DNA from: a virus
Direction: 5' to 3' (one strand)
Length of the DNA: 43,347 nucleotides
IMG/VR virus record: IMGVR_UViG_3300017991_000031
Coordinates: 1 to 43,347 of that record
Shown here: positions 1 through 43,347 of the stretch, one piece after another
Layout: the number at the start of each line of letters is the position of its first letter
Position numbering within the stretch: the first letter of the stretch is position 1
The notes under the pieces: generated by a model
What the model saw: only the letters and a program-made list of their open reading frames with translations
What the model was told of the DNA's origin: nothing
The model's database searches: none
Program-made: the position numbers and the translations under genes

Positions 1-123
1 CAGGGCGGTCGCGATGGTGGTGACGCCTATCGATCCCCAGGCCACCATCTCCCAGAGGACCGGGTCGATCTCGGTGGCGAACAGGGCCGCCCCGCCGGCC
101 ACACCGGCCGCGGCAAGCACCGC
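1..123. repeat. Terminal direct repeat, left copy (circular overlap)
   Basis: Bases 1-123 are identical to 43225-43347. An exact terminal repeat of this size is what an assembler leaves when a circular or circularly permuted molecule is written linearly; a true short terminal redundancy is the alternative. The minus-strand gene crossing the join stays in frame when the two copies are merged, which favours a circle of 43,224 bp. Confidence 0.95.
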
Positions 124-174
124 GAGACCGGCGGCCAGCACGCCGAAGGCGACGATCGTCGTCGTGTGTTTCAT
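1..174 (-). CDS. Small two-helix membrane protein (N-terminal part; continues at 43159-43347)
   Basis: The start codon is at 174-172 on the minus strand and the protein begins MKHTTTIVAFGVLAAGLAV. It runs off base 1 and resumes at 43224 after the duplicated 123 bases are merged, ending at 43159, for 79 residues. A GGGAG motif lies about 8 bases before the start. There are two hydrophobic stretches, roughly residues 6-33 and 45-68, joined by a short acidic loop, and a short basic tail. This fits a small inner-membrane protein with two helices. It is the first gene of the leftward unit that continues into the CI-like repressor and diverges from the Cro-like gene. A superinfection-exclusion role fits this position and a holin role fits the shape; neither is shown. 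Confidence 0.75.
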   Translation of the reverse strand, partial: MKHTTTIVAFGVLAAGLAVLAAAGVAGGAALFATEIDPVLWEMVAWGSIGVTTIATAL

Positions 175-230
175 CGCGGGCACTCCCGCCCCAGTCTAAC
201 CGCCCGCCGCCGGGCGATCTTCCTGACCAG

Positions 231-280
231 AAAAAAACTAAAAAAGATGCTTGACTCGTGCAGTGACCTGCTCGTATCGT
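231..280 (+). promoter_or_regulatory. Rightward early promoter for the Cro-like gene
   Basis: TTGACT at 251-256 (5 of 6 to the -35 consensus) and TATCGT at 275-280 (4 of 6 to -10) are separated by 18 bases. The A-rich tract at 231-248 just upstream could serve as an UP element. It lies between the divergent starts at 174 (minus) and 310 (plus), where a lambda-type early promoter and operators are expected. A GC hairpin (CGCCCG/CGGGCG) lies near 202-218. Confidence 0.6.
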
Positions 281-309
281 TCATTTGGCTGAACAAAGGA
301 TGCAGACAC

Positions 310-531
310 ATGCACACGTACGACGTTGCCAAACTCGAGCGGGCCCGGCGGGAGCAGGGCCTGCGGCAGCAGGACCTGGCGGACCGGACGGGCAAGTCCG
401 TCTCGACGATCCACAAGGTCCTCGCCGGCCGCAGCCACGCCGTCCGCACCGTCAAGCTCGTGGCCGACGCGCTCGGCGTGCCCATGGACCAGGTTGTCGT
501 CGAGGCCCCGCGGGCCAAGGAGGTGGCGTAG
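310..531 (+). CDS. Cro-like XRE-family HTH regulator
   Basis: A 73-residue protein beginning MHTYDVAKLERARREQGLRQ. Almost all of it is one Cro/C1-type helix-turn-helix: LRQQDLADRTGKS is the first helix pair, VSTIHKVLAG the recognition helix, and VKLVADALGV the closing helix. I chose ATG 310 because AAAGGA precedes it by about 9 bases and a promoter ends 30 bases upstream. It is the first gene of the rightward early operon and faces the minus-strand repressor unit, the arrangement of cro against cI. Its DNA targets are probably operators in the 175-309 gap. It ends in TAG. Confidence 0.85.
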   Translation: MHTYDVAKLERARREQGLRQQDLADRTGKSVSTIHKVLAGRSHAVRTVKLVADALGVPMDQVVVEAPRAKEVA

Positions 532-783
532 ATGGGCGCCCTGCCGATGCCGCCGCCGCCGAAGAAACGTCCCATGGTCCTGCGGCCGCGGGCGGCCGTC
601 ATCCCGCCCGAGCGGCGGGCCGTCAATCCGCAATCGAGCAGGTTCTGTCGCGAGGACTGCCCGGGCTGGGCGCACAGCGGCGGCGTCTGCCCGGGCAGGC
701 CGTTTCCCGGCGCCACGCTGATGCCGCTGTGCTGCGAGGAGCACCGACGCCAATGTCGAGCACGACGACAAGCGGTTGCCTGA
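532..783 (+). CDS. Small Cys-rich protein, possibly zinc-binding
   Basis: 83 residues; the ATG directly follows the TAG of the Cro-like gene, implying translational coupling. The N-terminal third is Pro/Arg-rich (MGALPMPPPPKKRP). The C-terminal half has cysteines spaced CREDC, VC and CC with nearby histidines (WAHSGG, EEHRRQ), which could bind zinc. I do not recognise the family. It overlaps the next reading frame by about 30 bases. Confidence 0.55.
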   Translation: MGALPMPPPPKKRPMVLRPRAAVIPPERRAVNPQSSRFCREDCPGWAHSGGVCPGRPFPGATLMPLCCEEHRRQCRARRQAVA

Positions 784-1646
784 CGCCCCGGCGGATCAGG
801 GCCAAGCGGCTCATCCGCCGGCGCCTGGCGATGGCCGGCCGGCCGGCCGACGCGGTGAATCCGCACTGCGAGATCTGCGCCGACTGGATCGTCAACGGCC
901 AGGCCGGCGCCGTCTGCGGCGGCCGCGGCGGGACTGCCGAGCCGCCGTGCTGGCAGCTCGTGGCCGACCGCAACGGCGACTGCGACCCGCTCACCGGCGA
1001 CCTGTTCGAGGATGCACCGCCGGCGGCAGAAGCTCTGACAAGAAACCAAAGCGGCCGCGAGGCGAGGGGTTGCCCGGCCAGTCCGGGCGGCCCCTCCCCG
1101 GCCGATGACAGATTCGGCGCTGCCGAGCGCACCTTGCCGTCCCGGGCGGCGGCCACAGACGCCGCCCGGCATCCAGAGGCCGTGGCCGGCGGGGTTTCCT
1201 GCGATCTCCTTTGCCCCGCCGGCCCGCCTGTTGCCGCGCCCCCGGCAGATTGCCGCCAAGATGATAATTCCCCACCGATGGGGGCCCCCCAGCCCCGGGT
1301 CGGTTCGACCGGGCGAGGCCCCGAGCGTCCCGCCGCTGTGTGCGCACCCGTGGCAGGGACGTCTGCCGCCACTGCCGGCGAGTCCGCTGGGAGGCTCGCC
1401 GGCAGCCGGCAGGCAATGACAGCAAGCCCCAATGTCCCGGCGGGCCTCCCCCGACCCGCCGGTGCTGTAGGGCGGCCCGAGGGCCTGAGCAACCCGGCGG
1501 CCGCCAGTCTGCCGCCGCCCGCGATTGCCGTCCCCCCCCACGGCGCGACCGGGCCGCAGGCGGACAGAGCCGGCGACGGGCGGGTCTCCCCCCGCCCGCC
1601 CGCGCCGGCGACCTATCGCGAGTCGATCTGCGGGCCGTGCGGATGA
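753..1646 (+). CDS. Cys-containing protein with a long low-complexity tail; 3' end uncertain
   Basis: The first 95 residues look like real coding sequence: high GC at third positions and a cluster HCEICADW, VCGG, PPCW, GDCDP that may bind zinc. After about base 1040 the frame stays open to 1646 but becomes Pro/Ala/Gly-rich with no third-position bias, and two other plus frames look equally good or better in places, for example VCRHCRRVRWEARRQP near 1360-1410. The true protein may stop being conserved near 1040, or the region may contain a frameshift. The length of 297 residues is therefore an upper limit. No family is recognised. Confidence 0.4.
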   Translation: MSSTTTSGCLTPRRIRAKRLIRRRLAMAGRPADAVNPHCEICADWIVNGQAGAVCGGRGGTAEPPCWQLVADRNGDCDPLTGDLFEDAPPAAEALTRNQSGREARGCPASPGGPSPADDRFGAAERTLPSRAAATDAARHPEAVAGGVSCDLLCPAGPPVAAPPADCRQDDNSPPMGAPQPRVGSTGRGPERPAAVCAPVAGTSAATAGESAGRLAGSRQAMTASPNVPAGLPRPAGAVGRPEGLSNPAAASLPPPAIAVPPHGATGPQADRAGDGRVSPRPPAPATYRESICGPCG

Positions 1647-1703
1647 CACGGCCCGATCTTCGGTGACGGCGTGCGAATTGAGAATCGCGAATCACGGATG
1701 GAC

Positions 1704-1772
1704 TTTAGCGCCCCCGGCGGCAGGGAAGCCCTGCCGGACTTTCTTTCGCGCCCCCGGCGCGGGGGCGCTAAA
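1704..1772. repeat. 13-bp inverted repeat with a strong inner hairpin
   Basis: TTTAGCGCCCCCG at 1704-1716 pairs exactly with CGGGGGCGCTAAA at 1760-1772. Inside the right side, GCGCCCCC and GGGGGCGC form an 8-bp stem with a 5-base loop. The right arm runs into AAGGAG, the ribosome binding site of the next gene, so folding could affect that start or end upstream transcription. Confidence 0.6.
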
Positions 1773-1782
1773 GGAGACGCCC

Positions 1783-2097
1783 CTGGCGCCTATCGGCACA
1801 GATCGCGGCACCACGCCCTTCAGCTGCAAGCAGGCCGCCGGCCGGCTCGAGATCGCCACGACCGCCGCGACGCGGTCGGTCAGGGCCTTCGAGGACAGGG
1901 CGCTGGTGTTCCTTCGGGCCTATCGCGGACTCGATCCGCACATCCGCGATCACGACCTGGCGGAGATGTTCCTGGCCACCGTCCGCGTCGGCGGGGCCCT
2001 CAGCGGCATCAGCCCCGAGGCAATGCTCCGCTGGCTGACTCGCCTGGCCGCCCAGGCGCGGCGCACGATGAAGAACAATTCTGGCTTCTCCTTTTAG
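1783..2097 (+). CDS. Hypothetical early protein, possible CTG start
   Basis: About 104 residues. The clear ribosome binding site AAGGAG at 1771-1776 lies 6 bases before an in-frame CTG at 1783, and no ATG is available; GTG 1663 is the upstream alternative but would run through the inverted repeat. The protein is mostly helical (ATRSVRAFEDRALVFLRAYR, and MLRWLTRLAAQARRTMK). It has no motif I recognise. It sits between the disordered 1.0-1.7 kb region and the excisionase-like gene. Confidence 0.5.
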   Translation: MAPIGTDRGTTPFSCKQAAGRLEIATTAATRSVRAFEDRALVFLRAYRGLDPHIRDHDLAEMFLATVRVGGALSGISPEAMLRWLTRLAAQARRTMKNNSGFSF

Positions 2098-2185
2098 GCC
2101 GGCGCCGGGATCCGCGTCTGCTGGCTGCCGCGGGCGCGGGGAGCACGGCTGTTGCCGTCCGCTTGGAATCCGTTCCGGCGACAGG

Positions 2186-2211
2186 GGCCCGCCCGACAGC
2201 CATGGCGGGCC
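2186..2211 (+). terminator. GC hairpin, possible weak terminator
   Basis: GGCCCGCC at 2186-2193 and GGCGGGCC at 2204-2211 form a perfect 8-bp stem with a 10-base loop, followed by CTCGCTGTTT. It lies in the 142-base gap before the gene at 2240. The T tract is weak, so attenuation is as likely as termination. Confidence 0.35.
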
Positions 2212-2239
2212 TCGCTGTTTCCCAGCGGGGGCATCGATC

Positions 2240-2536
2240 GTGATCGCCCACGCCAAGCCATGCCGCCCCGAGCCCTGGCCGGATGTGCTCAGGCTGTCCA
2301 CCGCCGCCCGGATGCTGGACATGAATCCCAAGACGTTCCGGACGCTGGCGGCCGTCCTGGCCGCCCACCACGGCCTGACCATTCTGGCCGTCTGCGGCCG
2401 GCGGGTGAAGCGCGCCCAGCTCATGGAGGTCCTCGACCGGCTCACCCGCGACGGGCTCGAGATCAGCGTCGACAACTCCGCCCGCACAGTCCACGTGGGC
2501 GAGCAGGTCTACCCCACGGAAGGGATCCGCAGATGA
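2240..2536 (+). CDS. Excisionase/MerR-like HTH DNA-binding protein
   Basis: 98 residues from GTG 2240, with GCGGGGG upstream. The core LRLSTAARMLDMNPKTFRTL is a MerR/excisionase-type helix-turn-helix, followed by a strand pair ending VCGRRVKRAQLMEVLDRLT, the usual pattern of the HTH_17 group in which a conserved Arg contacts DNA. Length and position in the early operon fit a recombination directionality factor or a small early regulator. The last residues (EGIRR) are written by a dispersed repeat that also holds the start of the next gene. Confidence 0.6.
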   Translation: MIAHAKPCRPEPWPDVLRLSTAARMLDMNPKTFRTLAAVLAAHHGLTILAVCGRRVKRAQLMEVLDRLTRDGLEISVDNSARTVHVGEQVYPTEGIRR

Positions 2537-2555
2537 CGCAGATAGACGCAGACGA
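2525..2555 (+). repeat. Dispersed repeat B, left half
   Basis: ATCCGCAGATGACGCAGATA and the following GACGCAGA match the left arm of repeat B (full copies at 23563, 29932 and 35840). It straddles the stop of the gene at 2240 and the start of the gene at 2533, so the next protein begins MTQIDAD from repeat sequence. Confidence 0.7.
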
Positions 2556-3333
2556 AGGCAACGCCGGCCGATGCGAGGTGCCGTGCTGCGACCGGCCGGC
2601 AGTCGCTGCCGCCCTGTCCCTGTGCCGCAAGCACTACGACCGCATATACGTTGACAAAAAGTGCCTGGTGCCCGGATGCTCGAACAGGTACCAGGCCCGC
2701 GGCCTGTGCTCGACTCACTGGTCGCGAGCCCACCACGGCGACCCGGAGACCGAAAGTACGGCCGAGGCGCTGAAGTACTTCCTGCCAGCCAAGGCCAAGA
2801 CGGGCAAGCGAACCAAGCGGGCGAAGAAGGGCAAATCCAAGCCGCTGAAAGCCGGCGACGTCGTCGACACACCCCAGGGCAGGGGGATCATCGTGGCGCC
2901 TCCCAAAGCGGGCAACGCCGTGCCCGTCTGCGGATCGACGCGGTTCGACGGCTGCACGGCCATCACGCCGGAGGTGGCCGCGGTGTTGGCGGCGGCAACC
3001 GAGATAGCGACCGCTTTGAGGATGTTCCACATGCCCGTCGCCCAGGGCCACGCCATCATGCGCCCCGCCACGGGGAAGCTCGTGGTCATCACCCCCAGCG
3101 GCCACCGTCGCCGGGGGCGCATTAAGTGCGAAGCCGCCGGCGAGGATCGGCGGCCACGAATCGAGTCCGAGGCATACCGCGAGGTCTGTGAGATTTACCA
3201 CGATCTGGGTCTCCCCAGCTTCCAGGAAGGCGACGCGACGATGTTCGTCGCGCCGGAGACGGGCGAGATCGTGGGCGTCACCGCCGACGGCGCTGTCCAC
3301 AGTGGCAAGATCGACCTGGACCCGGCCGACTGA
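2533..3333 (+). CDS. Zinc-finger protein with two Cys clusters
   Basis: 266 residues. Residues about 15-60 hold two similar units: CEVPCCDRPAV...LCRKHY and CLVPGCSNRYQARGLCSTHW, each a C-x3/4-C-x9/11-C-x2-H pattern typical of phage and planctomycete zinc-binding modules that accompany nucleases or regulators. A basic linker follows (KAKTGKRTKRAKKGKSKPLK), then a C-terminal domain that I do not recognise. The start overlaps the preceding gene by 4 bases and comes from repeat B. DNA or RNA binding is likely from the fingers and basic linker; no catalytic site is visible. Confidence 0.6.
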   Translation: MTQIDADEGNAGRCEVPCCDRPAVAAALSLCRKHYDRIYVDKKCLVPGCSNRYQARGLCSTHWSRAHHGDPETESTAEALKYFLPAKAKTGKRTKRAKKGKSKPLKAGDVVDTPQGRGIIVAPPKAGNAVPVCGSTRFDGCTAITPEVAAVLAAATEIATALRMFHMPVAQGHAIMRPATGKLVVITPSGHRRRGRIKCEAAGEDRRPRIESEAYREVCEIYHDLGLPSFQEGDATMFVAPETGEIVGVTADGAVHSGKIDLDPAD

Positions 3334-3349
3334 ATCCAAGGAGATCGTC

Positions 3350-3922
3350 GTGAATACTGAGCGCGAGGAGTTCGGGATGAATGTCGAGCTCATACCCGAC
3401 GAGCCGTCGGACGCCGATCCAGGCAGCGCAGGCCCGGCTGGCCCAGATCTGCCGGAATCTGCCAACGCCAAGGCAAGGCCTCAAGCCGTGGCCGCCAGCA
3501 GACTGCGCCGCCCGTGGCCCGATCCGTCGGCCGAGCCGACTCAACCTCGCGAGATCATCGCGAGGCTCAAGAACGTCGAGGCCCTCCTCATCAGCTCACT
3601 CGCCGCCGGCGTCTGGGGCAATCGGATCCCGCCGGCCTACCTGCAGACTGCCTGCCCGCCCCTGGCCGAGCGGATTCGCAAGGAGGCCCAACTCATCGAC
3701 GAGTCCCTGGGCATCCACGGCTTGGCCACGACCTATCGCGACCTGGTCGATCAGCTCAGCCACGACTTCAAGCAGCTGCGGCAGGTCATGGGCTGCGACG
3801 GTCCCGGCGCGCCGGGACCCCTGGCGGCCTGGGACGCCATAAAGGCCCGCGCCGAGGCGGCCGAGGCGGCGCTGGCCGAGGCCCGGGCAAAACTCCGCCG
3901 GCTTGGAGTCCCACAGGAATGA
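3350..3922 (+). CDS. Hypothetical helical protein
   Basis: 190 residues from GTG 3350, 6 bases after AAGGAG; ATG 3377 (MNVELIPD) after GAGGAG is an alternative. The N-terminal 50 residues are acidic and Pro-rich; the rest is helical with a C-terminal Ala/Glu-rich coiled-coil-like stretch (ARAEAAEAALAEARAKLRRL). The family is not recognised. It is joined to the next gene by an ATGA overlap. Confidence 0.55.
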   Translation: MNTEREEFGMNVELIPDEPSDADPGSAGPAGPDLPESANAKARPQAVAASRLRRPWPDPSAEPTQPREIIARLKNVEALLISSLAAGVWGNRIPPAYLQTACPPLAERIRKEAQLIDESLGIHGLATTYRDLVDQLSHDFKQLRQVMGCDGPGAPGPLAAWDAIKARAEAAEAALAEARAKLRRLGVPQE

Positions 3923-4368
3923 TCCCCACTCCCCCGCCCGAGCTTCAGCGGCGCATAGACGCCGAGCTGGCCCGCGAGGCGGGGGAGCTGAGAAGGAGAG
4001 AGATCGCCATGACGGACAAGACCAGTGACGGCCACGCCGATCAATCCTTCCGCCTGGAGATCGCCTTCCAGGCTGCCGGCGGCGCCGGCGTCATCCTCCG
4101 CACCGACAACGACCCCGGCCTGCCAAAACTGCCCGCCCGGCACCTGGCCCGCGGCTTCGCCCTGGCGATCACCGAGCTCTGGCAGCGAGCCAGGGATCTG
4201 GGCTGTCTGGGCCTGATCGAGCAGCAGTGGTGCGAGGACGCCGGTCCCGGCGCGCCGGGAGTCGTCGAGGAGGACACGGACAAGCTCTGCAGCCGCTGCG
4301 GGAGCACGTTCCTCACCGCCGGCACCTGCGACAACTGCGGGGCCGAGCTATGGAGCACTCAATCATGA
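3919..4368 (+). CDS. Hypothetical protein with C-terminal zinc ribbon
   Basis: 149 residues from the ATGA overlap at 3919; ATG 4009 (MTDKTSDG) after a strong GAAGGAG is an alternative start, giving 119 residues. The C-terminus has CSRCGSTFLTAGTCDNCG, a four-cysteine zinc ribbon (C-x2-C-x10-C-x2-C). The middle (PARHLARGFALAITELWQRA) is a helix-rich domain of unknown role. It ends in ATGA overlap with the next gene. Confidence 0.6.
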   Translation: MIPTPPPELQRRIDAELAREAGELRRREIAMTDKTSDGHADQSFRLEIAFQAAGGAGVILRTDNDPGLPKLPARHLARGFALAITELWQRARDLGCLGLIEQQWCEDAGPGAPGVVEEDTDKLCSRCGSTFLTAGTCDNCGAELWSTQS

Positions 4369-4589
4369 CGGACATCAACGACGACCACGTCCTGCGTAGC
4401 CGCGGTCCGGCGGAGCAGGAACTCACCACCGCGTCCCAGGGCGGCCGCGTCCCGCCCGTGGTGATCGGCCCCGGCGGCGACTTCCGCACCGCCCCCGACC
4501 TCGGCGAGCCCTGGCCCGTGGCCAGGTGGCTCCGCAGGCTGATCGCGGGCGTTCGGCAGAAGCAGCAGCCATCCGCAGATTCCAACTGA
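4365..4589 (+). CDS. Hypothetical small protein
   Basis: 74 residues (MTDINDDHVLRSRGPAEQEL) coupled by an ATGA overlap to the zinc-ribbon gene. It contains GEPWPVARWLRRLIAGVRQK, a possible amphipathic helix, and ends QQPSADSN where repeat B begins. The function is unknown. Confidence 0.5.
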   Translation: MTDINDDHVLRSRGPAEQELTTASQGGRVPPVVIGPGGDFRTAPDLGEPWPVARWLRRLIAGVRQKQQPSADSN

Positions 4590-4610
4590 GATTGCGCAGA
4601 TTGACAACGA
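4571..4610 (+). repeat. Dispersed repeat B, left half (degenerate)
   Basis: ATCCGCAGATTCC, then GATTGCGCAGATTGACAACG. It marks the border between GC-rich early DNA and the lower-GC cassette that follows. Confidence 0.55.
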
Positions 4611-4728
4611 AACCGTCCATGCCGTCCATAGTGCGGAGCCAGCGTCTGGCATCTGGATGCAGCCGCGCAGCGGCCATATGTTCGCATACCTATCGACTCA
4701 CAATGAAGCACACTTGGGAGTGAGCACG

Positions 4729-5586
4729 ATGCCAGAGGACAAAGACCACGGAAAGGATCCCTTCAACGAGTACATGGACGTGACACCAGAAATGGCGGGC
4801 CGTTGGCTGGAGGAGGCAAACACCAATAACAGGGTCGTTCGCCAAGCCTATGTTGAGTTCCTCGCACGCCAGATGAAAGCGGGGCAATGGCACACTACCC
4901 ATGAGGGGATTGCATTCGATGTCAATGGCGTATTGTTGGATGGGCAACATCGCTTGTGGGCAATCTTCGAGTCTGGAACGACAATCCGGCTCTTGGTTTT
5001 CTTCAATGAACAGCCCGATAATCTAAGCGTCATCGGCGGCCAGAAACCAAGAGACCTCGCAGACCAGATCACACTATCTGATGCACTTGGGAAGAAGGTG
5101 ACGAGGCATTTCTTGTCGGTGCTCAAGCGCATCGACGAAGGGCTCGGCTGGCCCAAGAAGTACTCTGTAGCGGAAATGATCCAAGTGGCCCGATCGCATT
5201 GGGCCGCGGCTGAGCGGGCAGTCAAGCTCTTACCGGCCAGCACAAGGAAGAAAGGAATCAGCAGCGCCGGCACAAGGGCAGTCATTGCGAGGGCGTCATA
5301 TAGTAGGCCTCCAGAAAAACTGGCCCACTTCTGCACAATCCTCAAGACCGGGCTGGTGACTAATCCCGACGACAGGGCCGCAATTGCGATCCGAGATTGG
5401 CTGATACATACGAAGATCGCGAACTCGCCGTCGGGGAGACGAGATCAATACGCCAGGGTCGAAAGGGCGCTGAAAGCGTTCCTCGATGGCGAACCCTTGC
5501 AGAAAATCTACCCGACAAAGGAGGAGCTTTTCCCACTCCCCAGCAACGGATCTGCAGCTTCAGGCCCGGAGGGGAGCGGACAATGA
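4729..5586 (+). CDS. ParB/sulfiredoxin-fold protein
   Basis: 285 residues from ATG 4729, with GGGAGTG about 9 bases upstream. The N-terminal domain reads EMAGRWLEEANTNNR ... LARQMKAGQWHTTHEGIAF ... GVLLDGQHRLWAI. The DGQHRL motif is the hallmark of ParB/Srx-like proteins, a fold used in ParB CTPase/nuclease domains and in several phage enzymes. The C-terminal 150 residues are helical and basic. Base use is clearly poorer in GC than neighbours, and it opens a cassette (to about 6421) of similar composition, suggesting later acquisition. The exact activity (nuclease, CTP binding or DNA modification) is not deducible. Confidence 0.65.
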   Translation: MPEDKDHGKDPFNEYMDVTPEMAGRWLEEANTNNRVVRQAYVEFLARQMKAGQWHTTHEGIAFDVNGVLLDGQHRLWAIFESGTTIRLLVFFNEQPDNLSVIGGQKPRDLADQITLSDALGKKVTRHFLSVLKRIDEGLGWPKKYSVAEMIQVARSHWAAAERAVKLLPASTRKKGISSAGTRAVIARASYSRPPEKLAHFCTILKTGLVTNPDDRAAIAIRDWLIHTKIANSPSGRRDQYARVERALKAFLDGEPLQKIYPTKEELFPLPSNGSAASGPEGSGQ

Positions 5587-6143
5587 CCAACAACGATCAA
5601 GATGAATTAGGTCAGACAAAGCAGAATACAGACGCAACCGCCCAGCGGGCCGAACAAATCGCAAAGGAAGTAAGGGCTAGCGGGGCGGCCAAACTGGATG
5701 TTGAAAAGTACCTGAGTGGCATCGCTGATCTCAAGCGCAGCTTCCCGGTTACCGCCAGGCTGGCAGAGATGCAACTCAATCACGGGCTTTTCGACGCATT
5801 ATTGGACCGCCTTGTCGCTAGCCCCATGAGTCGCGAAGCCGCAATGACTCTCGCCGCGGCCAAAGGCCCGACGATGTACAACGATTGGCTCGACTGGCCG
5901 CAAGTCGCCCACAAGTATCAATTGGATAGCATGCAGGAAGCTTTCGATTTGATCTGCGCGCAAATCAGGGATCGTATTGCGCCGATCTTGATCCTCATCT
6001 TGGCAGGGCAAGTCAGGGCCGGGAGCCTCCCCATCTGGCATTTGCAGATGGCGCACCCGAAAATCGCGGCTGCCGTTCAACGTGAAGCCAAACTAATTGA
6101 GTTGGCCACAGAGGCGGAATGGGGCAAAGGGGAGATAGGATAG
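5583..6143 (+). CDS. Hypothetical protein of the lower-GC cassette
   Basis: 186 residues starting MTNNDQDELGQTKQNTDATA, coupled to the ParB-like gene by an ATGA overlap. Helix-rich; a hydrophobic stretch IAPILILILAGQVRAG near residue 137 may be a buried helix or single membrane segment. No recognised domain. It shares the lower-GC codon use of its neighbours. Confidence 0.55.
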   Translation: MTNNDQDELGQTKQNTDATAQRAEQIAKEVRASGAAKLDVEKYLSGIADLKRSFPVTARLAEMQLNHGLFDALLDRLVASPMSREAAMTLAAAKGPTMYNDWLDWPQVAHKYQLDSMQEAFDLICAQIRDRIAPILILILAGQVRAGSLPIWHLQMAHPKIAAAVQREAKLIELATEAEWGKGEIG

Positions 6144-6421
6144 TGGACAAATGCATGGAGGTGGAAGATGGTTACAAAGGCGCTGCAGAAGCCGCGATTG
6201 GGGCACTGCGCACATATCAACGACGACAAGCCAGATTTGTGGCCATGCTTATCGAAGCGGCGGCCGTAATTGAGGGCGTTATCCGCGACTACGGCGCCGT
6301 ATTCGACGAATCGCCCGACGCGTTAGAATTACTGTGCCATTTGTCTTGCCTATGCCAAGACATTCTCGCGGCGGTCGTGGATCCCACATTTGTCTTACTG
6401 GATGAAGCCGATGAAGATTGA
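6143..6421 (+). CDS. Hypothetical small helical protein
   Basis: 92 residues from GTG 6143, which overlaps the previous TAG; AAGGGGA lies about 10 bases upstream. ATG 6155 is an alternative. Mostly alpha-helical (AAEAAIGALRTYQRRQARFV, and LLCHLSCLCQDILAAV). The family is not recognised. It is the last gene of the lower-GC cassette. Confidence 0.5.
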   Translation: MDKCMEVEDGYKGAAEAAIGALRTYQRRQARFVAMLIEAAAVIEGVIRDYGAVFDESPDALELLCHLSCLCQDILAAVVDPTFVLLDEADED

Positions 6422-6590
6422 GATCTACCGCGACGCCGCGGGCGAGTGGCGGGGCCGACTGAAGGCCGCCAACGGCAGGATCATCTGGATGACGAGCGAG
6501 TCGTACAAGAACAGGCGCGACGCCGTCCGGGCGGTCGAGCTGCTCATCGACGCGGGCCTGAAGGCCACAGTGCGCGTGATGGACTTCTGA
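6411..6590 (+). CDS. DUF1508/YegP-like small protein (first of two)
   Basis: 59 residues: MKIEIYRDAAGEWRGRLKAA, then NGRIIWMTSESYKNRRDAV. The pattern F/I-Y-x-D-x-x-G-x-W-R-x-R-L-K-x-x-N-G-x-I followed by S-E-x-Y-x-x-R is that of the DUF1508 (YegP) family, small beta-alpha proteins often found as single or double modules. It overlaps the preceding gene by 11 bases. A second relative is at 27210. The role of the family in phages is unknown. Confidence 0.7.
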   Translation: MKIEIYRDAAGEWRGRLKAANGRIIWMTSESYKNRRDAVRAVELLIDAGLKATVRVMDF

Positions 6591-6592
6591 AA

Positions 6593-7351
6593 ATGGACCC
6601 GACACCGTTCTTTCGCGACCGGGCGGAGACGCCGAATATCAAAACCCCCGAGCTGCCCGAGTGGGTTCGGGGCAAGCGGCGGATCCGCCTGGCGCGCGCC
6701 AAGGCCCGGGCGTGGGCCCAGAACCCCATCGATCGGCTGGACGCACACCGCCACCTCCGCAAGGCACAGATCGTCCTGCTGGCCAGGACGGGCGGCCAGG
6801 CGGGCGCCGACGGCACGGTCTCGCTCGCCAAGGCCGCCCGGACGTCGCCGGTCGTGACGTACCTGTCCGCCGGGGCGGACTTCGTGCTCACGCTCAACGG
6901 CGACCAATGGCCGCAGATGCCCAAGGCGGCCCGCCTGGCGCTGCTGGACCACGAGCTGAGCCATTGCGGCGTCACCATCTCCTACAAGCACGTCCCCGAG
7001 GCCACGCTGGCGGCCTTCGTCGAGCGCCTCGGCGAGCTGCACGTCGAGACGCGGACCGACGACCGCGACAGCGACGGCGCCCCGCTGGTGCGATGGATCA
7101 AGACCGCCGACGGCAAGCCCGTCTGGCGGATCCGGCGACACGACGTCGAGTGCTTTGCCGGCGTCGTCCGCCGCTGGGGCCTGTGGCTGCCGTCGCTGGG
7201 CGCCCTGGCCGCCGCCATGGACGAACACGCGACCGCCGGCGGCGGGCTGTTTGCCGAGCCTGCCGACGAGTCGGCAGGCGAAGCCCGCCGAGGCCTTGGC
7301 GAAGGCGGGGACGAATCCGTTCCGCAGATGACGCAGATTGCCGCAGAGTAG
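6593..7351 (+). CDS. Putative phage metallopeptidase
   Basis: 252 residues. Residues 119-124 read DHELSH, a zincin-type H-E-x-x-H motif (His120, Glu121, His124), followed by a conserved-looking RRHDVECFAGVVRRWG segment near residue 180. This matches the putative phage metallopeptidase family with the same order of elements. The last 30 residues come from repetitive DNA: a palindrome and a GEARRGLGEGG segment, then repeat B (PQMTQIAAE). The substrate is unknown; such genes occur in early regions and may act on host proteins. Confidence 0.65.
   Translation: MDPTPFFRDRAETPNIKTPELPEWVRGKRRIRLARAKARAWAQNPIDRLDAHRHLRKAQIVLLARTGGQAGADGTVSLAKAARTSPVVTYLSAGADFVLTLNGDQWPQMPKAARLALLDHELSHCGVTISYKHVPEATLAAFVERLGELHVETRTDDRDSDGAPLVRWIKTADGKPVWRIRRHDVECFAGVVRRWGLWLPSLGALAAAMDEHATAGGGLFAEPADESAGEARRGLGEGGDESVPQMTQIAAE
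7258..7279. repeat. 9-bp palindrome inside the metallopeptidase 3' end
   Basis: GCCTGCCGA at 7258-7266 and TCGGCAGGC at 7271-7279 form a perfect stem with a 4-base loop. It begins a longer repetitive tract (to about 7312) that encodes a Gly/Glu/Arg-rich tail and looks like inserted dispersed-repeat DNA. Confidence 0.55.
7321..7350 (+). repeat. Dispersed repeat B, left half
   Basis: TCCGCAGATGACGCAGATTG followed by CCGCAGAG. It supplies the last codons and the TAG stop of the metallopeptidase gene. Confidence 0.65.
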
Positions 7352-7361
7352 AGGACCTGCA

Positions 7362-7910
7362 ATGATACGAACCCATGCCCTCTTCATCGTCGCCTTGGCC
7401 CTGGTGCAGATGGGCCTGCTGGCGTGGGCAGTCAACGAGAGGGCCAACGCCAGGCGGATGGCGGCGGCCCTCGCCGACGCCAGACAGCTCCGCGGGGCCC
7501 TCGCGTCGCCCGTCCCCGGGCCGGCAGCTCCGCCGGCGGCGCCGGCCACGTCGCCCGCCGCCGACGGGTACGTCCTGACGGACCCTCGCGCCTACATCGT
7601 CGCGGTTGACCTGATCCACATCCTCGAAAGCCGCGGCGGCAGGGCCGTGACGATCGGCGACACGGGCCCGGCCGGCGAGCGGGGCGAGTTCCAGATCACG
7701 CCCGTCTGCGCCGCCGACCTCGAGCGAATCACGGGCGTCCCGTGCGATCCGCTCGACGTCGACCGCTGCCGGTGGCAGTGCCTGGCGTACCTGCTTCACT
7801 ACGGCCCTGCACTGGGCTGCCAGCGCCCCGAGGAGCTGGCCGAGCTGTGGCGCCGCGGCCCCGCGGGCTATCGAAGATGGGCGGCGACGGCCATCAGCAA
7901 GGGAAACTGA
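7362..7910 (+). CDS. Membrane-anchored transglycosylase-like lysozyme
   Basis: 182 residues. Residues 6-24 (ALFIVALALVQMGLLAWAV) form an N-terminal membrane or signal-anchor helix. After a Pro/Ala-rich linker comes VDLIHILESRGGRAVTIGD, GERGEFQITPVCAADLERI and later ELWRRGPAGYRRW. The order of a catalytic Glu (E89 in LES), a G-x-x-G-x-F-Q-I segment and a terminal R-G-P-x-G resembles the small SLT/goose-type lysozyme-like proteins of phages. It probably cuts peptidoglycan, with the helix delivering it to the periplasm. Its place in the early region rather than by tail genes is unusual. Confidence 0.65.
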   Translation: MIRTHALFIVALALVQMGLLAWAVNERANARRMAAALADARQLRGALASPVPGPAAPPAAPATSPAADGYVLTDPRAYIVAVDLIHILESRGGRAVTIGDTGPAGERGEFQITPVCAADLERITGVPCDPLDVDRCRWQCLAYLLHYGPALGCQRPEELAELWRRGPAGYRRWAATAISKGN

Positions 7911-7937
7911 CCAGCAAAAGGACAGGGACGGGCGGCT

Positions 7938-9404
7938 ATGCCACGGAAGGCCGCGGGGAGCGGTGAACAACCAAAGGCGCCAGCACGTGCCGGAACCCAT
8001 GGCAAAAGGGCCTGGCACATCGTCGGCTGGGAGCGGTGCTACGAGCCGGCGGACGATCTGCGGCGGGGGCGCAAGTCGCCGCTGCCGTTTGTCAAGCTGC
8101 TGACCGGCGCCGGCGACCAGGGCGGCCGCGAGGCCGAGCAGATCGCACTGCAGCTCAAGGCCCTGCGGGCCGAGCCCGACGGCCTGCTGCACGAGGCGAT
8201 CTGGACGCGGATTCTGTGCAGGGCCGGCAGCCGGGCGAACCGGCGGGGATGGCTGCTGCGGTTCGACGACGAGCCCGCCGCCGTCAGGGACATCGCCATG
8301 ATGATAGACGCACCGCCCGATCAGGTCCGCTTGTCGCTGGACGTCCTCGAGCGGCTGCAGTTCATGGAGCGCGTGCCGATGCCCAACGGCTCGCCGGGCC
8401 CCGACGGCGACGACCGCCCCGGCAAGGGCCGCCCGGCCGGGCCTGCCAAAAAACCGCGTAAACAGGCGGCGAAATCGCCCCGCAAAGCCAAGCCCAAGGC
8501 GCCGAAGAAACAACCTGCCCGCCGCTCGCGGGCGAGCGCCGGCGCCCCGCGGGCGAGCGCCCGCGAGCGGCGGGCGACCGCGAGCGAGGGTTATAATGTG
8601 AACGGGGAACGGCTTCGCCAACGAGAACGGCTTGCGCCTGAACCTGAACCCGAACGGCTTGCGCCTCAACCCGAACGACCAACGGCCCCGGCGCACGGCA
8701 ACGGCTCTAACAGCGCGCGCGCAAAAACGGCTACGGCTAAGCCGGGCGATGGTAAAGACCAAACCCCGCAAGCCCCTCAACCCGCTTGCCGCGACGACGG
8801 ACAGCCAAGCCGAGCCGGAGCCGACGAGCCGACGACTGCCGACCCCCGTGGGGCGTTAAGCGGCGACACGGACTGCCAACCGACGTCCAGCCCACGCCCC
8901 ACGGGATCGGTTTCTCGCCACGAATCCGCCGCCGACCCTCCCGCTGGCGCCCGTTCGCCCCCCGCTTCGCCCGAGGCCCCGCCGCCCGGGGCCGCCGTCC
9001 CGATCGTCGGCACGCCGCCCGGCATGGCCATGCGGACCTACGCCGAGATCTACGTCAGCGGATCTGCCGTCACCCGTGCGTTCCGGGCCCGTTGCAGCGC
9101 CGGCGGCGCCGACGTCCCCCGCGACGAGGCCGAGTTCGCCGTCCGCGAGCGGGCGTGCTTCGAGGCGGCGTGGGCGGCGGTCCTGTCGCTGGGGCTGGGC
9201 GCCCAGGACCTGCTGGTCCTGATGGGCAAGGCCTCCAAGGAGGCCCGGCGGATCAGCCGCCGTTCGACGCCGTGGCGCAAGGGGCCCGGGGCCGCCTGGC
9301 GGCACTGGCTGAATCAGCACATGGAATCCGACGCCGGCGTCGGCCGGGCCCGCTGGAGGCGGGCGGCCGGCGGCGCGGCGGCAACTGCAAGGAGCGCATC
9401 GTGA
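7938..9404 (+). CDS. Putative replisome organizer with long disordered linker
   Basis: 488 residues. Residues 25-155 (WHIVGWERCYEPADDLRRGR ... PFVKLLTG ... LSLDVLERLQFM) look like the winged-helix domain at the N-terminus of phage replication proteins. Residues about 165-360 are low complexity (Lys/Pro/Ala-rich, with repeats such as RLAPEPEPERLAPQPERP) and lose the usual third-position GC. The C-terminal 120 residues form a second helical domain. A winged helix, a linker and a C-terminal domain just before a ParB-like gene suggest an origin-binding or helicase-loading protein, as in lambda O/DnaD types; this is inference. An internal TTATAAT occurs at 8591-8597. Confidence 0.5.
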   Translation: MPRKAAGSGEQPKAPARAGTHGKRAWHIVGWERCYEPADDLRRGRKSPLPFVKLLTGAGDQGGREAEQIALQLKALRAEPDGLLHEAIWTRILCRAGSRANRRGWLLRFDDEPAAVRDIAMMIDAPPDQVRLSLDVLERLQFMERVPMPNGSPGPDGDDRPGKGRPAGPAKKPRKQAAKSPRKAKPKAPKKQPARRSRASAGAPRASARERRATASEGYNVNGERLRQRERLAPEPEPERLAPQPERPTAPAHGNGSNSARAKTATAKPGDGKDQTPQAPQPACRDDGQPSRAGADEPTTADPRGALSGDTDCQPTSSPRPTGSVSRHESAADPPAGARSPPASPEAPPPGAAVPIVGTPPGMAMRTYAEIYVSGSAVTRAFRARCSAGGADVPRDEAEFAVRERACFEAAWAAVLSLGLGAQDLLVLMGKASKEARRISRRSTPWRKGPGAAWRHWLNQHMESDAGVGRARWRRAAGGAAATARSAS

Positions 9405-11332
9405 CGACGACAACGAGATCGCGATCATCGAAGGCCGCATCGAAGCGCCGCCGCCGCGGCGAGCCGGGCCCGGCCAAGCCCGCCGGCGGCGACGACCCGG
9501 GCCTCGGCCGCATCGACCCGGAGGCGCTGCCGCCGACAGGGACCGTCTACACCCTCGAGATCGCCGCCGGCGAGTACGACCCCCGCGACGATAGCCTGGC
9601 GGCCGTCGCCAGTTGGGCCGACATCGAGTTCGACGGCACCGACGGCGGGCGGCTCCGCGTGCAGCAGCGCCGGGGCGACCAGGAAGTGTGCGTCTACATG
9701 CCCACTGTCAACGACTGGAACCGCAACTGGGCCCGGCTGGTCATCAAGGTTGCCGCCCCCGTCGGCCGGCCCCCGCCGGCGGAGCCGGCCGAGGAACACG
9801 CCGCGGAATTGCCGACCTTGGCCGGCCAGGGCAAAGGCGAGCGAACTCCGGCCGCGACCACCATGCTCGTGCCCGTCGAGAAGATCGAGGTCCGTGCCAA
9901 CAGCCGCCAGGACTTCGACGCGGCGCTGCTGGTCGACCTGGGCAACTCGATGGCCGAGCTGGGCCAGCTCCAGCCGATCGTCGTGGCCCGCCGGGCGATC
10001 GACGGTCATCTGGTCCTCGTCGCCGGCGAGCGGCGGATGAGGGCGGCCAAGGCCAACAACGACGAGCTGATCGAGGCCCGCGTGTACGACAACCTCGACG
10101 AGCGGACCATCGTGCGGATGCAGCTGGCGGAGAACTTCGCCAGGACGGACCTGAACCACATGGAGATCGCCGCCGCCCTGGGCCGCCTGGCGGACGCCGG
10201 CCTGACCGTCCAGCAGATCGCCGCCGAGGTCCACAAGGGCGCCGACTGGGTTCGCCGCCACCTGGGCCTGCTGGAGTTGGCCGAGCCGGTCGCCGACCAG
10301 GTCGCCGCCGGCCGCATCCCCCTCAAGCACGCCGAGCTGCTCGGCCGCATCAAGGACCACGACCAGCAGATGGGGCTGGCCGCCGAGGCGATGGGCCTCG
10401 ACTCCTACGCGTCGGCCGGCGAGAAGGTGCCCCCGGCCAAGCGGCTCGAGGAGGCCGCAGCATCCCCTGGCGACGGCCTGATGGCCGTGGATGACCTCCG
10501 CGACAGCATCGGCTACACGCTCAAGCGGCTGGGCCACCACCTCTGGCCGATGGACGGCGGCTACGCCGGCCAGCGCGCCTGCGTCGGCTGCCCGGACAAC
10601 ACGGCGACAGAGCCGGCGCTCTTCGATCCCGCCGAGACATGGGGCAAGCGAGACCTCGGCATCTGCCTCAACACCGCGTGCTACAAGGCCAAGCAGAAGG
10701 CCTGGAAGAAAGACCCGGCCTACAAGGAGCAGAAGGCCCGCCAGAAGGCCGAGCGGGCGAGCGTCCGCCCGTCATCGTCGCGGCCGAAGCGAGACACGCC
10801 CTTCCCGCACAGCCCCGCCGAGCGCTACGCCGTCGCCCTGAACGAGCACGCCGTGGCCGTCCTCACGGCGATCCGCAAGCACGTCGCCAAGACTCCCGAC
10901 GACAAACTCCCCCCCGACGCCGCTCCAACCCTCATGCGCCTTGCGGCGGCTTCGACCTCGGCCAGCGGCAACTGGACGCTGCTGAGCATCGACGTGGGCA
11001 AGATCCGCGGCAAGCTCGGCGAGATGAAGCAGCTGCTCGACGGCGATGGTGCGATCTCCTGGCTCGCCGGCCTCGCCCGGCCGCTCGGAGAGGCGATTCG
11101 TCTGGACATCCAGCAGCCCAGGTACGCCGAGTACGCGCACAGGGTCTACGGCGTGCCCGTCAGCCGCAAGGCGGTGCAGTGGATTGACTGCCTCGAGGCC
11201 CTCTGCCGGCGGTGGAAGATCGACTACCCCAAGCGACCCACCAAGGCCGACTTCCCCGCCAAGCCCAAACCCAAGGCGGCGAAGAAGCGCACCAAGCCCG
11301 CCACCAGCAATCGCAAGAAGGCCACGAAATGA
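9401..11332 (+). CDS. ParB-like protein with Cys cluster
   Basis: 643 residues from GTG 9401, 6 bases after AAGGAG. Residues about 150-330 are a ParB/RepB core: VPVEKIEVRANSRQDF, LGQLQPIVVARR, VAGERRMRAAKAN and QLAENFARTDLNHMEIAAAL, followed by a KorB/ParB-type helix-turn-helix (LTVQQIAAEVHKGADWVRRH). A cysteine cluster RACVGCPDNTA ... GICLNTACYKAK follows, as in many phage-borne ParB-like proteins. The N-terminal 110 residues are an extra domain and the C-terminus is Lys-rich. Roles could include plasmid-like partition of the prophage, replication control or regulation; no ParA partner is present in this genome. Confidence 0.8.
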   Translation: MTTTTRSRSSKAASKRRRRGEPGPAKPAGGDDPGLGRIDPEALPPTGTVYTLEIAAGEYDPRDDSLAAVASWADIEFDGTDGGRLRVQQRRGDQEVCVYMPTVNDWNRNWARLVIKVAAPVGRPPPAEPAEEHAAELPTLAGQGKGERTPAATTMLVPVEKIEVRANSRQDFDAALLVDLGNSMAELGQLQPIVVARRAIDGHLVLVAGERRMRAAKANNDELIEARVYDNLDERTIVRMQLAENFARTDLNHMEIAAALGRLADAGLTVQQIAAEVHKGADWVRRHLGLLELAEPVADQVAAGRIPLKHAELLGRIKDHDQQMGLAAEAMGLDSYASAGEKVPPAKRLEEAAASPGDGLMAVDDLRDSIGYTLKRLGHHLWPMDGGYAGQRACVGCPDNTATEPALFDPAETWGKRDLGICLNTACYKAKQKAWKKDPAYKEQKARQKAERASVRPSSSRPKRDTPFPHSPAERYAVALNEHAVAVLTAIRKHVAKTPDDKLPPDAAPTLMRLAAASTSASGNWTLLSIDVGKIRGKLGEMKQLLDGDGAISWLAGLARPLGEAIRLDIQQPRYAEYAHRVYGVPVSRKAVQWIDCLEALCRRWKIDYPKRPTKADFPAKPKPKAAKKRTKPATSNRKKATK

Positions 11333-11565
11333 TTTCAATCGCCCCGACCACACGCGGCCCCCTGCTGCCCCTGGCCCGCCACCGACGCGGGCAATCCGCC
11401 GCCCGGGACGGCGTAAAGCACGTAAAGCGACGCGATGTAAGCCCTTATTCTACCGTCCAGATCTGGCCGACCGCCAAAACGGCAGCCCCTAAGCGCGGAG
11501 GCATGCGGCACTTGCGGTCGCGGGTCCTTCCTGGCAGGTGGCCCGCTGCGGTTGGGGGGTGTTAG
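11329..11565 (+). CDS. Possible small ORF before terS
   Basis: A 78-codon frame linked by ATGA to the ParB-like gene. Codon composition is not typical and no domain is seen. It may be fortuitous within a packaging-site region. Confidence 0.25.
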   Translation: MISIAPTTRGPLLPLARHRRGQSAARDGVKHVKRRDVSPYSTVQIWPTAKTAAPKRGGMRHLRSRVLPGRWPAAVGGC

Positions 11566-11659
11566 CGGGAAAACGCGCGCGGCGCGCGACGCAAGCGCTT
11601 TATCACGATGGCTTTTCGCGATCTAGCGGGTGGGCGCAATCGTTAGGTGGGCAGCTAAC
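11333..11659. other. Gene-poor region before terS, candidate cos/packaging site
   Basis: This 327-base stretch is the longest clearly gene-poor gap in the rightward operon. It holds GTAAAGC twice (near 11414-11428), an imperfect GCGGG...CCCGC inverted repeat around GGTCCTTCCTGG (11520-11545), and a perfect palindrome CGCGCGC-G-GCGCGCG at 11574-11588. GpA-type terminases cut at cos sites placed just upstream of terS in lambda, so the position is right. No sequence is demonstrably cos. Confidence 0.4.
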
Positions 11660-12646
11660 GTGTCAACACGACGTCAAAATGTGGCCTCGAAGAAGTACAA
11701 ACGCCTCAGCAGGCGGATCACCGCGGACACTCTGCGGCGCCTCGGGCGGAAGGGCGAGACCTTGGCCGACGTCGCCAAATGGGCCGGCATGACCGAGACG
11801 CAGCTGGCCCGCGACATTGCCCGCAAGCCAACCTGGCGGGCCGCGTGGGACCGCGGCCGCCTGCTGCACGCTATCGCCCACCTGAGCCGCCTGCCGGCGT
11901 CATTCGCCGAGTGCGCGAGCGATCTGGCCATGCCTGCGGACGCCTTCGCGGAGCTGGTCACCGCGGATCCGCAGGCATCCGAGATCTGGCGGGCGGGGCG
12001 GATGCAGGCCCGCCAGGCCATCGGCTCGGCGATGTACAAGGAGGCGGCGGAGGGCAACGCCGCGGTGGCCGCCAAGTTGCTGGATCGCCTCCGGGAGGGC
12101 CCCGGGGCCGGCGTCGGCGACGATGGCGAGCGGGGCAGCCGGCCGCTTGGCTGGATCGCCGCCGAGCTGGGCATGTCCAAGTCGGCGGTGGAGTACTGGC
12201 TGAGCAAGGGGGCCCCCCGCCACCCCGACGGCACATTCGCGACCGACCGGGTCGTGGACTGGCTTCGCACCGCCATGCCAAAGGGCCAACAAGCGAAGAC
12301 CGGCCCGGATTTGGACGCACAGATCAAGAAGGCGCGTCACGAGCAGCTCGACCTGGCCAACCGCAAGCAGCGGGGCGATCTGCTGGACCGGACGGCCGTG
12401 ATTGCCGGCATCGTCGCCCGCTATCAGGTCCTGGTGGCCGCCCTGGCGAGCCGGCCCGCCCGCCTGGCCGCCGTCCTGGCTGGCCGCCCGGCCGACGAGA
12501 TCACCGAGACGTTGACCGCCGACTTCGCGGATCTGCGTCGCGGCCTGGCGGAGGTTCCGCCCGAGCTGCGTCTGCCGCCCGCGGCGGCGGCCAGGTGGCG
12601 CGAGCTGATCGCCGCCATCGAACAGGAGCACAGGCCCGCGGCATGA
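11660..12646 (+). CDS. terS: Terminase small subunit (Nu1-like)
   Basis: 328 residues from GTG 11660 (GTG 11681, MASKKYKR, is also possible). The N-terminal part has a helix-turn-helix-like LADVAKWAGMTETQLARDIA. The centre, PLGWIAAELGMSKSAVEYWL, is a Nu1-type winged helix, and the C-terminal part (AQIKKARHEQLDLANRKQRG ... TAVIAGIVARYQVLV) is the coiled segment that in Nu1 contacts the large subunit. It is longer than lambda Nu1 (181 residues) because of the extra N-terminal domain. It should bind the packaging site just upstream and bring in the large subunit encoded next with ATGA overlap. Confidence 0.75.
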   Translation: MSTRRQNVASKKYKRLSRRITADTLRRLGRKGETLADVAKWAGMTETQLARDIARKPTWRAAWDRGRLLHAIAHLSRLPASFAECASDLAMPADAFAELVTADPQASEIWRAGRMQARQAIGSAMYKEAAEGNAAVAAKLLDRLREGPGAGVGDDGERGSRPLGWIAAELGMSKSAVEYWLSKGAPRHPDGTFATDRVVDWLRTAMPKGQQAKTGPDLDAQIKKARHEQLDLANRKQRGDLLDRTAVIAGIVARYQVLVAALASRPARLAAVLAGRPADEITETLTADFADLRRGLAEVPPELRLPPAAAARWRELIAAIEQEHRPAA

Positions 12647-14724
12647 CCGCCACACTCGAGACCATCGCCGTCGCTCCCCTCGGCATCATGGAGGCCGAGC
12701 GCGAGCTGCTGCGCCCCCGCCCGCGGCGGAACGTCGTGCAGTGGGCCGCCGAGGACCGCCGGCTGCCGGAGCTGACCAGCTCCATGCCCGGGCCGTTCAG
12801 TTGGGAGATCTGCCCGTTTCTCGTCGAGCCGGCGCTGATGTGGACGGTCCCGGGCACCCGCCAGGTCACCGCCCGCAAGTGCGCCCAGTCGGGATGGACG
12901 GAGCTGGGCCTGAACATCCTCGGCCGCACGATCGCCGAGGACCCCGCCCCGTCGATGGTGGTGATGCCCACCGAGCACGACGCCAAGCGCCGCATCCGCG
13001 CCCGCATCCGCCCGATGTTCGACGCGAGCGCCGACCTCGCCGCCCACCTGCCCGGCGGCATCGAGGACCTCAACGCCGGACAGGAGACGATCCTGGACAA
13101 CATGATCGTCTACCTGGCGTGGAGCAACTCCGCCGCCGCGCTGGCCGACAACCCGGTCGCCCTGGTCATCCTCGATGAAGTGGGCAAGTACCCGCTGCTG
13201 GTCGGCTCCGAGGGCGATCCGGTCAGCCTGGCCGCCAAGCGGCAGACGACGTTTCCAAACGCCCGGACGCTGGTCGGCTCGACGCCCACCAGCGAATCGG
13301 ATCTCATCACCCGCGAGTTCGAGGCCGGCGACCGCCGTCAGTACCACGTCCGCTGCCCCCACTGCGGCATCTGGCAGCGGGTCGAGTTCGATGGCAGAGC
13401 CGGCCGAGTCATCATGGACAAAGCCGGTGACGGCCAGTTCCTGCCCCCGTCGGCCTATCTCGCCGGCGGCCGGGCCAGGTATGTCTGCGGCGCCTGCAAG
13501 GCCGTCTGGAGCGAGTCCGACCGCTGGACGGCCATCCTGGCCGGCATCTGGGTCCCCGCCGGCTGCGAGCTGGTCGATCTGGACGCCGGCGGCGACCCCG
13601 GCGCGCCGGGACACCGCGAGCCGGCGTATGGGGCGTCGACCTTACTGGCCCACGCGCTCGACGGCGGCGATTACCCCCCCCCAGCCCCCGACGCATGGCT
13701 GACCGGCGAAAAGCCGCCGCCGGGGCACTGCAGCTATCAGATCAGCGGCCTGATGCTCCACCCGGCCTTCGGGATGCTCGACAAGATGGCCGGCGAGTGG
13801 GCGACCGCCGACAAGGCCAGCAAGTCGGGCGACCTGGGCCCCCTGATCGACTTCGTCAACAGCCGCCAGGGCCGCGAGTGGGAGCAGCGCGAGGCGACGA
13901 CTAACGAGGACAAGCTCGCCAAGCACGTCGAGGCCTACCCGCCGAACATGGTCCCCAGCGGCGCCGTCGTACTGACCGCCGGCATCGACGTCCAGGCGGA
14001 CCACTTCTTCGTCACGATCTGGGCGTGGGCGTACCTGTTCGAGGCCTGGCTCGTCCGGGCCGAGCGGATCGACGCGGGCCCCACCGACGACCTGGGTAAC
14101 TGGCGGCCCGTCGCGGATCTGCTGGCGATGCAGTTCGAGTCCGCCGCCGCCGCGGACGGCGGCGGCAAGAACGCCCCGCCAGCCCAAATGCCGATCAAGC
14201 TGGCCCTGATCGACTCGGGCTATCGCCCCCATCAGGTCTACGACTTCTGCCGCACCTTCGCCGCCGGCGACGTGCGGCCCACGAAGGGCCACGACCGCCT
14301 CGACGCCGTCTACAAGCCCACCCGCGTCGATTACAGCCCCCTGACGGGCAAGGTCGCGGCCAGGAGCGTGCGGCTCTGGCACGTGGACGTGACGACCTTC
14401 AAGGACCGCCTCGCCAACCAGGCCGCCAGGTCGCACCCGGGGCCGGGCTATCTGCACCTGCCGGCGGACACGACGGCGGATTTTCTCAGGCAGTTCTGTG
14501 CCGAGGAGAAGAAGGTCATCCCGCCAAAGTCCAAGACCGCCAAGCCCCGCAAGCTCTGGGTCACTCGGCGGGACCATCCGGACAACCATTACTGGGACTG
14601 CTCGGTCCTGGCCCTGGTGGCCGCGGTGATGGGCAGAGTAGGCGACATCCGCCCGCCGGGTGCCCCGCCGGCCAGGCGGCCGGGGCGGCGGATGGGGACC
14701 ATCGCCGGCCCGGGGCGGAGATGA
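12643..14724 (+). CDS. terL: Terminase large subunit (GpA-like)
   Basis: 693 residues, the size of lambda GpA (641) and relatives. ATPase region: VVQWAAEDRRLPELTSSMPG, VTARKCAQSGWTELGLN as the Walker A-like part, and ALVILDEVGKYP as Walker B (D-E). Then PHCGIWQRVEF and YVCGACKAVW, a cysteine pair set typical of this family. The nuclease half has LTAGIDVQADHFFVTIWAW and ALIDSGYRPHQVYDFCR, with acidic residues for metal binding. It pumps DNA into the prohead and cuts at cos. It starts by ATGA overlap with terS. After its stop comes a hairpin and repeat A. Confidence 0.9.
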   Translation: MTATLETIAVAPLGIMEAERELLRPRPRRNVVQWAAEDRRLPELTSSMPGPFSWEICPFLVEPALMWTVPGTRQVTARKCAQSGWTELGLNILGRTIAEDPAPSMVVMPTEHDAKRRIRARIRPMFDASADLAAHLPGGIEDLNAGQETILDNMIVYLAWSNSAAALADNPVALVILDEVGKYPLLVGSEGDPVSLAAKRQTTFPNARTLVGSTPTSESDLITREFEAGDRRQYHVRCPHCGIWQRVEFDGRAGRVIMDKAGDGQFLPPSAYLAGGRARYVCGACKAVWSESDRWTAILAGIWVPAGCELVDLDAGGDPGAPGHREPAYGASTLLAHALDGGDYPPPAPDAWLTGEKPPPGHCSYQISGLMLHPAFGMLDKMAGEWATADKASKSGDLGPLIDFVNSRQGREWEQREATTNEDKLAKHVEAYPPNMVPSGAVVLTAGIDVQADHFFVTIWAWAYLFEAWLVRAERIDAGPTDDLGNWRPVADLLAMQFESAAAADGGGKNAPPAQMPIKLALIDSGYRPHQVYDFCRTFAAGDVRPTKGHDRLDAVYKPTRVDYSPLTGKVAARSVRLWHVDVTTFKDRLANQAARSHPGPGYLHLPADTTADFLRQFCAEEKKVIPPKSKTAKPRKLWVTRRDHPDNHYWDCSVLALVAAVMGRVGDIRPPGAPPARRPGRRMGTIAGPGRR

Positions 14725-14727
14725 ACC

Positions 14728-14772
14728 ACGCCGGAGACTACCGGCGTGGATTTGAGATTTGAGATTTGAGAT
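14728..14772. repeat. Intergenic element A1: hairpin plus TTTGAGAT repeats
   Basis: ACGCCGG (14728-14734) and CCGGCGT (14741-14747) form a 7-bp stem with a 6-base loop, directly followed by three TTTGAGAT-type units to 14772. It lies between the terL stop and the next start. Same design as the other A elements listed below. Confidence 0.7.
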
Positions 14773-14818
14773 CGCCAGTGGCCATCGATGAAGCGCAGCC
14801 CAGAGAAAGGATTTTTGA

Positions 14819-15226
14819 ATGACTGACAAGACAGACCCACCCGCCGCACAGACGCCCGACCCGAAGGCCGCCGAGCCCAAGCCCAAGCCGCCGCCGGCGT
14901 CAAAGCCCGCCGCTGCGGCGAAGCGCGAGGACCGCTCGAAGATCCCCGGCTCGAAGAAGCTGTCGGTGATGACGGAGCCGCAGCTGCGGGCCGTCGCCCG
15001 CCGGCAGGGGCTGCCCGACGGGCGGGCGAAGGCGGAGCTGATCCGCATGCTCGAATCCCGCCGGCGCGGCGGCGACGAGCGGTTCGTCCGCAACTACACC
15101 ATGTGCCGCCTCTGCCGCGGCCCCTGCCGCTCCAGGGGCAGCGACTTCGTCGACGGCGTCAGCATCCACCACCTCGAGTGCCAGCGCTGCCACTACCGCT
15201 TCAAAATCGCCGAGGCGGTCCGATGA
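14819..15226 (+). CDS. SAP-like zinc-ribbon protein
   Basis: 135 residues from ATG 14819, preceded by GAAAGG. A Pro/Lys/Ala-rich N-terminus (KPKPPPASKPAAAAKRE) leads to SVMTEPQLRAVARRQGLPDG, a SAP-type helix-turn-helix that binds nucleic acid. The C-terminus has CRLCRGPCRSRG ... LECQRCHYRFK, a four-cysteine zinc ribbon. Its position after terL suggests a late regulator or packaging accessory, but that is inference. Confidence 0.55.
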   Translation: MTDKTDPPAAQTPDPKAAEPKPKPPPASKPAAAAKREDRSKIPGSKKLSVMTEPQLRAVARRQGLPDGRAKAELIRMLESRRRGGDERFVRNYTMCRLCRGPCRSRGSDFVDGVSIHHLECQRCHYRFKIAEAVR

Positions 15227-15486
15227 CCCGCCGCCGGCTCTACTGGGGCACTGTGATGGCCGAGTCGGCGGATTTGCCGGGGTTGTGGCTCTGGGCCAAG
15301 GTCCGCCCGCGGCCGTGGTGGTTTCTGATCCGCCTGAAGCTGTTCGCCCAGATCGTCTGGCGGCGGTGGGAGACGCGGCGCCTCGGCATCCGCCTGGCGT
15401 GGGAGCTTTCCAAGGTCACCGAGGGCCTGGGGCCGACGCACATCCACAGATTTCACAGATCGACGCAGATGGAGAAGAACCCATGA
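15223..15486 (+). CDS. Hypothetical basic protein, Trp-rich
   Basis: 87 residues coupled by ATGA to the zinc-ribbon gene. It is rich in Trp and Arg (LPGLWLWAKVRPRPWWFLIR, WRRWETRRLGIRLAWELSK), giving amphipathic, possibly membrane-surface helices. The last residues are encoded by repeat B. The function is unknown. Confidence 0.5.
   Translation: MTRRRLYWGTVMAESADLPGLWLWAKVRPRPWWFLIRLKLFAQIVWRRWETRRLGIRLAWELSKVTEGLGPTHIHRFHRSTQMEKNP
15442..15472 (+). repeat. Dispersed repeat B, left half of a split copy
   Basis: ATCCACAGATTTCACAGATC, then GACGCAGATGG. It is complementary to the right half at 16333-16364, as if one hairpin copy had been opened by the two genes between them. Confidence 0.6.
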
Positions 15487-15743
15487 ATGACGATAACTGC
15501 AATCAGCCCGACACGGCGAGCCCGATGGTGCATCTCGCCCCGGAGCTGACGTCCATATCGATGCCTTATCACGATCGCGTGCAAGCCTTGGCCAGCGCTT
15601 ACCGGATAACCCTATCCCCGCATGAGCACACTTGGACGCAGGAGGAACAGGCCCAGATGGCACAATACTGCCTCTGGGCTCACCAACGATTGTGCGTGAT
15701 CGAGAGCATTGCCATGGGCACCGCATTGGCGCACGCCCCTTGA
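15483..15743 (+). CDS. Hypothetical protein inside a repeat-flanked cassette
   Basis: 86 residues (MNDDNCNQPDTASPMVHLAP...), ATGA-coupled. The HEHTWTQEEQAQMAQYCLWA segment is helical. GC is lower than in the terminase genes. The family is not recognised. With the next gene it forms a cassette bounded by opposite halves of repeat B. Confidence 0.5.
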   Translation: MNDDNCNQPDTASPMVHLAPELTSISMPYHDRVQALASAYRITLSPHEHTWTQEEQAQMAQYCLWAHQRLCVIESIAMGTALAHAP

Positions 15744-15770
15744 TCAAGGACGGGCAACGGCGACCTGGAT

Positions 15771-15793
15771 GACGCTTGCAACCTGCAAGCGTC
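15771..15793. promoter_or_regulatory. Perfect 10-bp hairpin, 3-base loop
   Basis: GACGCTTGCA and TGCAAGCGTC flank ACC. No T-run follows, so this is more likely an operator or RNA structure than an intrinsic terminator. It lies in the 116-base gap before the gene at 15860. Confidence 0.5.
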
Positions 15794-15859
15794 GGCACTG
15801 GAAGCGATCCGCGATCCAGACATGGGCGAGCCCAACTTTGTGTGCCGGAGGCAGCACTG

Positions 15860-16366
15860 ATGGACATCATCGTCACCACACCCAAAAGCCAGATGGCCAA
15901 TGCAGCCCAGGAAGCGGCAGAGGCTGTCGAGGCCGGAGGCGGGTTATACTTCCGCCGGTTCCACTCGACCGCAGGCCCGCAGAAGATAGGCCGAAACGAT
16001 CGCATCTACTACGTCGAAAACGGGTACGTCCGAGGCTACGCCGTGGTGCGTGAGTTGCGACATGTCGGGCCTGGCGGCTTGCGATGCGAGACGACCAGAC
16101 GCGTTTGGGCGCAGGGCCTATATGCGTTGATGGCCGCCGACTCGTGGCATTGGATTCGGCCGATCCCGATGAAGGGCTTCCAGGGCTTTCGCTACGTCCA
16201 TCCGCGATCTCTTGGAGAGCCTCTGTACCTGGCGATTACACGGGCGGAGATCGTCGGCGGATGGCGCGACCCGAAACCCGCCGTCGGCCGCGAACGACCT
16301 ACCAAACGCGAAAACAAGGAAGCTTACTTGGTGAATCTGCGGAAATCTGCGAAATCTGCGGATTGA
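15860..16366 (+). CDS. PUA/ASCH-like fold protein
   Basis: 168 residues. GGLYFRRFHSTAGPQKIGRN, then DRIYYVENGYVRGYAVVREL has the beta-barrel pattern of PUA/ASCH-like domains, which bind RNA or modified bases (x-x-G-D-R-I-Y-x-x-x-x-x-x-x-G-x-A-V). The C-terminus (VNLRKSAKSAD) is made by repeat B. The assignment is by pattern only; the family is diverse and a precise role cannot be given. Confidence 0.45.
   Translation: MDIIVTTPKSQMANAAQEAAEAVEAGGGLYFRRFHSTAGPQKIGRNDRIYYVENGYVRGYAVVRELRHVGPGGLRCETTRRVWAQGLYALMAADSWHWIRPIPMKGFQGFRYVHPRSLGEPLYLAITRAEIVGGWRDPKPAVGRERPTKRENKEAYLVNLRKSAKSAD
16333..16364 (-). repeat. Dispersed repeat B, right half of a split copy
   Basis: GAATCTGCGGAAATCTGCGA, then AATCTGCGGAT. 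Its reverse complement aligns with the left half at 15442, 17 of the first 19 bases matching. Confidence 0.6.
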
Positions 16367-16478
16367 TTCGCGGGCCTAACCCGCCCGGATAGCTGCTCTT
16401 AGCCAGTTAGTCTAGCTCTTTTTCCAGTACTGGAACGCGGGGCCTTCCAATTGCGCCGCTAGCACCGATGGTCTCGGC

Positions 16479-16694
16479 ATGAGCACGGCAGCCGAGCAGT
16501 TGGCCGCGATCGAGACGGTCATCGACGCCCGCCTGAGCGGCGGGGCCATCATCCGCCACAGCTCCCTATCCATCTCCTTCGAGAAGGAATCGCTGACGGA
16601 CCTGTACAAGATCCGCGACCGCCTGGCCGCCCAGGTCGCCCGGCAGAATCGCGGCATGTTCCGCTACGCCCGCATGGACCAGGCGGTGGACTGA
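16479..16694 (+). CDS. Head-tail joining protein, gpW-like
   Basis: 71 residues, close to lambda gpW (68). It starts MSTAAEQLAAIETVIDARLS and has ESLTDLYKIRDRLAAQVARQ. The two-helix layout with a hairpin between and the place immediately before the portal are those of gpW, which closes filled heads. It ends TGATG, coupling to the portal start. The 112 bases before it hold no gene; a CCAGTACTGG palindrome lies at 16424-16433. Confidence 0.75.
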   Translation: MSTAAEQLAAIETVIDARLSGGAIIRHSSLSISFEKESLTDLYKIRDRLAAQVARQNRGMFRYARMDQAVD

Positions 16695-17704
16695 TGGCCC
16701 GCAAGCCCCTACCTCCGCCCACGACGTTCCGGGGCGTCGAGATCTACGCCCACGAGCCATTCCCCCGGGCGGCGCGCATGCTCGACGGCGTGGTTTCCGC
16801 GATCTCGCCACGCCGCGGGCGGCGCCGCCTGGGGGACAGGTTCCGGGCGTCCGTGGGCTACGACATCGCCCGGTCAGGTCGGCACCGGCGGGGCTACTCG
16901 ACCGCCGGCGGCTCGGGCGACCAGCACCTGAACTCGACCACGCTCAACAGGATCCGCGAGTGGTCCCGCGGCCAGGAGCGGAACAACTGCATCTACGACG
17001 GCATCCTCGCCCGCGACGTCGACAACGTGGTCGGCAGCCACTTCGGCTGGCGCCCCAACACCAAGGATCCCGGCTGGAACGAAGCGGCCGCCGAGATCGT
17101 CAAGACCCGGATGGCCGCCGCCGACGCCGGCGGCAGGTGGGATTTCCAGGGCTGGCTGCGGATGATGGTCCGGACGCTCGACCGCGACGGCGACGCCCTG
17201 GGCGTGTTCGACGCCGACGGCCGGATCGTCACCTACGAGGCCGACCAGCTCGCCACGCCCCGGGACCGCAAGGCTTCCGGCAGGCGCATAGTCAACGGCG
17301 TCGAGCTGGCCGACGACGGATCCGCGACGGCCTACTGGGTGGCCCCCCGGTCCAACAACGGCTGGGTGGACAAATCCAGCGAGGCCGTCCGCATCGACGC
17401 CCGCGACTGTGTGTTTCCGGCCTATTACAAGCGGACCTCGCAGACGCGGGGGATTCCCATACTCGGCAGCGGCGCGGACATCTTCGAGCGACTGGATGGA
17501 TACCTCGACAGCGAGACCTTCGCCGCCTGGGTCAACTCCTGCCTGGCGATGTTCATCAAGAAGTCGCCCGAGTACACGGACTCGACCTCGGCCGGCCCCG
17601 GCCAGGAGATGCAGGCCAACGCCGAGGGCACCTATGACCTGCTGCAGAAGTTCGACCGCGGCATGGTCATGGACCTCAACGTCGGCGAGGAGGTCGAGGC
17701 CTAG
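16694..17704 (+). CDS. Portal protein, lambda gpB-like, N-terminal part up to an in-frame TAG
   Basis: 336 residues to the amber codon at 17702. It includes SRGQERNNCIYDGILARDVD, MMVRTLDRDGDALGVFD, RTSQTRGIPILGSG and GMVMDLNVGEEVEA, the order of elements of gpB-type portals. The same frame continues after TAG with TPGRPQSNFESYVTAVLRFI, exactly where homologues continue, so the full product would be 515 residues including the recoded codon (lambda gpB is 533). It forms the dodecameric ring through which DNA enters. A portal truncated at 336 would lack the clip-to-crown region and should not function. Confidence 0.85.
   Translation: MARKPLPPPTTFRGVEIYAHEPFPRAARMLDGVVSAISPRRGRRRLGDRFRASVGYDIARSGRHRRGYSTAGGSGDQHLNSTTLNRIREWSRGQERNNCIYDGILARDVDNVVGSHFGWRPNTKDPGWNEAAAEIVKTRMAAADAGGRWDFQGWLRMMVRTLDRDGDALGVFDADGRIVTYEADQLATPRDRKASGRRIVNGVELADDGSATAYWVAPRSNNGWVDKSSEAVRIDARDCVFPAYYKRTSQTRGIPILGSGADIFERLDGYLDSETFAAWVNSCLAMFIKKSPEYTDSTSAGPGQEMQANAEGTYDLLQKFDRGMVMDLNVGEEVEA
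17702..17704 (+). other. In-frame amber codon inside the portal gene
   Basis: TAG interrupts codon 337 of the portal frame (GAG-GCC-TAG-ACG-CCC). At least eleven other genes in this genome end at TAG followed by non-coding DNA or another frame, so genome-wide reassignment is unlikely. Possible causes are a substitution (from CAG, TTG or similar), a read error, or partial read-through by a suppressor. Confidence 0.9.
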
Positions 17705-18241
17705 ACGCCCGGCCGGCCGCAATCCAACTTCGAGAGCTACGTCACCGCCGTCCTGCGCTTCATCGGCTGCCCGATCGGCATGCCGCTGGAGCTGATACTG
17801 CTGGACTTCAGCAAGACGAACTACAGCAGCGCCCGCGGCGCACTGCAGCAGGCGTATCGGGCCTTCCAGGTCCGCCAGGAGCACGTCAAGGCCAGCATCT
17901 GCCAGCCCAGCTACCGCCAGTGGATCGGCCGGGCCGTCCGCTCGGGGGACCTGACCGTCCGCGACGACATGTTCGCCTGCGTCTGGTATCCGCCCCGGTG
18001 GCCGTGGATCGACCCGCTCAAGGACGTCATGGCCGAGGAGCGTGCCGTCGCCGGCGGGATGCGGACCTTGCAGGAGATCGCCGCCCGCGAGGGCCGCAAC
18101 ATCATGGAGTTGATGGCCGAGCGGGCCGAGGAGCTGCGTTTCGCCCGCGCCAACGGGATCCCCCTGTCGAACGCCCCGGACACACTGGCCGCCACAGACG
18201 ACGAGGAGGCAGCCGACCATGCCGCTTCCGACACCAAATAA
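17705..18241 (+). CDS. Portal protein, C-terminal part after the amber codon
   Basis: 178 codons in the portal frame, beginning TPGRPQSNFESYVTAVLRFI and containing LLDFSKTNYSSARGALQQAY, the strongly conserved DFSKTNYSSAR block of gpB-type portals. An ATG at 17780 could start a separate 153-residue piece, but no ribosome binding site precedes it. It ends TAA, overlapping the protease gene by 23 bases. Confidence 0.8.
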   Translation, partial: TPGRPQSNFESYVTAVLRFIGCPIGMPLELILLDFSKTNYSSARGALQQAYRAFQVRQEHVKASICQPSYRQWIGRAVRSGDLTVRDDMFACVWYPPRWPWIDPLKDVMAEERAVAGGMRTLQEIAAREGRNIMELMAERAEELRFARANGIPLSNAPDTLAATDDEEAADHAASDTK

Positions 18242-19868
18242 GCGGGAGTCCGAGAAGGATTTTATCGACCGCTGCATGGGCGACTCGACCATGACGCGGG
18301 AGTACCCCGACTCCAGCCAGCGCCGCGCCATCTGCCAGAAGCAGTGGGACTCGAAGGCCCAGGCCGAAGCCGAAAAAACCGCTGCCGCCGGCGCCGATCC
18401 GTTCATCCGCGATCGGGCCATCATGCGTTACCTGACGCAAACGGGCTGGGCGATCATGCCCGAGGTCCTCGAACGCCTGGTGGGCATCGTCGAGCGCCAC
18501 GCCGAGGGCGTCAATCTGGACGCCGAACAGATTGAGGCCGCCCTGGGCGCCGCCCGGAAGGCGCCGCCGCCGGCCGCATACCCGCGGATCGCCGACTATC
18601 GGGTGGACCGGATCACCGCAACGGCCATCGTCCCTGTCGTCGGCGTCATCGCCAAGCACGCCAGCCAGGTCAACGACGTCAGCCAGCCCGAGGGCACCAG
18701 CACCGAGCAGATCCGCGACGACCTCGCCCGGGCGATGGCCGACGAGAAGGTCAACTCGGTGATGCTGCACATCGAGAGCCCTGGCGGGACGGTGTTCGGG
18801 ACCCCCGAGCTGGCGGCCGAAATCGCCGAGCTGGCCAAGACCAAACCGATCATCGCGTACGCCGACGACCTCGCCGCGAGCGGGGCATACTGGCTGGGAT
18901 CTCAGGCGAGCAGGTTCTACGCCAGCCGTACGGCCGCGGTCGGCTCGATTGGCGTGTACTTCGTCATTCGCGACTCCAGCCGCCGTGCAGAGCGGGAGGG
19001 GGTGCGGTACCACGTCGTCAGGACCGGCCGCTACAAGGGCGTTGGCCTACCGGGGACCTCCGTCGAGCAGTCTGACCTCGGCGACCTCGAGGGCCAGGCC
19101 CGGGCGCTGCACCAGGTGTTCGCCGCCGACGTCGCCCGGGGCCGTCACCTTGCCGACGAAGCGATTTCGCAGGTCGCCGACGGCCGCGTTCTGATCGGTG
19201 GCGACGCCGTCGCCGCCGGCCTGATCGACGCCGTGATGAGTTTTCAGCAGGCACTCACATCCGCCAGGCCTGTGGCAAAGGCCGCGAGGCGGTCCACGAG
19301 CAAGCCCAAGGCAACACAGAAAGGGAAAGCCATGGCTGATGAAGCACAGGAAACGCAGACGGGCCTGACGGCCGAGGACGTGGGCACCGCCGCGGCGGCT
19401 GCCGCCGAGAAGGCCAAGGCGGAGGCCACCGCCGCCGAGCGGGACCGGATTGCCGCACTGCAGGCCGAGTTCGGCGACCAGCCGGAGGTCCTCGCCAAGG
19501 CGACGGCCGACGGCCTGACCATCGATCAGGCCAAGGCGGCTGCCTACGACGCGCTGAAGGCCAGCCTCGCCGCCAGCCGCAAGGAGGCCGACGACCTCAA
19601 GGCCGCCATCGGCCGCGAGGGCATGTCCATCGAGAAGTTGCTCAAGCTGGACGCGAGCGACGAGCAGGCCGACCCCAAGGCGGCCGGCGGGTCGGCGGCG
19701 GACGATGGCGAGGCCGCGACCTACACCGCGGCCGTCGAGCGGTTCAAGGCCGAGCTGATGACCAGCGGAGTCGCCGAGGCGTCCGCCGGCGCCAAGGCCC
19801 ACGCCAGGGCAACGCGGGAGTACCCCAAGGCCAAAGCGGCGTGGATGAAGGCCAACAAGGTCGGCTGA
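18219..19868 (+). CDS. Head maturation protease-scaffold, gpC-like (S49)
   Basis: 549 residues. Residues 130-345 are a ClpP/SppA-type S49 domain: LHIESPGGTVFGTPELAAEI as the oxyanion-strand segment, the nucleophile Ser221 in LAASGAYW, and Lys273 in GRYKGVG as general base, the Ser-Lys dyad with the 52-residue spacing usual for this family. The N-terminus MPLPTPNKRESEKDFIDRCM resembles the leader seen before such proteases. From about residue 372 the protein is Ala/Lys/Glu-rich and helical, the scaffold part. It processes head proteins and itself inside the prohead, as C/Nu3 do in lambda. Confidence 0.85.
   Translation: MPLPTPNKRESEKDFIDRCMGDSTMTREYPDSSQRRAICQKQWDSKAQAEAEKTAAAGADPFIRDRAIMRYLTQTGWAIMPEVLERLVGIVERHAEGVNLDAEQIEAALGAARKAPPPAAYPRIADYRVDRITATAIVPVVGVIAKHASQVNDVSQPEGTSTEQIRDDLARAMADEKVNSVMLHIESPGGTVFGTPELAAEIAELAKTKPIIAYADDLAASGAYWLGSQASRFYASRTAAVGSIGVYFVIRDSSRRAEREGVRYHVVRTGRYKGVGLPGTSVEQSDLGDLEGQARALHQVFAADVARGRHLADEAISQVADGRVLIGGDAVAAGLIDAVMSFQQALTSARPVAKAARRSTSKPKATQKGKAMADEAQETQTGLTAEDVGTAAAAAAEKAKAEATAAERDRIAALQAEFGDQPEVLAKATADGLTIDQAKAAAYDALKASLAASRKEADDLKAAIGREGMSIEKLLKLDASDEQADPKAAGGSAADDGEAATYTAAVERFKAELMTSGVAEASAGAKAHARATREYPKAKAAWMKANKVG
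19332..19868 (+). CDS. Nested scaffold protein, Nu3-like
   Basis: An in-frame start inside the protease gene: ATG 19332 after AGAAAGGGAAAGCC. It would give a 178-residue helical, Ala/Glu/Lys-rich protein (MADEAQETQTGLTAEDVGTA...). Lambda makes Nu3 from such a start within C. The start is inferred from the ribosome binding site and the sharp change of composition. Confidence 0.6.
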   Translation: MADEAQETQTGLTAEDVGTAAAAAAEKAKAEATAAERDRIAALQAEFGDQPEVLAKATADGLTIDQAKAAAYDALKASLAASRKEADDLKAAIGREGMSIEKLLKLDASDEQADPKAAGGSAADDGEAATYTAAVERFKAELMTSGVAEASAGAKAHARATREYPKAKAAWMKANKVG

Positions 19869-19938
19869 TCGCGGGCCGGGCCGGGCACGGACGCCGGGCC
19901 TCGGTGCATGTCAGCCTCAAGGATGAGGAGAACACGAG

Positions 19939-21054
19939 ATGAGTCAAATGACCGAAGGCCCGCTCACGCTGACCAACGGCGAGACGGGCACGATCGAGCC
20001 CTGGCGCGTTGTGAAGCCCAACGGCACCACCGCACGGTCGGTGATTTACGCCGACGCGGGCGAGGGCGACGTGGCCATCGGCATCACCATGGGCCGGGTC
20101 GCCACCGGCCTGCAGGTGCCGATCTGGCCGCTGAACACCCGCGGCACCTGCAAGGCCAAGATCAACGAGACCTGCGATGCCTGGGCGTCGCTGTACTGCG
20201 GGGACGACGGCAAGCTCTCGGCGGTGCCGTCGGGGCCCGTGGTGGCGATCGCCATGGAGGCAGCCGCCGCCGACGAGCAGATCATCGAGGTGATGCCCGT
20301 CATGGGCGCCGCCGCCGGCGGCATCGCCCCCGACGAATCCCGCAAGGTCCGCTACTTCGAGGACTTCCTGGCTGTCAGCTACGGCAAGGACCTGGCGCTG
20401 GCCAACGAGTCCGACCCGACGGGCATGTTCAGCGCCACCGCCGACCGCGGCCAGTGGCTGCTGACGCTGACCGACGGCGACAGCGACGCCGGCGAGGTCC
20501 TCAACTCCGCAGACGACGCCCCCGGCGGCATACTGGCCTGCACGACCAACGACAAGGCCAACGACCTGAACTCCTGCCAGCTCAACGGCGAGAGCTTCAA
20601 GCTCGCCTCGGGCAAGCCGCTGCTGTTCGAGACGCAGATCGCCGTCGAGGACGCCGACAAGATGGACTGGTTCATCGGCCTGGCGATCGCCGACACCAGC
20701 ATCCTGGCCGGCACTTCCGACCGCGTCGGCTTCGAGTGCCTCCACGACGGCAACATCGACTGCCTGGTCGAGCAGGACACCACCGAGAACGCCGAGGACA
20801 CCGCAGTCGACATCTCCGACGGCACTGTCGCGACCTGGTCGACGAAGTCGGTCAAGCTGAGCTTCCGCTGGGACGGCGTTGACACGATCGACTTCTTCGT
20901 CGACGACGCCCTGGTCGAGAGCATGACCGACAACGGCACGACGATCGTCATCCCCGACGACGAGGCCCTCACGCCGACGTTCGAGGTCAAGACCACCGAG
21001 GCGGCCGCGAACACGCTCTGGATCGACTACATCCTCGTCGAGGCGACTCGGTAG
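19939..21054 (+). CDS. Head decoration protein with extra C-terminal beta domain
   Basis: 371 residues after GAGGAGAACACGAG. The first 125 residues (GPLTLTNGETGTIEPWRVVK ... AGEGDVAIGITMGRVATGLQV) resemble capsid decoration proteins, which at roughly 110-130 residues would normally end here. A further 230 residues (WLLTLTDGDSDAGEVLNSAD ... SFRWDGVDTIDFFVDDALVE ... LWIDYILVEATR) look like a concanavalin/LamG-type sandwich. The position between scaffold and capsid gene matches gpD in lambda. The extra domain would project from the capsid surface and may bind sugars or particles. Confidence 0.65.
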   Translation: MSQMTEGPLTLTNGETGTIEPWRVVKPNGTTARSVIYADAGEGDVAIGITMGRVATGLQVPIWPLNTRGTCKAKINETCDAWASLYCGDDGKLSAVPSGPVVAIAMEAAAADEQIIEVMPVMGAAAGGIAPDESRKVRYFEDFLAVSYGKDLALANESDPTGMFSATADRGQWLLTLTDGDSDAGEVLNSADDAPGGILACTTNDKANDLNSCQLNGESFKLASGKPLLFETQIAVEDADKMDWFIGLAIADTSILAGTSDRVGFECLHDGNIDCLVEQDTTENAEDTAVDISDGTVATWSTKSVKLSFRWDGVDTIDFFVDDALVESMTDNGTTIVIPDDEALTPTFEVKTTEAAANTLWIDYILVEATR

Positions 21055-21201
21055 CCGGCGCGCCTTCTGGGCGCCTTGTGACAAACCCAATCCGGGGTCG
21101 CAACGGATTGCGGCGCCGGCCGAGGGCAGTCCTTCCGGGGCGACACGGACGTCGCCCCGGGCGGGCGGTTTCAGGCCCGAAACAGTGAAGGAGCACTGAA
21201 G

Positions 21202-22164
21202 ATGATTGCAGAGAGCGGAGTAACGCTGCGGCGGGACCTCTCGGCCGTCGCCAACGAGTTCGACGACATCCAGGCGCGTGAGATGTTCATCGGCCTGCGC
21301 GCGGCCCCGGTGTTCAGGGTCGGCGAGGAGAGCGCCTATTACCCGGTCATCTGCCGCGAGACGTTCCGCAAGCCCGCCGAGACGGAGCGGGCGTCGGACG
21401 GCAGCTACAACCGCGTCAGCGGGGAGTTCGGGTCGGGCACCTACAGCTGCGAGGAGCACGGCCTGGAGTACCTCATCGACGACAAGCGCCGCAAGCGGTA
21501 CCAGAGCTTTTTCGACGCCGAGTCCGCGGCGGTGCGGATCCTGCGCCATCAGATCCTGATGGCCCAGGAGCGCAGGATCAGCTCGCTGATCCTCGACAGC
21601 TCGACCTTCACGGCCAACAGCGTCTCCACGGCCTGGGCGACGGTCGCCAGCTCTGTGCCGCTGACGGACGTGACGACCGGCTGCGAGACGCTCGAGGACA
21701 ACTGCGGCATCGGCCGCGAGAACTACACGCTCATCGTGCCGAGGACGGAGTACAAGTACCTCTGCACCACCGACTCGATCCTCGGGCGCATCAAGTACGT
21801 CGCCCCCGGCGTCACTCGCGGGATGCTGACGACGCAGCTTCTGGCCGAGTTCTTCGGGATCAAGCAGGTGCTTGTCGCCGGCGGATCCTACGACTCCGCC
21901 GGCGAGGGCGTCGCCGAGAGCATGTCGCAGATCTGGTCGACCGGCTACGCGATGCTGTGCGTGATCGCCGGCGAGGGCGACCCGCTGGAGATGCCCAGCA
22001 TCGCCCGGACGATGCTCTGGGCCGAGGACAGCCCCGAGAACGTCGTCGTCGAGACCTACCGCGACGAGAAGCGCCGCAGCGACGTGGTCCGGATGCGGCA
22101 CAACGTCGACGAGGTCCTGACGGCCGACGCCGACCTGCTGGGCTATCTCCTGAGCACCACCTGA
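21202..22164 (+). CDS. Major capsid protein (HK97 fold)
   Basis: 320 residues from ATG 21202 after GAAGGAG. Its place after protease, scaffold and decoration genes and its content match gpE-type capsid proteins: an N-terminal arm (LRRDLSAVANEFDDIQAREM), then VFRVGEESAYYPVICRETF, the spine-helix region RILRHQILMAQERRISSLIL and a C-terminal WSTGYAMLCVIAGEGDPLEM. It ends at TGA 22162-22164, and an A-type intergenic element follows within two bases. The identification is by fold pattern and synteny. Confidence 0.75.
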   Translation: MIAESGVTLRRDLSAVANEFDDIQAREMFIGLRAAPVFRVGEESAYYPVICRETFRKPAETERASDGSYNRVSGEFGSGTYSCEEHGLEYLIDDKRRKRYQSFFDAESAAVRILRHQILMAQERRISSLILDSSTFTANSVSTAWATVASSVPLTDVTTGCETLEDNCGIGRENYTLIVPRTEYKYLCTTDSILGRIKYVAPGVTRGMLTTQLLAEFFGIKQVLVAGGSYDSAGEGVAESMSQIWSTGYAMLCVIAGEGDPLEMPSIARTMLWAEDSPENVVVETYRDEKRRSDVVRMRHNVDEVLTADADLLGYLLSTT

Positions 22165-22165
22165 T

Positions 22166-22245
22166 CGGCTGCTGCGCAGCCGAATTTGAGATCTGAGATT
22201 TCAAATCTCAAATGCAGCCGCCGGAGCCCCGGCGACGGCGGCTGC
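22166..22245. repeat. Intergenic element A2: hairpin, TTTGAGAT repeats, hairpin
   Basis: CGGCTGC/GCAGCCG (22166-22182, loop TGC), then TTTGAGAT/ATCTCAAAT units (22183-22213), then GCAGCCGCCG/CGGCGGCTGC (22214-22245). The AT part is itself a near palindrome. It fills the whole gap between the capsid stop and the next ribosome binding site. Confidence 0.8.
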
Positions 22246-22265
22246 CCGAGGAGGTGGCCGTGGCG

Positions 22266-22481
22266 ATGTCAGAGGAGCAGCGAGCGTTGACCAGGGAAAT
22301 CGCCTTCGAGGTCGCCGAGATCACGATCAAGCGATTCGAGCAGGTCCACATACAGACCTGCCCCTGGGGCAGGAAGCTGTCGCGGTGGATGTGGATCGCC
22401 TTCGGCGTGGCCCTGGGTCTCGGCGTGGCCGGCTACGGCGTCGGCCAGGCCATCGCGACGGCGATCCGCGTGGCGAAGTAG
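22266..22481 (+). CDS. Small single-pass membrane protein
   Basis: 71 residues from ATG 22266 (GTG 22260 also possible), after GAGGAGG. The N-terminal half is a charged helix (SEEQRALTREIAFEVAEITI); residues about 45-66 (IAFGVALGLGVAGYGVGQAI) are one membrane helix with Gly-rich packing. It is followed directly by a lipoprotein gene. A lysis role is possible from the pairing but unproven. Confidence 0.6.
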   Translation: MSEEQRALTREIAFEVAEITIKRFEQVHIQTCPWGRKLSRWMWIAFGVALGLGVAGYGVGQAIATAIRVAK

Positions 22482-22493
22482 GGAGGTGGTCCG

Positions 22494-23165
22494 ATGCGGT
22501 CGAAACGACTGGCGACTCTGGCGGCGGTCCTGATGCTCGCCCCCGGCTGCGGCATGTTGGACGGCCCCAAGGCCCGCGTGCTGACCGGGGCCAATCGCAT
22601 CGACGACCTGGCCGGCGGCATCCAGGCCGACCTGGCCGTCGCCCGCAACGCGGTGCAGGCCGGCGCCGACGGCCGCGAGGTCCTGGCCCCGATCGACTCG
22701 GCCGACCGCAAGGCCGGCGAGATCAAGGCCGCCACCCGCAGCGTCCGATCGCAGCTGCCCAAGCTCGAGGAGACCGAGAGCAAGCTCTGGCCGCTGCTCA
22801 AGCTCGCCGCGATCGTCGCATTGATCGTCGTGGTCCTGATCGCCATGAGCCGCCTTGGCATCGACAAGGTTCTCAAGCCCATCTTCGCCAAGCTGGGCCT
22901 TGGCATCAGCCGGCTGACCAAGTCCGAGGCCAAGCTCGACGCCGAGGCGCTCGCCAATGGCGAGAAGGGCAACCCCGAGCTTCAGGCCCGCGTCGCCATC
23001 CGCCGCGCCACCGACGCCGGCTACGACCGCGAGTTCGTCCGGCAGAAGCAGCGCGTCGCCCGGGAGCAGTCCCCCAAGGTCCACGCGAATGTCCCGCTGC
23101 CAGACGGCGTCGCGGTCCCCAAGGTCGCCCCGCCGCCCGCGGCCGCCCCCGCTGCCACGGGCTGA
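22494..23165 (+). CDS. Lipoprotein with internal membrane helix
   Basis: 223 residues after GGGAGGTGG. The N-terminal signal MRSKRLATLAAVLMLAPGCG carries a lipobox (LAPGC) for lipid attachment. After about 75 periplasmic residues with helical heptads, a strong membrane segment follows (LAAIVALIVVVLIAM, residues about 103-118), then a basic C-terminal domain and Pro/Ala tail. A protein tethered by lipid at one end and by a helix further in recalls unimolecular spanins, although those carry the helix at the very C-terminus. Spanin-like disruption of the outer membrane is a hypothesis; a connector role is less likely. Confidence 0.55.
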   Translation: MRSKRLATLAAVLMLAPGCGMLDGPKARVLTGANRIDDLAGGIQADLAVARNAVQAGADGREVLAPIDSADRKAGEIKAATRSVRSQLPKLEETESKLWPLLKLAAIVALIVVVLIAMSRLGIDKVLKPIFAKLGLGISRLTKSEAKLDAEALANGEKGNPELQARVAIRRATDAGYDREFVRQKQRVAREQSPKVHANVPLPDGVAVPKVAPPPAAAPAATG

Positions 23166-23189
23166 TCTGAGATTTCAGATTTGAGATTC
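23164..23189. repeat. Intergenic element A3: TTTGAGAT repeats
   Basis: GATCTGAGATTTCAGATTTG and AGATT fill the gap between the lipoprotein stop and the next start; no strong GC hairpin here. Confidence 0.7.
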
Positions 23190-23194
23190 CTTAC

Positions 23195-23563
23195 ATGAGC
23201 GTCCTGGACACACAGATCGCGACCGACCTTGCCAACGTCATGGCCGACGTCGGCCGCGACGTCACCTACACGCCCGCCGGCGGCTCGGGCACGACCGTCT
23301 CGGCCATCGTCCCACCGTACCGCAAGGCCGTCGACGACTACGACGAGACCAGCCGCGAGGCCTACCGCTCCGTCGAGATCATCGTCCAGATCTCCGAGGT
23401 CGCCACGCCCGCCATCGGCGACCAGTTCACGTTCGTCGACCTCACCTGGGCGGTCACCGAGATCGCCGGGATCAGTTCCGCTTACGCGATCCTCCGCCTG
23501 CTCGAGGTCCGCAGGTCGCGGACGCAGACCTCCGCCGGCGGATACAAGGACATGCCCAGATGA
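23195..23563 (+). CDS. Head-tail connector/joining protein candidate
   Basis: 122 residues. Strand-rich: VGRDVTYTPAGGSGTTVSAI, then REAYRSVEIIVQISEVATPA and DQFTFVDLTWAVTEIAGI. This short all-beta pattern and the place downstream of the capsid fit the head-completion (gpFII-like) or stopper proteins. The final codons (MPR and TGA) enter a repeat B copy. Confidence 0.55.
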   Translation: MSVLDTQIATDLANVMADVGRDVTYTPAGGSGTTVSAIVPPYRKAVDDYDETSREAYRSVEIIVQISEVATPAIGDQFTFVDLTWAVTEIAGISSAYAILRLLEVRRSRTQTSAGGYKDMPR

Positions 23564-23646
23564 TCCGCAGATTCCGCAGATGCTCGCAGATAGCAGCAGG
23601 AGCTGCTTTTGTTCTGCTCTGCGCGAATCTGCGCAATCTGCGGATA
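23563..23646. repeat. Dispersed repeat B, full hairpin copy
   Basis: The left arm ATCCGCAGATTCCGCAGA and the right arm TCTGCGCAATCTGCGGAT are inverted repeats matching at 17 of 18 positions, separated by about 50 bases that include AGCAG/CTGCT. The unit begins within the stop codon of the upstream gene and ends 18 bases before the next start. Confidence 0.8.
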
Positions 23647-23663
23647 GATCGGGAGCCCTGCGG

Positions 23664-24188
23664 ATGGCGGTAGCGGCCTCCGGCATACTGAGCGTTCCCC
23701 TGGACGCGATGCGGACGCTGATCGCCGCGACCAGCGCATTCCAGACCTGGGTCGGCGTCGAAACCGCGGCGGCCGCCAAAGCCTTCATCCACCTGATCGC
23801 CCTCAACGAGGCGGCCAGCCTCAGCCAGGCCGAGCGGGAGGCCTTGCGTCCGGTGGCCGTGATCGGCTTCGGCGACGACTTCCACGCCGCCGAGGACGCC
23901 GAGCCGGGCCCCTACATGCGCCACGGCGGCCAGATCGAGGTCGTGTTCGAGGCGGTCATCACCGCCGCCTACACCGACGACGAGGCCGACGCGGTCCTCG
24001 AGTTCGCCAACAGCGTGGGGGCCGTCGTCGAGGAGATGGAGTCCACCAGCCGCGGCACGGGCACGTATCTGCACCTCGTCGGCTACCACAAGACGGCCGG
24101 CCCCGGGCGATACAGCCCCGAGGACATCGCCGCCGGCGAGCTGGACATCTACCAGATGAGCTTCCTGTTCGACTGGGATGAGTGCTAG
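23664..24188 (+). CDS. Tail completion/minor tail protein candidate
   Basis: 174 residues starting MAVAASGILSVPLDAMRTLI. It includes FQTWVGVETAAAAKAFIHLI and an all-beta C-terminal part (IEVVFEAVITAAYTDDEADA, IYQMSFLFDWDEC). Length and place between connector and tail tube genes fit the tail terminator/completion proteins (gpU/Z-like). Identification is from synteny and shape only. Confidence 0.45.
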   Translation: MAVAASGILSVPLDAMRTLIAATSAFQTWVGVETAAAAKAFIHLIALNEAASLSQAEREALRPVAVIGFGDDFHAAEDAEPGPYMRHGGQIEVVFEAVITAAYTDDEADAVLEFANSVGAVVEEMESTSRGTGTYLHLVGYHKTAGPGRYSPEDIAAGELDIYQMSFLFDWDEC

Positions 24189-24253
24189 GCCTGCCGCGTC
24201 CGCTGCCGCGTCCTCGGCAGGCATTTGAGATTTGAAATCTCAAATTTGAGATT
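24189..24253. repeat. Intergenic element A4
   Basis: GCCTGCCG/CGGCAGGC (24189-24222) followed by ATTTGAGATTT-G-AAATCTCAAAT, a perfect 11-bp AT-rich palindrome, and another TTTGAGATT to 24253. Then CAGCTC/AGCTG brackets the ribosome binding site. Confidence 0.8.
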
Positions 24254-24275
24254 CAGCTCACGAAGGGAGCTGACA

Positions 24276-25643
24276 TTGAGTTACGGAAAGCGAATCGCAG
24301 AGGCACTCGAGGAGCTGACGGGCACGACGCCCACCGGCGGCAAGGGCTACGCAGCCCGGGCCGCCGCCGCCCTCGAGGCCATACTGGCCAGCTACGCGTC
24401 CGACGCGATCGTCATCGTCAACCACGGCGACGACGTCGACGACAACGGGACCAACCTCGCCAGCGCCTACGCCGCCGCCTGCGCCCTGACGCCCGGCGGC
24501 AGCGCCCTGTCGGCCACCAACCGGGCCGTCGTGGCCATCCCTCCCGGGACCTACCGCCTCGCGACGGCGGTCGGCTCGTGCTGCCTGGAGCTGGATACCG
24601 AGTACGTCGATCTCGTCGCGCTCGCCCCGGGCAGCCCGGAGGCGACCCGCGTGACGTGGGCCGGCGGCGCCGGCTGTTTCGGCACGATCGGCCAGTCCGT
24701 CGGCGACGTTCGCATGTCGGGCTTCACAATCGCCTGCACCGGCGACGTCAGCGGCAACAACGCCTTCCGGATCGGCATCCTCGCCGACCAGGACATCTCG
24801 GCGAGCATCTATCGCAACATGCACTTCCGCCACAGCAACCCCAAGGCGAATCAGTACTCCATCAGCGCCTACCAGCACCTGGCGGGCACGTGGTACCACT
24901 GCGTCGCCGACGCCTACGCCTGGCGGCTCGGCACCAACGGCGACCTGTCGGCCACGATGTACGACTGCGAAGCCGGCAACTTCAGTTACGGCGGCGACGC
25001 CTCCGGCGCCGACGTCACCGGCACGTTCTACCGCTGCATCGGCGGTTCGAGCTGTTTCGGCGGCTGCACGAACTACGGCTGCGTCTGCTCGGGCGATTTT
25101 TACGACTGCATCGCCGGCAACACCAGCTTCGCGATGGGCAAGGAGGCCTCGGGCAACTTCTACCGCTGCAGGGGCGGGGCGGCATGCTTCGCCGGCTACG
25201 CCGGCAGCGGCACCGACTACGGCACCTTTAGCGGCTACGCCGAGGACTGCTACGCCACGGGCAGCAGCTTCGGCGGCGGCCACGCCGCCGCGGTGTGTTC
25301 CGGCGAGTTGGTAAGGTGCGAGCTGCGGACGATGACGGCGGTATTCCGCCTCGCCGCCGGCGGCATCATCCGGGACTCGGTCGTCGAGCAGACCGGGGCG
25401 AACCTGTCCTGCATCATACTCAACGGCAATGCCGCCATACTCTACAACGACACGCTGGTCGTCGCCGAGGGCGGCAACGGCTACCCGATCGACACCGCCG
25501 GCGGGGCCAAGACGGTCATCTGCGCCCACTGCCGGATGAACAACTTCGACAAGGGCGCAGACTACCAGGACGGCTTAGAGGTCAACGTCACCAACTCGAT
25601 CACGACGTCCTACAACGTCGTCGACAGCGACGTCGCCATCTAG
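24276..25643 (+). CDS. Cys-rich beta-helix protein, possible tail spike or head fibre
   Basis: 455 residues from TTG 24276, 6 bases after AAGGGAGC (no ATG fits). After a helical N-terminus, VVAIPPGTYRLATAVGSC and TEYVDLVALAPGSPEATRVT read as the entry turns of a right-handed beta-helix. Residues about 225-370 contain at least five turns with the motif F/Y-Y-x-C-x-x-G-x-x-x-F: MYDCEAGNFSYGG, FYRCIGGSSCFGG, FYDCIAGNTSFAMG, FYRCRGGAACFAGY and AEDCYATGSSFGG. Stacked cysteines would form a ladder inside the helix. Such folds are common in spikes and polysaccharide lyases. The position among connector genes, rather than after the tape measure, is odd for a tail spike. Confidence 0.6.
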   Translation: MSYGKRIAEALEELTGTTPTGGKGYAARAAAALEAILASYASDAIVIVNHGDDVDDNGTNLASAYAAACALTPGGSALSATNRAVVAIPPGTYRLATAVGSCCLELDTEYVDLVALAPGSPEATRVTWAGGAGCFGTIGQSVGDVRMSGFTIACTGDVSGNNAFRIGILADQDISASIYRNMHFRHSNPKANQYSISAYQHLAGTWYHCVADAYAWRLGTNGDLSATMYDCEAGNFSYGGDASGADVTGTFYRCIGGSSCFGGCTNYGCVCSGDFYDCIAGNTSFAMGKEASGNFYRCRGGAACFAGYAGSGTDYGTFSGYAEDCYATGSSFGGGHAAAVCSGELVRCELRTMTAVFRLAAGGIIRDSVVEQTGANLSCIILNGNAAILYNDTLVVAEGGNGYPIDTAGGAKTVICAHCRMNNFDKGADYQDGLEVNVTNSITTSYNVVDSDVAI

Positions 25644-25651
25644 GGACAGCG

Positions 25652-26143
25652 ATGTTGAGCATCCGCATAACTTACAAGGGCGCCGCCGACGCCAAGGTGA
25701 TGGCCAGGAAGCTGCGGCCGATGGTCGCCGAGGCGCTCGGCCGCGTCATCCAGTGGTGGCACGCCAAGACGCTGCCGGGGCACTTCGAGGAATCGGCGAA
25801 GGCCAAGTACAAGTACGAGCGTCGTACCCGCAAGTGGGAGCGCCGCAAGCAGCGCGAGGTAGGCCACACACGCCCCATGGTCTACAGCGGCGCCCTTCGC
25901 CGGTGGGTCCTGCGGACAGTAACCATCCGCAAGCTCAAGACCCGCCCCTCCGCCAAGGGCGTCATGCGGGCCCGCTACTTCCTGCGAAAACCCGGCCATC
26001 CCGATCCCGGCAAGCCCGACATGGGCGGCGAGGTGATCGCCACGATCCCGCGGGAGCGGCGGGCGATGGCCAAGCTGCTCGACAGGCGGGTGGCGCGTGC
26101 GATGCGGGCGATGACCAACCAGCGGACGGTGGTCATCAAGTGA
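25652..26143 (+). CDS. Tail completion protein, HK97 gp10-like candidate
   Basis: 163 residues, very basic. It has a helical N-terminal part (VMARKLRPMVAEALGRVIQW), then YKYERRTRKWERRKQREVGH and a conserved-looking RPMVYSGALRRWV, with a later basic C-terminal helix. The RPMVxSGALRR element near the middle and the overall length are those of the phage virion-morphogenesis/HK97 gp10-like group. It ends at a TGA that opens an A repeat. Confidence 0.5.
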   Translation: MLSIRITYKGAADAKVMARKLRPMVAEALGRVIQWWHAKTLPGHFEESAKAKYKYERRTRKWERRKQREVGHTRPMVYSGALRRWVLRTVTIRKLKTRPSAKGVMRARYFLRKPGHPDPGKPDMGGEVIATIPRERRAMAKLLDRRVARAMRAMTNQRTVVIK

Positions 26144-26199
26144 ATCTGAAATCTGAAATTTGAAATCTCAAATGCAGCCCCGAGCGGAGTCGAGGGGCT
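26143..26199. repeat. Intergenic element A5
   Basis: GAATCTGAAATCTGAAATTT and on to ATCTCAAAT at 26173, starting within the TGA of the upstream gene. CAGCCCC/GGGGCTG follows (26174-26199) with a 12-base loop. Confidence 0.75.
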
Positions 26200-26220
26200 G
26201 TCAGTGCCGGAGGCACGAAG

Positions 26221-27123
26221 ATGGCACAAGGCGACAGGGCGACAATCGGCGTGGTGGACATCGCCACGCCCAACGTGACGATCGGCGGCCTGACGGATCT
26301 GCCCTTCCCCCCCGGCGTCCAGGAGGTCGTGGAGGGCTCCGCCGGCGTCGACGCCGAGTACCTGGCGATCATGGCCGCCATGGGCCGAGTGGCCTTCACC
26401 ACCCGCGACCTGACGGCCCTGGCCTCGATCGGTCTCAACGGCGTGGCGGTGACGACGCTGGACGCCTATTACCAGATGCTGGCCGGCGTCAGCGGCCGCG
26501 AGGCCTACGGCTCTGCCAAGCACCTGAAGGTGAGCATGTCCAGCGGCCTGGCGGTGCCGCGGATGCTGAGCTGCGGCGTGGGCGAAACGGCGCAGTGCAG
26601 CTTCGAGGCCTTCGCCATCAGCGCCGACGGCGCGACGAACCCGATCACCGTCACCGCCGACCAGACCATGCCCGACGACGGCAGCGTCGACGACGTCTGG
26701 ACGATCGGCCCGATCGAGCTGAACACGGTGGACTACGACGTCGGCAGCGTCAGCATCGACTTCGGCCTCGACGTGGCCCAGGAGCCGCCCACCGAGGGCG
26801 ACACGTACCCCAAGCTCTGCCTGATCGCCAACCGCCGCCCGCGGATCACGCTGACGACGCTGAGCGCAGAGGCGATGGCGACGATCACGTCCGCCGGCCT
26901 GGCGTTGACGAGCTTCGCCGTCTACTTCCGCAAGCTCGCCGCCCGGGGCACCCGCGTCGCGGAGGTCACCGCCGAGCACGTCAAGATCAGCGGCACCACC
27001 GGGATGGCCATCCCCGGCGACAGCTCCGCGTCGATCGGCGGCGGCCGCCTGGCCACGCCGATCACCATCGTCCCCGACACGTCGCCGCCCTTAACCATTT
27101 CGACCGCGTCAGCCATCACCTGA
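26221..27123 (+). CDS. Major tail (tube) protein candidate
   Basis: 300 residues from ATG 26221 after GGAGG. Almost entirely beta-strand with Ala/Gly/Thr content: VVDIATPNVTIGGLTDLPFP, DVWTIGPIELNTVDYDVGSV and CLIANRRPRITLTTLSAEAM. Its size, abundance-type composition and place just upstream of the G/GT chaperones and tape measure are those of the tail tube protein in long-tailed phages. Confidence 0.65.
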   Translation: MAQGDRATIGVVDIATPNVTIGGLTDLPFPPGVQEVVEGSAGVDAEYLAIMAAMGRVAFTTRDLTALASIGLNGVAVTTLDAYYQMLAGVSGREAYGSAKHLKVSMSSGLAVPRMLSCGVGETAQCSFEAFAISADGATNPITVTADQTMPDDGSVDDVWTIGPIELNTVDYDVGSVSIDFGLDVAQEPPTEGDTYPKLCLIANRRPRITLTTLSAEAMATITSAGLALTSFAVYFRKLAARGTRVAEVTAEHVKISGTTGMAIPGDSSASIGGGRLATPITIVPDTSPPLTISTASAIT

Positions 27124-27145
27124 CGTGGGGTGCTGCCACTGGCGA

Positions 27146-27194
27146 TATGAGATTTGAGATTTGAGATCTTAAATTCAGCCGCCACAGGCGGCTG
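27146..27194. repeat. Intergenic element A6
   Basis: ATATGAGATTTGAGATTTGA and on to TTAAATT, then CAGCCGCC-ACA-GGCGGCTG (27176-27194), an 8-bp stem with a 3-base loop directly before AAGGGAG. Confidence 0.8.
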
Positions 27195-27209
27195 ACAAGG
27201 GAGTGAGAC

Positions 27210-27431
27210 ATGATAATCGAGTTGTTCATCGACGAGGCCGGCAAGTGGCGCTGGCGTATCCTCGACAGCGACGGCAGGATCCGCGGCTGCAGTGGCGAGG
27301 GCCACGACACCCGCGACGAGGCCCAGGCCGAGGTGGAGCTTCTCCGCAACGAGTTTCCCGGCGCGACGCAGCGGGACCTGCCGGCCAGGGCCAGGTCCAA
27401 GGCGGCGTCGAAGCCCGCGGCGAAGGAGTGA
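27210..27431 (+). CDS. DUF1508/YegP-like small protein (second)
   Basis: 73 residues: MIIELFIDEAGKWRWRILDS, then DGRIRGCSGEGHDTRDEAQ. Same layout as the protein at 6411 (x-D-x-x-G-x-W-R-W-R-I-x-x-x-x-G-x-I) but with a Lys/Ala tail. The start follows AAGGGAGTGAGAC. It lies between the tail tube and chaperone genes. The reason for a DUF1508 protein here is unknown. Confidence 0.6.
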   Translation: MIIELFIDEAGKWRWRILDSDGRIRGCSGEGHDTRDEAQAEVELLRNEFPGATQRDLPARARSKAASKPAAKE

Positions 27432-27436
27432 TCGCC

Positions 27437-28180
27437 GTGGGCGAGTTCCTTTACTTCATCCCGGCCCAGACGGCCGCGGGGCCCGCCCTGCTGGCCGAGC
27501 TGGGCATCGCCGCGGTGCTCGGCGGCACAGACGTCGAGCAGGGCCTCTGCCAGTCCGGCCCGGCCGGCGGGTCCGGCGTGTTGTTTCGCCGCTCGGCGGC
27601 TGCCGGCCCGCCGGTGTCCTACGCCCCTGACCGCCAGAGCTGGTTTCCCGCGGGGCCCCAGAAGGTCTACTGGCTGGGCTTCGAGCACGCCGACCCGCCT
27701 TGCCCCGCCGACCTTGCCCGCGGCCTGTCGCGAAGGATCCCTGGCTCTGACGTCGAGCTGGCTGACGGAAATCTCTGGCATTGCCCCATCGCACGCCTGG
27801 CCGCCGGCGGGACGAATCTGCCCATCAGGCTGGGGCTGGATCCGCAGACGGGCGCCGACAGCTTCCGCGTGGCCGACTCGGCGGTCAAGCTGTGGGAGAT
27901 GGCCGGGGAGGTCTGGGCCAGGGACGTTGCCGCCGCGCAGGCCCAGGCCGCCGGCGACGACGGCATCGACGACCCGCTGAGCGCCGATCGCGTGATCGAG
28001 ATCGCCGTCGCCGCGCTGGCCGCCAACTACCGCGTCGGCCGCTGGGAGGTCCAGGCCCTCGAGCTGCTGGGCCAGGCCGAGCTGCGGGAGGTCCTCGACG
28101 TGCTGGTGGACATACCGGGCCTGAAGGAGCTGGCCGGCGACGGCGGCGGAAAAAAAAACGCCACACCATCAGGTACGTGA
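27437..28180 (+). CDS. Tail assembly chaperone G-like protein (0 frame)
   Basis: 247 residues from GTG 27437, 8 bases after AAGGAG. It starts MGEFLYFIPAQTAAGPALLA, with a helical C-terminal half (VIEIAVAALAANYRVGRWEV, LLGQAELREVLDVLVDIPGL). It lies between tail tube and tape measure, where lambda has G. Its last codons cross a run of nine A and it ends 21 bases later at TGA 28178. A -1 shift on this run extends it to the GT-like form. Confidence 0.7.
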   Translation: MGEFLYFIPAQTAAGPALLAELGIAAVLGGTDVEQGLCQSGPAGGSGVLFRRSAAAGPPVSYAPDRQSWFPAGPQKVYWLGFEHADPPCPADLARGLSRRIPGSDVELADGNLWHCPIARLAAGGTNLPIRLGLDPQTGADSFRVADSAVKLWEMAGEVWARDVAAAQAQAAGDDGIDDPLSADRVIEIAVAALAANYRVGRWEVQALELLGQAELREVLDVLVDIPGLKELAGDGGGKKNATPSGT

Positions 28181-28344
28181 CGTGGCGTCTGTGGTCGGCG
28201 GGCCTGCTGTCTGATTACCGGCCGACCTGGGCCGACGTCGGCAGTTTCATCCAGGCCGCCGACGCCGAGACCCGCGGCCAGGAACGCTTCGAGCGGACGC
28301 TGCAGATGATGCTGGCGGCGTCGGCCGCCAGGCGGATCCGATGA
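27437..28344 (+). CDS. Tail assembly chaperone GT-like fusion by -1 frameshift
   Basis: Slipping back one base at A-AAA-AAC (28153-28159) joins the G-like frame to an open -1 frame reading RHTIRYVTWRLWSAGLLSDY and ending at TGA 28344 with LQMMLAASAARRIR, giving about 302 residues. The -1 frame has no start codon of its own near the join and shows good codon use. This is the arrangement conserved in long-tailed phages, where a small share of the fusion is needed to load the tape measure. No unshifted start explains the downstream frame. Confidence 0.75.
28153..28159 (+). promoter_or_regulatory. -1 ribosomal frameshift site A AAA AAC
   Basis: The run of nine A at 28150-28158 followed by C places the heptamer A-AAA-AAC in the correct zero-frame phase (AAA 28154, AAC 28157). 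CGCCAC at 28159-28164 can pair with GTGGCG downstream, a possible stimulating stem, although it starts immediately at the site. Confidence 0.75.
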
Positions 28345-28387
28345 GACGCGGTCCTTCGTAGATTGAGCGCAGCGAAAGCGAAGTAGG

Positions 28388-29932
28388 ATGGCTGACGTAG
28401 TATTCAAACTCGATGCCGAGTCGGCCAAGGCCGTCAGGGCCTTCCTGCAGCTCGACGAGGCCCAGCGCAAGGTGGAGCTGTCGAGCAAGCGGGCCACCGG
28501 CCAGACCAAGCAGCACGGCAAGGCGATGAATGACCTTGGCCGCGGCGCCATCCGCGACCTAAAGGGAATCGTCACGGGGTTCGTCAGCGTAACCGCCGCC
28601 ATCGGCGCCGTCCGCTCGGCCTGGCGGATCTGGCAGCAGGACATCGCCGCCAGCGTCGCCAGCATGAAGCAGTTCCAGGCCGAGTTTGTCAATCTCCAGT
28701 TTCTCGGCCAGAACTACAGGGACCCCAACCTTCGGGGCCGCATTCACGAGATGGCCGTGAAGTATGGAATCCCCGCCGAGGAGGTCACCGCGGGCAGATA
28801 CGCGCTGCAATCCATGGCCGGCTGGATGCCGCCGGCGGAGCGCGAGCGGGCCGTGATCGAGGCGATGCGGATGCGGCCGACGAGCAAGGTCACGGTGCCC
28901 GAGCTTGCGCCGACGTTCGCCAAGATGCGCTTTCACTACCGCGACCTGTCCGCCAGGCAGGCGGCCAACATGACCCAGCGGATGTTCGAGCTGGCCGCGA
29001 TCGCCGAGCCGACAGAGCTGGCCAACTACGCGCCGCGGATGTTCGCGGCCGGGCGGCTTGGTGGCCTCTCGGCCACCGAGGCCGCGGGCTTCGGGGCCTT
29101 TATGACGATGGGCGCGGGGACCGCGGCGCAGGCCGCCAGCGGCATGGACATCGTTATGCGCCGGCTGACGCTACAGGATCCCGAGGCGAAGGCGGCGATG
29201 GAGCGGGGCGGCTGGAGCCGCGCCGCCGGCAGTGTCAGCCGCCGCAAGGCCATCATGGCCAGAGCGGGCATCAGCGCCGCCGACTCCGGCCTGACCAGGT
29301 TGTACAAGGTCGCCGACCTGCAGCGCCGCGGCGGGCTCACCAAAGACGAGATGGGCTTACTGTTCGGCGAGAAGGGCTTGAAGTACGGCTACATGGCGGC
29401 CGAGCACGCCGACACGCTGCGACGGGTCGTCGCCGACTTCGCTGCGACGACGGGTCCCGACATCGACATCGCTGGCGAGAAGATCGGTACGGCAGTGCGG
29501 ACCGACCCGACCTACCGCCGTTCCCGCGCTGCCGCCCGCCTAGCCGCGAGGCAGGCTGCCGCCCGGCAACAACCCGACAATTTGCTGCGAGAGAATTTCG
29601 CCGAGGCCTTGGAGGCCGTTCGCCTGGAAAAGGGCGGAGGCGTGGGCGCGGTCGTCCGTAATTGGATTTATAGGGCGACGATGCATCTCCCCGAGTCAGT
29701 GGTCGGGCCCATGGGGCCTGAGATGACCACAATGCTTGCTCGGCAACTGGACGACAAGTCGGGCGATCCTACCGAGGAGGCGCGACTAGAGGCCGCGCGC
29801 ATGCTTGGCCTGGCGGTCGACAAGCTGGACAAAGTCGCCGACAAGCTCAACGCCAAGGCCGAGGGCGCCAAGAAATTCAACGCCCACGTCGAGCCCGAGT
29901 CCGCCGGCGCCGGCGGCGGAGACGGATATTGA
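28388..29932 (+). CDS. Tape measure protein
   Basis: 514 residues. It starts MADVVFKLDAESAKAVRAFL and is long and helical with coiled-coil-like segments (DEAQRKVELSSKRATGQTKQ), a hydrophobic stretch LKGIVTGFVSVTAAIGAVRS near residue 65, and a C-terminal helix LGLAVDKLDKVADKLNAKAE. The start follows AAGTAGG. Its place directly after the G/GT pair identifies it. At about 0.15 nm per residue the tail would be near 77 nm, short for a siphovirus. The TGA lies in repeat B. Confidence 0.75.
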   Translation: MADVVFKLDAESAKAVRAFLQLDEAQRKVELSSKRATGQTKQHGKAMNDLGRGAIRDLKGIVTGFVSVTAAIGAVRSAWRIWQQDIAASVASMKQFQAEFVNLQFLGQNYRDPNLRGRIHEMAVKYGIPAEEVTAGRYALQSMAGWMPPAERERAVIEAMRMRPTSKVTVPELAPTFAKMRFHYRDLSARQAANMTQRMFELAAIAEPTELANYAPRMFAAGRLGGLSATEAAGFGAFMTMGAGTAAQAASGMDIVMRRLTLQDPEAKAAMERGGWSRAAGSVSRRKAIMARAGISAADSGLTRLYKVADLQRRGGLTKDEMGLLFGEKGLKYGYMAAEHADTLRRVVADFAATTGPDIDIAGEKIGTAVRTDPTYRRSRAAARLAARQAAARQQPDNLLRENFAEALEAVRLEKGGGVGAVVRNWIYRATMHLPESVVGPMGPEMTTMLARQLDDKSGDPTEEARLEAARMLGLAVDKLDKVADKLNAKAEGAKKFNAHVEPESAGAGGGDGY

Positions 29933-30024
29933 TCCGCAGATTACGCAGATTGACGCAGAACAAGAAACAGCATCGCTCCACTGCTTCTTCTGTGCTCTGC
30001 GCGAATCTGCGAAATCTGCGGATA
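29932..30024. repeat. Dispersed repeat B, full hairpin copy
   Basis: The left arm ATCCGCAGATTACGCAGATT... and the right arm ending ...AATCTGCGGAT match as inverted repeats over 25 of 28 positions, with a 37-base centre. It overlaps the tape measure stop and ends before the next start at 30042. Confidence 0.85.
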
Positions 30025-30041
30025 GATAAGAAGGCCTGCGG

Positions 30042-30416
30042 ATGGCGAACAGCATAGGAGCCCTGAGCTTCGACCTGCTTCGCGGCATGGCCGACGAGCC
30101 CGCCGAGGCCACCGAGAGCTGGGCCCGTCCGGGCATCGACTACCAGACCCATCGGCGGATCGGCTACAGGGCCCGGCAGATCGAGCTGCGGACGGTGGCG
30201 ATCGTCGCCGACGCGACGGCCGCCGCGGTGGAGGCCGCCGCCTACAAGGCCGTCCAGGGCACCAGCCTCGACATCATCGACGCCACCGGCGTCACCTGGG
30301 CCAACTGCCGCGTCCTCGAGGTCCGCGCCACGTGGCGCAACTGCATCTACCAGGGTGCCGCCAAGACCCGCCTGGCGGCTCGATGGACCGTCGTCCAGGA
30401 CGATCCGGCGGGCTAG
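30042..30416 (+). CDS. Hypothetical tail protein
   Basis: 124 residues starting MANSIGALSFDLLRGMADEP. It has strands (IELRTVAIVADATAAAVEAA, DIIDATGVTWANCRVLEVRA) and WRNCIYQGAAKTRLAARWTV. Its place just after the tape measure fits a distal tail or adaptor protein. The family is not recognised. Ends in TAG followed by a hairpin. Confidence 0.5.
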   Translation: MANSIGALSFDLLRGMADEPAEATESWARPGIDYQTHRRIGYRARQIELRTVAIVADATAAAVEAAAYKAVQGTSLDIIDATGVTWANCRVLEVRATWRNCIYQGAAKTRLAARWTVVQDDPAG

Positions 30417-30479
30417 GCGGCCGGCCCTCGCCGCGCTCGGGCCGGCCGCATTTGAGATTTGAGATTTCAGATTTCAAAT
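30417..30479. repeat. Intergenic element A7
   Basis: GCGGCCGGCCC and GGGCCGGCCGC (30417-30449) form an 11-bp stem, followed by TTTGAGAT units to 30479. The last AAAT contributes the A and T of the next ATG start. Confidence 0.85.
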
Positions 30480-30768
30480 GAGCGTAAGCATTGATTCGAC
30501 AGTCCGGATCTCGGCGAACGCCTGGCGAGTGGGCTACAGTTCCGACCAGGACGATCCGACGTTCTACGTCTACCGCGACGGCCGCTTCGTCGCGGCCACC
30601 AGGGCCACCCACTACGACTTCCTCGTCGCCCCCGGCGAGTCCCTGGTCGTGCAGGTCCTCGATTCGGTATCCGACGCCGCCGCCAACATCGCCGACGGGC
30701 GCGTCGAGCTGCACTGGAACCGCGTCGCCGGCGCGGACCATTACCGCATAGACGGGCGCCGCGCATAG
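30478..30768 (+). CDS. Small beta-sandwich tail protein
   Basis: 96 residues (MSVSIDSTVRISANAWRVGY ... FYVYRDGRFVAATRATHYDF). Fibronectin-III-like strand pattern with Y-x-V-Y-R-D-G-R and a C-terminal VELHWNRVAGADHYRIDGRR. The ATG is made by the end of an A repeat and there is no clear ribosome binding site. Probably a tail tip accessory, inferred from place. Confidence 0.5.
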   Translation: MSVSIDSTVRISANAWRVGYSSDQDDPTFYVYRDGRFVAATRATHYDFLVAPGESLVVQVLDSVSDAAANIADGRVELHWNRVAGADHYRIDGRRA

Positions 30769-30831
30769 GCGCCCGCCGGCGCTGGAGCTTCGGCGGGCGC
30801 ATTTGAGATTTGAGATCTCAGATTTGAGATT
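30769..30831. repeat. Intergenic element A8
   Basis: GCGCCCGCCG and CGGCGGGCGC (30769-30800) form a 10-bp stem with a 12-base loop, followed by ATTTGAGATTTGAGATCTCA and on to 30831, 6 bases before the next start. Confidence 0.85.
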
Positions 30832-30837
30832 GAACGG

Positions 30838-31572
30838 ATGACGGCGTTGGACATGGGCGGTCAAATCTCGATCGGCACCGACGACCGCCGCCTGCGGCGG
30901 CTGATGGCCGCGGGCCTGTTCGGGTCGTTGCCGGCGGGCGTCTGGGTTCAGCGGGCGACGACGACGGCCGACGTCCTGGCCTGCTACCGGCTGCGTCACG
31001 ACGTCCACGTCGAGGCCGGCTACCACAGGCGCCAGCCCGGCGGCGTGCGGATCACGGTCCACGACGCCTTGCCGTTGCGGATCGTCCTGGCCGCCATGGC
31101 GGGGCGCAAGGTCGTGGGCGTCCAGGTCCTCGTCGTCGACACGCCCGACGCCGCCCTGCCCGCCGATGCCCGTTTCGCCGCCGAGCTGCGTTACGTCCGC
31201 CGTCGCGGCCGTCTGCTGGCCGAGGCCGCCGGCCAGGCGGTGGCCGTGGACTACCGCAAGACGGCAGTGCCGACCGCACTGCAGCAGGCGCTCTTCGCGT
31301 ACGCCGTGCGCTCGCGCGTCACGGACCTGTTGACGGTCGTCGGCCCTCGCCACGTGCCGTTCTACGAGTTATTGGGATTTCGCCAGGCCGGTCCGCCGCG
31401 GGAGTGGACCACCAAGGCCGGCGGCCCTGTCGTGCTGGTCCACCTGGACGTCACGGCGTTTCTCGCCGCCGCCCGCGGCCGGGGGCCCGACGAGCCCGAC
31501 TCGCGGGCCTACATCCTGGGCTACTTCGCCCGCGCCAACCCGCATCTGGAGGGTTTTCGGCAGTGGCGTTGA
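30838..31572 (+). CDS. FeeM-like N-acyltransferase (GNAT/autoinducer-synthase fold)
   Basis: 244 residues. The order is ACYRLRHDVHVEAGYHRRQP, HDALPLRIVLAAMAGRKVVG, then VLVVDTPDAALPADARFAAE, AVAVDYRKTAVPTALQQALF and VVGPRHVPFYELLGFRQAGP. This corresponds to the N-acyl amino acid synthase (FeeM)/AHL-synthase branch of GNAT enzymes: an N-terminal Y-R-L-R-x-D-V segment, a beta strand G-V-Q-V-L-V-V-D, a V-x-x-x-Y-R motif and the final P-R-H-x-x-F-Y-x-x-L-G-F. FeeM joins a fatty acyl group from acyl-ACP to an amino acid. The substrate here is unknown. It lies within the tail operon with its own A8 leader and overlaps the next gene by 10 bases. Confidence 0.7.
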   Translation: MTALDMGGQISIGTDDRRLRRLMAAGLFGSLPAGVWVQRATTTADVLACYRLRHDVHVEAGYHRRQPGGVRITVHDALPLRIVLAAMAGRKVVGVQVLVVDTPDAALPADARFAAELRYVRRRGRLLAEAAGQAVAVDYRKTAVPTALQQALFAYAVRSRVTDLLTVVGPRHVPFYELLGFRQAGPPREWTTKAGGPVVLVHLDVTAFLAAARGRGPDEPDSRAYILGYFARANPHLEGFRQWR

Positions 31573-33440
31573 TCTACGAGGCCGATCACGAGGTCCCCTG
31601 GGACCTCGACGCCCCGGACTACGATTTCTGGGACGGCCTGACCGAGACCAACCTCTCGACCATGCGGCAGCTCGCCGCCGCCGCCTGGCCGGAGCGCGGC
31701 CGCTACGGCCTGCGGTGCGTCGTGGACTCCGACGGCGACCTGGCGGCCGTGGATAAGACGATCAATTACAGCCTGCCCGCCGGCGCGTGGTTCATGGTGG
31801 GTTTCTGGATCTACCAGACGGCCGCCCCGCTATCGGGCAAGTTCCACAACATCCTGGGCGTCAAGGCCTCGACCAGCAAGCTGGACTTCTACTCGACCAT
31901 CACCAACACCAGCCTGATCCGCTTCCGCACCAAGGCTGATTCCGGCGTCATCCAGGGCGGCACGCTCTACGATCGGCTGACGGAGGGCCGCTGGCATTAC
32001 CTCGTGTTCGGCCTCAAGCGGGCGACGACCAACGTCGCCGCCGACGGCGTCCACCGATTCTACATCGACGGTGAGCTGGTCGAGGAGGTCACGAGCATCG
32101 ACAACTTCGACCGCTACGCCACGATCGCCACGGTGGACCTCGGTGGCTTCACGGCGGGCAACTCCAAGACCTCGACGATCGACTACGACGAGTTCGTGAT
32201 TGCCGACGCATACCCCGAGCCCTACGCCAGGCCGCCGCCGACGGACCTGCTATGCCCCGAGCGGATCGCCGTCCTGTGGCGTGTCGCCAGCTCCGACAGC
32301 AGGACCTTCGCCGATTACTGCGTCGCCGAGCTGGGCATCCCCCGTGCCAACCTGGTGGCCCTGCCCAACGCCTCGGCGGATGAATCCCTCGCCGACTACG
32401 CGACGTTCCAGTCCGAGGTCGAGACGGACGTCGCCGCCTACCTTGCGCTTTGCCCCGAGCTGGCGGCCCGCCTGATGTGCTTTGTCATAGGTCACGGCGT
32501 GCCTGGGTACTTCACATCCGGCGGCGTCCTTCATTCAGCCGCCAGCCGCCTGATGAACTACGGCACGGCCTTCGCGAGCCAGACGGACAACCCGCTCTAT
32601 CGCGGCCTCACAAATGAATGCCAGTCCACCACCCGACTGACCAGGGCCGCCCTCGGCGGGCGGTACCTGGCGGTCCGGGTGGACGCCGGGACGATCGGTT
32701 ACTCCCAGGCGATCATAGATCGTGGCGTGACGGCCACCGAGGCCGCCATCGACGCCGACGAGTACGTCTACACCGACGAGACGGCCTACAGGTCGAGCGC
32801 CGACGCGGCGCTTCTGGGCCTCGAGCTGGCGGAGATCCCGACCTCGCCCGACCAGTTCAGCGGCGACGCCTTCGTATTCGGCGACACCGCGTCGGTGACC
32901 TTCACAACGCCTGCCGGCTCGCGCGTGGCCTTCGTGGACGATTCGGCCGCCTCCGCCGACACCCTCCGCAACAACACCAACGTCTGTTGCAACGCCGTCC
33001 ACTATGGCCACGGCGCCTACCCCGCCGGCTGCTACGCCGCCGCCCTGGGCACCAGCGAGACCGCCGACGGCTTTTCGATAGACGCCTTCCTCGAAATGTT
33101 GCGAGCCGGCGGGACGTTCCCCGAGGCCGTCGCAGTCGCCGTCGAGCACCTGGACTACACCGCAGTCGCAGTCGGCAGCCCGCTGCTGGCCGCCGTCCTG
33201 CCCGGCGAGTGGACGCAACTGGCCGAGATCGACGACGGCGGCGCCGCCCGGTATTCCTGGCGCTCCGCCCAGCTCGCCGACTCGGCCGTCCACGGCTTCC
33301 GCATCGTCCCCGTCGACGCCGCCGGCAACGAGGGCGTCGCGACGGAGGTCGACGTCCTCGTCGTCCGCCCGCCCGACCCGCCCGAGGGCGAGTACAGTTT
33401 CGACGACGGGACCTCGAAAGTGACGGTGAGCGAGGCATGA
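31563..33440 (+). CDS. LamG-like plus TIGR03790-like tail protein
   Basis: 625 residues from GTG 31563 after GGAGGG. Residues 1-215 form a laminin-G/concanavalin sandwich (GAWFMVGFWIYQTAAP, GRWHYLVFGLKRATTNVAAD, STIDYDEFVIADAYPEPYA). Residues about 220-560 follow the TIGR03790 pattern: RIAVLWRVASSDSRTFADYC, LGIPRANLVALPNASADESL, MCFVIGHGVPGYF, YLAVRVDAGTIGYSQAIID and a late GTFPEAVAVAVEHLDYTAVA. The rest is Fn3-like. TIGR03790 proteins are known mostly as host exported proteins. The fusion to a sugar-binding sandwich suggests a receptor-binding or host-surface role. Confidence 0.6.
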   Translation: MALIYEADHEVPWDLDAPDYDFWDGLTETNLSTMRQLAAAAWPERGRYGLRCVVDSDGDLAAVDKTINYSLPAGAWFMVGFWIYQTAAPLSGKFHNILGVKASTSKLDFYSTITNTSLIRFRTKADSGVIQGGTLYDRLTEGRWHYLVFGLKRATTNVAADGVHRFYIDGELVEEVTSIDNFDRYATIATVDLGGFTAGNSKTSTIDYDEFVIADAYPEPYARPPPTDLLCPERIAVLWRVASSDSRTFADYCVAELGIPRANLVALPNASADESLADYATFQSEVETDVAAYLALCPELAARLMCFVIGHGVPGYFTSGGVLHSAASRLMNYGTAFASQTDNPLYRGLTNECQSTTRLTRAALGGRYLAVRVDAGTIGYSQAIIDRGVTATEAAIDADEYVYTDETAYRSSADAALLGLELAEIPTSPDQFSGDAFVFGDTASVTFTTPAGSRVAFVDDSAASADTLRNNTNVCCNAVHYGHGAYPAGCYAAALGTSETADGFSIDAFLEMLRAGGTFPEAVAVAVEHLDYTAVAVGSPLLAAVLPGEWTQLAEIDDGGAARYSWRSAQLADSAVHGFRIVPVDAAGNEGVATEVDVLVVRPPDPPEGEYSFDDGTSKVTVSEA

Positions 33441-34543
33441 TCCCCCATCCCGTCATCGCGAGACCGCCAGGCATCACCACTCCCGGGGCGGCGCGGCCGG
33501 TCTTTACAAACCGCCCGCCCCGCGAGTTGTTTGGGAGCGACCCGTCCGCCGCCTTGGGCCTGTACCTGACCGGCGCCGACCAGGACGGCGGCCACCAGGC
33601 CGATCCCCATGCCTCGATCGGCGCCTGGCGGTCGAGCACCATCGCCGCGGGCCTGGGCTGGCGGGTCGCCCCGGCAGCCGCCATCGACGGCGTCGAGATC
33701 CTCGACGTCGGCGGCGCCAACGGCACGGGCACGGCCATCCTCGCCGCACTGGACGCCGACGCGCTCGCCTGGACACCACCCGACGGCGCCGCCGGCGACG
33801 CGACGGCGATCGCCCCGGGCCAGGTCGCCGCCGTCTACGGCGACTCCGACCGCGGCAAGTACGTCCTCGTGCGGCGCACCACGGCCGCCGACCTGGCCGG
33901 CTCGATGCCCGTCGAGCTGCTCGACCAAATGAACAACCTGTTTCTCAACGCCGGCGACGCCGGGGGCACCGACTACCGCTGCCTGGCCTTCTACAACCAG
34001 TCCGCCGGCTCGATCGGCGATGTCAACATCGCACTGGGCCTGCTGGGCACGGTGGTCGACACCCCCGTCGGCGGTTACGCCGCCGGCGCCGTCACCATCA
34101 CCGTAAGCGACGGTTTCGCCGACTGGCCGGCGAGCGGCTTCGTCGAGAACGACGCCACCGGCGAGGTGATGTACTACGCCAGCCGCACGGACGACGCCCT
34201 GACCGTCGCCGCCGCCGGCCGGGACGTCCACGACGAGACCGTCGGCGGCGCCGGCGTCGGCGTCGCGGGGACCGCCGGCGACGACCTGAGCCCCATCCCC
34301 GGCCTGCGGATCGGCCTCGAGGCCCCCCGGACGCGGATGAACGGTTTTTCCATCGGCCGGCCGCCGATCGGCATCACGTGGGCGCATCCGACGAGCCTGT
34401 CCGACGCCAACCGGCTGACCGTCGCCGCCCTGGCCCAGGGCGCCGTCTACGGCCTGTGGATGGAGCGCAAGCTCCTGGCCGCCCCCACCGCCGCCGAGGC
34501 CGCCGACCTGCGCCTGCAATACAGCTTCGAGTCCGACTTGTGA
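33437..34543 (+). CDS. Virion structural protein, baseplate/tail tip
   Basis: 368 residues, ATGA-coupled. It opens MIPHPVIARPPGITTPGAAR, a leader shared with the protein at 35070, and continues with beta-rich segments (LVRRTTAADLAGSMPVELLD; GYAAGAVTITVSDGFADWPA; IPGLRIGLEAPRTRMNGFSI). No enzyme motif. It is inferred to be a tail tip or fibre-base protein from place and composition. Confidence 0.5.
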   Translation: MIPHPVIARPPGITTPGAARPVFTNRPPRELFGSDPSAALGLYLTGADQDGGHQADPHASIGAWRSSTIAAGLGWRVAPAAAIDGVEILDVGGANGTGTAILAALDADALAWTPPDGAAGDATAIAPGQVAAVYGDSDRGKYVLVRRTTAADLAGSMPVELLDQMNNLFLNAGDAGGTDYRCLAFYNQSAGSIGDVNIALGLLGTVVDTPVGGYAAGAVTITVSDGFADWPASGFVENDATGEVMYYASRTDDALTVAAAGRDVHDETVGGAGVGVAGTAGDDLSPIPGLRIGLEAPRTRMNGFSIGRPPIGITWAHPTSLSDANRLTVAALAQGAVYGLWMERKLLAAPTAAEAADLRLQYSFESDL

Positions 34544-34587
34544 AATCTGAGATCTGAAATCTGAGATTCAGCCGGCCCCGCCGGCTG
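34543..34587. repeat. Intergenic element A9
   Basis: AAATCTGAGATCTGAAATCT and so on to 34568, starting at the upstream stop, then CAGCCGG-CCCCG-CCGGCTG (34569-34587) directly before AAGGAG. Confidence 0.8.
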
Positions 34588-34601
34588 ACAAGGAGTGCGA
34601 G

Positions 34602-35054
34602 ATGAGACGAGCCGTAGGATACACAAACATTGCCGCCGCCAGCGTTGGTAGCGGGACGATGACGCTGCTGCAGATCAACGCGGCGACGAATCACCCCTGC
34701 GAGATCGTCGAGGTCGGCGTCGGCTTCAACGGCACCGTCGCCACTCACGAGCCCCGCAAGGTGGAGTTGCTCCACCAGACGGACGCCGGCACCATGTCGG
34801 CACTGACTCCTGAGAAGTACGACAGCTCCGACGGCGACACGTTGGACACCACCGCCCAGCACACAGCCACCGCCGAGCCGACCGCCGGCAACATTATCCA
34901 GGGATGGCTGGTCCATCCACAGACCGAGTTCGTCTGGCAGGCCCCGCCGGGCAAGGGCATCAAGGTGGGCGCCGGCGATCGGATCGGCCTGCGGACTGTG
35001 GGCGACGGGGCCAACACCCACGACTGCAGCGCATACATCGTATTCGACGAGTAG
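34602..35054 (+). CDS. Small structural protein, jelly-roll-like
   Basis: 150 residues after ACAAGGAGTGCGAG. It starts MRRAVGYTNIAAASVGSGTM, continues with CEIVEVGVGFNGTVATHEPR and ends with GAGDRIGLRTVGDGAN. Strand-rich with G-x-G turns, resembling a head-fibre or C1q-like sandwich. Inferred virion surface protein. Confidence 0.5.
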   Translation: MRRAVGYTNIAAASVGSGTMTLLQINAATNHPCEIVEVGVGFNGTVATHEPRKVELLHQTDAGTMSALTPEKYDSSDGDTLDTTAQHTATAEPTAGNIIQGWLVHPQTEFVWQAPPGKGIKVGAGDRIGLRTVGDGANTHDCSAYIVFDE

Positions 35055-35069
35055 GTCTGGCCCGCTGGC

Positions 35070-35840
35070 ATGATCCCGATCCCGGTCATTGCGTCGCCGT
35101 TGTGGCCTGCTCCGGCGGCGGGCAGGTTCCTGCAGACCCGCCCGCCCCGCGGCCGCGTCCGCGTCGAGGCCGCGTGGCGCGGCCAGGTCCGCGTCGCCGA
35201 CGTCGACTCCGCGCAGTTCGAGCTGTTCCGCGCCGTCGACGGCGACGCCTTCGACTTCGACAGCCCGTGGGAGACGTTCACAAGCCTACCTCACACCACA
35301 GCCGCCGTCGCCGCCAGTCACGACTACGAGTTCGTGTTGCGGCTGGTCAACCGATGGGGCCTGTCCAGCCTGAACATCGCGGCCTGGTCGGTGACTGCCG
35401 ACGCCCTCGGCGCCGCCGATCCCGTCCCGCCGAGTTCGCCTCGCGACGTCACGATCGAGCCGGCCGCCGGCGGCGAGCTGCGGATCCGGGCAAGCTACGA
35501 CTACGACGCCGACGCCGCCGACGACCTCGACGCCACGGTCTGGCTGATCTACCTGAGCACCGACGGCAGCGACCCCGACACCGGCGGGGCCCCGACGACG
35601 GTCACGATGCGCAAGGCCGACGGGACCGCCAAGCTGGACTACACGACCACCGGCGAGTCCCTGGCCGATTTCCAGCTCGCCAAGGTGATCGTCCGCGTCC
35701 GCCGCGTGGACGCGGGGCCCGAGAACGTGGACTCGACCAACACCGACGTCGCCTCGGCATGGGCCCTCGCCACCGGCCCGCCGCCGCCGTCCTGGTCCGC
35801 CGTCTACCACAACGGCAGCCCCGCGAGGCAACAGAGATGA
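35070..35840 (+). CDS. Fibronectin-III-like tail protein
   Basis: 256 residues. The leader MIPIPVIASPLWPAPAAGRF resembles that of the protein at 33437. Then two Fn3-like modules: VADVDSAQFELFRAVDGDAF ... YEFVLRLVNRWGLSS, and PSSPRDVTIEPAAGGELRIR ... KVIVRVRRVDAG. Such modules are usual in phage tail tip proteins and bind surface sugars. The stop codon enters repeat B. Confidence 0.55.
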   Translation: MIPIPVIASPLWPAPAAGRFLQTRPPRGRVRVEAAWRGQVRVADVDSAQFELFRAVDGDAFDFDSPWETFTSLPHTTAAVAASHDYEFVLRLVNRWGLSSLNIAAWSVTADALGAADPVPPSSPRDVTIEPAAGGELRIRASYDYDADAADDLDATVWLIYLSTDGSDPDTGGAPTTVTMRKADGTAKLDYTTTGESLADFQLAKVIVRVRRVDAGPENVDSTNTDVASAWALATGPPPPSWSAVYHNGSPARQQR

Positions 35841-35922
35841 TCCGCAGATTTCGCAGATGCTCGCGGAGAGGACAGCGACGGATCGTTTCCGTCATCTGCG
35901 CCCATCTGCGCAATCTGCGGAT
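35840..35922. repeat. Dispersed repeat B, full hairpin copy
   Basis: ATCCGCAGATTTCGCAGATG on the left and TCTGCGCAATCTGCGGAT on the right form an inverted pair; the centre holds GACGGATCGTTTCCGTC, a second small hairpin (GACGGA/TCCGTC with an adjoining loop). Confidence 0.8.
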
Positions 35923-35943
35923 GAAGCATAGGGAGCAGCAACC

Positions 35944-36156
35944 ATGGCGCACACACTGAAGATCGCGTTGACCGTCACCGACGAGGACACCGGCGTCGAG
36001 ACCGTCGCCAACGAGTACGTCGAGCGGAACGTCTCGCTGCCGCAGGTGGTGGCGATGGAGAAGGCCCTCGTCGGCGTCCTGTCCGACCGCCTGGCCGTCA
36101 CCGCCGGCAAGCTGACGACCGACGCCCCGGCCCGGCCCAAGCGCCGCCGGCGATAG
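35944..36156 (+). CDS. Hypothetical small protein
   Basis: 70 residues starting MAHTLKIALTVTDEDTGVET, then EYVERNVSLPQVVAMEKALV and a basic end RPKRRRR. A beta hairpin followed by a helix. It precedes the peptidase gene, whose strong AAGGAGG lies 16 bases after its stop. Unknown role. Confidence 0.55.
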   Translation: MAHTLKIALTVTDEDTGVETVANEYVERNVSLPQVVAMEKALVGVLSDRLAVTAGKLTTDAPARPKRRRR

Positions 36157-36186
36157 TGCCGCCCCAGCGGCAAGGAGGCCGCTGTG

Positions 36187-37386
36187 ATGAAGGCATGGAC
36201 GCCAACACTGGCCGTTGCGCTGCTGATCTGCCCACAGCCGGCAGCCGCCGACACGTATGCCATCATGTTCCAGGGCGGCTGGTTCCCATGGGCGGACGCC
36301 GGCTTTTTCGCGGCACAGGTCGACCTCTACAACTGCATGCTGGCATCGGGCATCCCGGCCGGCCGGATCTGGGCGTACGAGGGCGACGGCGTGATCGATC
36401 CCGCCAATCCCAACTGCAACGTGATGTCCCGCGTCTGGTACGGCGGGCACTACAGCGAGGAGCTGTTTCCCATGCTGTACGATTCGCCCGTCGACTACGA
36501 CGGCGACGGTTTGGCCGATGTCCGCGGCGCCGGCACCGCCGCCAACCTGTTTGGGGCCCTGTCCCAGGTCGGCGAGCTGATGGGGCCCGACGACGGCCTG
36601 ATACTCCAGATCGGCGATCACGGCGGGGCGGATCCGGCCAGGTTCGGCGCCTGGCTGCACGAGTCGATCTATTGGTCCGACGTCGCCGCCGCACTGGACG
36701 CGATCCCCGCCTACGCCCATCAGCTCGTCATCGTCGGCACATGCCACGGCGCGGCGTCCTTCGAGCACCTGGCCACGCCCGGATCGCGGCGGGTTATCAT
36801 CTCCGCATCAACGGCGGACTATTACTCGTGGTATCGCATGCCGACCTATTACTGGTGCGGCCCCCGCCACCTGGAGCTGGCCGCCGAGGGAGGATCCGGT
36901 TTCTTGACGGCGCTGTGCGCCGGCGCCGCAAGCGGCGACCGGAACGCCGACGGCCTGGTGGACGCCGCCGAGCTGTACCAGTACATCTGGGCCCACGACG
37001 AGTTCGGCCCGAACGGATCCTTCGATTGGACCCTGTACCCCGGCTTCTATTGCGAAAGGCCTCAATTCGCCGACCCGGACGGGATCGCCGGCGAGCTGAT
37101 CTGGGCCCACGGCCGGCTGGTCGGCGGCGACGCCAACCTCGACGGCCTGGTGGACATCGCCGACCTCGCCGCGCTGGCGACCCACTACGGCCAGACCGCC
37201 GCGACGTGGGCGATGGGCGATTTCTCCGGCGACGGCGACGTCGACGTCGGCGACCTGGGCATCCTCACGCGCAACTACGGCCGCCGCCCCGCGCCGCCGG
37301 CCGGCGTCCCCGAGACGGAGATGCTCCTGCCGCTGGTACTATTGCCGATCATCTGTGCCCGCCGGCGAGGTCCTTCATGGATTTGA
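36187..37386 (+). CDS. Secreted legumain/caspase-like cysteine peptidase with dockerin repeats
   Basis: 399 residues from ATG 36187 after AAGGAGG. Residues 1-21 are a signal peptide (ends PQPAAA). The catalytic region has ILQIGDHGG with His145 and VIVGTCHGAASFE with Cys186; both lie after hydrophobic strands as in clan CD (legumain, caspase, gingipain) enzymes, and the 41-residue gap equals that of legumain. Residues 250-267 (DRNADGLVDAAEL) are EF-hand-like, and 313-365 hold two dockerin-type calcium loops (GDANLDGLVDIADL and GDFSGDGDVDVGDLG). The end, VPETEMLLPLVLLPIICARR, is a PEP-CTERM-like sorting tail. This is a host-type exported protein inside a tail operon. Its stop codon lies in an A repeat. 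Confidence 0.75.
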   Translation: MKAWTPTLAVALLICPQPAAADTYAIMFQGGWFPWADAGFFAAQVDLYNCMLASGIPAGRIWAYEGDGVIDPANPNCNVMSRVWYGGHYSEELFPMLYDSPVDYDGDGLADVRGAGTAANLFGALSQVGELMGPDDGLILQIGDHGGADPARFGAWLHESIYWSDVAAALDAIPAYAHQLVIVGTCHGAASFEHLATPGSRRVIISASTADYYSWYRMPTYYWCGPRHLELAAEGGSGFLTALCAGAASGDRNADGLVDAAELYQYIWAHDEFGPNGSFDWTLYPGFYCERPQFADPDGIAGELIWAHGRLVGGDANLDGLVDIADLAALATHYGQTAATWAMGDFSGDGDVDVGDLGILTRNYGRRPAPPAGVPETEMLLPLVLLPIICARRRGPSWI

Positions 37387-37423
37387 AATCTCAAATCTCA
37401 AATTCAGCGACCGGAGGTCGCTG
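37381..37423. repeat. Intergenic element A10
   Basis: ATTTGAAATCTCAAATCTCA and AATT (37381-37404) contain the stop codon of the peptidase gene. CAGCGACC-GGA-GGTCGCTG (37405-37423) follows as an 8-bp stem; the GGAGG inside it is the ribosome binding site of the next gene, so the hairpin could hide it. Confidence 0.85.
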
Positions 37424-37425
37424 AC

Positions 37426-39489
37426 GTGCCTAACCAGGTCCAGATCGGAGCACCCGCCGCGCCGACGGAGCTGACCGTCCGCCAGCCGATGGTGCAGGTC
37501 CGCCCCACGTGGTCCGACGACTGGGGCGTGATCGACTACCTCGAGCCTCTCACCTGGGAGCAGGCCCTCGCCCCCACCGTCACCCAGGCCCGCTTCCGCT
37601 GGGCCTACGGCACCATCACCCGCCCCGACGCAGCAGAGGCGGTTTATGCACCCGGCCTCGACGAGATGATCGGCTGGTTCGTCCGCATCATCCGCCAGCC
37701 CGCCGCCCAGGGCCAGCCGGCGACCGTCCTGTGGACCGGCCAGATCTCCGCGTCGGCCGACCACGTGGGCGGCGACGACATTGGCGGCGAGCCGACCGGC
37801 GACGAGGTCGTCACCGCCCGCGGCCTGGAGTCCATCCTGGCCCGCCAGGACGTCTGCCAGAGCCACGTCGAGGGCGTCGCCGACGCCCTGACCATCATTG
37901 ATACGCTCTTGCCATTCAACCTCCGCCACCGCAACGGCAATTCCCTGATGGGCAACCGCTCGACGGCCAAGGTCGCCGGGGCGTACCTGTTCAGCGCCGA
38001 CGGCGAGCTGTGGAGCGCCCGCGACGTGGCGGAGTACCTGCTGGCCCGCTTCAGCCCGGCCGACATGCCGTTCACCCTGGCCGGCCAGCTCGACAACCTC
38101 GACCTTGTAGTCCGGACGTTCCGCGGCACCTGGCCGACGCTGTTCCACGCCCTCAACGCCGTCATCGACCGGCGTCGCGGCCTGTGCTGGTGGGTGGACG
38201 CCAGCGGCGGCGATCCGCAGGTCCGCGTCGCCAGCGTGTTCGATGAGCCCGCCGCCGCCGGCGGCAGCCAGGTGGCGCCCAACACTGACCTGATCGACGT
38301 CGTGACCACCGGCGCCGGCTCGACGGCCAGGTCCGTCACCATCGACCGCACGCTCGACGCCCACTACAGCCGCATCGAGGTCCGCGGCGAGCCGATCGTG
38401 ATCTGCGCCAGCGTCGCCGTCGACGGCGGCACCCTCGCCGCCGGCTGGTCGGCCGCGCAGCAATCCGCCTACGAGGCGGGGGCGTCGGCCATCCAGGGCT
38501 ACGCCGACCTCGACACCGCCGTCAAGGCCGTCCGCAACGACCAGGCCCGCGCCCGCGACATCTACCGCCCCGTGTTCTGCCGCTTCGCCGTCCCGGCCGC
38601 ATGGGCCTTCACCGACCGCAACGGCCGCAACGTCGCCCCCTCGCCACGCCTCGACGGCACGCTCGACACGGCCGTCAACGCCGGCGGCTTTTGCCACGGC
38701 AAGAGTTTTCTGCGGCAGCTGCCCCTGCAGGTGGGCCGGACGTACCACACCGCCGCGGCGCCCGTCCTTGCCGACGCCTCCGCCGGCGACGAGTTCGTCC
38801 CGCCGCTGGTGGTCGCCCGCGTCCCCGTCAGCGACGAGCACGCGCCCTATCTGCCCCTGGACCGCCTCAGCGAGTGCATCCCGGGGGCGCCCTCGATGCC
38901 CATCCGCACGCTCGACGGCGAGCTGGGCTTCGAGGTCACCGCCAGGCCGAATTACCTGCTGGCCCTGAATCACTGGTCGGGCGAGCCGGGCACGTGGCCC
39001 CCCCAGATCGACTACGACACCATCGTCGCGACGATGGCCTGGGAGTCCGACCAGCACGTCAACTGCCAGGTCGCACTGCCTGCCGCCGGCAACTGCCCGG
39101 TGGCCCGGACGCTGCTGATCCACGTCCCCGACGCCGAGCTGTGGTGGATGCCGGCGGGCACCGTCACCGACGTCAGCGACTCCGGCGACCTGCTCGTCAC
39201 GCCCGCGGACATGGTCCTGCGGGACGATTCGGAGAAACTGCGGATCGTGGCGGCCCTGGCCCGCAGCTGGTACGGCCGCGTCCGCCGCGCCGTGACGGTG
39301 GAGATGGCCGACCTCGCCGCCGAGTGGCGGCCCGGCGCCATCGTCCGCCAGCTCCACGCCGCCGGCCGGTGGTACCAGATCGGCACCATCGTCAGCCGCG
39401 TCCGCTGGGACGCCTCGTCGGCCACCACGACCGTCCAGACGGATTTCGCCGAGCTGGACTTCGTTGCCGCCGCGGGGGTGAGGCCATGA
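37426..39489 (+). CDS. Baseplate hub / tail-tip protein
   Basis: 687 residues from GTG 37426. The N-terminal part has VQVRPTWSDDWGVIDYLEPL, MIGWFVRIIRQPAAQGQPAT and VVTARGLESILARQDVCQSH, resembling the hub domains of gpD/gp27-like tail proteins that read R-G-L-x-x-I-L-x-R. The C-terminal half has ELWWMPAGTVTDVSDSGDLL and YQIGTIVSRVRWDASSATTT. Long, beta-rich and late in the tail operon. The name is based on these resemblances. Confidence 0.55.
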   Translation: MPNQVQIGAPAAPTELTVRQPMVQVRPTWSDDWGVIDYLEPLTWEQALAPTVTQARFRWAYGTITRPDAAEAVYAPGLDEMIGWFVRIIRQPAAQGQPATVLWTGQISASADHVGGDDIGGEPTGDEVVTARGLESILARQDVCQSHVEGVADALTIIDTLLPFNLRHRNGNSLMGNRSTAKVAGAYLFSADGELWSARDVAEYLLARFSPADMPFTLAGQLDNLDLVVRTFRGTWPTLFHALNAVIDRRRGLCWWVDASGGDPQVRVASVFDEPAAAGGSQVAPNTDLIDVVTTGAGSTARSVTIDRTLDAHYSRIEVRGEPIVICASVAVDGGTLAAGWSAAQQSAYEAGASAIQGYADLDTAVKAVRNDQARARDIYRPVFCRFAVPAAWAFTDRNGRNVAPSPRLDGTLDTAVNAGGFCHGKSFLRQLPLQVGRTYHTAAAPVLADASAGDEFVPPLVVARVPVSDEHAPYLPLDRLSECIPGAPSMPIRTLDGELGFEVTARPNYLLALNHWSGEPGTWPPQIDYDTIVATMAWESDQHVNCQVALPAAGNCPVARTLLIHVPDAELWWMPAGTVTDVSDSGDLLVTPADMVLRDDSEKLRIVAALARSWYGRVRRAVTVEMADLAAEWRPGAIVRQLHAAGRWYQIGTIVSRVRWDASSATTTVQTDFAELDFVAAAGVRP

Positions 39490-39875
39490 TGCCGATCGAC
39501 CGATCCGACAGGGCGGCCGTCGGCTCGCCCGGCATCCGCGATCGCCGGGCCAACCTGCCCGTCCGCGTCGCCGCCTCCGGCGCCGTCCAGGGCCTGCGGC
39601 TGGTGCTGGTGACCAAGGACGGCGGCGCCGCCGGCAGCGACTCGACGGAATGCTCCTACACCTACACCGTCAAGGCCCTCGACGATTCGACCGTCCTGGC
39701 CGAGGCCCAGTTGCCCCAGGTCCCGCGGTATCATTACGTCGAGTACTGGTATGCCGGCGAGGACCGCGGCGGCGATCTCGGCGAGACCAGCCGCCTTGCC
39801 CTCGCCGCCGAGTACAACGGCGCGATCACGCTGCTGATCTGCTTCGGCGAGATCGCCAAGGACGACGCCTGCTAG
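39486..39875 (+). CDS. Small tail protein
   Basis: 129 residues, ATGA-coupled to the hub gene. Starts MMPIDRSDRAAVGSPGIRDR; later CSYTYTVKALDDSTVLAEAQ and YHYVEYWYAGEDRGGDLGE. Beta-rich with clustered Tyr, as in tail tip ligand domains. The function is unknown. Confidence 0.5.
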   Translation: MMPIDRSDRAAVGSPGIRDRRANLPVRVAASGAVQGLRLVLVTKDGGAAGSDSTECSYTYTVKALDDSTVLAEAQLPQVPRYHYVEYWYAGEDRGGDLGETSRLALAAEYNGAITLLICFGEIAKDDAC

Positions 39876-39932
39876 GCAGCCGGCCCTTGCGGTCCGGCTG
39901 CATTTGAAATCTGAAATCTCAGATTTGAAATT
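39876..39932. repeat. Intergenic element A11
   Basis: GCAGCCGG/CCGGCTGC (39876-39901) then TTTGAAATCTGAAATCTCAG and on to 39932. Confidence 0.8.
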
Positions 39933-39983
39933 GCCCGCGGCGGCACTCTCAGGCCGAGGCGCGGCATCGTGGCGGAGTGAGTG

Positions 39984-40499
39984 ATGGCCGACGGCCGAGT
40001 CAAAACCTGGGGCGGCAAGATCCTCCGCGACACCGGCGCCGTCGCCACCGCCGACGCCTGCTGCTGCGAGCCCTGCACCAACTGCGGCAATCCCCAGCCC
40101 GACGCACTGGTCACCATCGCCGGCGGCTGCAATCCGCTGTGTCTCGACGCCCAGGGCGTCTACGTGTTCAACAACTTCACCGACTTCCCGGCCCACTGCC
40201 TGTGGGAGTGGCTCCTCGACGCCTCGGGCACGTGCGGTGGCTGGTACATCCTGCAGGTCGTCTACTGCAAGGCGACCTCGACGTGGTGTGCCAACATCGT
40301 CCCCGGCGGCCCGGGCGTCTGCCTGGCCACCTTCGGTCGCACGATCAACAACTGCGCCTGCCAGGCCAACATGACGGACATTACCGGCAGCGTCGCCTGC
40401 TCCGGCGGTTTCCTCGTGGGCCTGTTCCAGTTGATCGGCGACCTCAACATGGGCGTCGATTGCACCGCCTGCACGGCGACAGTGACGGTGGGCCCGTGA
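39984..40499 (+). CDS. Very Cys-rich virion-type protein
   Basis: 171 residues with 17 cysteines (ACCCEPCTNCG, GGCNPLC, NCACQANMT, DCTACTA), about 10 per cent. Starts MADGRVKTWGGKILRDTGAV after GGCGGAGTGAGTG. The middle (YVFNNFTDFPAHCLWEWLLD; WYILQVVYC) is strand-rich. The cysteines may bind metal or form disulfides outside the cell. No family is recognised. It is followed by another Cys-containing gene. Confidence 0.55.
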   Translation: MADGRVKTWGGKILRDTGAVATADACCCEPCTNCGNPQPDALVTIAGGCNPLCLDAQGVYVFNNFTDFPAHCLWEWLLDASGTCGGWYILQVVYCKATSTWCANIVPGGPGVCLATFGRTINNCACQANMTDITGSVACSGGFLVGLFQLIGDLNMGVDCTACTATVTVGP

Positions 40500-40819
40500 G
40501 CGAGCCGGCCAGCCCATCCCCCCGCCCCTGCCCCAAGGCCCGCCCCCGCCCCGTCGATGAGGCCGCCGCCATCGCCACCCGTCGCCGCTCGCTGGCCGTC
40601 CTGTTCGATCGCGGCCAGGCCGAGGCCGCCGCCCGCCACCGCCTGGCCGTCTGCTGTGCCGCCAGCGACTGCGGCCGGATCTGCCGCTGGCTGGTCAAGG
40701 GCCCGGGCATCGCCGACGCCTACTGCATGCACCCCGCCCAGCCGGCGGATCAGGCCCGCCGCCCCATCTACGCCGCCCTCGCCGATCCCGCCTTCGCCTG
40801 CCCGGCGGGGTTGTTCTGA
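40496..40819 (+). CDS. Small Cys-containing protein, last gene of the late operon
   Basis: 107 residues from GTG 40496, overlapping the previous stop by 4 bases. A Pro/Arg/Lys-rich start leads to LFDRGQAEAAARHRLAVCCA, SDCGRICRWLVKG and AYCMHPAQ, which could form a small zinc or disulfide knot. It ends at TGA 40817, which begins an A repeat. Confidence 0.5.
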   Translation: MSEPASPSPRPCPKARPRPVDEAAAIATRRRSLAVLFDRGQAEAAARHRLAVCCAASDCGRICRWLVKGPGIADAYCMHPAQPADQARRPIYAALADPAFACPAGLF

Positions 40820-40851
40820 AATCTCAAATCTCAACTCTCAAATCTGAGATC
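40816..40851. repeat. Intergenic element A12 between convergent operons
   Basis: TCTGAAATCTCAAATCTCAA through CTCAAATCTGAGATCC. It holds the stop codon of the last tail gene on the plus strand and of the integrase on the minus strand, so it may act as a two-way boundary. Confidence 0.7.
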
Positions 40852-41935
40852 CTCCCCCCGTCACCGCCTCGACGTCCCCGTCGTAGCCGGGCGCCAGGTG
40901 GGCGTATCGCATCGTCGTGGCGATCGACGCGTGCCCGGCCCATTCCTTGATCTTCACCAGGGCCACCGCCGCGGCGGCCAGGCGCGAGCAGTAGGTGTGG
41001 CGCAGCAGATGCCACGCCGAGCCGGTCCCGCGGACCTGGCGGAACACCGGCATTGGCTCCCGGAGCGGATCCAGCCCCGTCCGCCACCAGTTCCGCGATC
41101 GGTGGAACACCCGCCCTGAATTCCGCCGTCGCCGGGCCAACAGCTCGACCAGTTCCGCCGGCATGGGGATGGCCCTGGGCGAGCCGCTCTTGCTGGTGGG
41201 CAGGACGATGGTCCTGTCGGCCCATCGGACGTCCGCCCAGTCCAGCGCCGCCAGCTCGCCCTTGCGCATGCCCGTCCACAGCGCCGTCCGGACTTCATCG
41301 CCGCACCCGGCCGCGTCGGCCAGCTCGATGGCCTGGCGGTACTCATCCTCGCGGAGCCACCGCGGCGCCGGCAGCTCGACCCGCGGGGCCCGGACATCCC
41401 GGGCCGGATTCCGCCCGAGCAGCCCCCGGACGACCAGGTATCGGCAAAAGCCGCTGATCGCGGCGCGGCCCTTGGCGATGGTGGACGGCGACAGGCCGTC
41501 GGCCTGGAGCTGCCGCAGGTGTGCCTCGACGGCGGCGGCCGTGATCTGCTCGGCAATAGAGATATCTTGGTCGGCGAGGAACGCGGCGATCTTGGCGGCG
41601 TTGCGGTCGACCTGCCCCGGCGCCGCCGTCCGCAGGTTATGGGCGCGGTAGTCGCCCAGCAGGGCCCCCAGCGGCCCCAGCTCGCCCCTGCCGGCCGATC
41701 GGGCCTTTCGTCGGCTGGCGGGTCGGCCCTTGCGCCGATCGTTGACCTGGCGTGCGGACAGGCCGCTGGCGCGTATCTCCGCCGCCAGGAGCCTGGCGAC
41801 CTGCAGGTCGGCCGTCGCCCGCGTCTGGCCGGCGGGCACCAGGGCGAGGCGTTGGGGCCCGAGCCCCGGCAGGTACCACTTCAGCCACCATCGCCGCCCG
41901 CGTCTGTACAGCCCTCGATCTCGTTTGCCTGCCAT
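40838..41935 (-). CDS. int: Tyrosine-type site-specific integrase
   Basis: 365 residues from ATG 41935 with GAGGG 5 bases upstream. The frame stays open to 42082, but that extension (MPKWRNWQTRGIQKA...) is translated tRNA sequence, so I reject it as start. The N-terminus MAGKRDRGLYRRGRRWWLKW is an arm-type DNA-binding module and residues 90-180 are the core-binding helices. Catalytic residues: Arg224 in GMRKGELAAL, Lys249 in TSKSG, His309 and Arg312 in HLLRHTYC, His335 in GHAS, and nucleophile Tyr344 in MRYAH. It recombines attP at 42042 with a host tRNA-Leu gene. Two direct repeats lie just before its start, hinting at self-control. Confidence 0.9.
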   Translation of the reverse strand: MAGKRDRGLYRRGRRWWLKWYLPGLGPQRLALVPAGQTRATADLQVARLLAAEIRASGLSARQVNDRRKGRPASRRKARSAGRGELGPLGALLGDYRAHNLRTAAPGQVDRNAAKIAAFLADQDISIAEQITAAAVEAHLRQLQADGLSPSTIAKGRAAISGFCRYLVVRGLLGRNPARDVRAPRVELPAPRWLREDEYRQAIELADAAGCGDEVRTALWTGMRKGELAALDWADVRWADRTIVLPTSKSGSPRAIPMPAELVELLARRRRNSGRVFHRSRNWWRTGLDPLREPMPVFRQVRGTGSAWHLLRHTYCSRLAAAAVALVKIKEWAGHASIATTMRYAHLAPGYDGDVEAVTGGGSQI

Positions 41936-41948
41936 CCAACCCTCGAAA

Positions 41949-41972
41949 TGGGGCACAGTTTGGGGCACACTC
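41949..41972 (+). promoter_or_regulatory. Left arm-type repeat pair (integrase side)
   Basis: TGGGGCACAGTT and TGGGGCACACTC sit head to tail with 12-bp spacing, 13 bases before the integrase start and 69 bases from the attP core. They match the right array at 42211. Confidence 0.7.
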
Positions 41973-42041
41973 TCCGCCCCGCCCACCGCAGCCCCTTGCC
42001 CCCCGGCCACTTGCGCCCGCCGAAAACCGGCCCTCACGGCC

Positions 42042-42080
42042 TTTTGAATCCCGCGCGTCTGCCAATTCCGCCACTTCGGC
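42042..42080 (-). other. attP: attP core: 5' half of tRNA-Leu(CAA)
   Basis: Read on the minus strand, these 39 bases run GCCGAAGTGGCGGAATTGGC and on through the anticodon loop ATTCAAAA: acceptor 5' strand, D arm and anticodon CAA of a bacterial tRNA-Leu. Homology is lost right after the anticodon loop; no T arm follows. This is the usual length and position of a phage core identical to its attB tRNA gene. Because it is the 5' half, insertion would rebuild the tRNA with phage DNA upstream of it. Confidence 0.8.
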
Positions 42081-42160
42081 ATCTATTCGGATGTCAGGAA
42101 CTTAGGGCGATTCTTCGCACAAGTGTCTGATGCGGCCGAGACTTGTCTGCTCGACACAAA

Positions 42161-42190
42161 CGGGCCGAGGCGGGCCGAGGCGGGCCGGCC
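42161..42190. repeat. Three 10-bp tandem repeats
   Basis: CGGGCCGAGG twice, then CGGGCCGGCC. They lie between the attP core and the right 12-bp array; a binding site for an accessory factor is possible. An imperfect inverted repeat ACAAGTGTCT...AGACTTGT lies near 42119-42147. Confidence 0.5.
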
Positions 42191-42210
42191 GCGACCGCAA
42201 TCATGGCAGA

Positions 42211-42270
42211 TGGGGCACAGTTCCGGGCACGGTTTGGGGCACGGTTCTGCCCGCCGCTTGGGGCACAGTT
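42211..42270 (+). promoter_or_regulatory. Right arm-type array, phased 12-bp repeats
   Basis: TGGGGCACAGTT (42211), CCGGGCACGGTT (42223), TGGGGCACGGTT (42235), a degenerate unit CTGCCCGCCGCT (42247) and TGGGGCACAGTT (42259): exact 12-bp phasing and one orientation. With the pair at 41949 they flank the core, as arm sites of a lambda-type integrase do. Replication iterons are the alternative. Confidence 0.7.
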
Positions 42271-42447
42271 TCACGGGATGTCCTCGAGCCGCCGGCGCCG
42301 GCGGCGACCAACAGGCCCAGGACCGCCCGCCGCCGGTCCAGGGCGAGGGCCTGGGGAGGCCGACGGGTCAGTCGTGGATGCCTCCCCATGGCCGGCTTCG
42401 GGCGAAGCCGGCCCGCCCCCGCCCGCGATGTACATCGCCGTCGTCAT
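42271..42447 (-). CDS. Possible small protein next to attP
   Basis: 58 codons from ATG 42447 with GGGGAGGA upstream on the minus strand. MTTAMYIAGGGG is followed by a Pro/Gly-rich middle and a basic end RRRRRRLEDIP. A perfect 10-bp hairpin lies inside. It could be a small basic excision factor, but low complexity makes it doubtful. Confidence 0.3.
   Translation of the reverse strand: MTTAMYIAGGGGPASPEAGHGEASTTDPSASPGPRPGPAAGGPGPVGRRRRRRLEDIP
42391..42412. terminator. Perfect 10-bp hairpin
   Basis: GCCGGCTTCG and CGAAGCCGGC with a 2-base loop. It could stop leftward transcription from the repressor before attP. No T tract. Confidence 0.4.
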
Positions 42448-42568
42448 CCGCCCATCCTCCCCTTGCACCGCCGGCCGCCGGCGGCTACGATGATAGGCAC
42501 AGGGTTTGCCCCTCTGCCCCGTCAGCATCCGCTCTGGGATCGGTGTCGCCTTGTGTCAGGGGTCCGTG

Positions 42569-42823
42569 ATGACCACAAGCATCGTCACCCTCGTCGAGGA
42601 TGCCCCCGCCGGTGCCCGGGCGGTCCTCGTCAGCGAGGCCTGCTCTATCGTGGCCCGGCTTTCCGCCGACCAGCTCCGCTGTGTGATTGCGGTCCTGTCC
42701 CGGCATCTAACTGCTGCCGGGCCCGCCGCAGCTTGGCCAGGCCGGCCTCCAGGTCGGCGCCCGCGCCCGCGGCCGTTGCTGTACCACCCGCCGCCAGGCC
42801 CAGGGCGAAGCCGACCAGCCTAG
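42569..42823 (+). CDS. Small ORF overlapping the repressor end
   Basis: 84 codons starting MTTSIVTLVEDAPAGARAVL; the first 50 have typical codon bias and helices (SEACSIVARLSADQLRCVIA). The second half overlaps the repressor gene on the other strand by 179 bases and is low complexity. It is probably real for the first part; the 3' end is unsure. Confidence 0.4.
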   Translation: MTTSIVTLVEDAPAGARAVLVSEACSIVARLSADQLRCVIAVLSRHLTAAGPAAAWPGRPPGRRPRPRPLLYHPPPGPGRSRPA

Positions 42824-43193
42824 CCCGGCCGTCGGCGCCGAGCTGCAGCCACGCGGCCAGCAGCTCCCGGCCGTCGCGGTCCAGCTCCGCGCCCCCGCCG
42901 CCGTGGGCCATCACTGCCCGGCCGACCTGCTCGGCCACCGACGGCGGCGGCGGCCAGGCCTGCGAGTCGTCGAGCAGCCAGTCGAGGCTCACGCCGTAGA
43001 GCCGCGCCATGGCGACCACGCCGGAGATCGCCGGGTCGGCCGTGCGGCCGGCCTCAAGATTGATGATTGTGTTGGTCGCCCGGCCGATCCGCCGAGCGGC
43101 CTCGGAGCTGCTCAGGCCCATCTCCGCGCGGCAGCGGCGGAGCTTGATGGCCAGCGACCTACCGGCCGGATTCTCGGGTCGGGGCTTTGCCAC
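42645..43193 (-). CDS. CI-like repressor, XRE family
   Basis: 182 residues from GTG 43193. Residues about 15-75 form a Cro/C1 helix-turn-helix: IKLRRCRAEMGLSSSEAARR, IGRATNTIINLEAGRTADPA and VVAMARLYGVSLDWLLDD. The C-terminal 100 residues are Ala/Gly-rich and helical, without the Ser-Lys residues of a LexA-type self-cleaving domain, so induction must work differently from lambda. The gene overlaps the membrane protein gene by 35 bases in the leftward unit and faces the Cro-like gene. It is the expected lysogenic repressor. Confidence 0.8.
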   Translation of the reverse strand: MAKPRPENPAGRSLAIKLRRCRAEMGLSSSEAARRIGRATNTIINLEAGRTADPAISGVVAMARLYGVSLDWLLDDSQAWPPPPSVAEQVGRAVMAHGGGGAELDRDGRELLAAWLQLGADGRARLVGFALGLAAGGTATAAGAGADLEAGLAKLRRARQQLDAGTGPQSHSGAGRRKAGPR

Positions 43194-43347
43194 AGCACAC
43201 CAGGCAGGCTGTCGCGACCGCCGCCAGGGCGGTCGCGATGGTGGTGACGCCTATCGATCCCCAGGCCACCATCTCCCAGAGGACCGGGTCGATCTCGGTG
43301 GCGAACAGGGCCGCCCCGCCGGCCACACCGGCCGCGGCAAGCACCGC
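43159..43347 (-). CDS. Small two-helix membrane protein (C-terminal part; begins at 174)
   Basis: Continuation of the gene described at 1-174: the stop TAG is at 43161-43159 and the residues VAWGSIGVTTIATALAAVAT, ACLVCCGKAPTRESGR form its second helix and tail. Bases 43225-43347 duplicate 1-123. The 3' end overlaps the repressor gene by 35 bases, suggesting coupled translation. Confidence 0.75.
   Translation of the reverse strand, partial: AVLAAAGVAGGAALFATEIDPVLWEMVAWGSIGVTTIATALAAVATACLVCCGKAPTRESGR
43225..43347. repeat. Terminal direct repeat, right copy
   Basis: Identical to bases 1-123; see the left copy. Merging them gives a 43,224-bp circle. Confidence 0.95.

Follow-up and report, generated by a model that had tools for sequence, protein, structure and literature searches.

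What is a gene for a legumain-like, apparently exported protease doing among the tail genes of a phage? The gene lies in virus record IMGVR_UViG_3300017991_000031, the whole 43,347 bases of which we refer to as the window. A sequence-only reading of the locus had offered three roles for its product: remodeling of the lysogen's surface, exclusion of rival phages, and service in the tail tip. We examined the origin, fold, and surroundings of the gene. With a fair measure of confidence, we favor the view that it is a moron encoding a Sec-exported, C13-like protease, which would be held at the membrane or surface and would modify the surface of the host cell.

The protease gene is phage-borne

The record is viral and carries a perfect 123-bp repeat at both ends. 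It encodes a lambda-type portal protein, an S49 head protease, the large terminase subunit, and the major head protein. A tyrosine integrase gene (40838..42082, minus strand; 65 bits to PF00589, and phrog_1) indicates a temperate lifestyle, and a repressor-like helix-turn-helix gene (1..531, plus strand; phrog_1373 and phrog_4583) is open at the start of the record. Most likely, the record represents the entire genome of a temperate phage; the protease gene is borne by the phage rather than by a stray host contig. The portal protein is split, with ORFs at 16694-17704 and 17780-18241 matching consecutive parts of phrog_21; several relatives also match in two pieces. Elsewhere in the window, an 848-aa ORF (8786-11332) contains a ParB-like domain and a helix-turn-helix in its middle.

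The protease gene itself (36187..37386, plus strand; 399 aa) is an intact and real coding sequence, as stated earlier, with a GTG at 36184 as an alternative start. Its codon usage is that of the other phage genes, and we therefore rejected codon usage as a sign of recent foreign origin. Directly before the start is a hairpin, CAGCGGC-AAGGAG-GCCGCTG (36165..36184, plus strand), whose loop contains the ribosome binding site; the Shine-Dalgarno sequence AAGGAGG at 36172-36178 bears out the strong site described before. Perfect hairpins of the type CAGCnnn..GCTG were found four times in the window (at 27176, 34569, 36165, and 37405), as opposed to 0 to 2 in 30 shuffles. All four are located just before gene starts; their stem sequences differ, and two of them hold the ribosome binding site in the loop. 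Neither a sigma-70-like promoter nor a matching terminator was recognized for the protease gene, although planctomycete promoters may differ. Since the codon usage is phage-like and the hairpin is one of only four in the window, these features suggest that the gene is settled in the phage.

The space separating the protease stop from the next gene contains an AT-rich intergenic repeat and a hairpin (37381..37423, plus strand). The repeat has 22 overlapping matches in the window and none in 100 shuffles. The gene had been said to end in the phage's own repeat. The repeat does follow right after the stop codon, but the phage shares it: the 18-mer AAATCTCAAATCTCAAAT is present in 40 copies in the planctomycete genome G090. 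AT-rich heptamers (ATTTGAGATTTGAGATT and its complement) mark gene junctions at 14749, 22183, 23164, 24222, 26142, 27144, 30449, 30800, 34541, 37386, 39907, and 40819 in a genome that is otherwise 69% GC. As a control, we counted the reversed repeat, TAAACTCTAAACTCTAAA, and found 72 copies in G041 and 50 in G165, both planctomycetes without a copy of the unreversed form. Another family of intergenic repeats, ATCCGCAGAT...ATCTGCGGAT, folds into long hairpins at 2520, 7315, 15437, 16336, 23558-23659, 29927-30037, and 35835-35936; for the segment 35836-35945, the fold is -52 kcal/mol (z = -4.9).

The protein contains a C13-like protease domain

The predicted protein begins with a Sec signal peptide (residues 1-21; 36187..36249, plus strand), recognized from its sequence and hydrophobic stretch. 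The leader reads MKAWTPTLAVALLICPQPAAA in the protease ORF and is followed by D, with cleavage predicted after AAA; the signal peptide claimed earlier is therefore present. The protease domain spans residues 22 to about 300 (36250..37086, plus strand), as delimited by homology and structure models, and in the homologues it likewise begins directly behind the leader.

Scans with Pfam, NCBIfam, and PHROGs named no protease family for the phage protein itself, and PF01650 (family C13) did not match it at E <= 1. A search of nine named planctomycete genomes with the single phage sequence also gave no match; a profile was therefore needed, and the empty search shows nothing more. In 392 planctomycete genomes, we found a distant relative, L043 (E = 2.7e-6), which links the phage protein to a known family: it passes the Pfam cutoff for C13 (30.1 versus 22.8 bits), and among PDB structures it hits plant legumains (E = 2.4e-6). 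A two-sequence profile had matches in 22 of the 392 genomes. We built a profile from 12 planctomycete homologues, leaving the phage protein out. The phage protein scored 39.9 bits against it, the best of 5,000 shuffled versions of the phage domain reached 6.9 bits, and the list of matches contained no further frame from the window. Identity between the phage protease and its relatives is low, at 15-22%.

Five residues, G68, D136, H145, C186, and E262, are invariant in the alignment of the phage protein with the 12 planctomycete homologues, and all but G68 were kept in a second, trimmed alignment. Asp136 is encoded at 36592..36594, the predicted catalytic His145 of the HGG motif at 36619..36621, and the predicted catalytic Cys186 of the GTCHGA motif (mostly xxCxSG in homologues) at 36742..36744, all on the plus strand. 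His145 and Cys186, each at the end of a predicted strand and each invariant in 13 sequences, are the dyad that had been picked out from the letters, and its conservation extends to every one of the 12 homologues. Immediately after the nucleophile, the phage protein has CHGA, whereas nearly all homologues have CxSG. Because of this replacement, protease activity is to be held as predicted only.

In AlphaFold models of the full-length protein and of the isolated domain, H145 and C186 each stand at the end of a strand; in the full-length model, H145-G146 follows strand 137-144 and C186 follows strand 178-185. All 50 PDB matches that Foldseek listed for each model were legumain/C13 enzymes, GPI transamidase included, with best E values of 7.5e-9 and 1.3e-6 for the two models and a Foldseek probability of 1.00. 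The mean pLDDT was modest, 61 for the full-length model and 63 for the domain, because the loops and the tail were poorly predicted; core strands of the full-length model reached about 85-96, and the domain-only model was no better. Among predicted viral structures, only giant-virus caspases and metacaspases matched at E < 0.001. The caspase-haemoglobinase fold was found in both models, and membership in clan CD is secure. Judged from the models and from the intermediate sequence L043, the nearest family is C13; we call the protease C13-like because the phage protein fails the C13 model. The sequence-only reading was to fall if a model lacked this fold or if His145 and Cys186 varied among homologues, and neither was seen. 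Its legumain/caspase-like, phage-borne enzyme with the makings of an exported protein is thus supported by independent homology, by conservation of the active site, and by both structure models.

The C terminus resembles a planctomycete surface cassette

The protein has three calcium-type loops, and we rejected the view that all of them are dockerin loops. The first, DRNADGLVDAAE (residues 251-262; 36937..36972, plus strand), belongs to the protease domain, since dockerin-free homologues share it and E262 is invariant. Only residues 314-366 (37126..37284, plus strand) form a dockerin-type pair (type I), which matches planctomycete tails. The pair is borderline, scoring 22.5 bits against PF00404 in the whole protein and 22.9 bits in the tail alone (cutoff, 22.9); both of its calcium loops are present.

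Residues 374-399, VPETEMLLPLVLLPIICARRRGPSWI (37306..37383, plus strand), align with the VPEP tails of planctomycete proteins. They consist of VPET, the hydrophobic stretch EMLLPLVLLPIICA of about 14 residues, which is the most hydrophobic segment of the phage protease, and RRR. As first described (PMC1569441), PEP-CTERM has a nearly invariant Pro-Glu-Pro, then a run of 14 strongly hydrophobic residues, and a basic terminus; the phage tail has the hydrophobic stretch and the basic end but not Pro-Glu-Pro. Neither TIGR02595 nor PF07589 matched it. Five bacterial tails belonging to this type of cassette, by contrast, passed TIGR02595 with 19.5-26.1 bits (cutoff, 16). With VPET in place of Pro-Glu-Pro and both curated models failed, a proven PEP-CTERM tail was rejected, and the earlier description of the C terminus as PEP-CTERM-like survives in its layout only.

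Together, the dockerin pair and the last 26 residues make up a cassette often found on proteins of planctomycetes. Its elements are, in order, GDANxDGxVDxxD, ATWAMGDFxxDGxVxxxD, VPEP, a hydrophobic segment, and Arg/Lys. The phage version is 38-53% identical to planctomycete tails, and most bacterial matches to the cassette carry VPEP. A scan of genome contigs returned dockerin-tail matches only. It is plausible that the tail anchors the protease in the membrane; sorting by an exosortase is uncertain.

Because both the cassette and the protease homologues point to the Planctomycetota, the host is probably a planctomycete. The genome G001 (Pirellulales, reached through L002) has 82 PEP-CTERM matches and a related capsid gene and is without the AT-rich repeat. 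G090, which is rich in the 18-mer, showed no PEP-CTERM protein and no match to protease profile A3. The host is identified by neither genome.

VPET at the tail and CHGA at the nucleophile depart from the family and might be the first signs of decay in a captured bacterial gene that has no present use to the phage; that the protease is known from one phage only in the searches made here would agree with this. However, the 399-codon frame is intact, the leader and the invariant residues have been kept, the codon usage is phage-like, and the phage's start-site hairpin is present. We regard decay as improbable.

The gene is inserted between two tail genes

The position between tail genes was described correctly from the start. 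Upstream lies a gene similar to that of tail fiber protein J (35070..35840, plus strand; phrog_31, E = 4.7e-4), with homologues in relatives, and downstream a 687-aa tail gene that is conserved in relatives (37426..39489, plus strand). The gap between the J-like gene and the protease gene contains a small ORF of 70 aa (35944..36156, plus strand) with no counterpart in the relatives read. Six relatives show both flanks, three of them in planctomycete genomes (L064, L065, and L067) and three on viral contigs (L131, L134, and L137). In all six, the J-like gene adjoins the 687-aa tail gene and the protease is absent. The junctions were read base by base in L064, L065, and L067, where the tail genes are separated by nothing (their codons overlap), by about 15 bases, and by ~160 bases of small repeats, respectively. 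These relatives are distant, with about 29-42% identity in the two flanking tail proteins, and L064 matches the J-like gene weakly (E = 0.003). Nor did the protease profile match any of the eight further viral contigs that carry the 687-aa tail gene. Since the flanking genes are adjacent without the protease in six of six relatives, we take the protease gene to be an insertion, or moron; the same relatives led us to reject the protease as a standard tail component.

Could the enzyme nevertheless act in the virion? Placed in the tail tip, it would digest a protein surface layer of the host at adsorption, and its leader and tail would be bacterial leftovers. The gene sits inside the tail operon, adjoins the J-like gene and the 687-aa tail gene, and shares the direction of the late genes and the start-site hairpin. 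Against this, the six relatives have the tail-gene pair without it. Moreover, tail proteins of virions normally lack a leader and a membrane segment at the C terminus, and the protease has kept both. Because relatives do without the gene and both leader and anchor are present, we disfavor the tail-tip role and consider it improbable.

The late-operon position, the strong ribosome binding site, and the anatomy of an exported protease would also suit a factor that is exported late and frees progeny from the cell or biofilm by cutting proteins of the envelope or matrix. A dockerin pair and a membrane anchor are odd for a release factor, however, and the relatives complete their cycle without the protease, as far as the fragments show. 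Such a role in lysis or release has little probability in our judgment.

Other phages carry candidate display cassettes

The sequence-only reading had suggested looking for the gene in other phages, and no relative came to light in GenBank phages, plasmids, or the IMG/VR contigs scanned. Searching with tblastn, we found nothing in 50,697 GenBank phage records or in plasmids with the phage protein, and nothing in phages with the domain of L043. Pattern scans of IMG/VR that used the protein itself and alignments A1, A6, and A7 detected no protease-domain relative; since such scans reach mainly close relatives, this absence is weak evidence. Family C13 is listed as absent from viruses in the table of a 2015 structural review (PMC4357240), and in the literature searched we found no paper joining PEP-CTERM, phage, and dockerin. 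Enzyme type, tail cassette, and insertion as a moron were all known before; what is new, as far as our searches went, is that they occur together and that a phage carries a C13-like protease. A phage coupling such an enzyme to the surface cassette of its host would offer a first handle on how planctomycete phages change their hosts.

A scan of viral contigs for the cassette yielded 19 loci. Three encode proteins with a leader, dockerin, and PEP-CTERM-like tail but without a protease domain (L096:9395-10270, L103:9416-10267, and L095:9659-10264). L096 and L103 are related phages whose cassette genes precede replication genes, and the tail of L103 passes the PEP-CTERM model with 17.7 bits. A dockerin pair in the middle of the protein was seen on three viral contigs (L094:1823-3988, L097:8130-10496, and L101:6282-7508); the proteins are 722-789 aa long in L094 and L097, and that of L101 is cut by the contig end.

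It is tempting, if rather unlikely, that planctomycete phages as a group place their own proteins on the host by means of the display cassette of the bacteria themselves, with its leader, dockerin pair, and PEP-CTERM-like anchor. The protein displayed here, a protease of the C13 type, a family not known from viruses, would then serve as an effector that edits the surface and thereby determines which phages remain able to infect. The three other contigs with leader, dockerin, and PEP-like tail make the display idea testable across phages, and the repeated carriage of such cassettes deserves a survey.

A proposed role at the host surface

Returning to the favored reading, the gene would be cargo that entered the genome of a temperate phage, probably one infecting a planctomycete, at the junction of two tail genes. 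Expressed in the lysogen, the cysteine protease would be exported by its Sec leader, which would then be removed, and calcium would likely hold its domain together. The C-terminal cassette, with the dockerin pair, VPET, the hydrophobic helix, and RRR, would retain the enzyme at the membrane or surface, and the His145/Cys186 dyad would cut periplasmic or surface proteins. With its surface proteins trimmed, the host cell may bind different partners, and other phages could be among them. Among the three earlier suggestions, remodeling of the lysogen surface fits best, because the enzyme is predicted to be anchored; superinfection exclusion is plausible.

Comparison with known systems

The phage protease shares its fold with family C13 of clan CD (PF01650), which comprises legumain/asparaginyl endopeptidase, peptide asparaginyl ligases, and GPI transamidase. 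Both have a leader peptide and the His/Cys dyad on the same two strands. Unlike C13 enzymes, the phage protein does not pass PF01650, shows no legumain-type prodomain, and has a dockerin tail and one calcium loop more. In the alignment with 9vsx, neither the legumain motif YRHQAD that follows the first strand nor the legumain residues ahead of the first helix could be recognized, and for this reason Asn specificity is not predicted.

Closer to home are the exported C13-like proteins of planctomycetes (L043, L069-L081, and L091), which have the same domain with G68, D136, H145, C186, and E262, and most of which have a leader. None of those read carries the dockerin and PEP-CTERM-like tail, and they mostly have QCxSG where the phage protease has TCHGA. 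Planctomycete dockerin and PEP-CTERM surface proteins, on the other hand, possess the same C-terminal cassette, but the bacterial tails tested read VPEP and pass the PEP-CTERM model, whereas the phage tail reads VPET and fails it.

Like phage morons and lysogenic conversion genes, the protease gene is a single accessory gene among the structural genes of a temperate phage and is absent from relatives. It differs from them in having no recognizable promoter or terminator of its own and in a C13-like product class that we did not find in other phages. Giant-virus caspases and metacaspases, the best matches among predicted viral structures, are also viral proteases of clan CD; they are, however, of the C14 type and come from viruses of eukaryotes.
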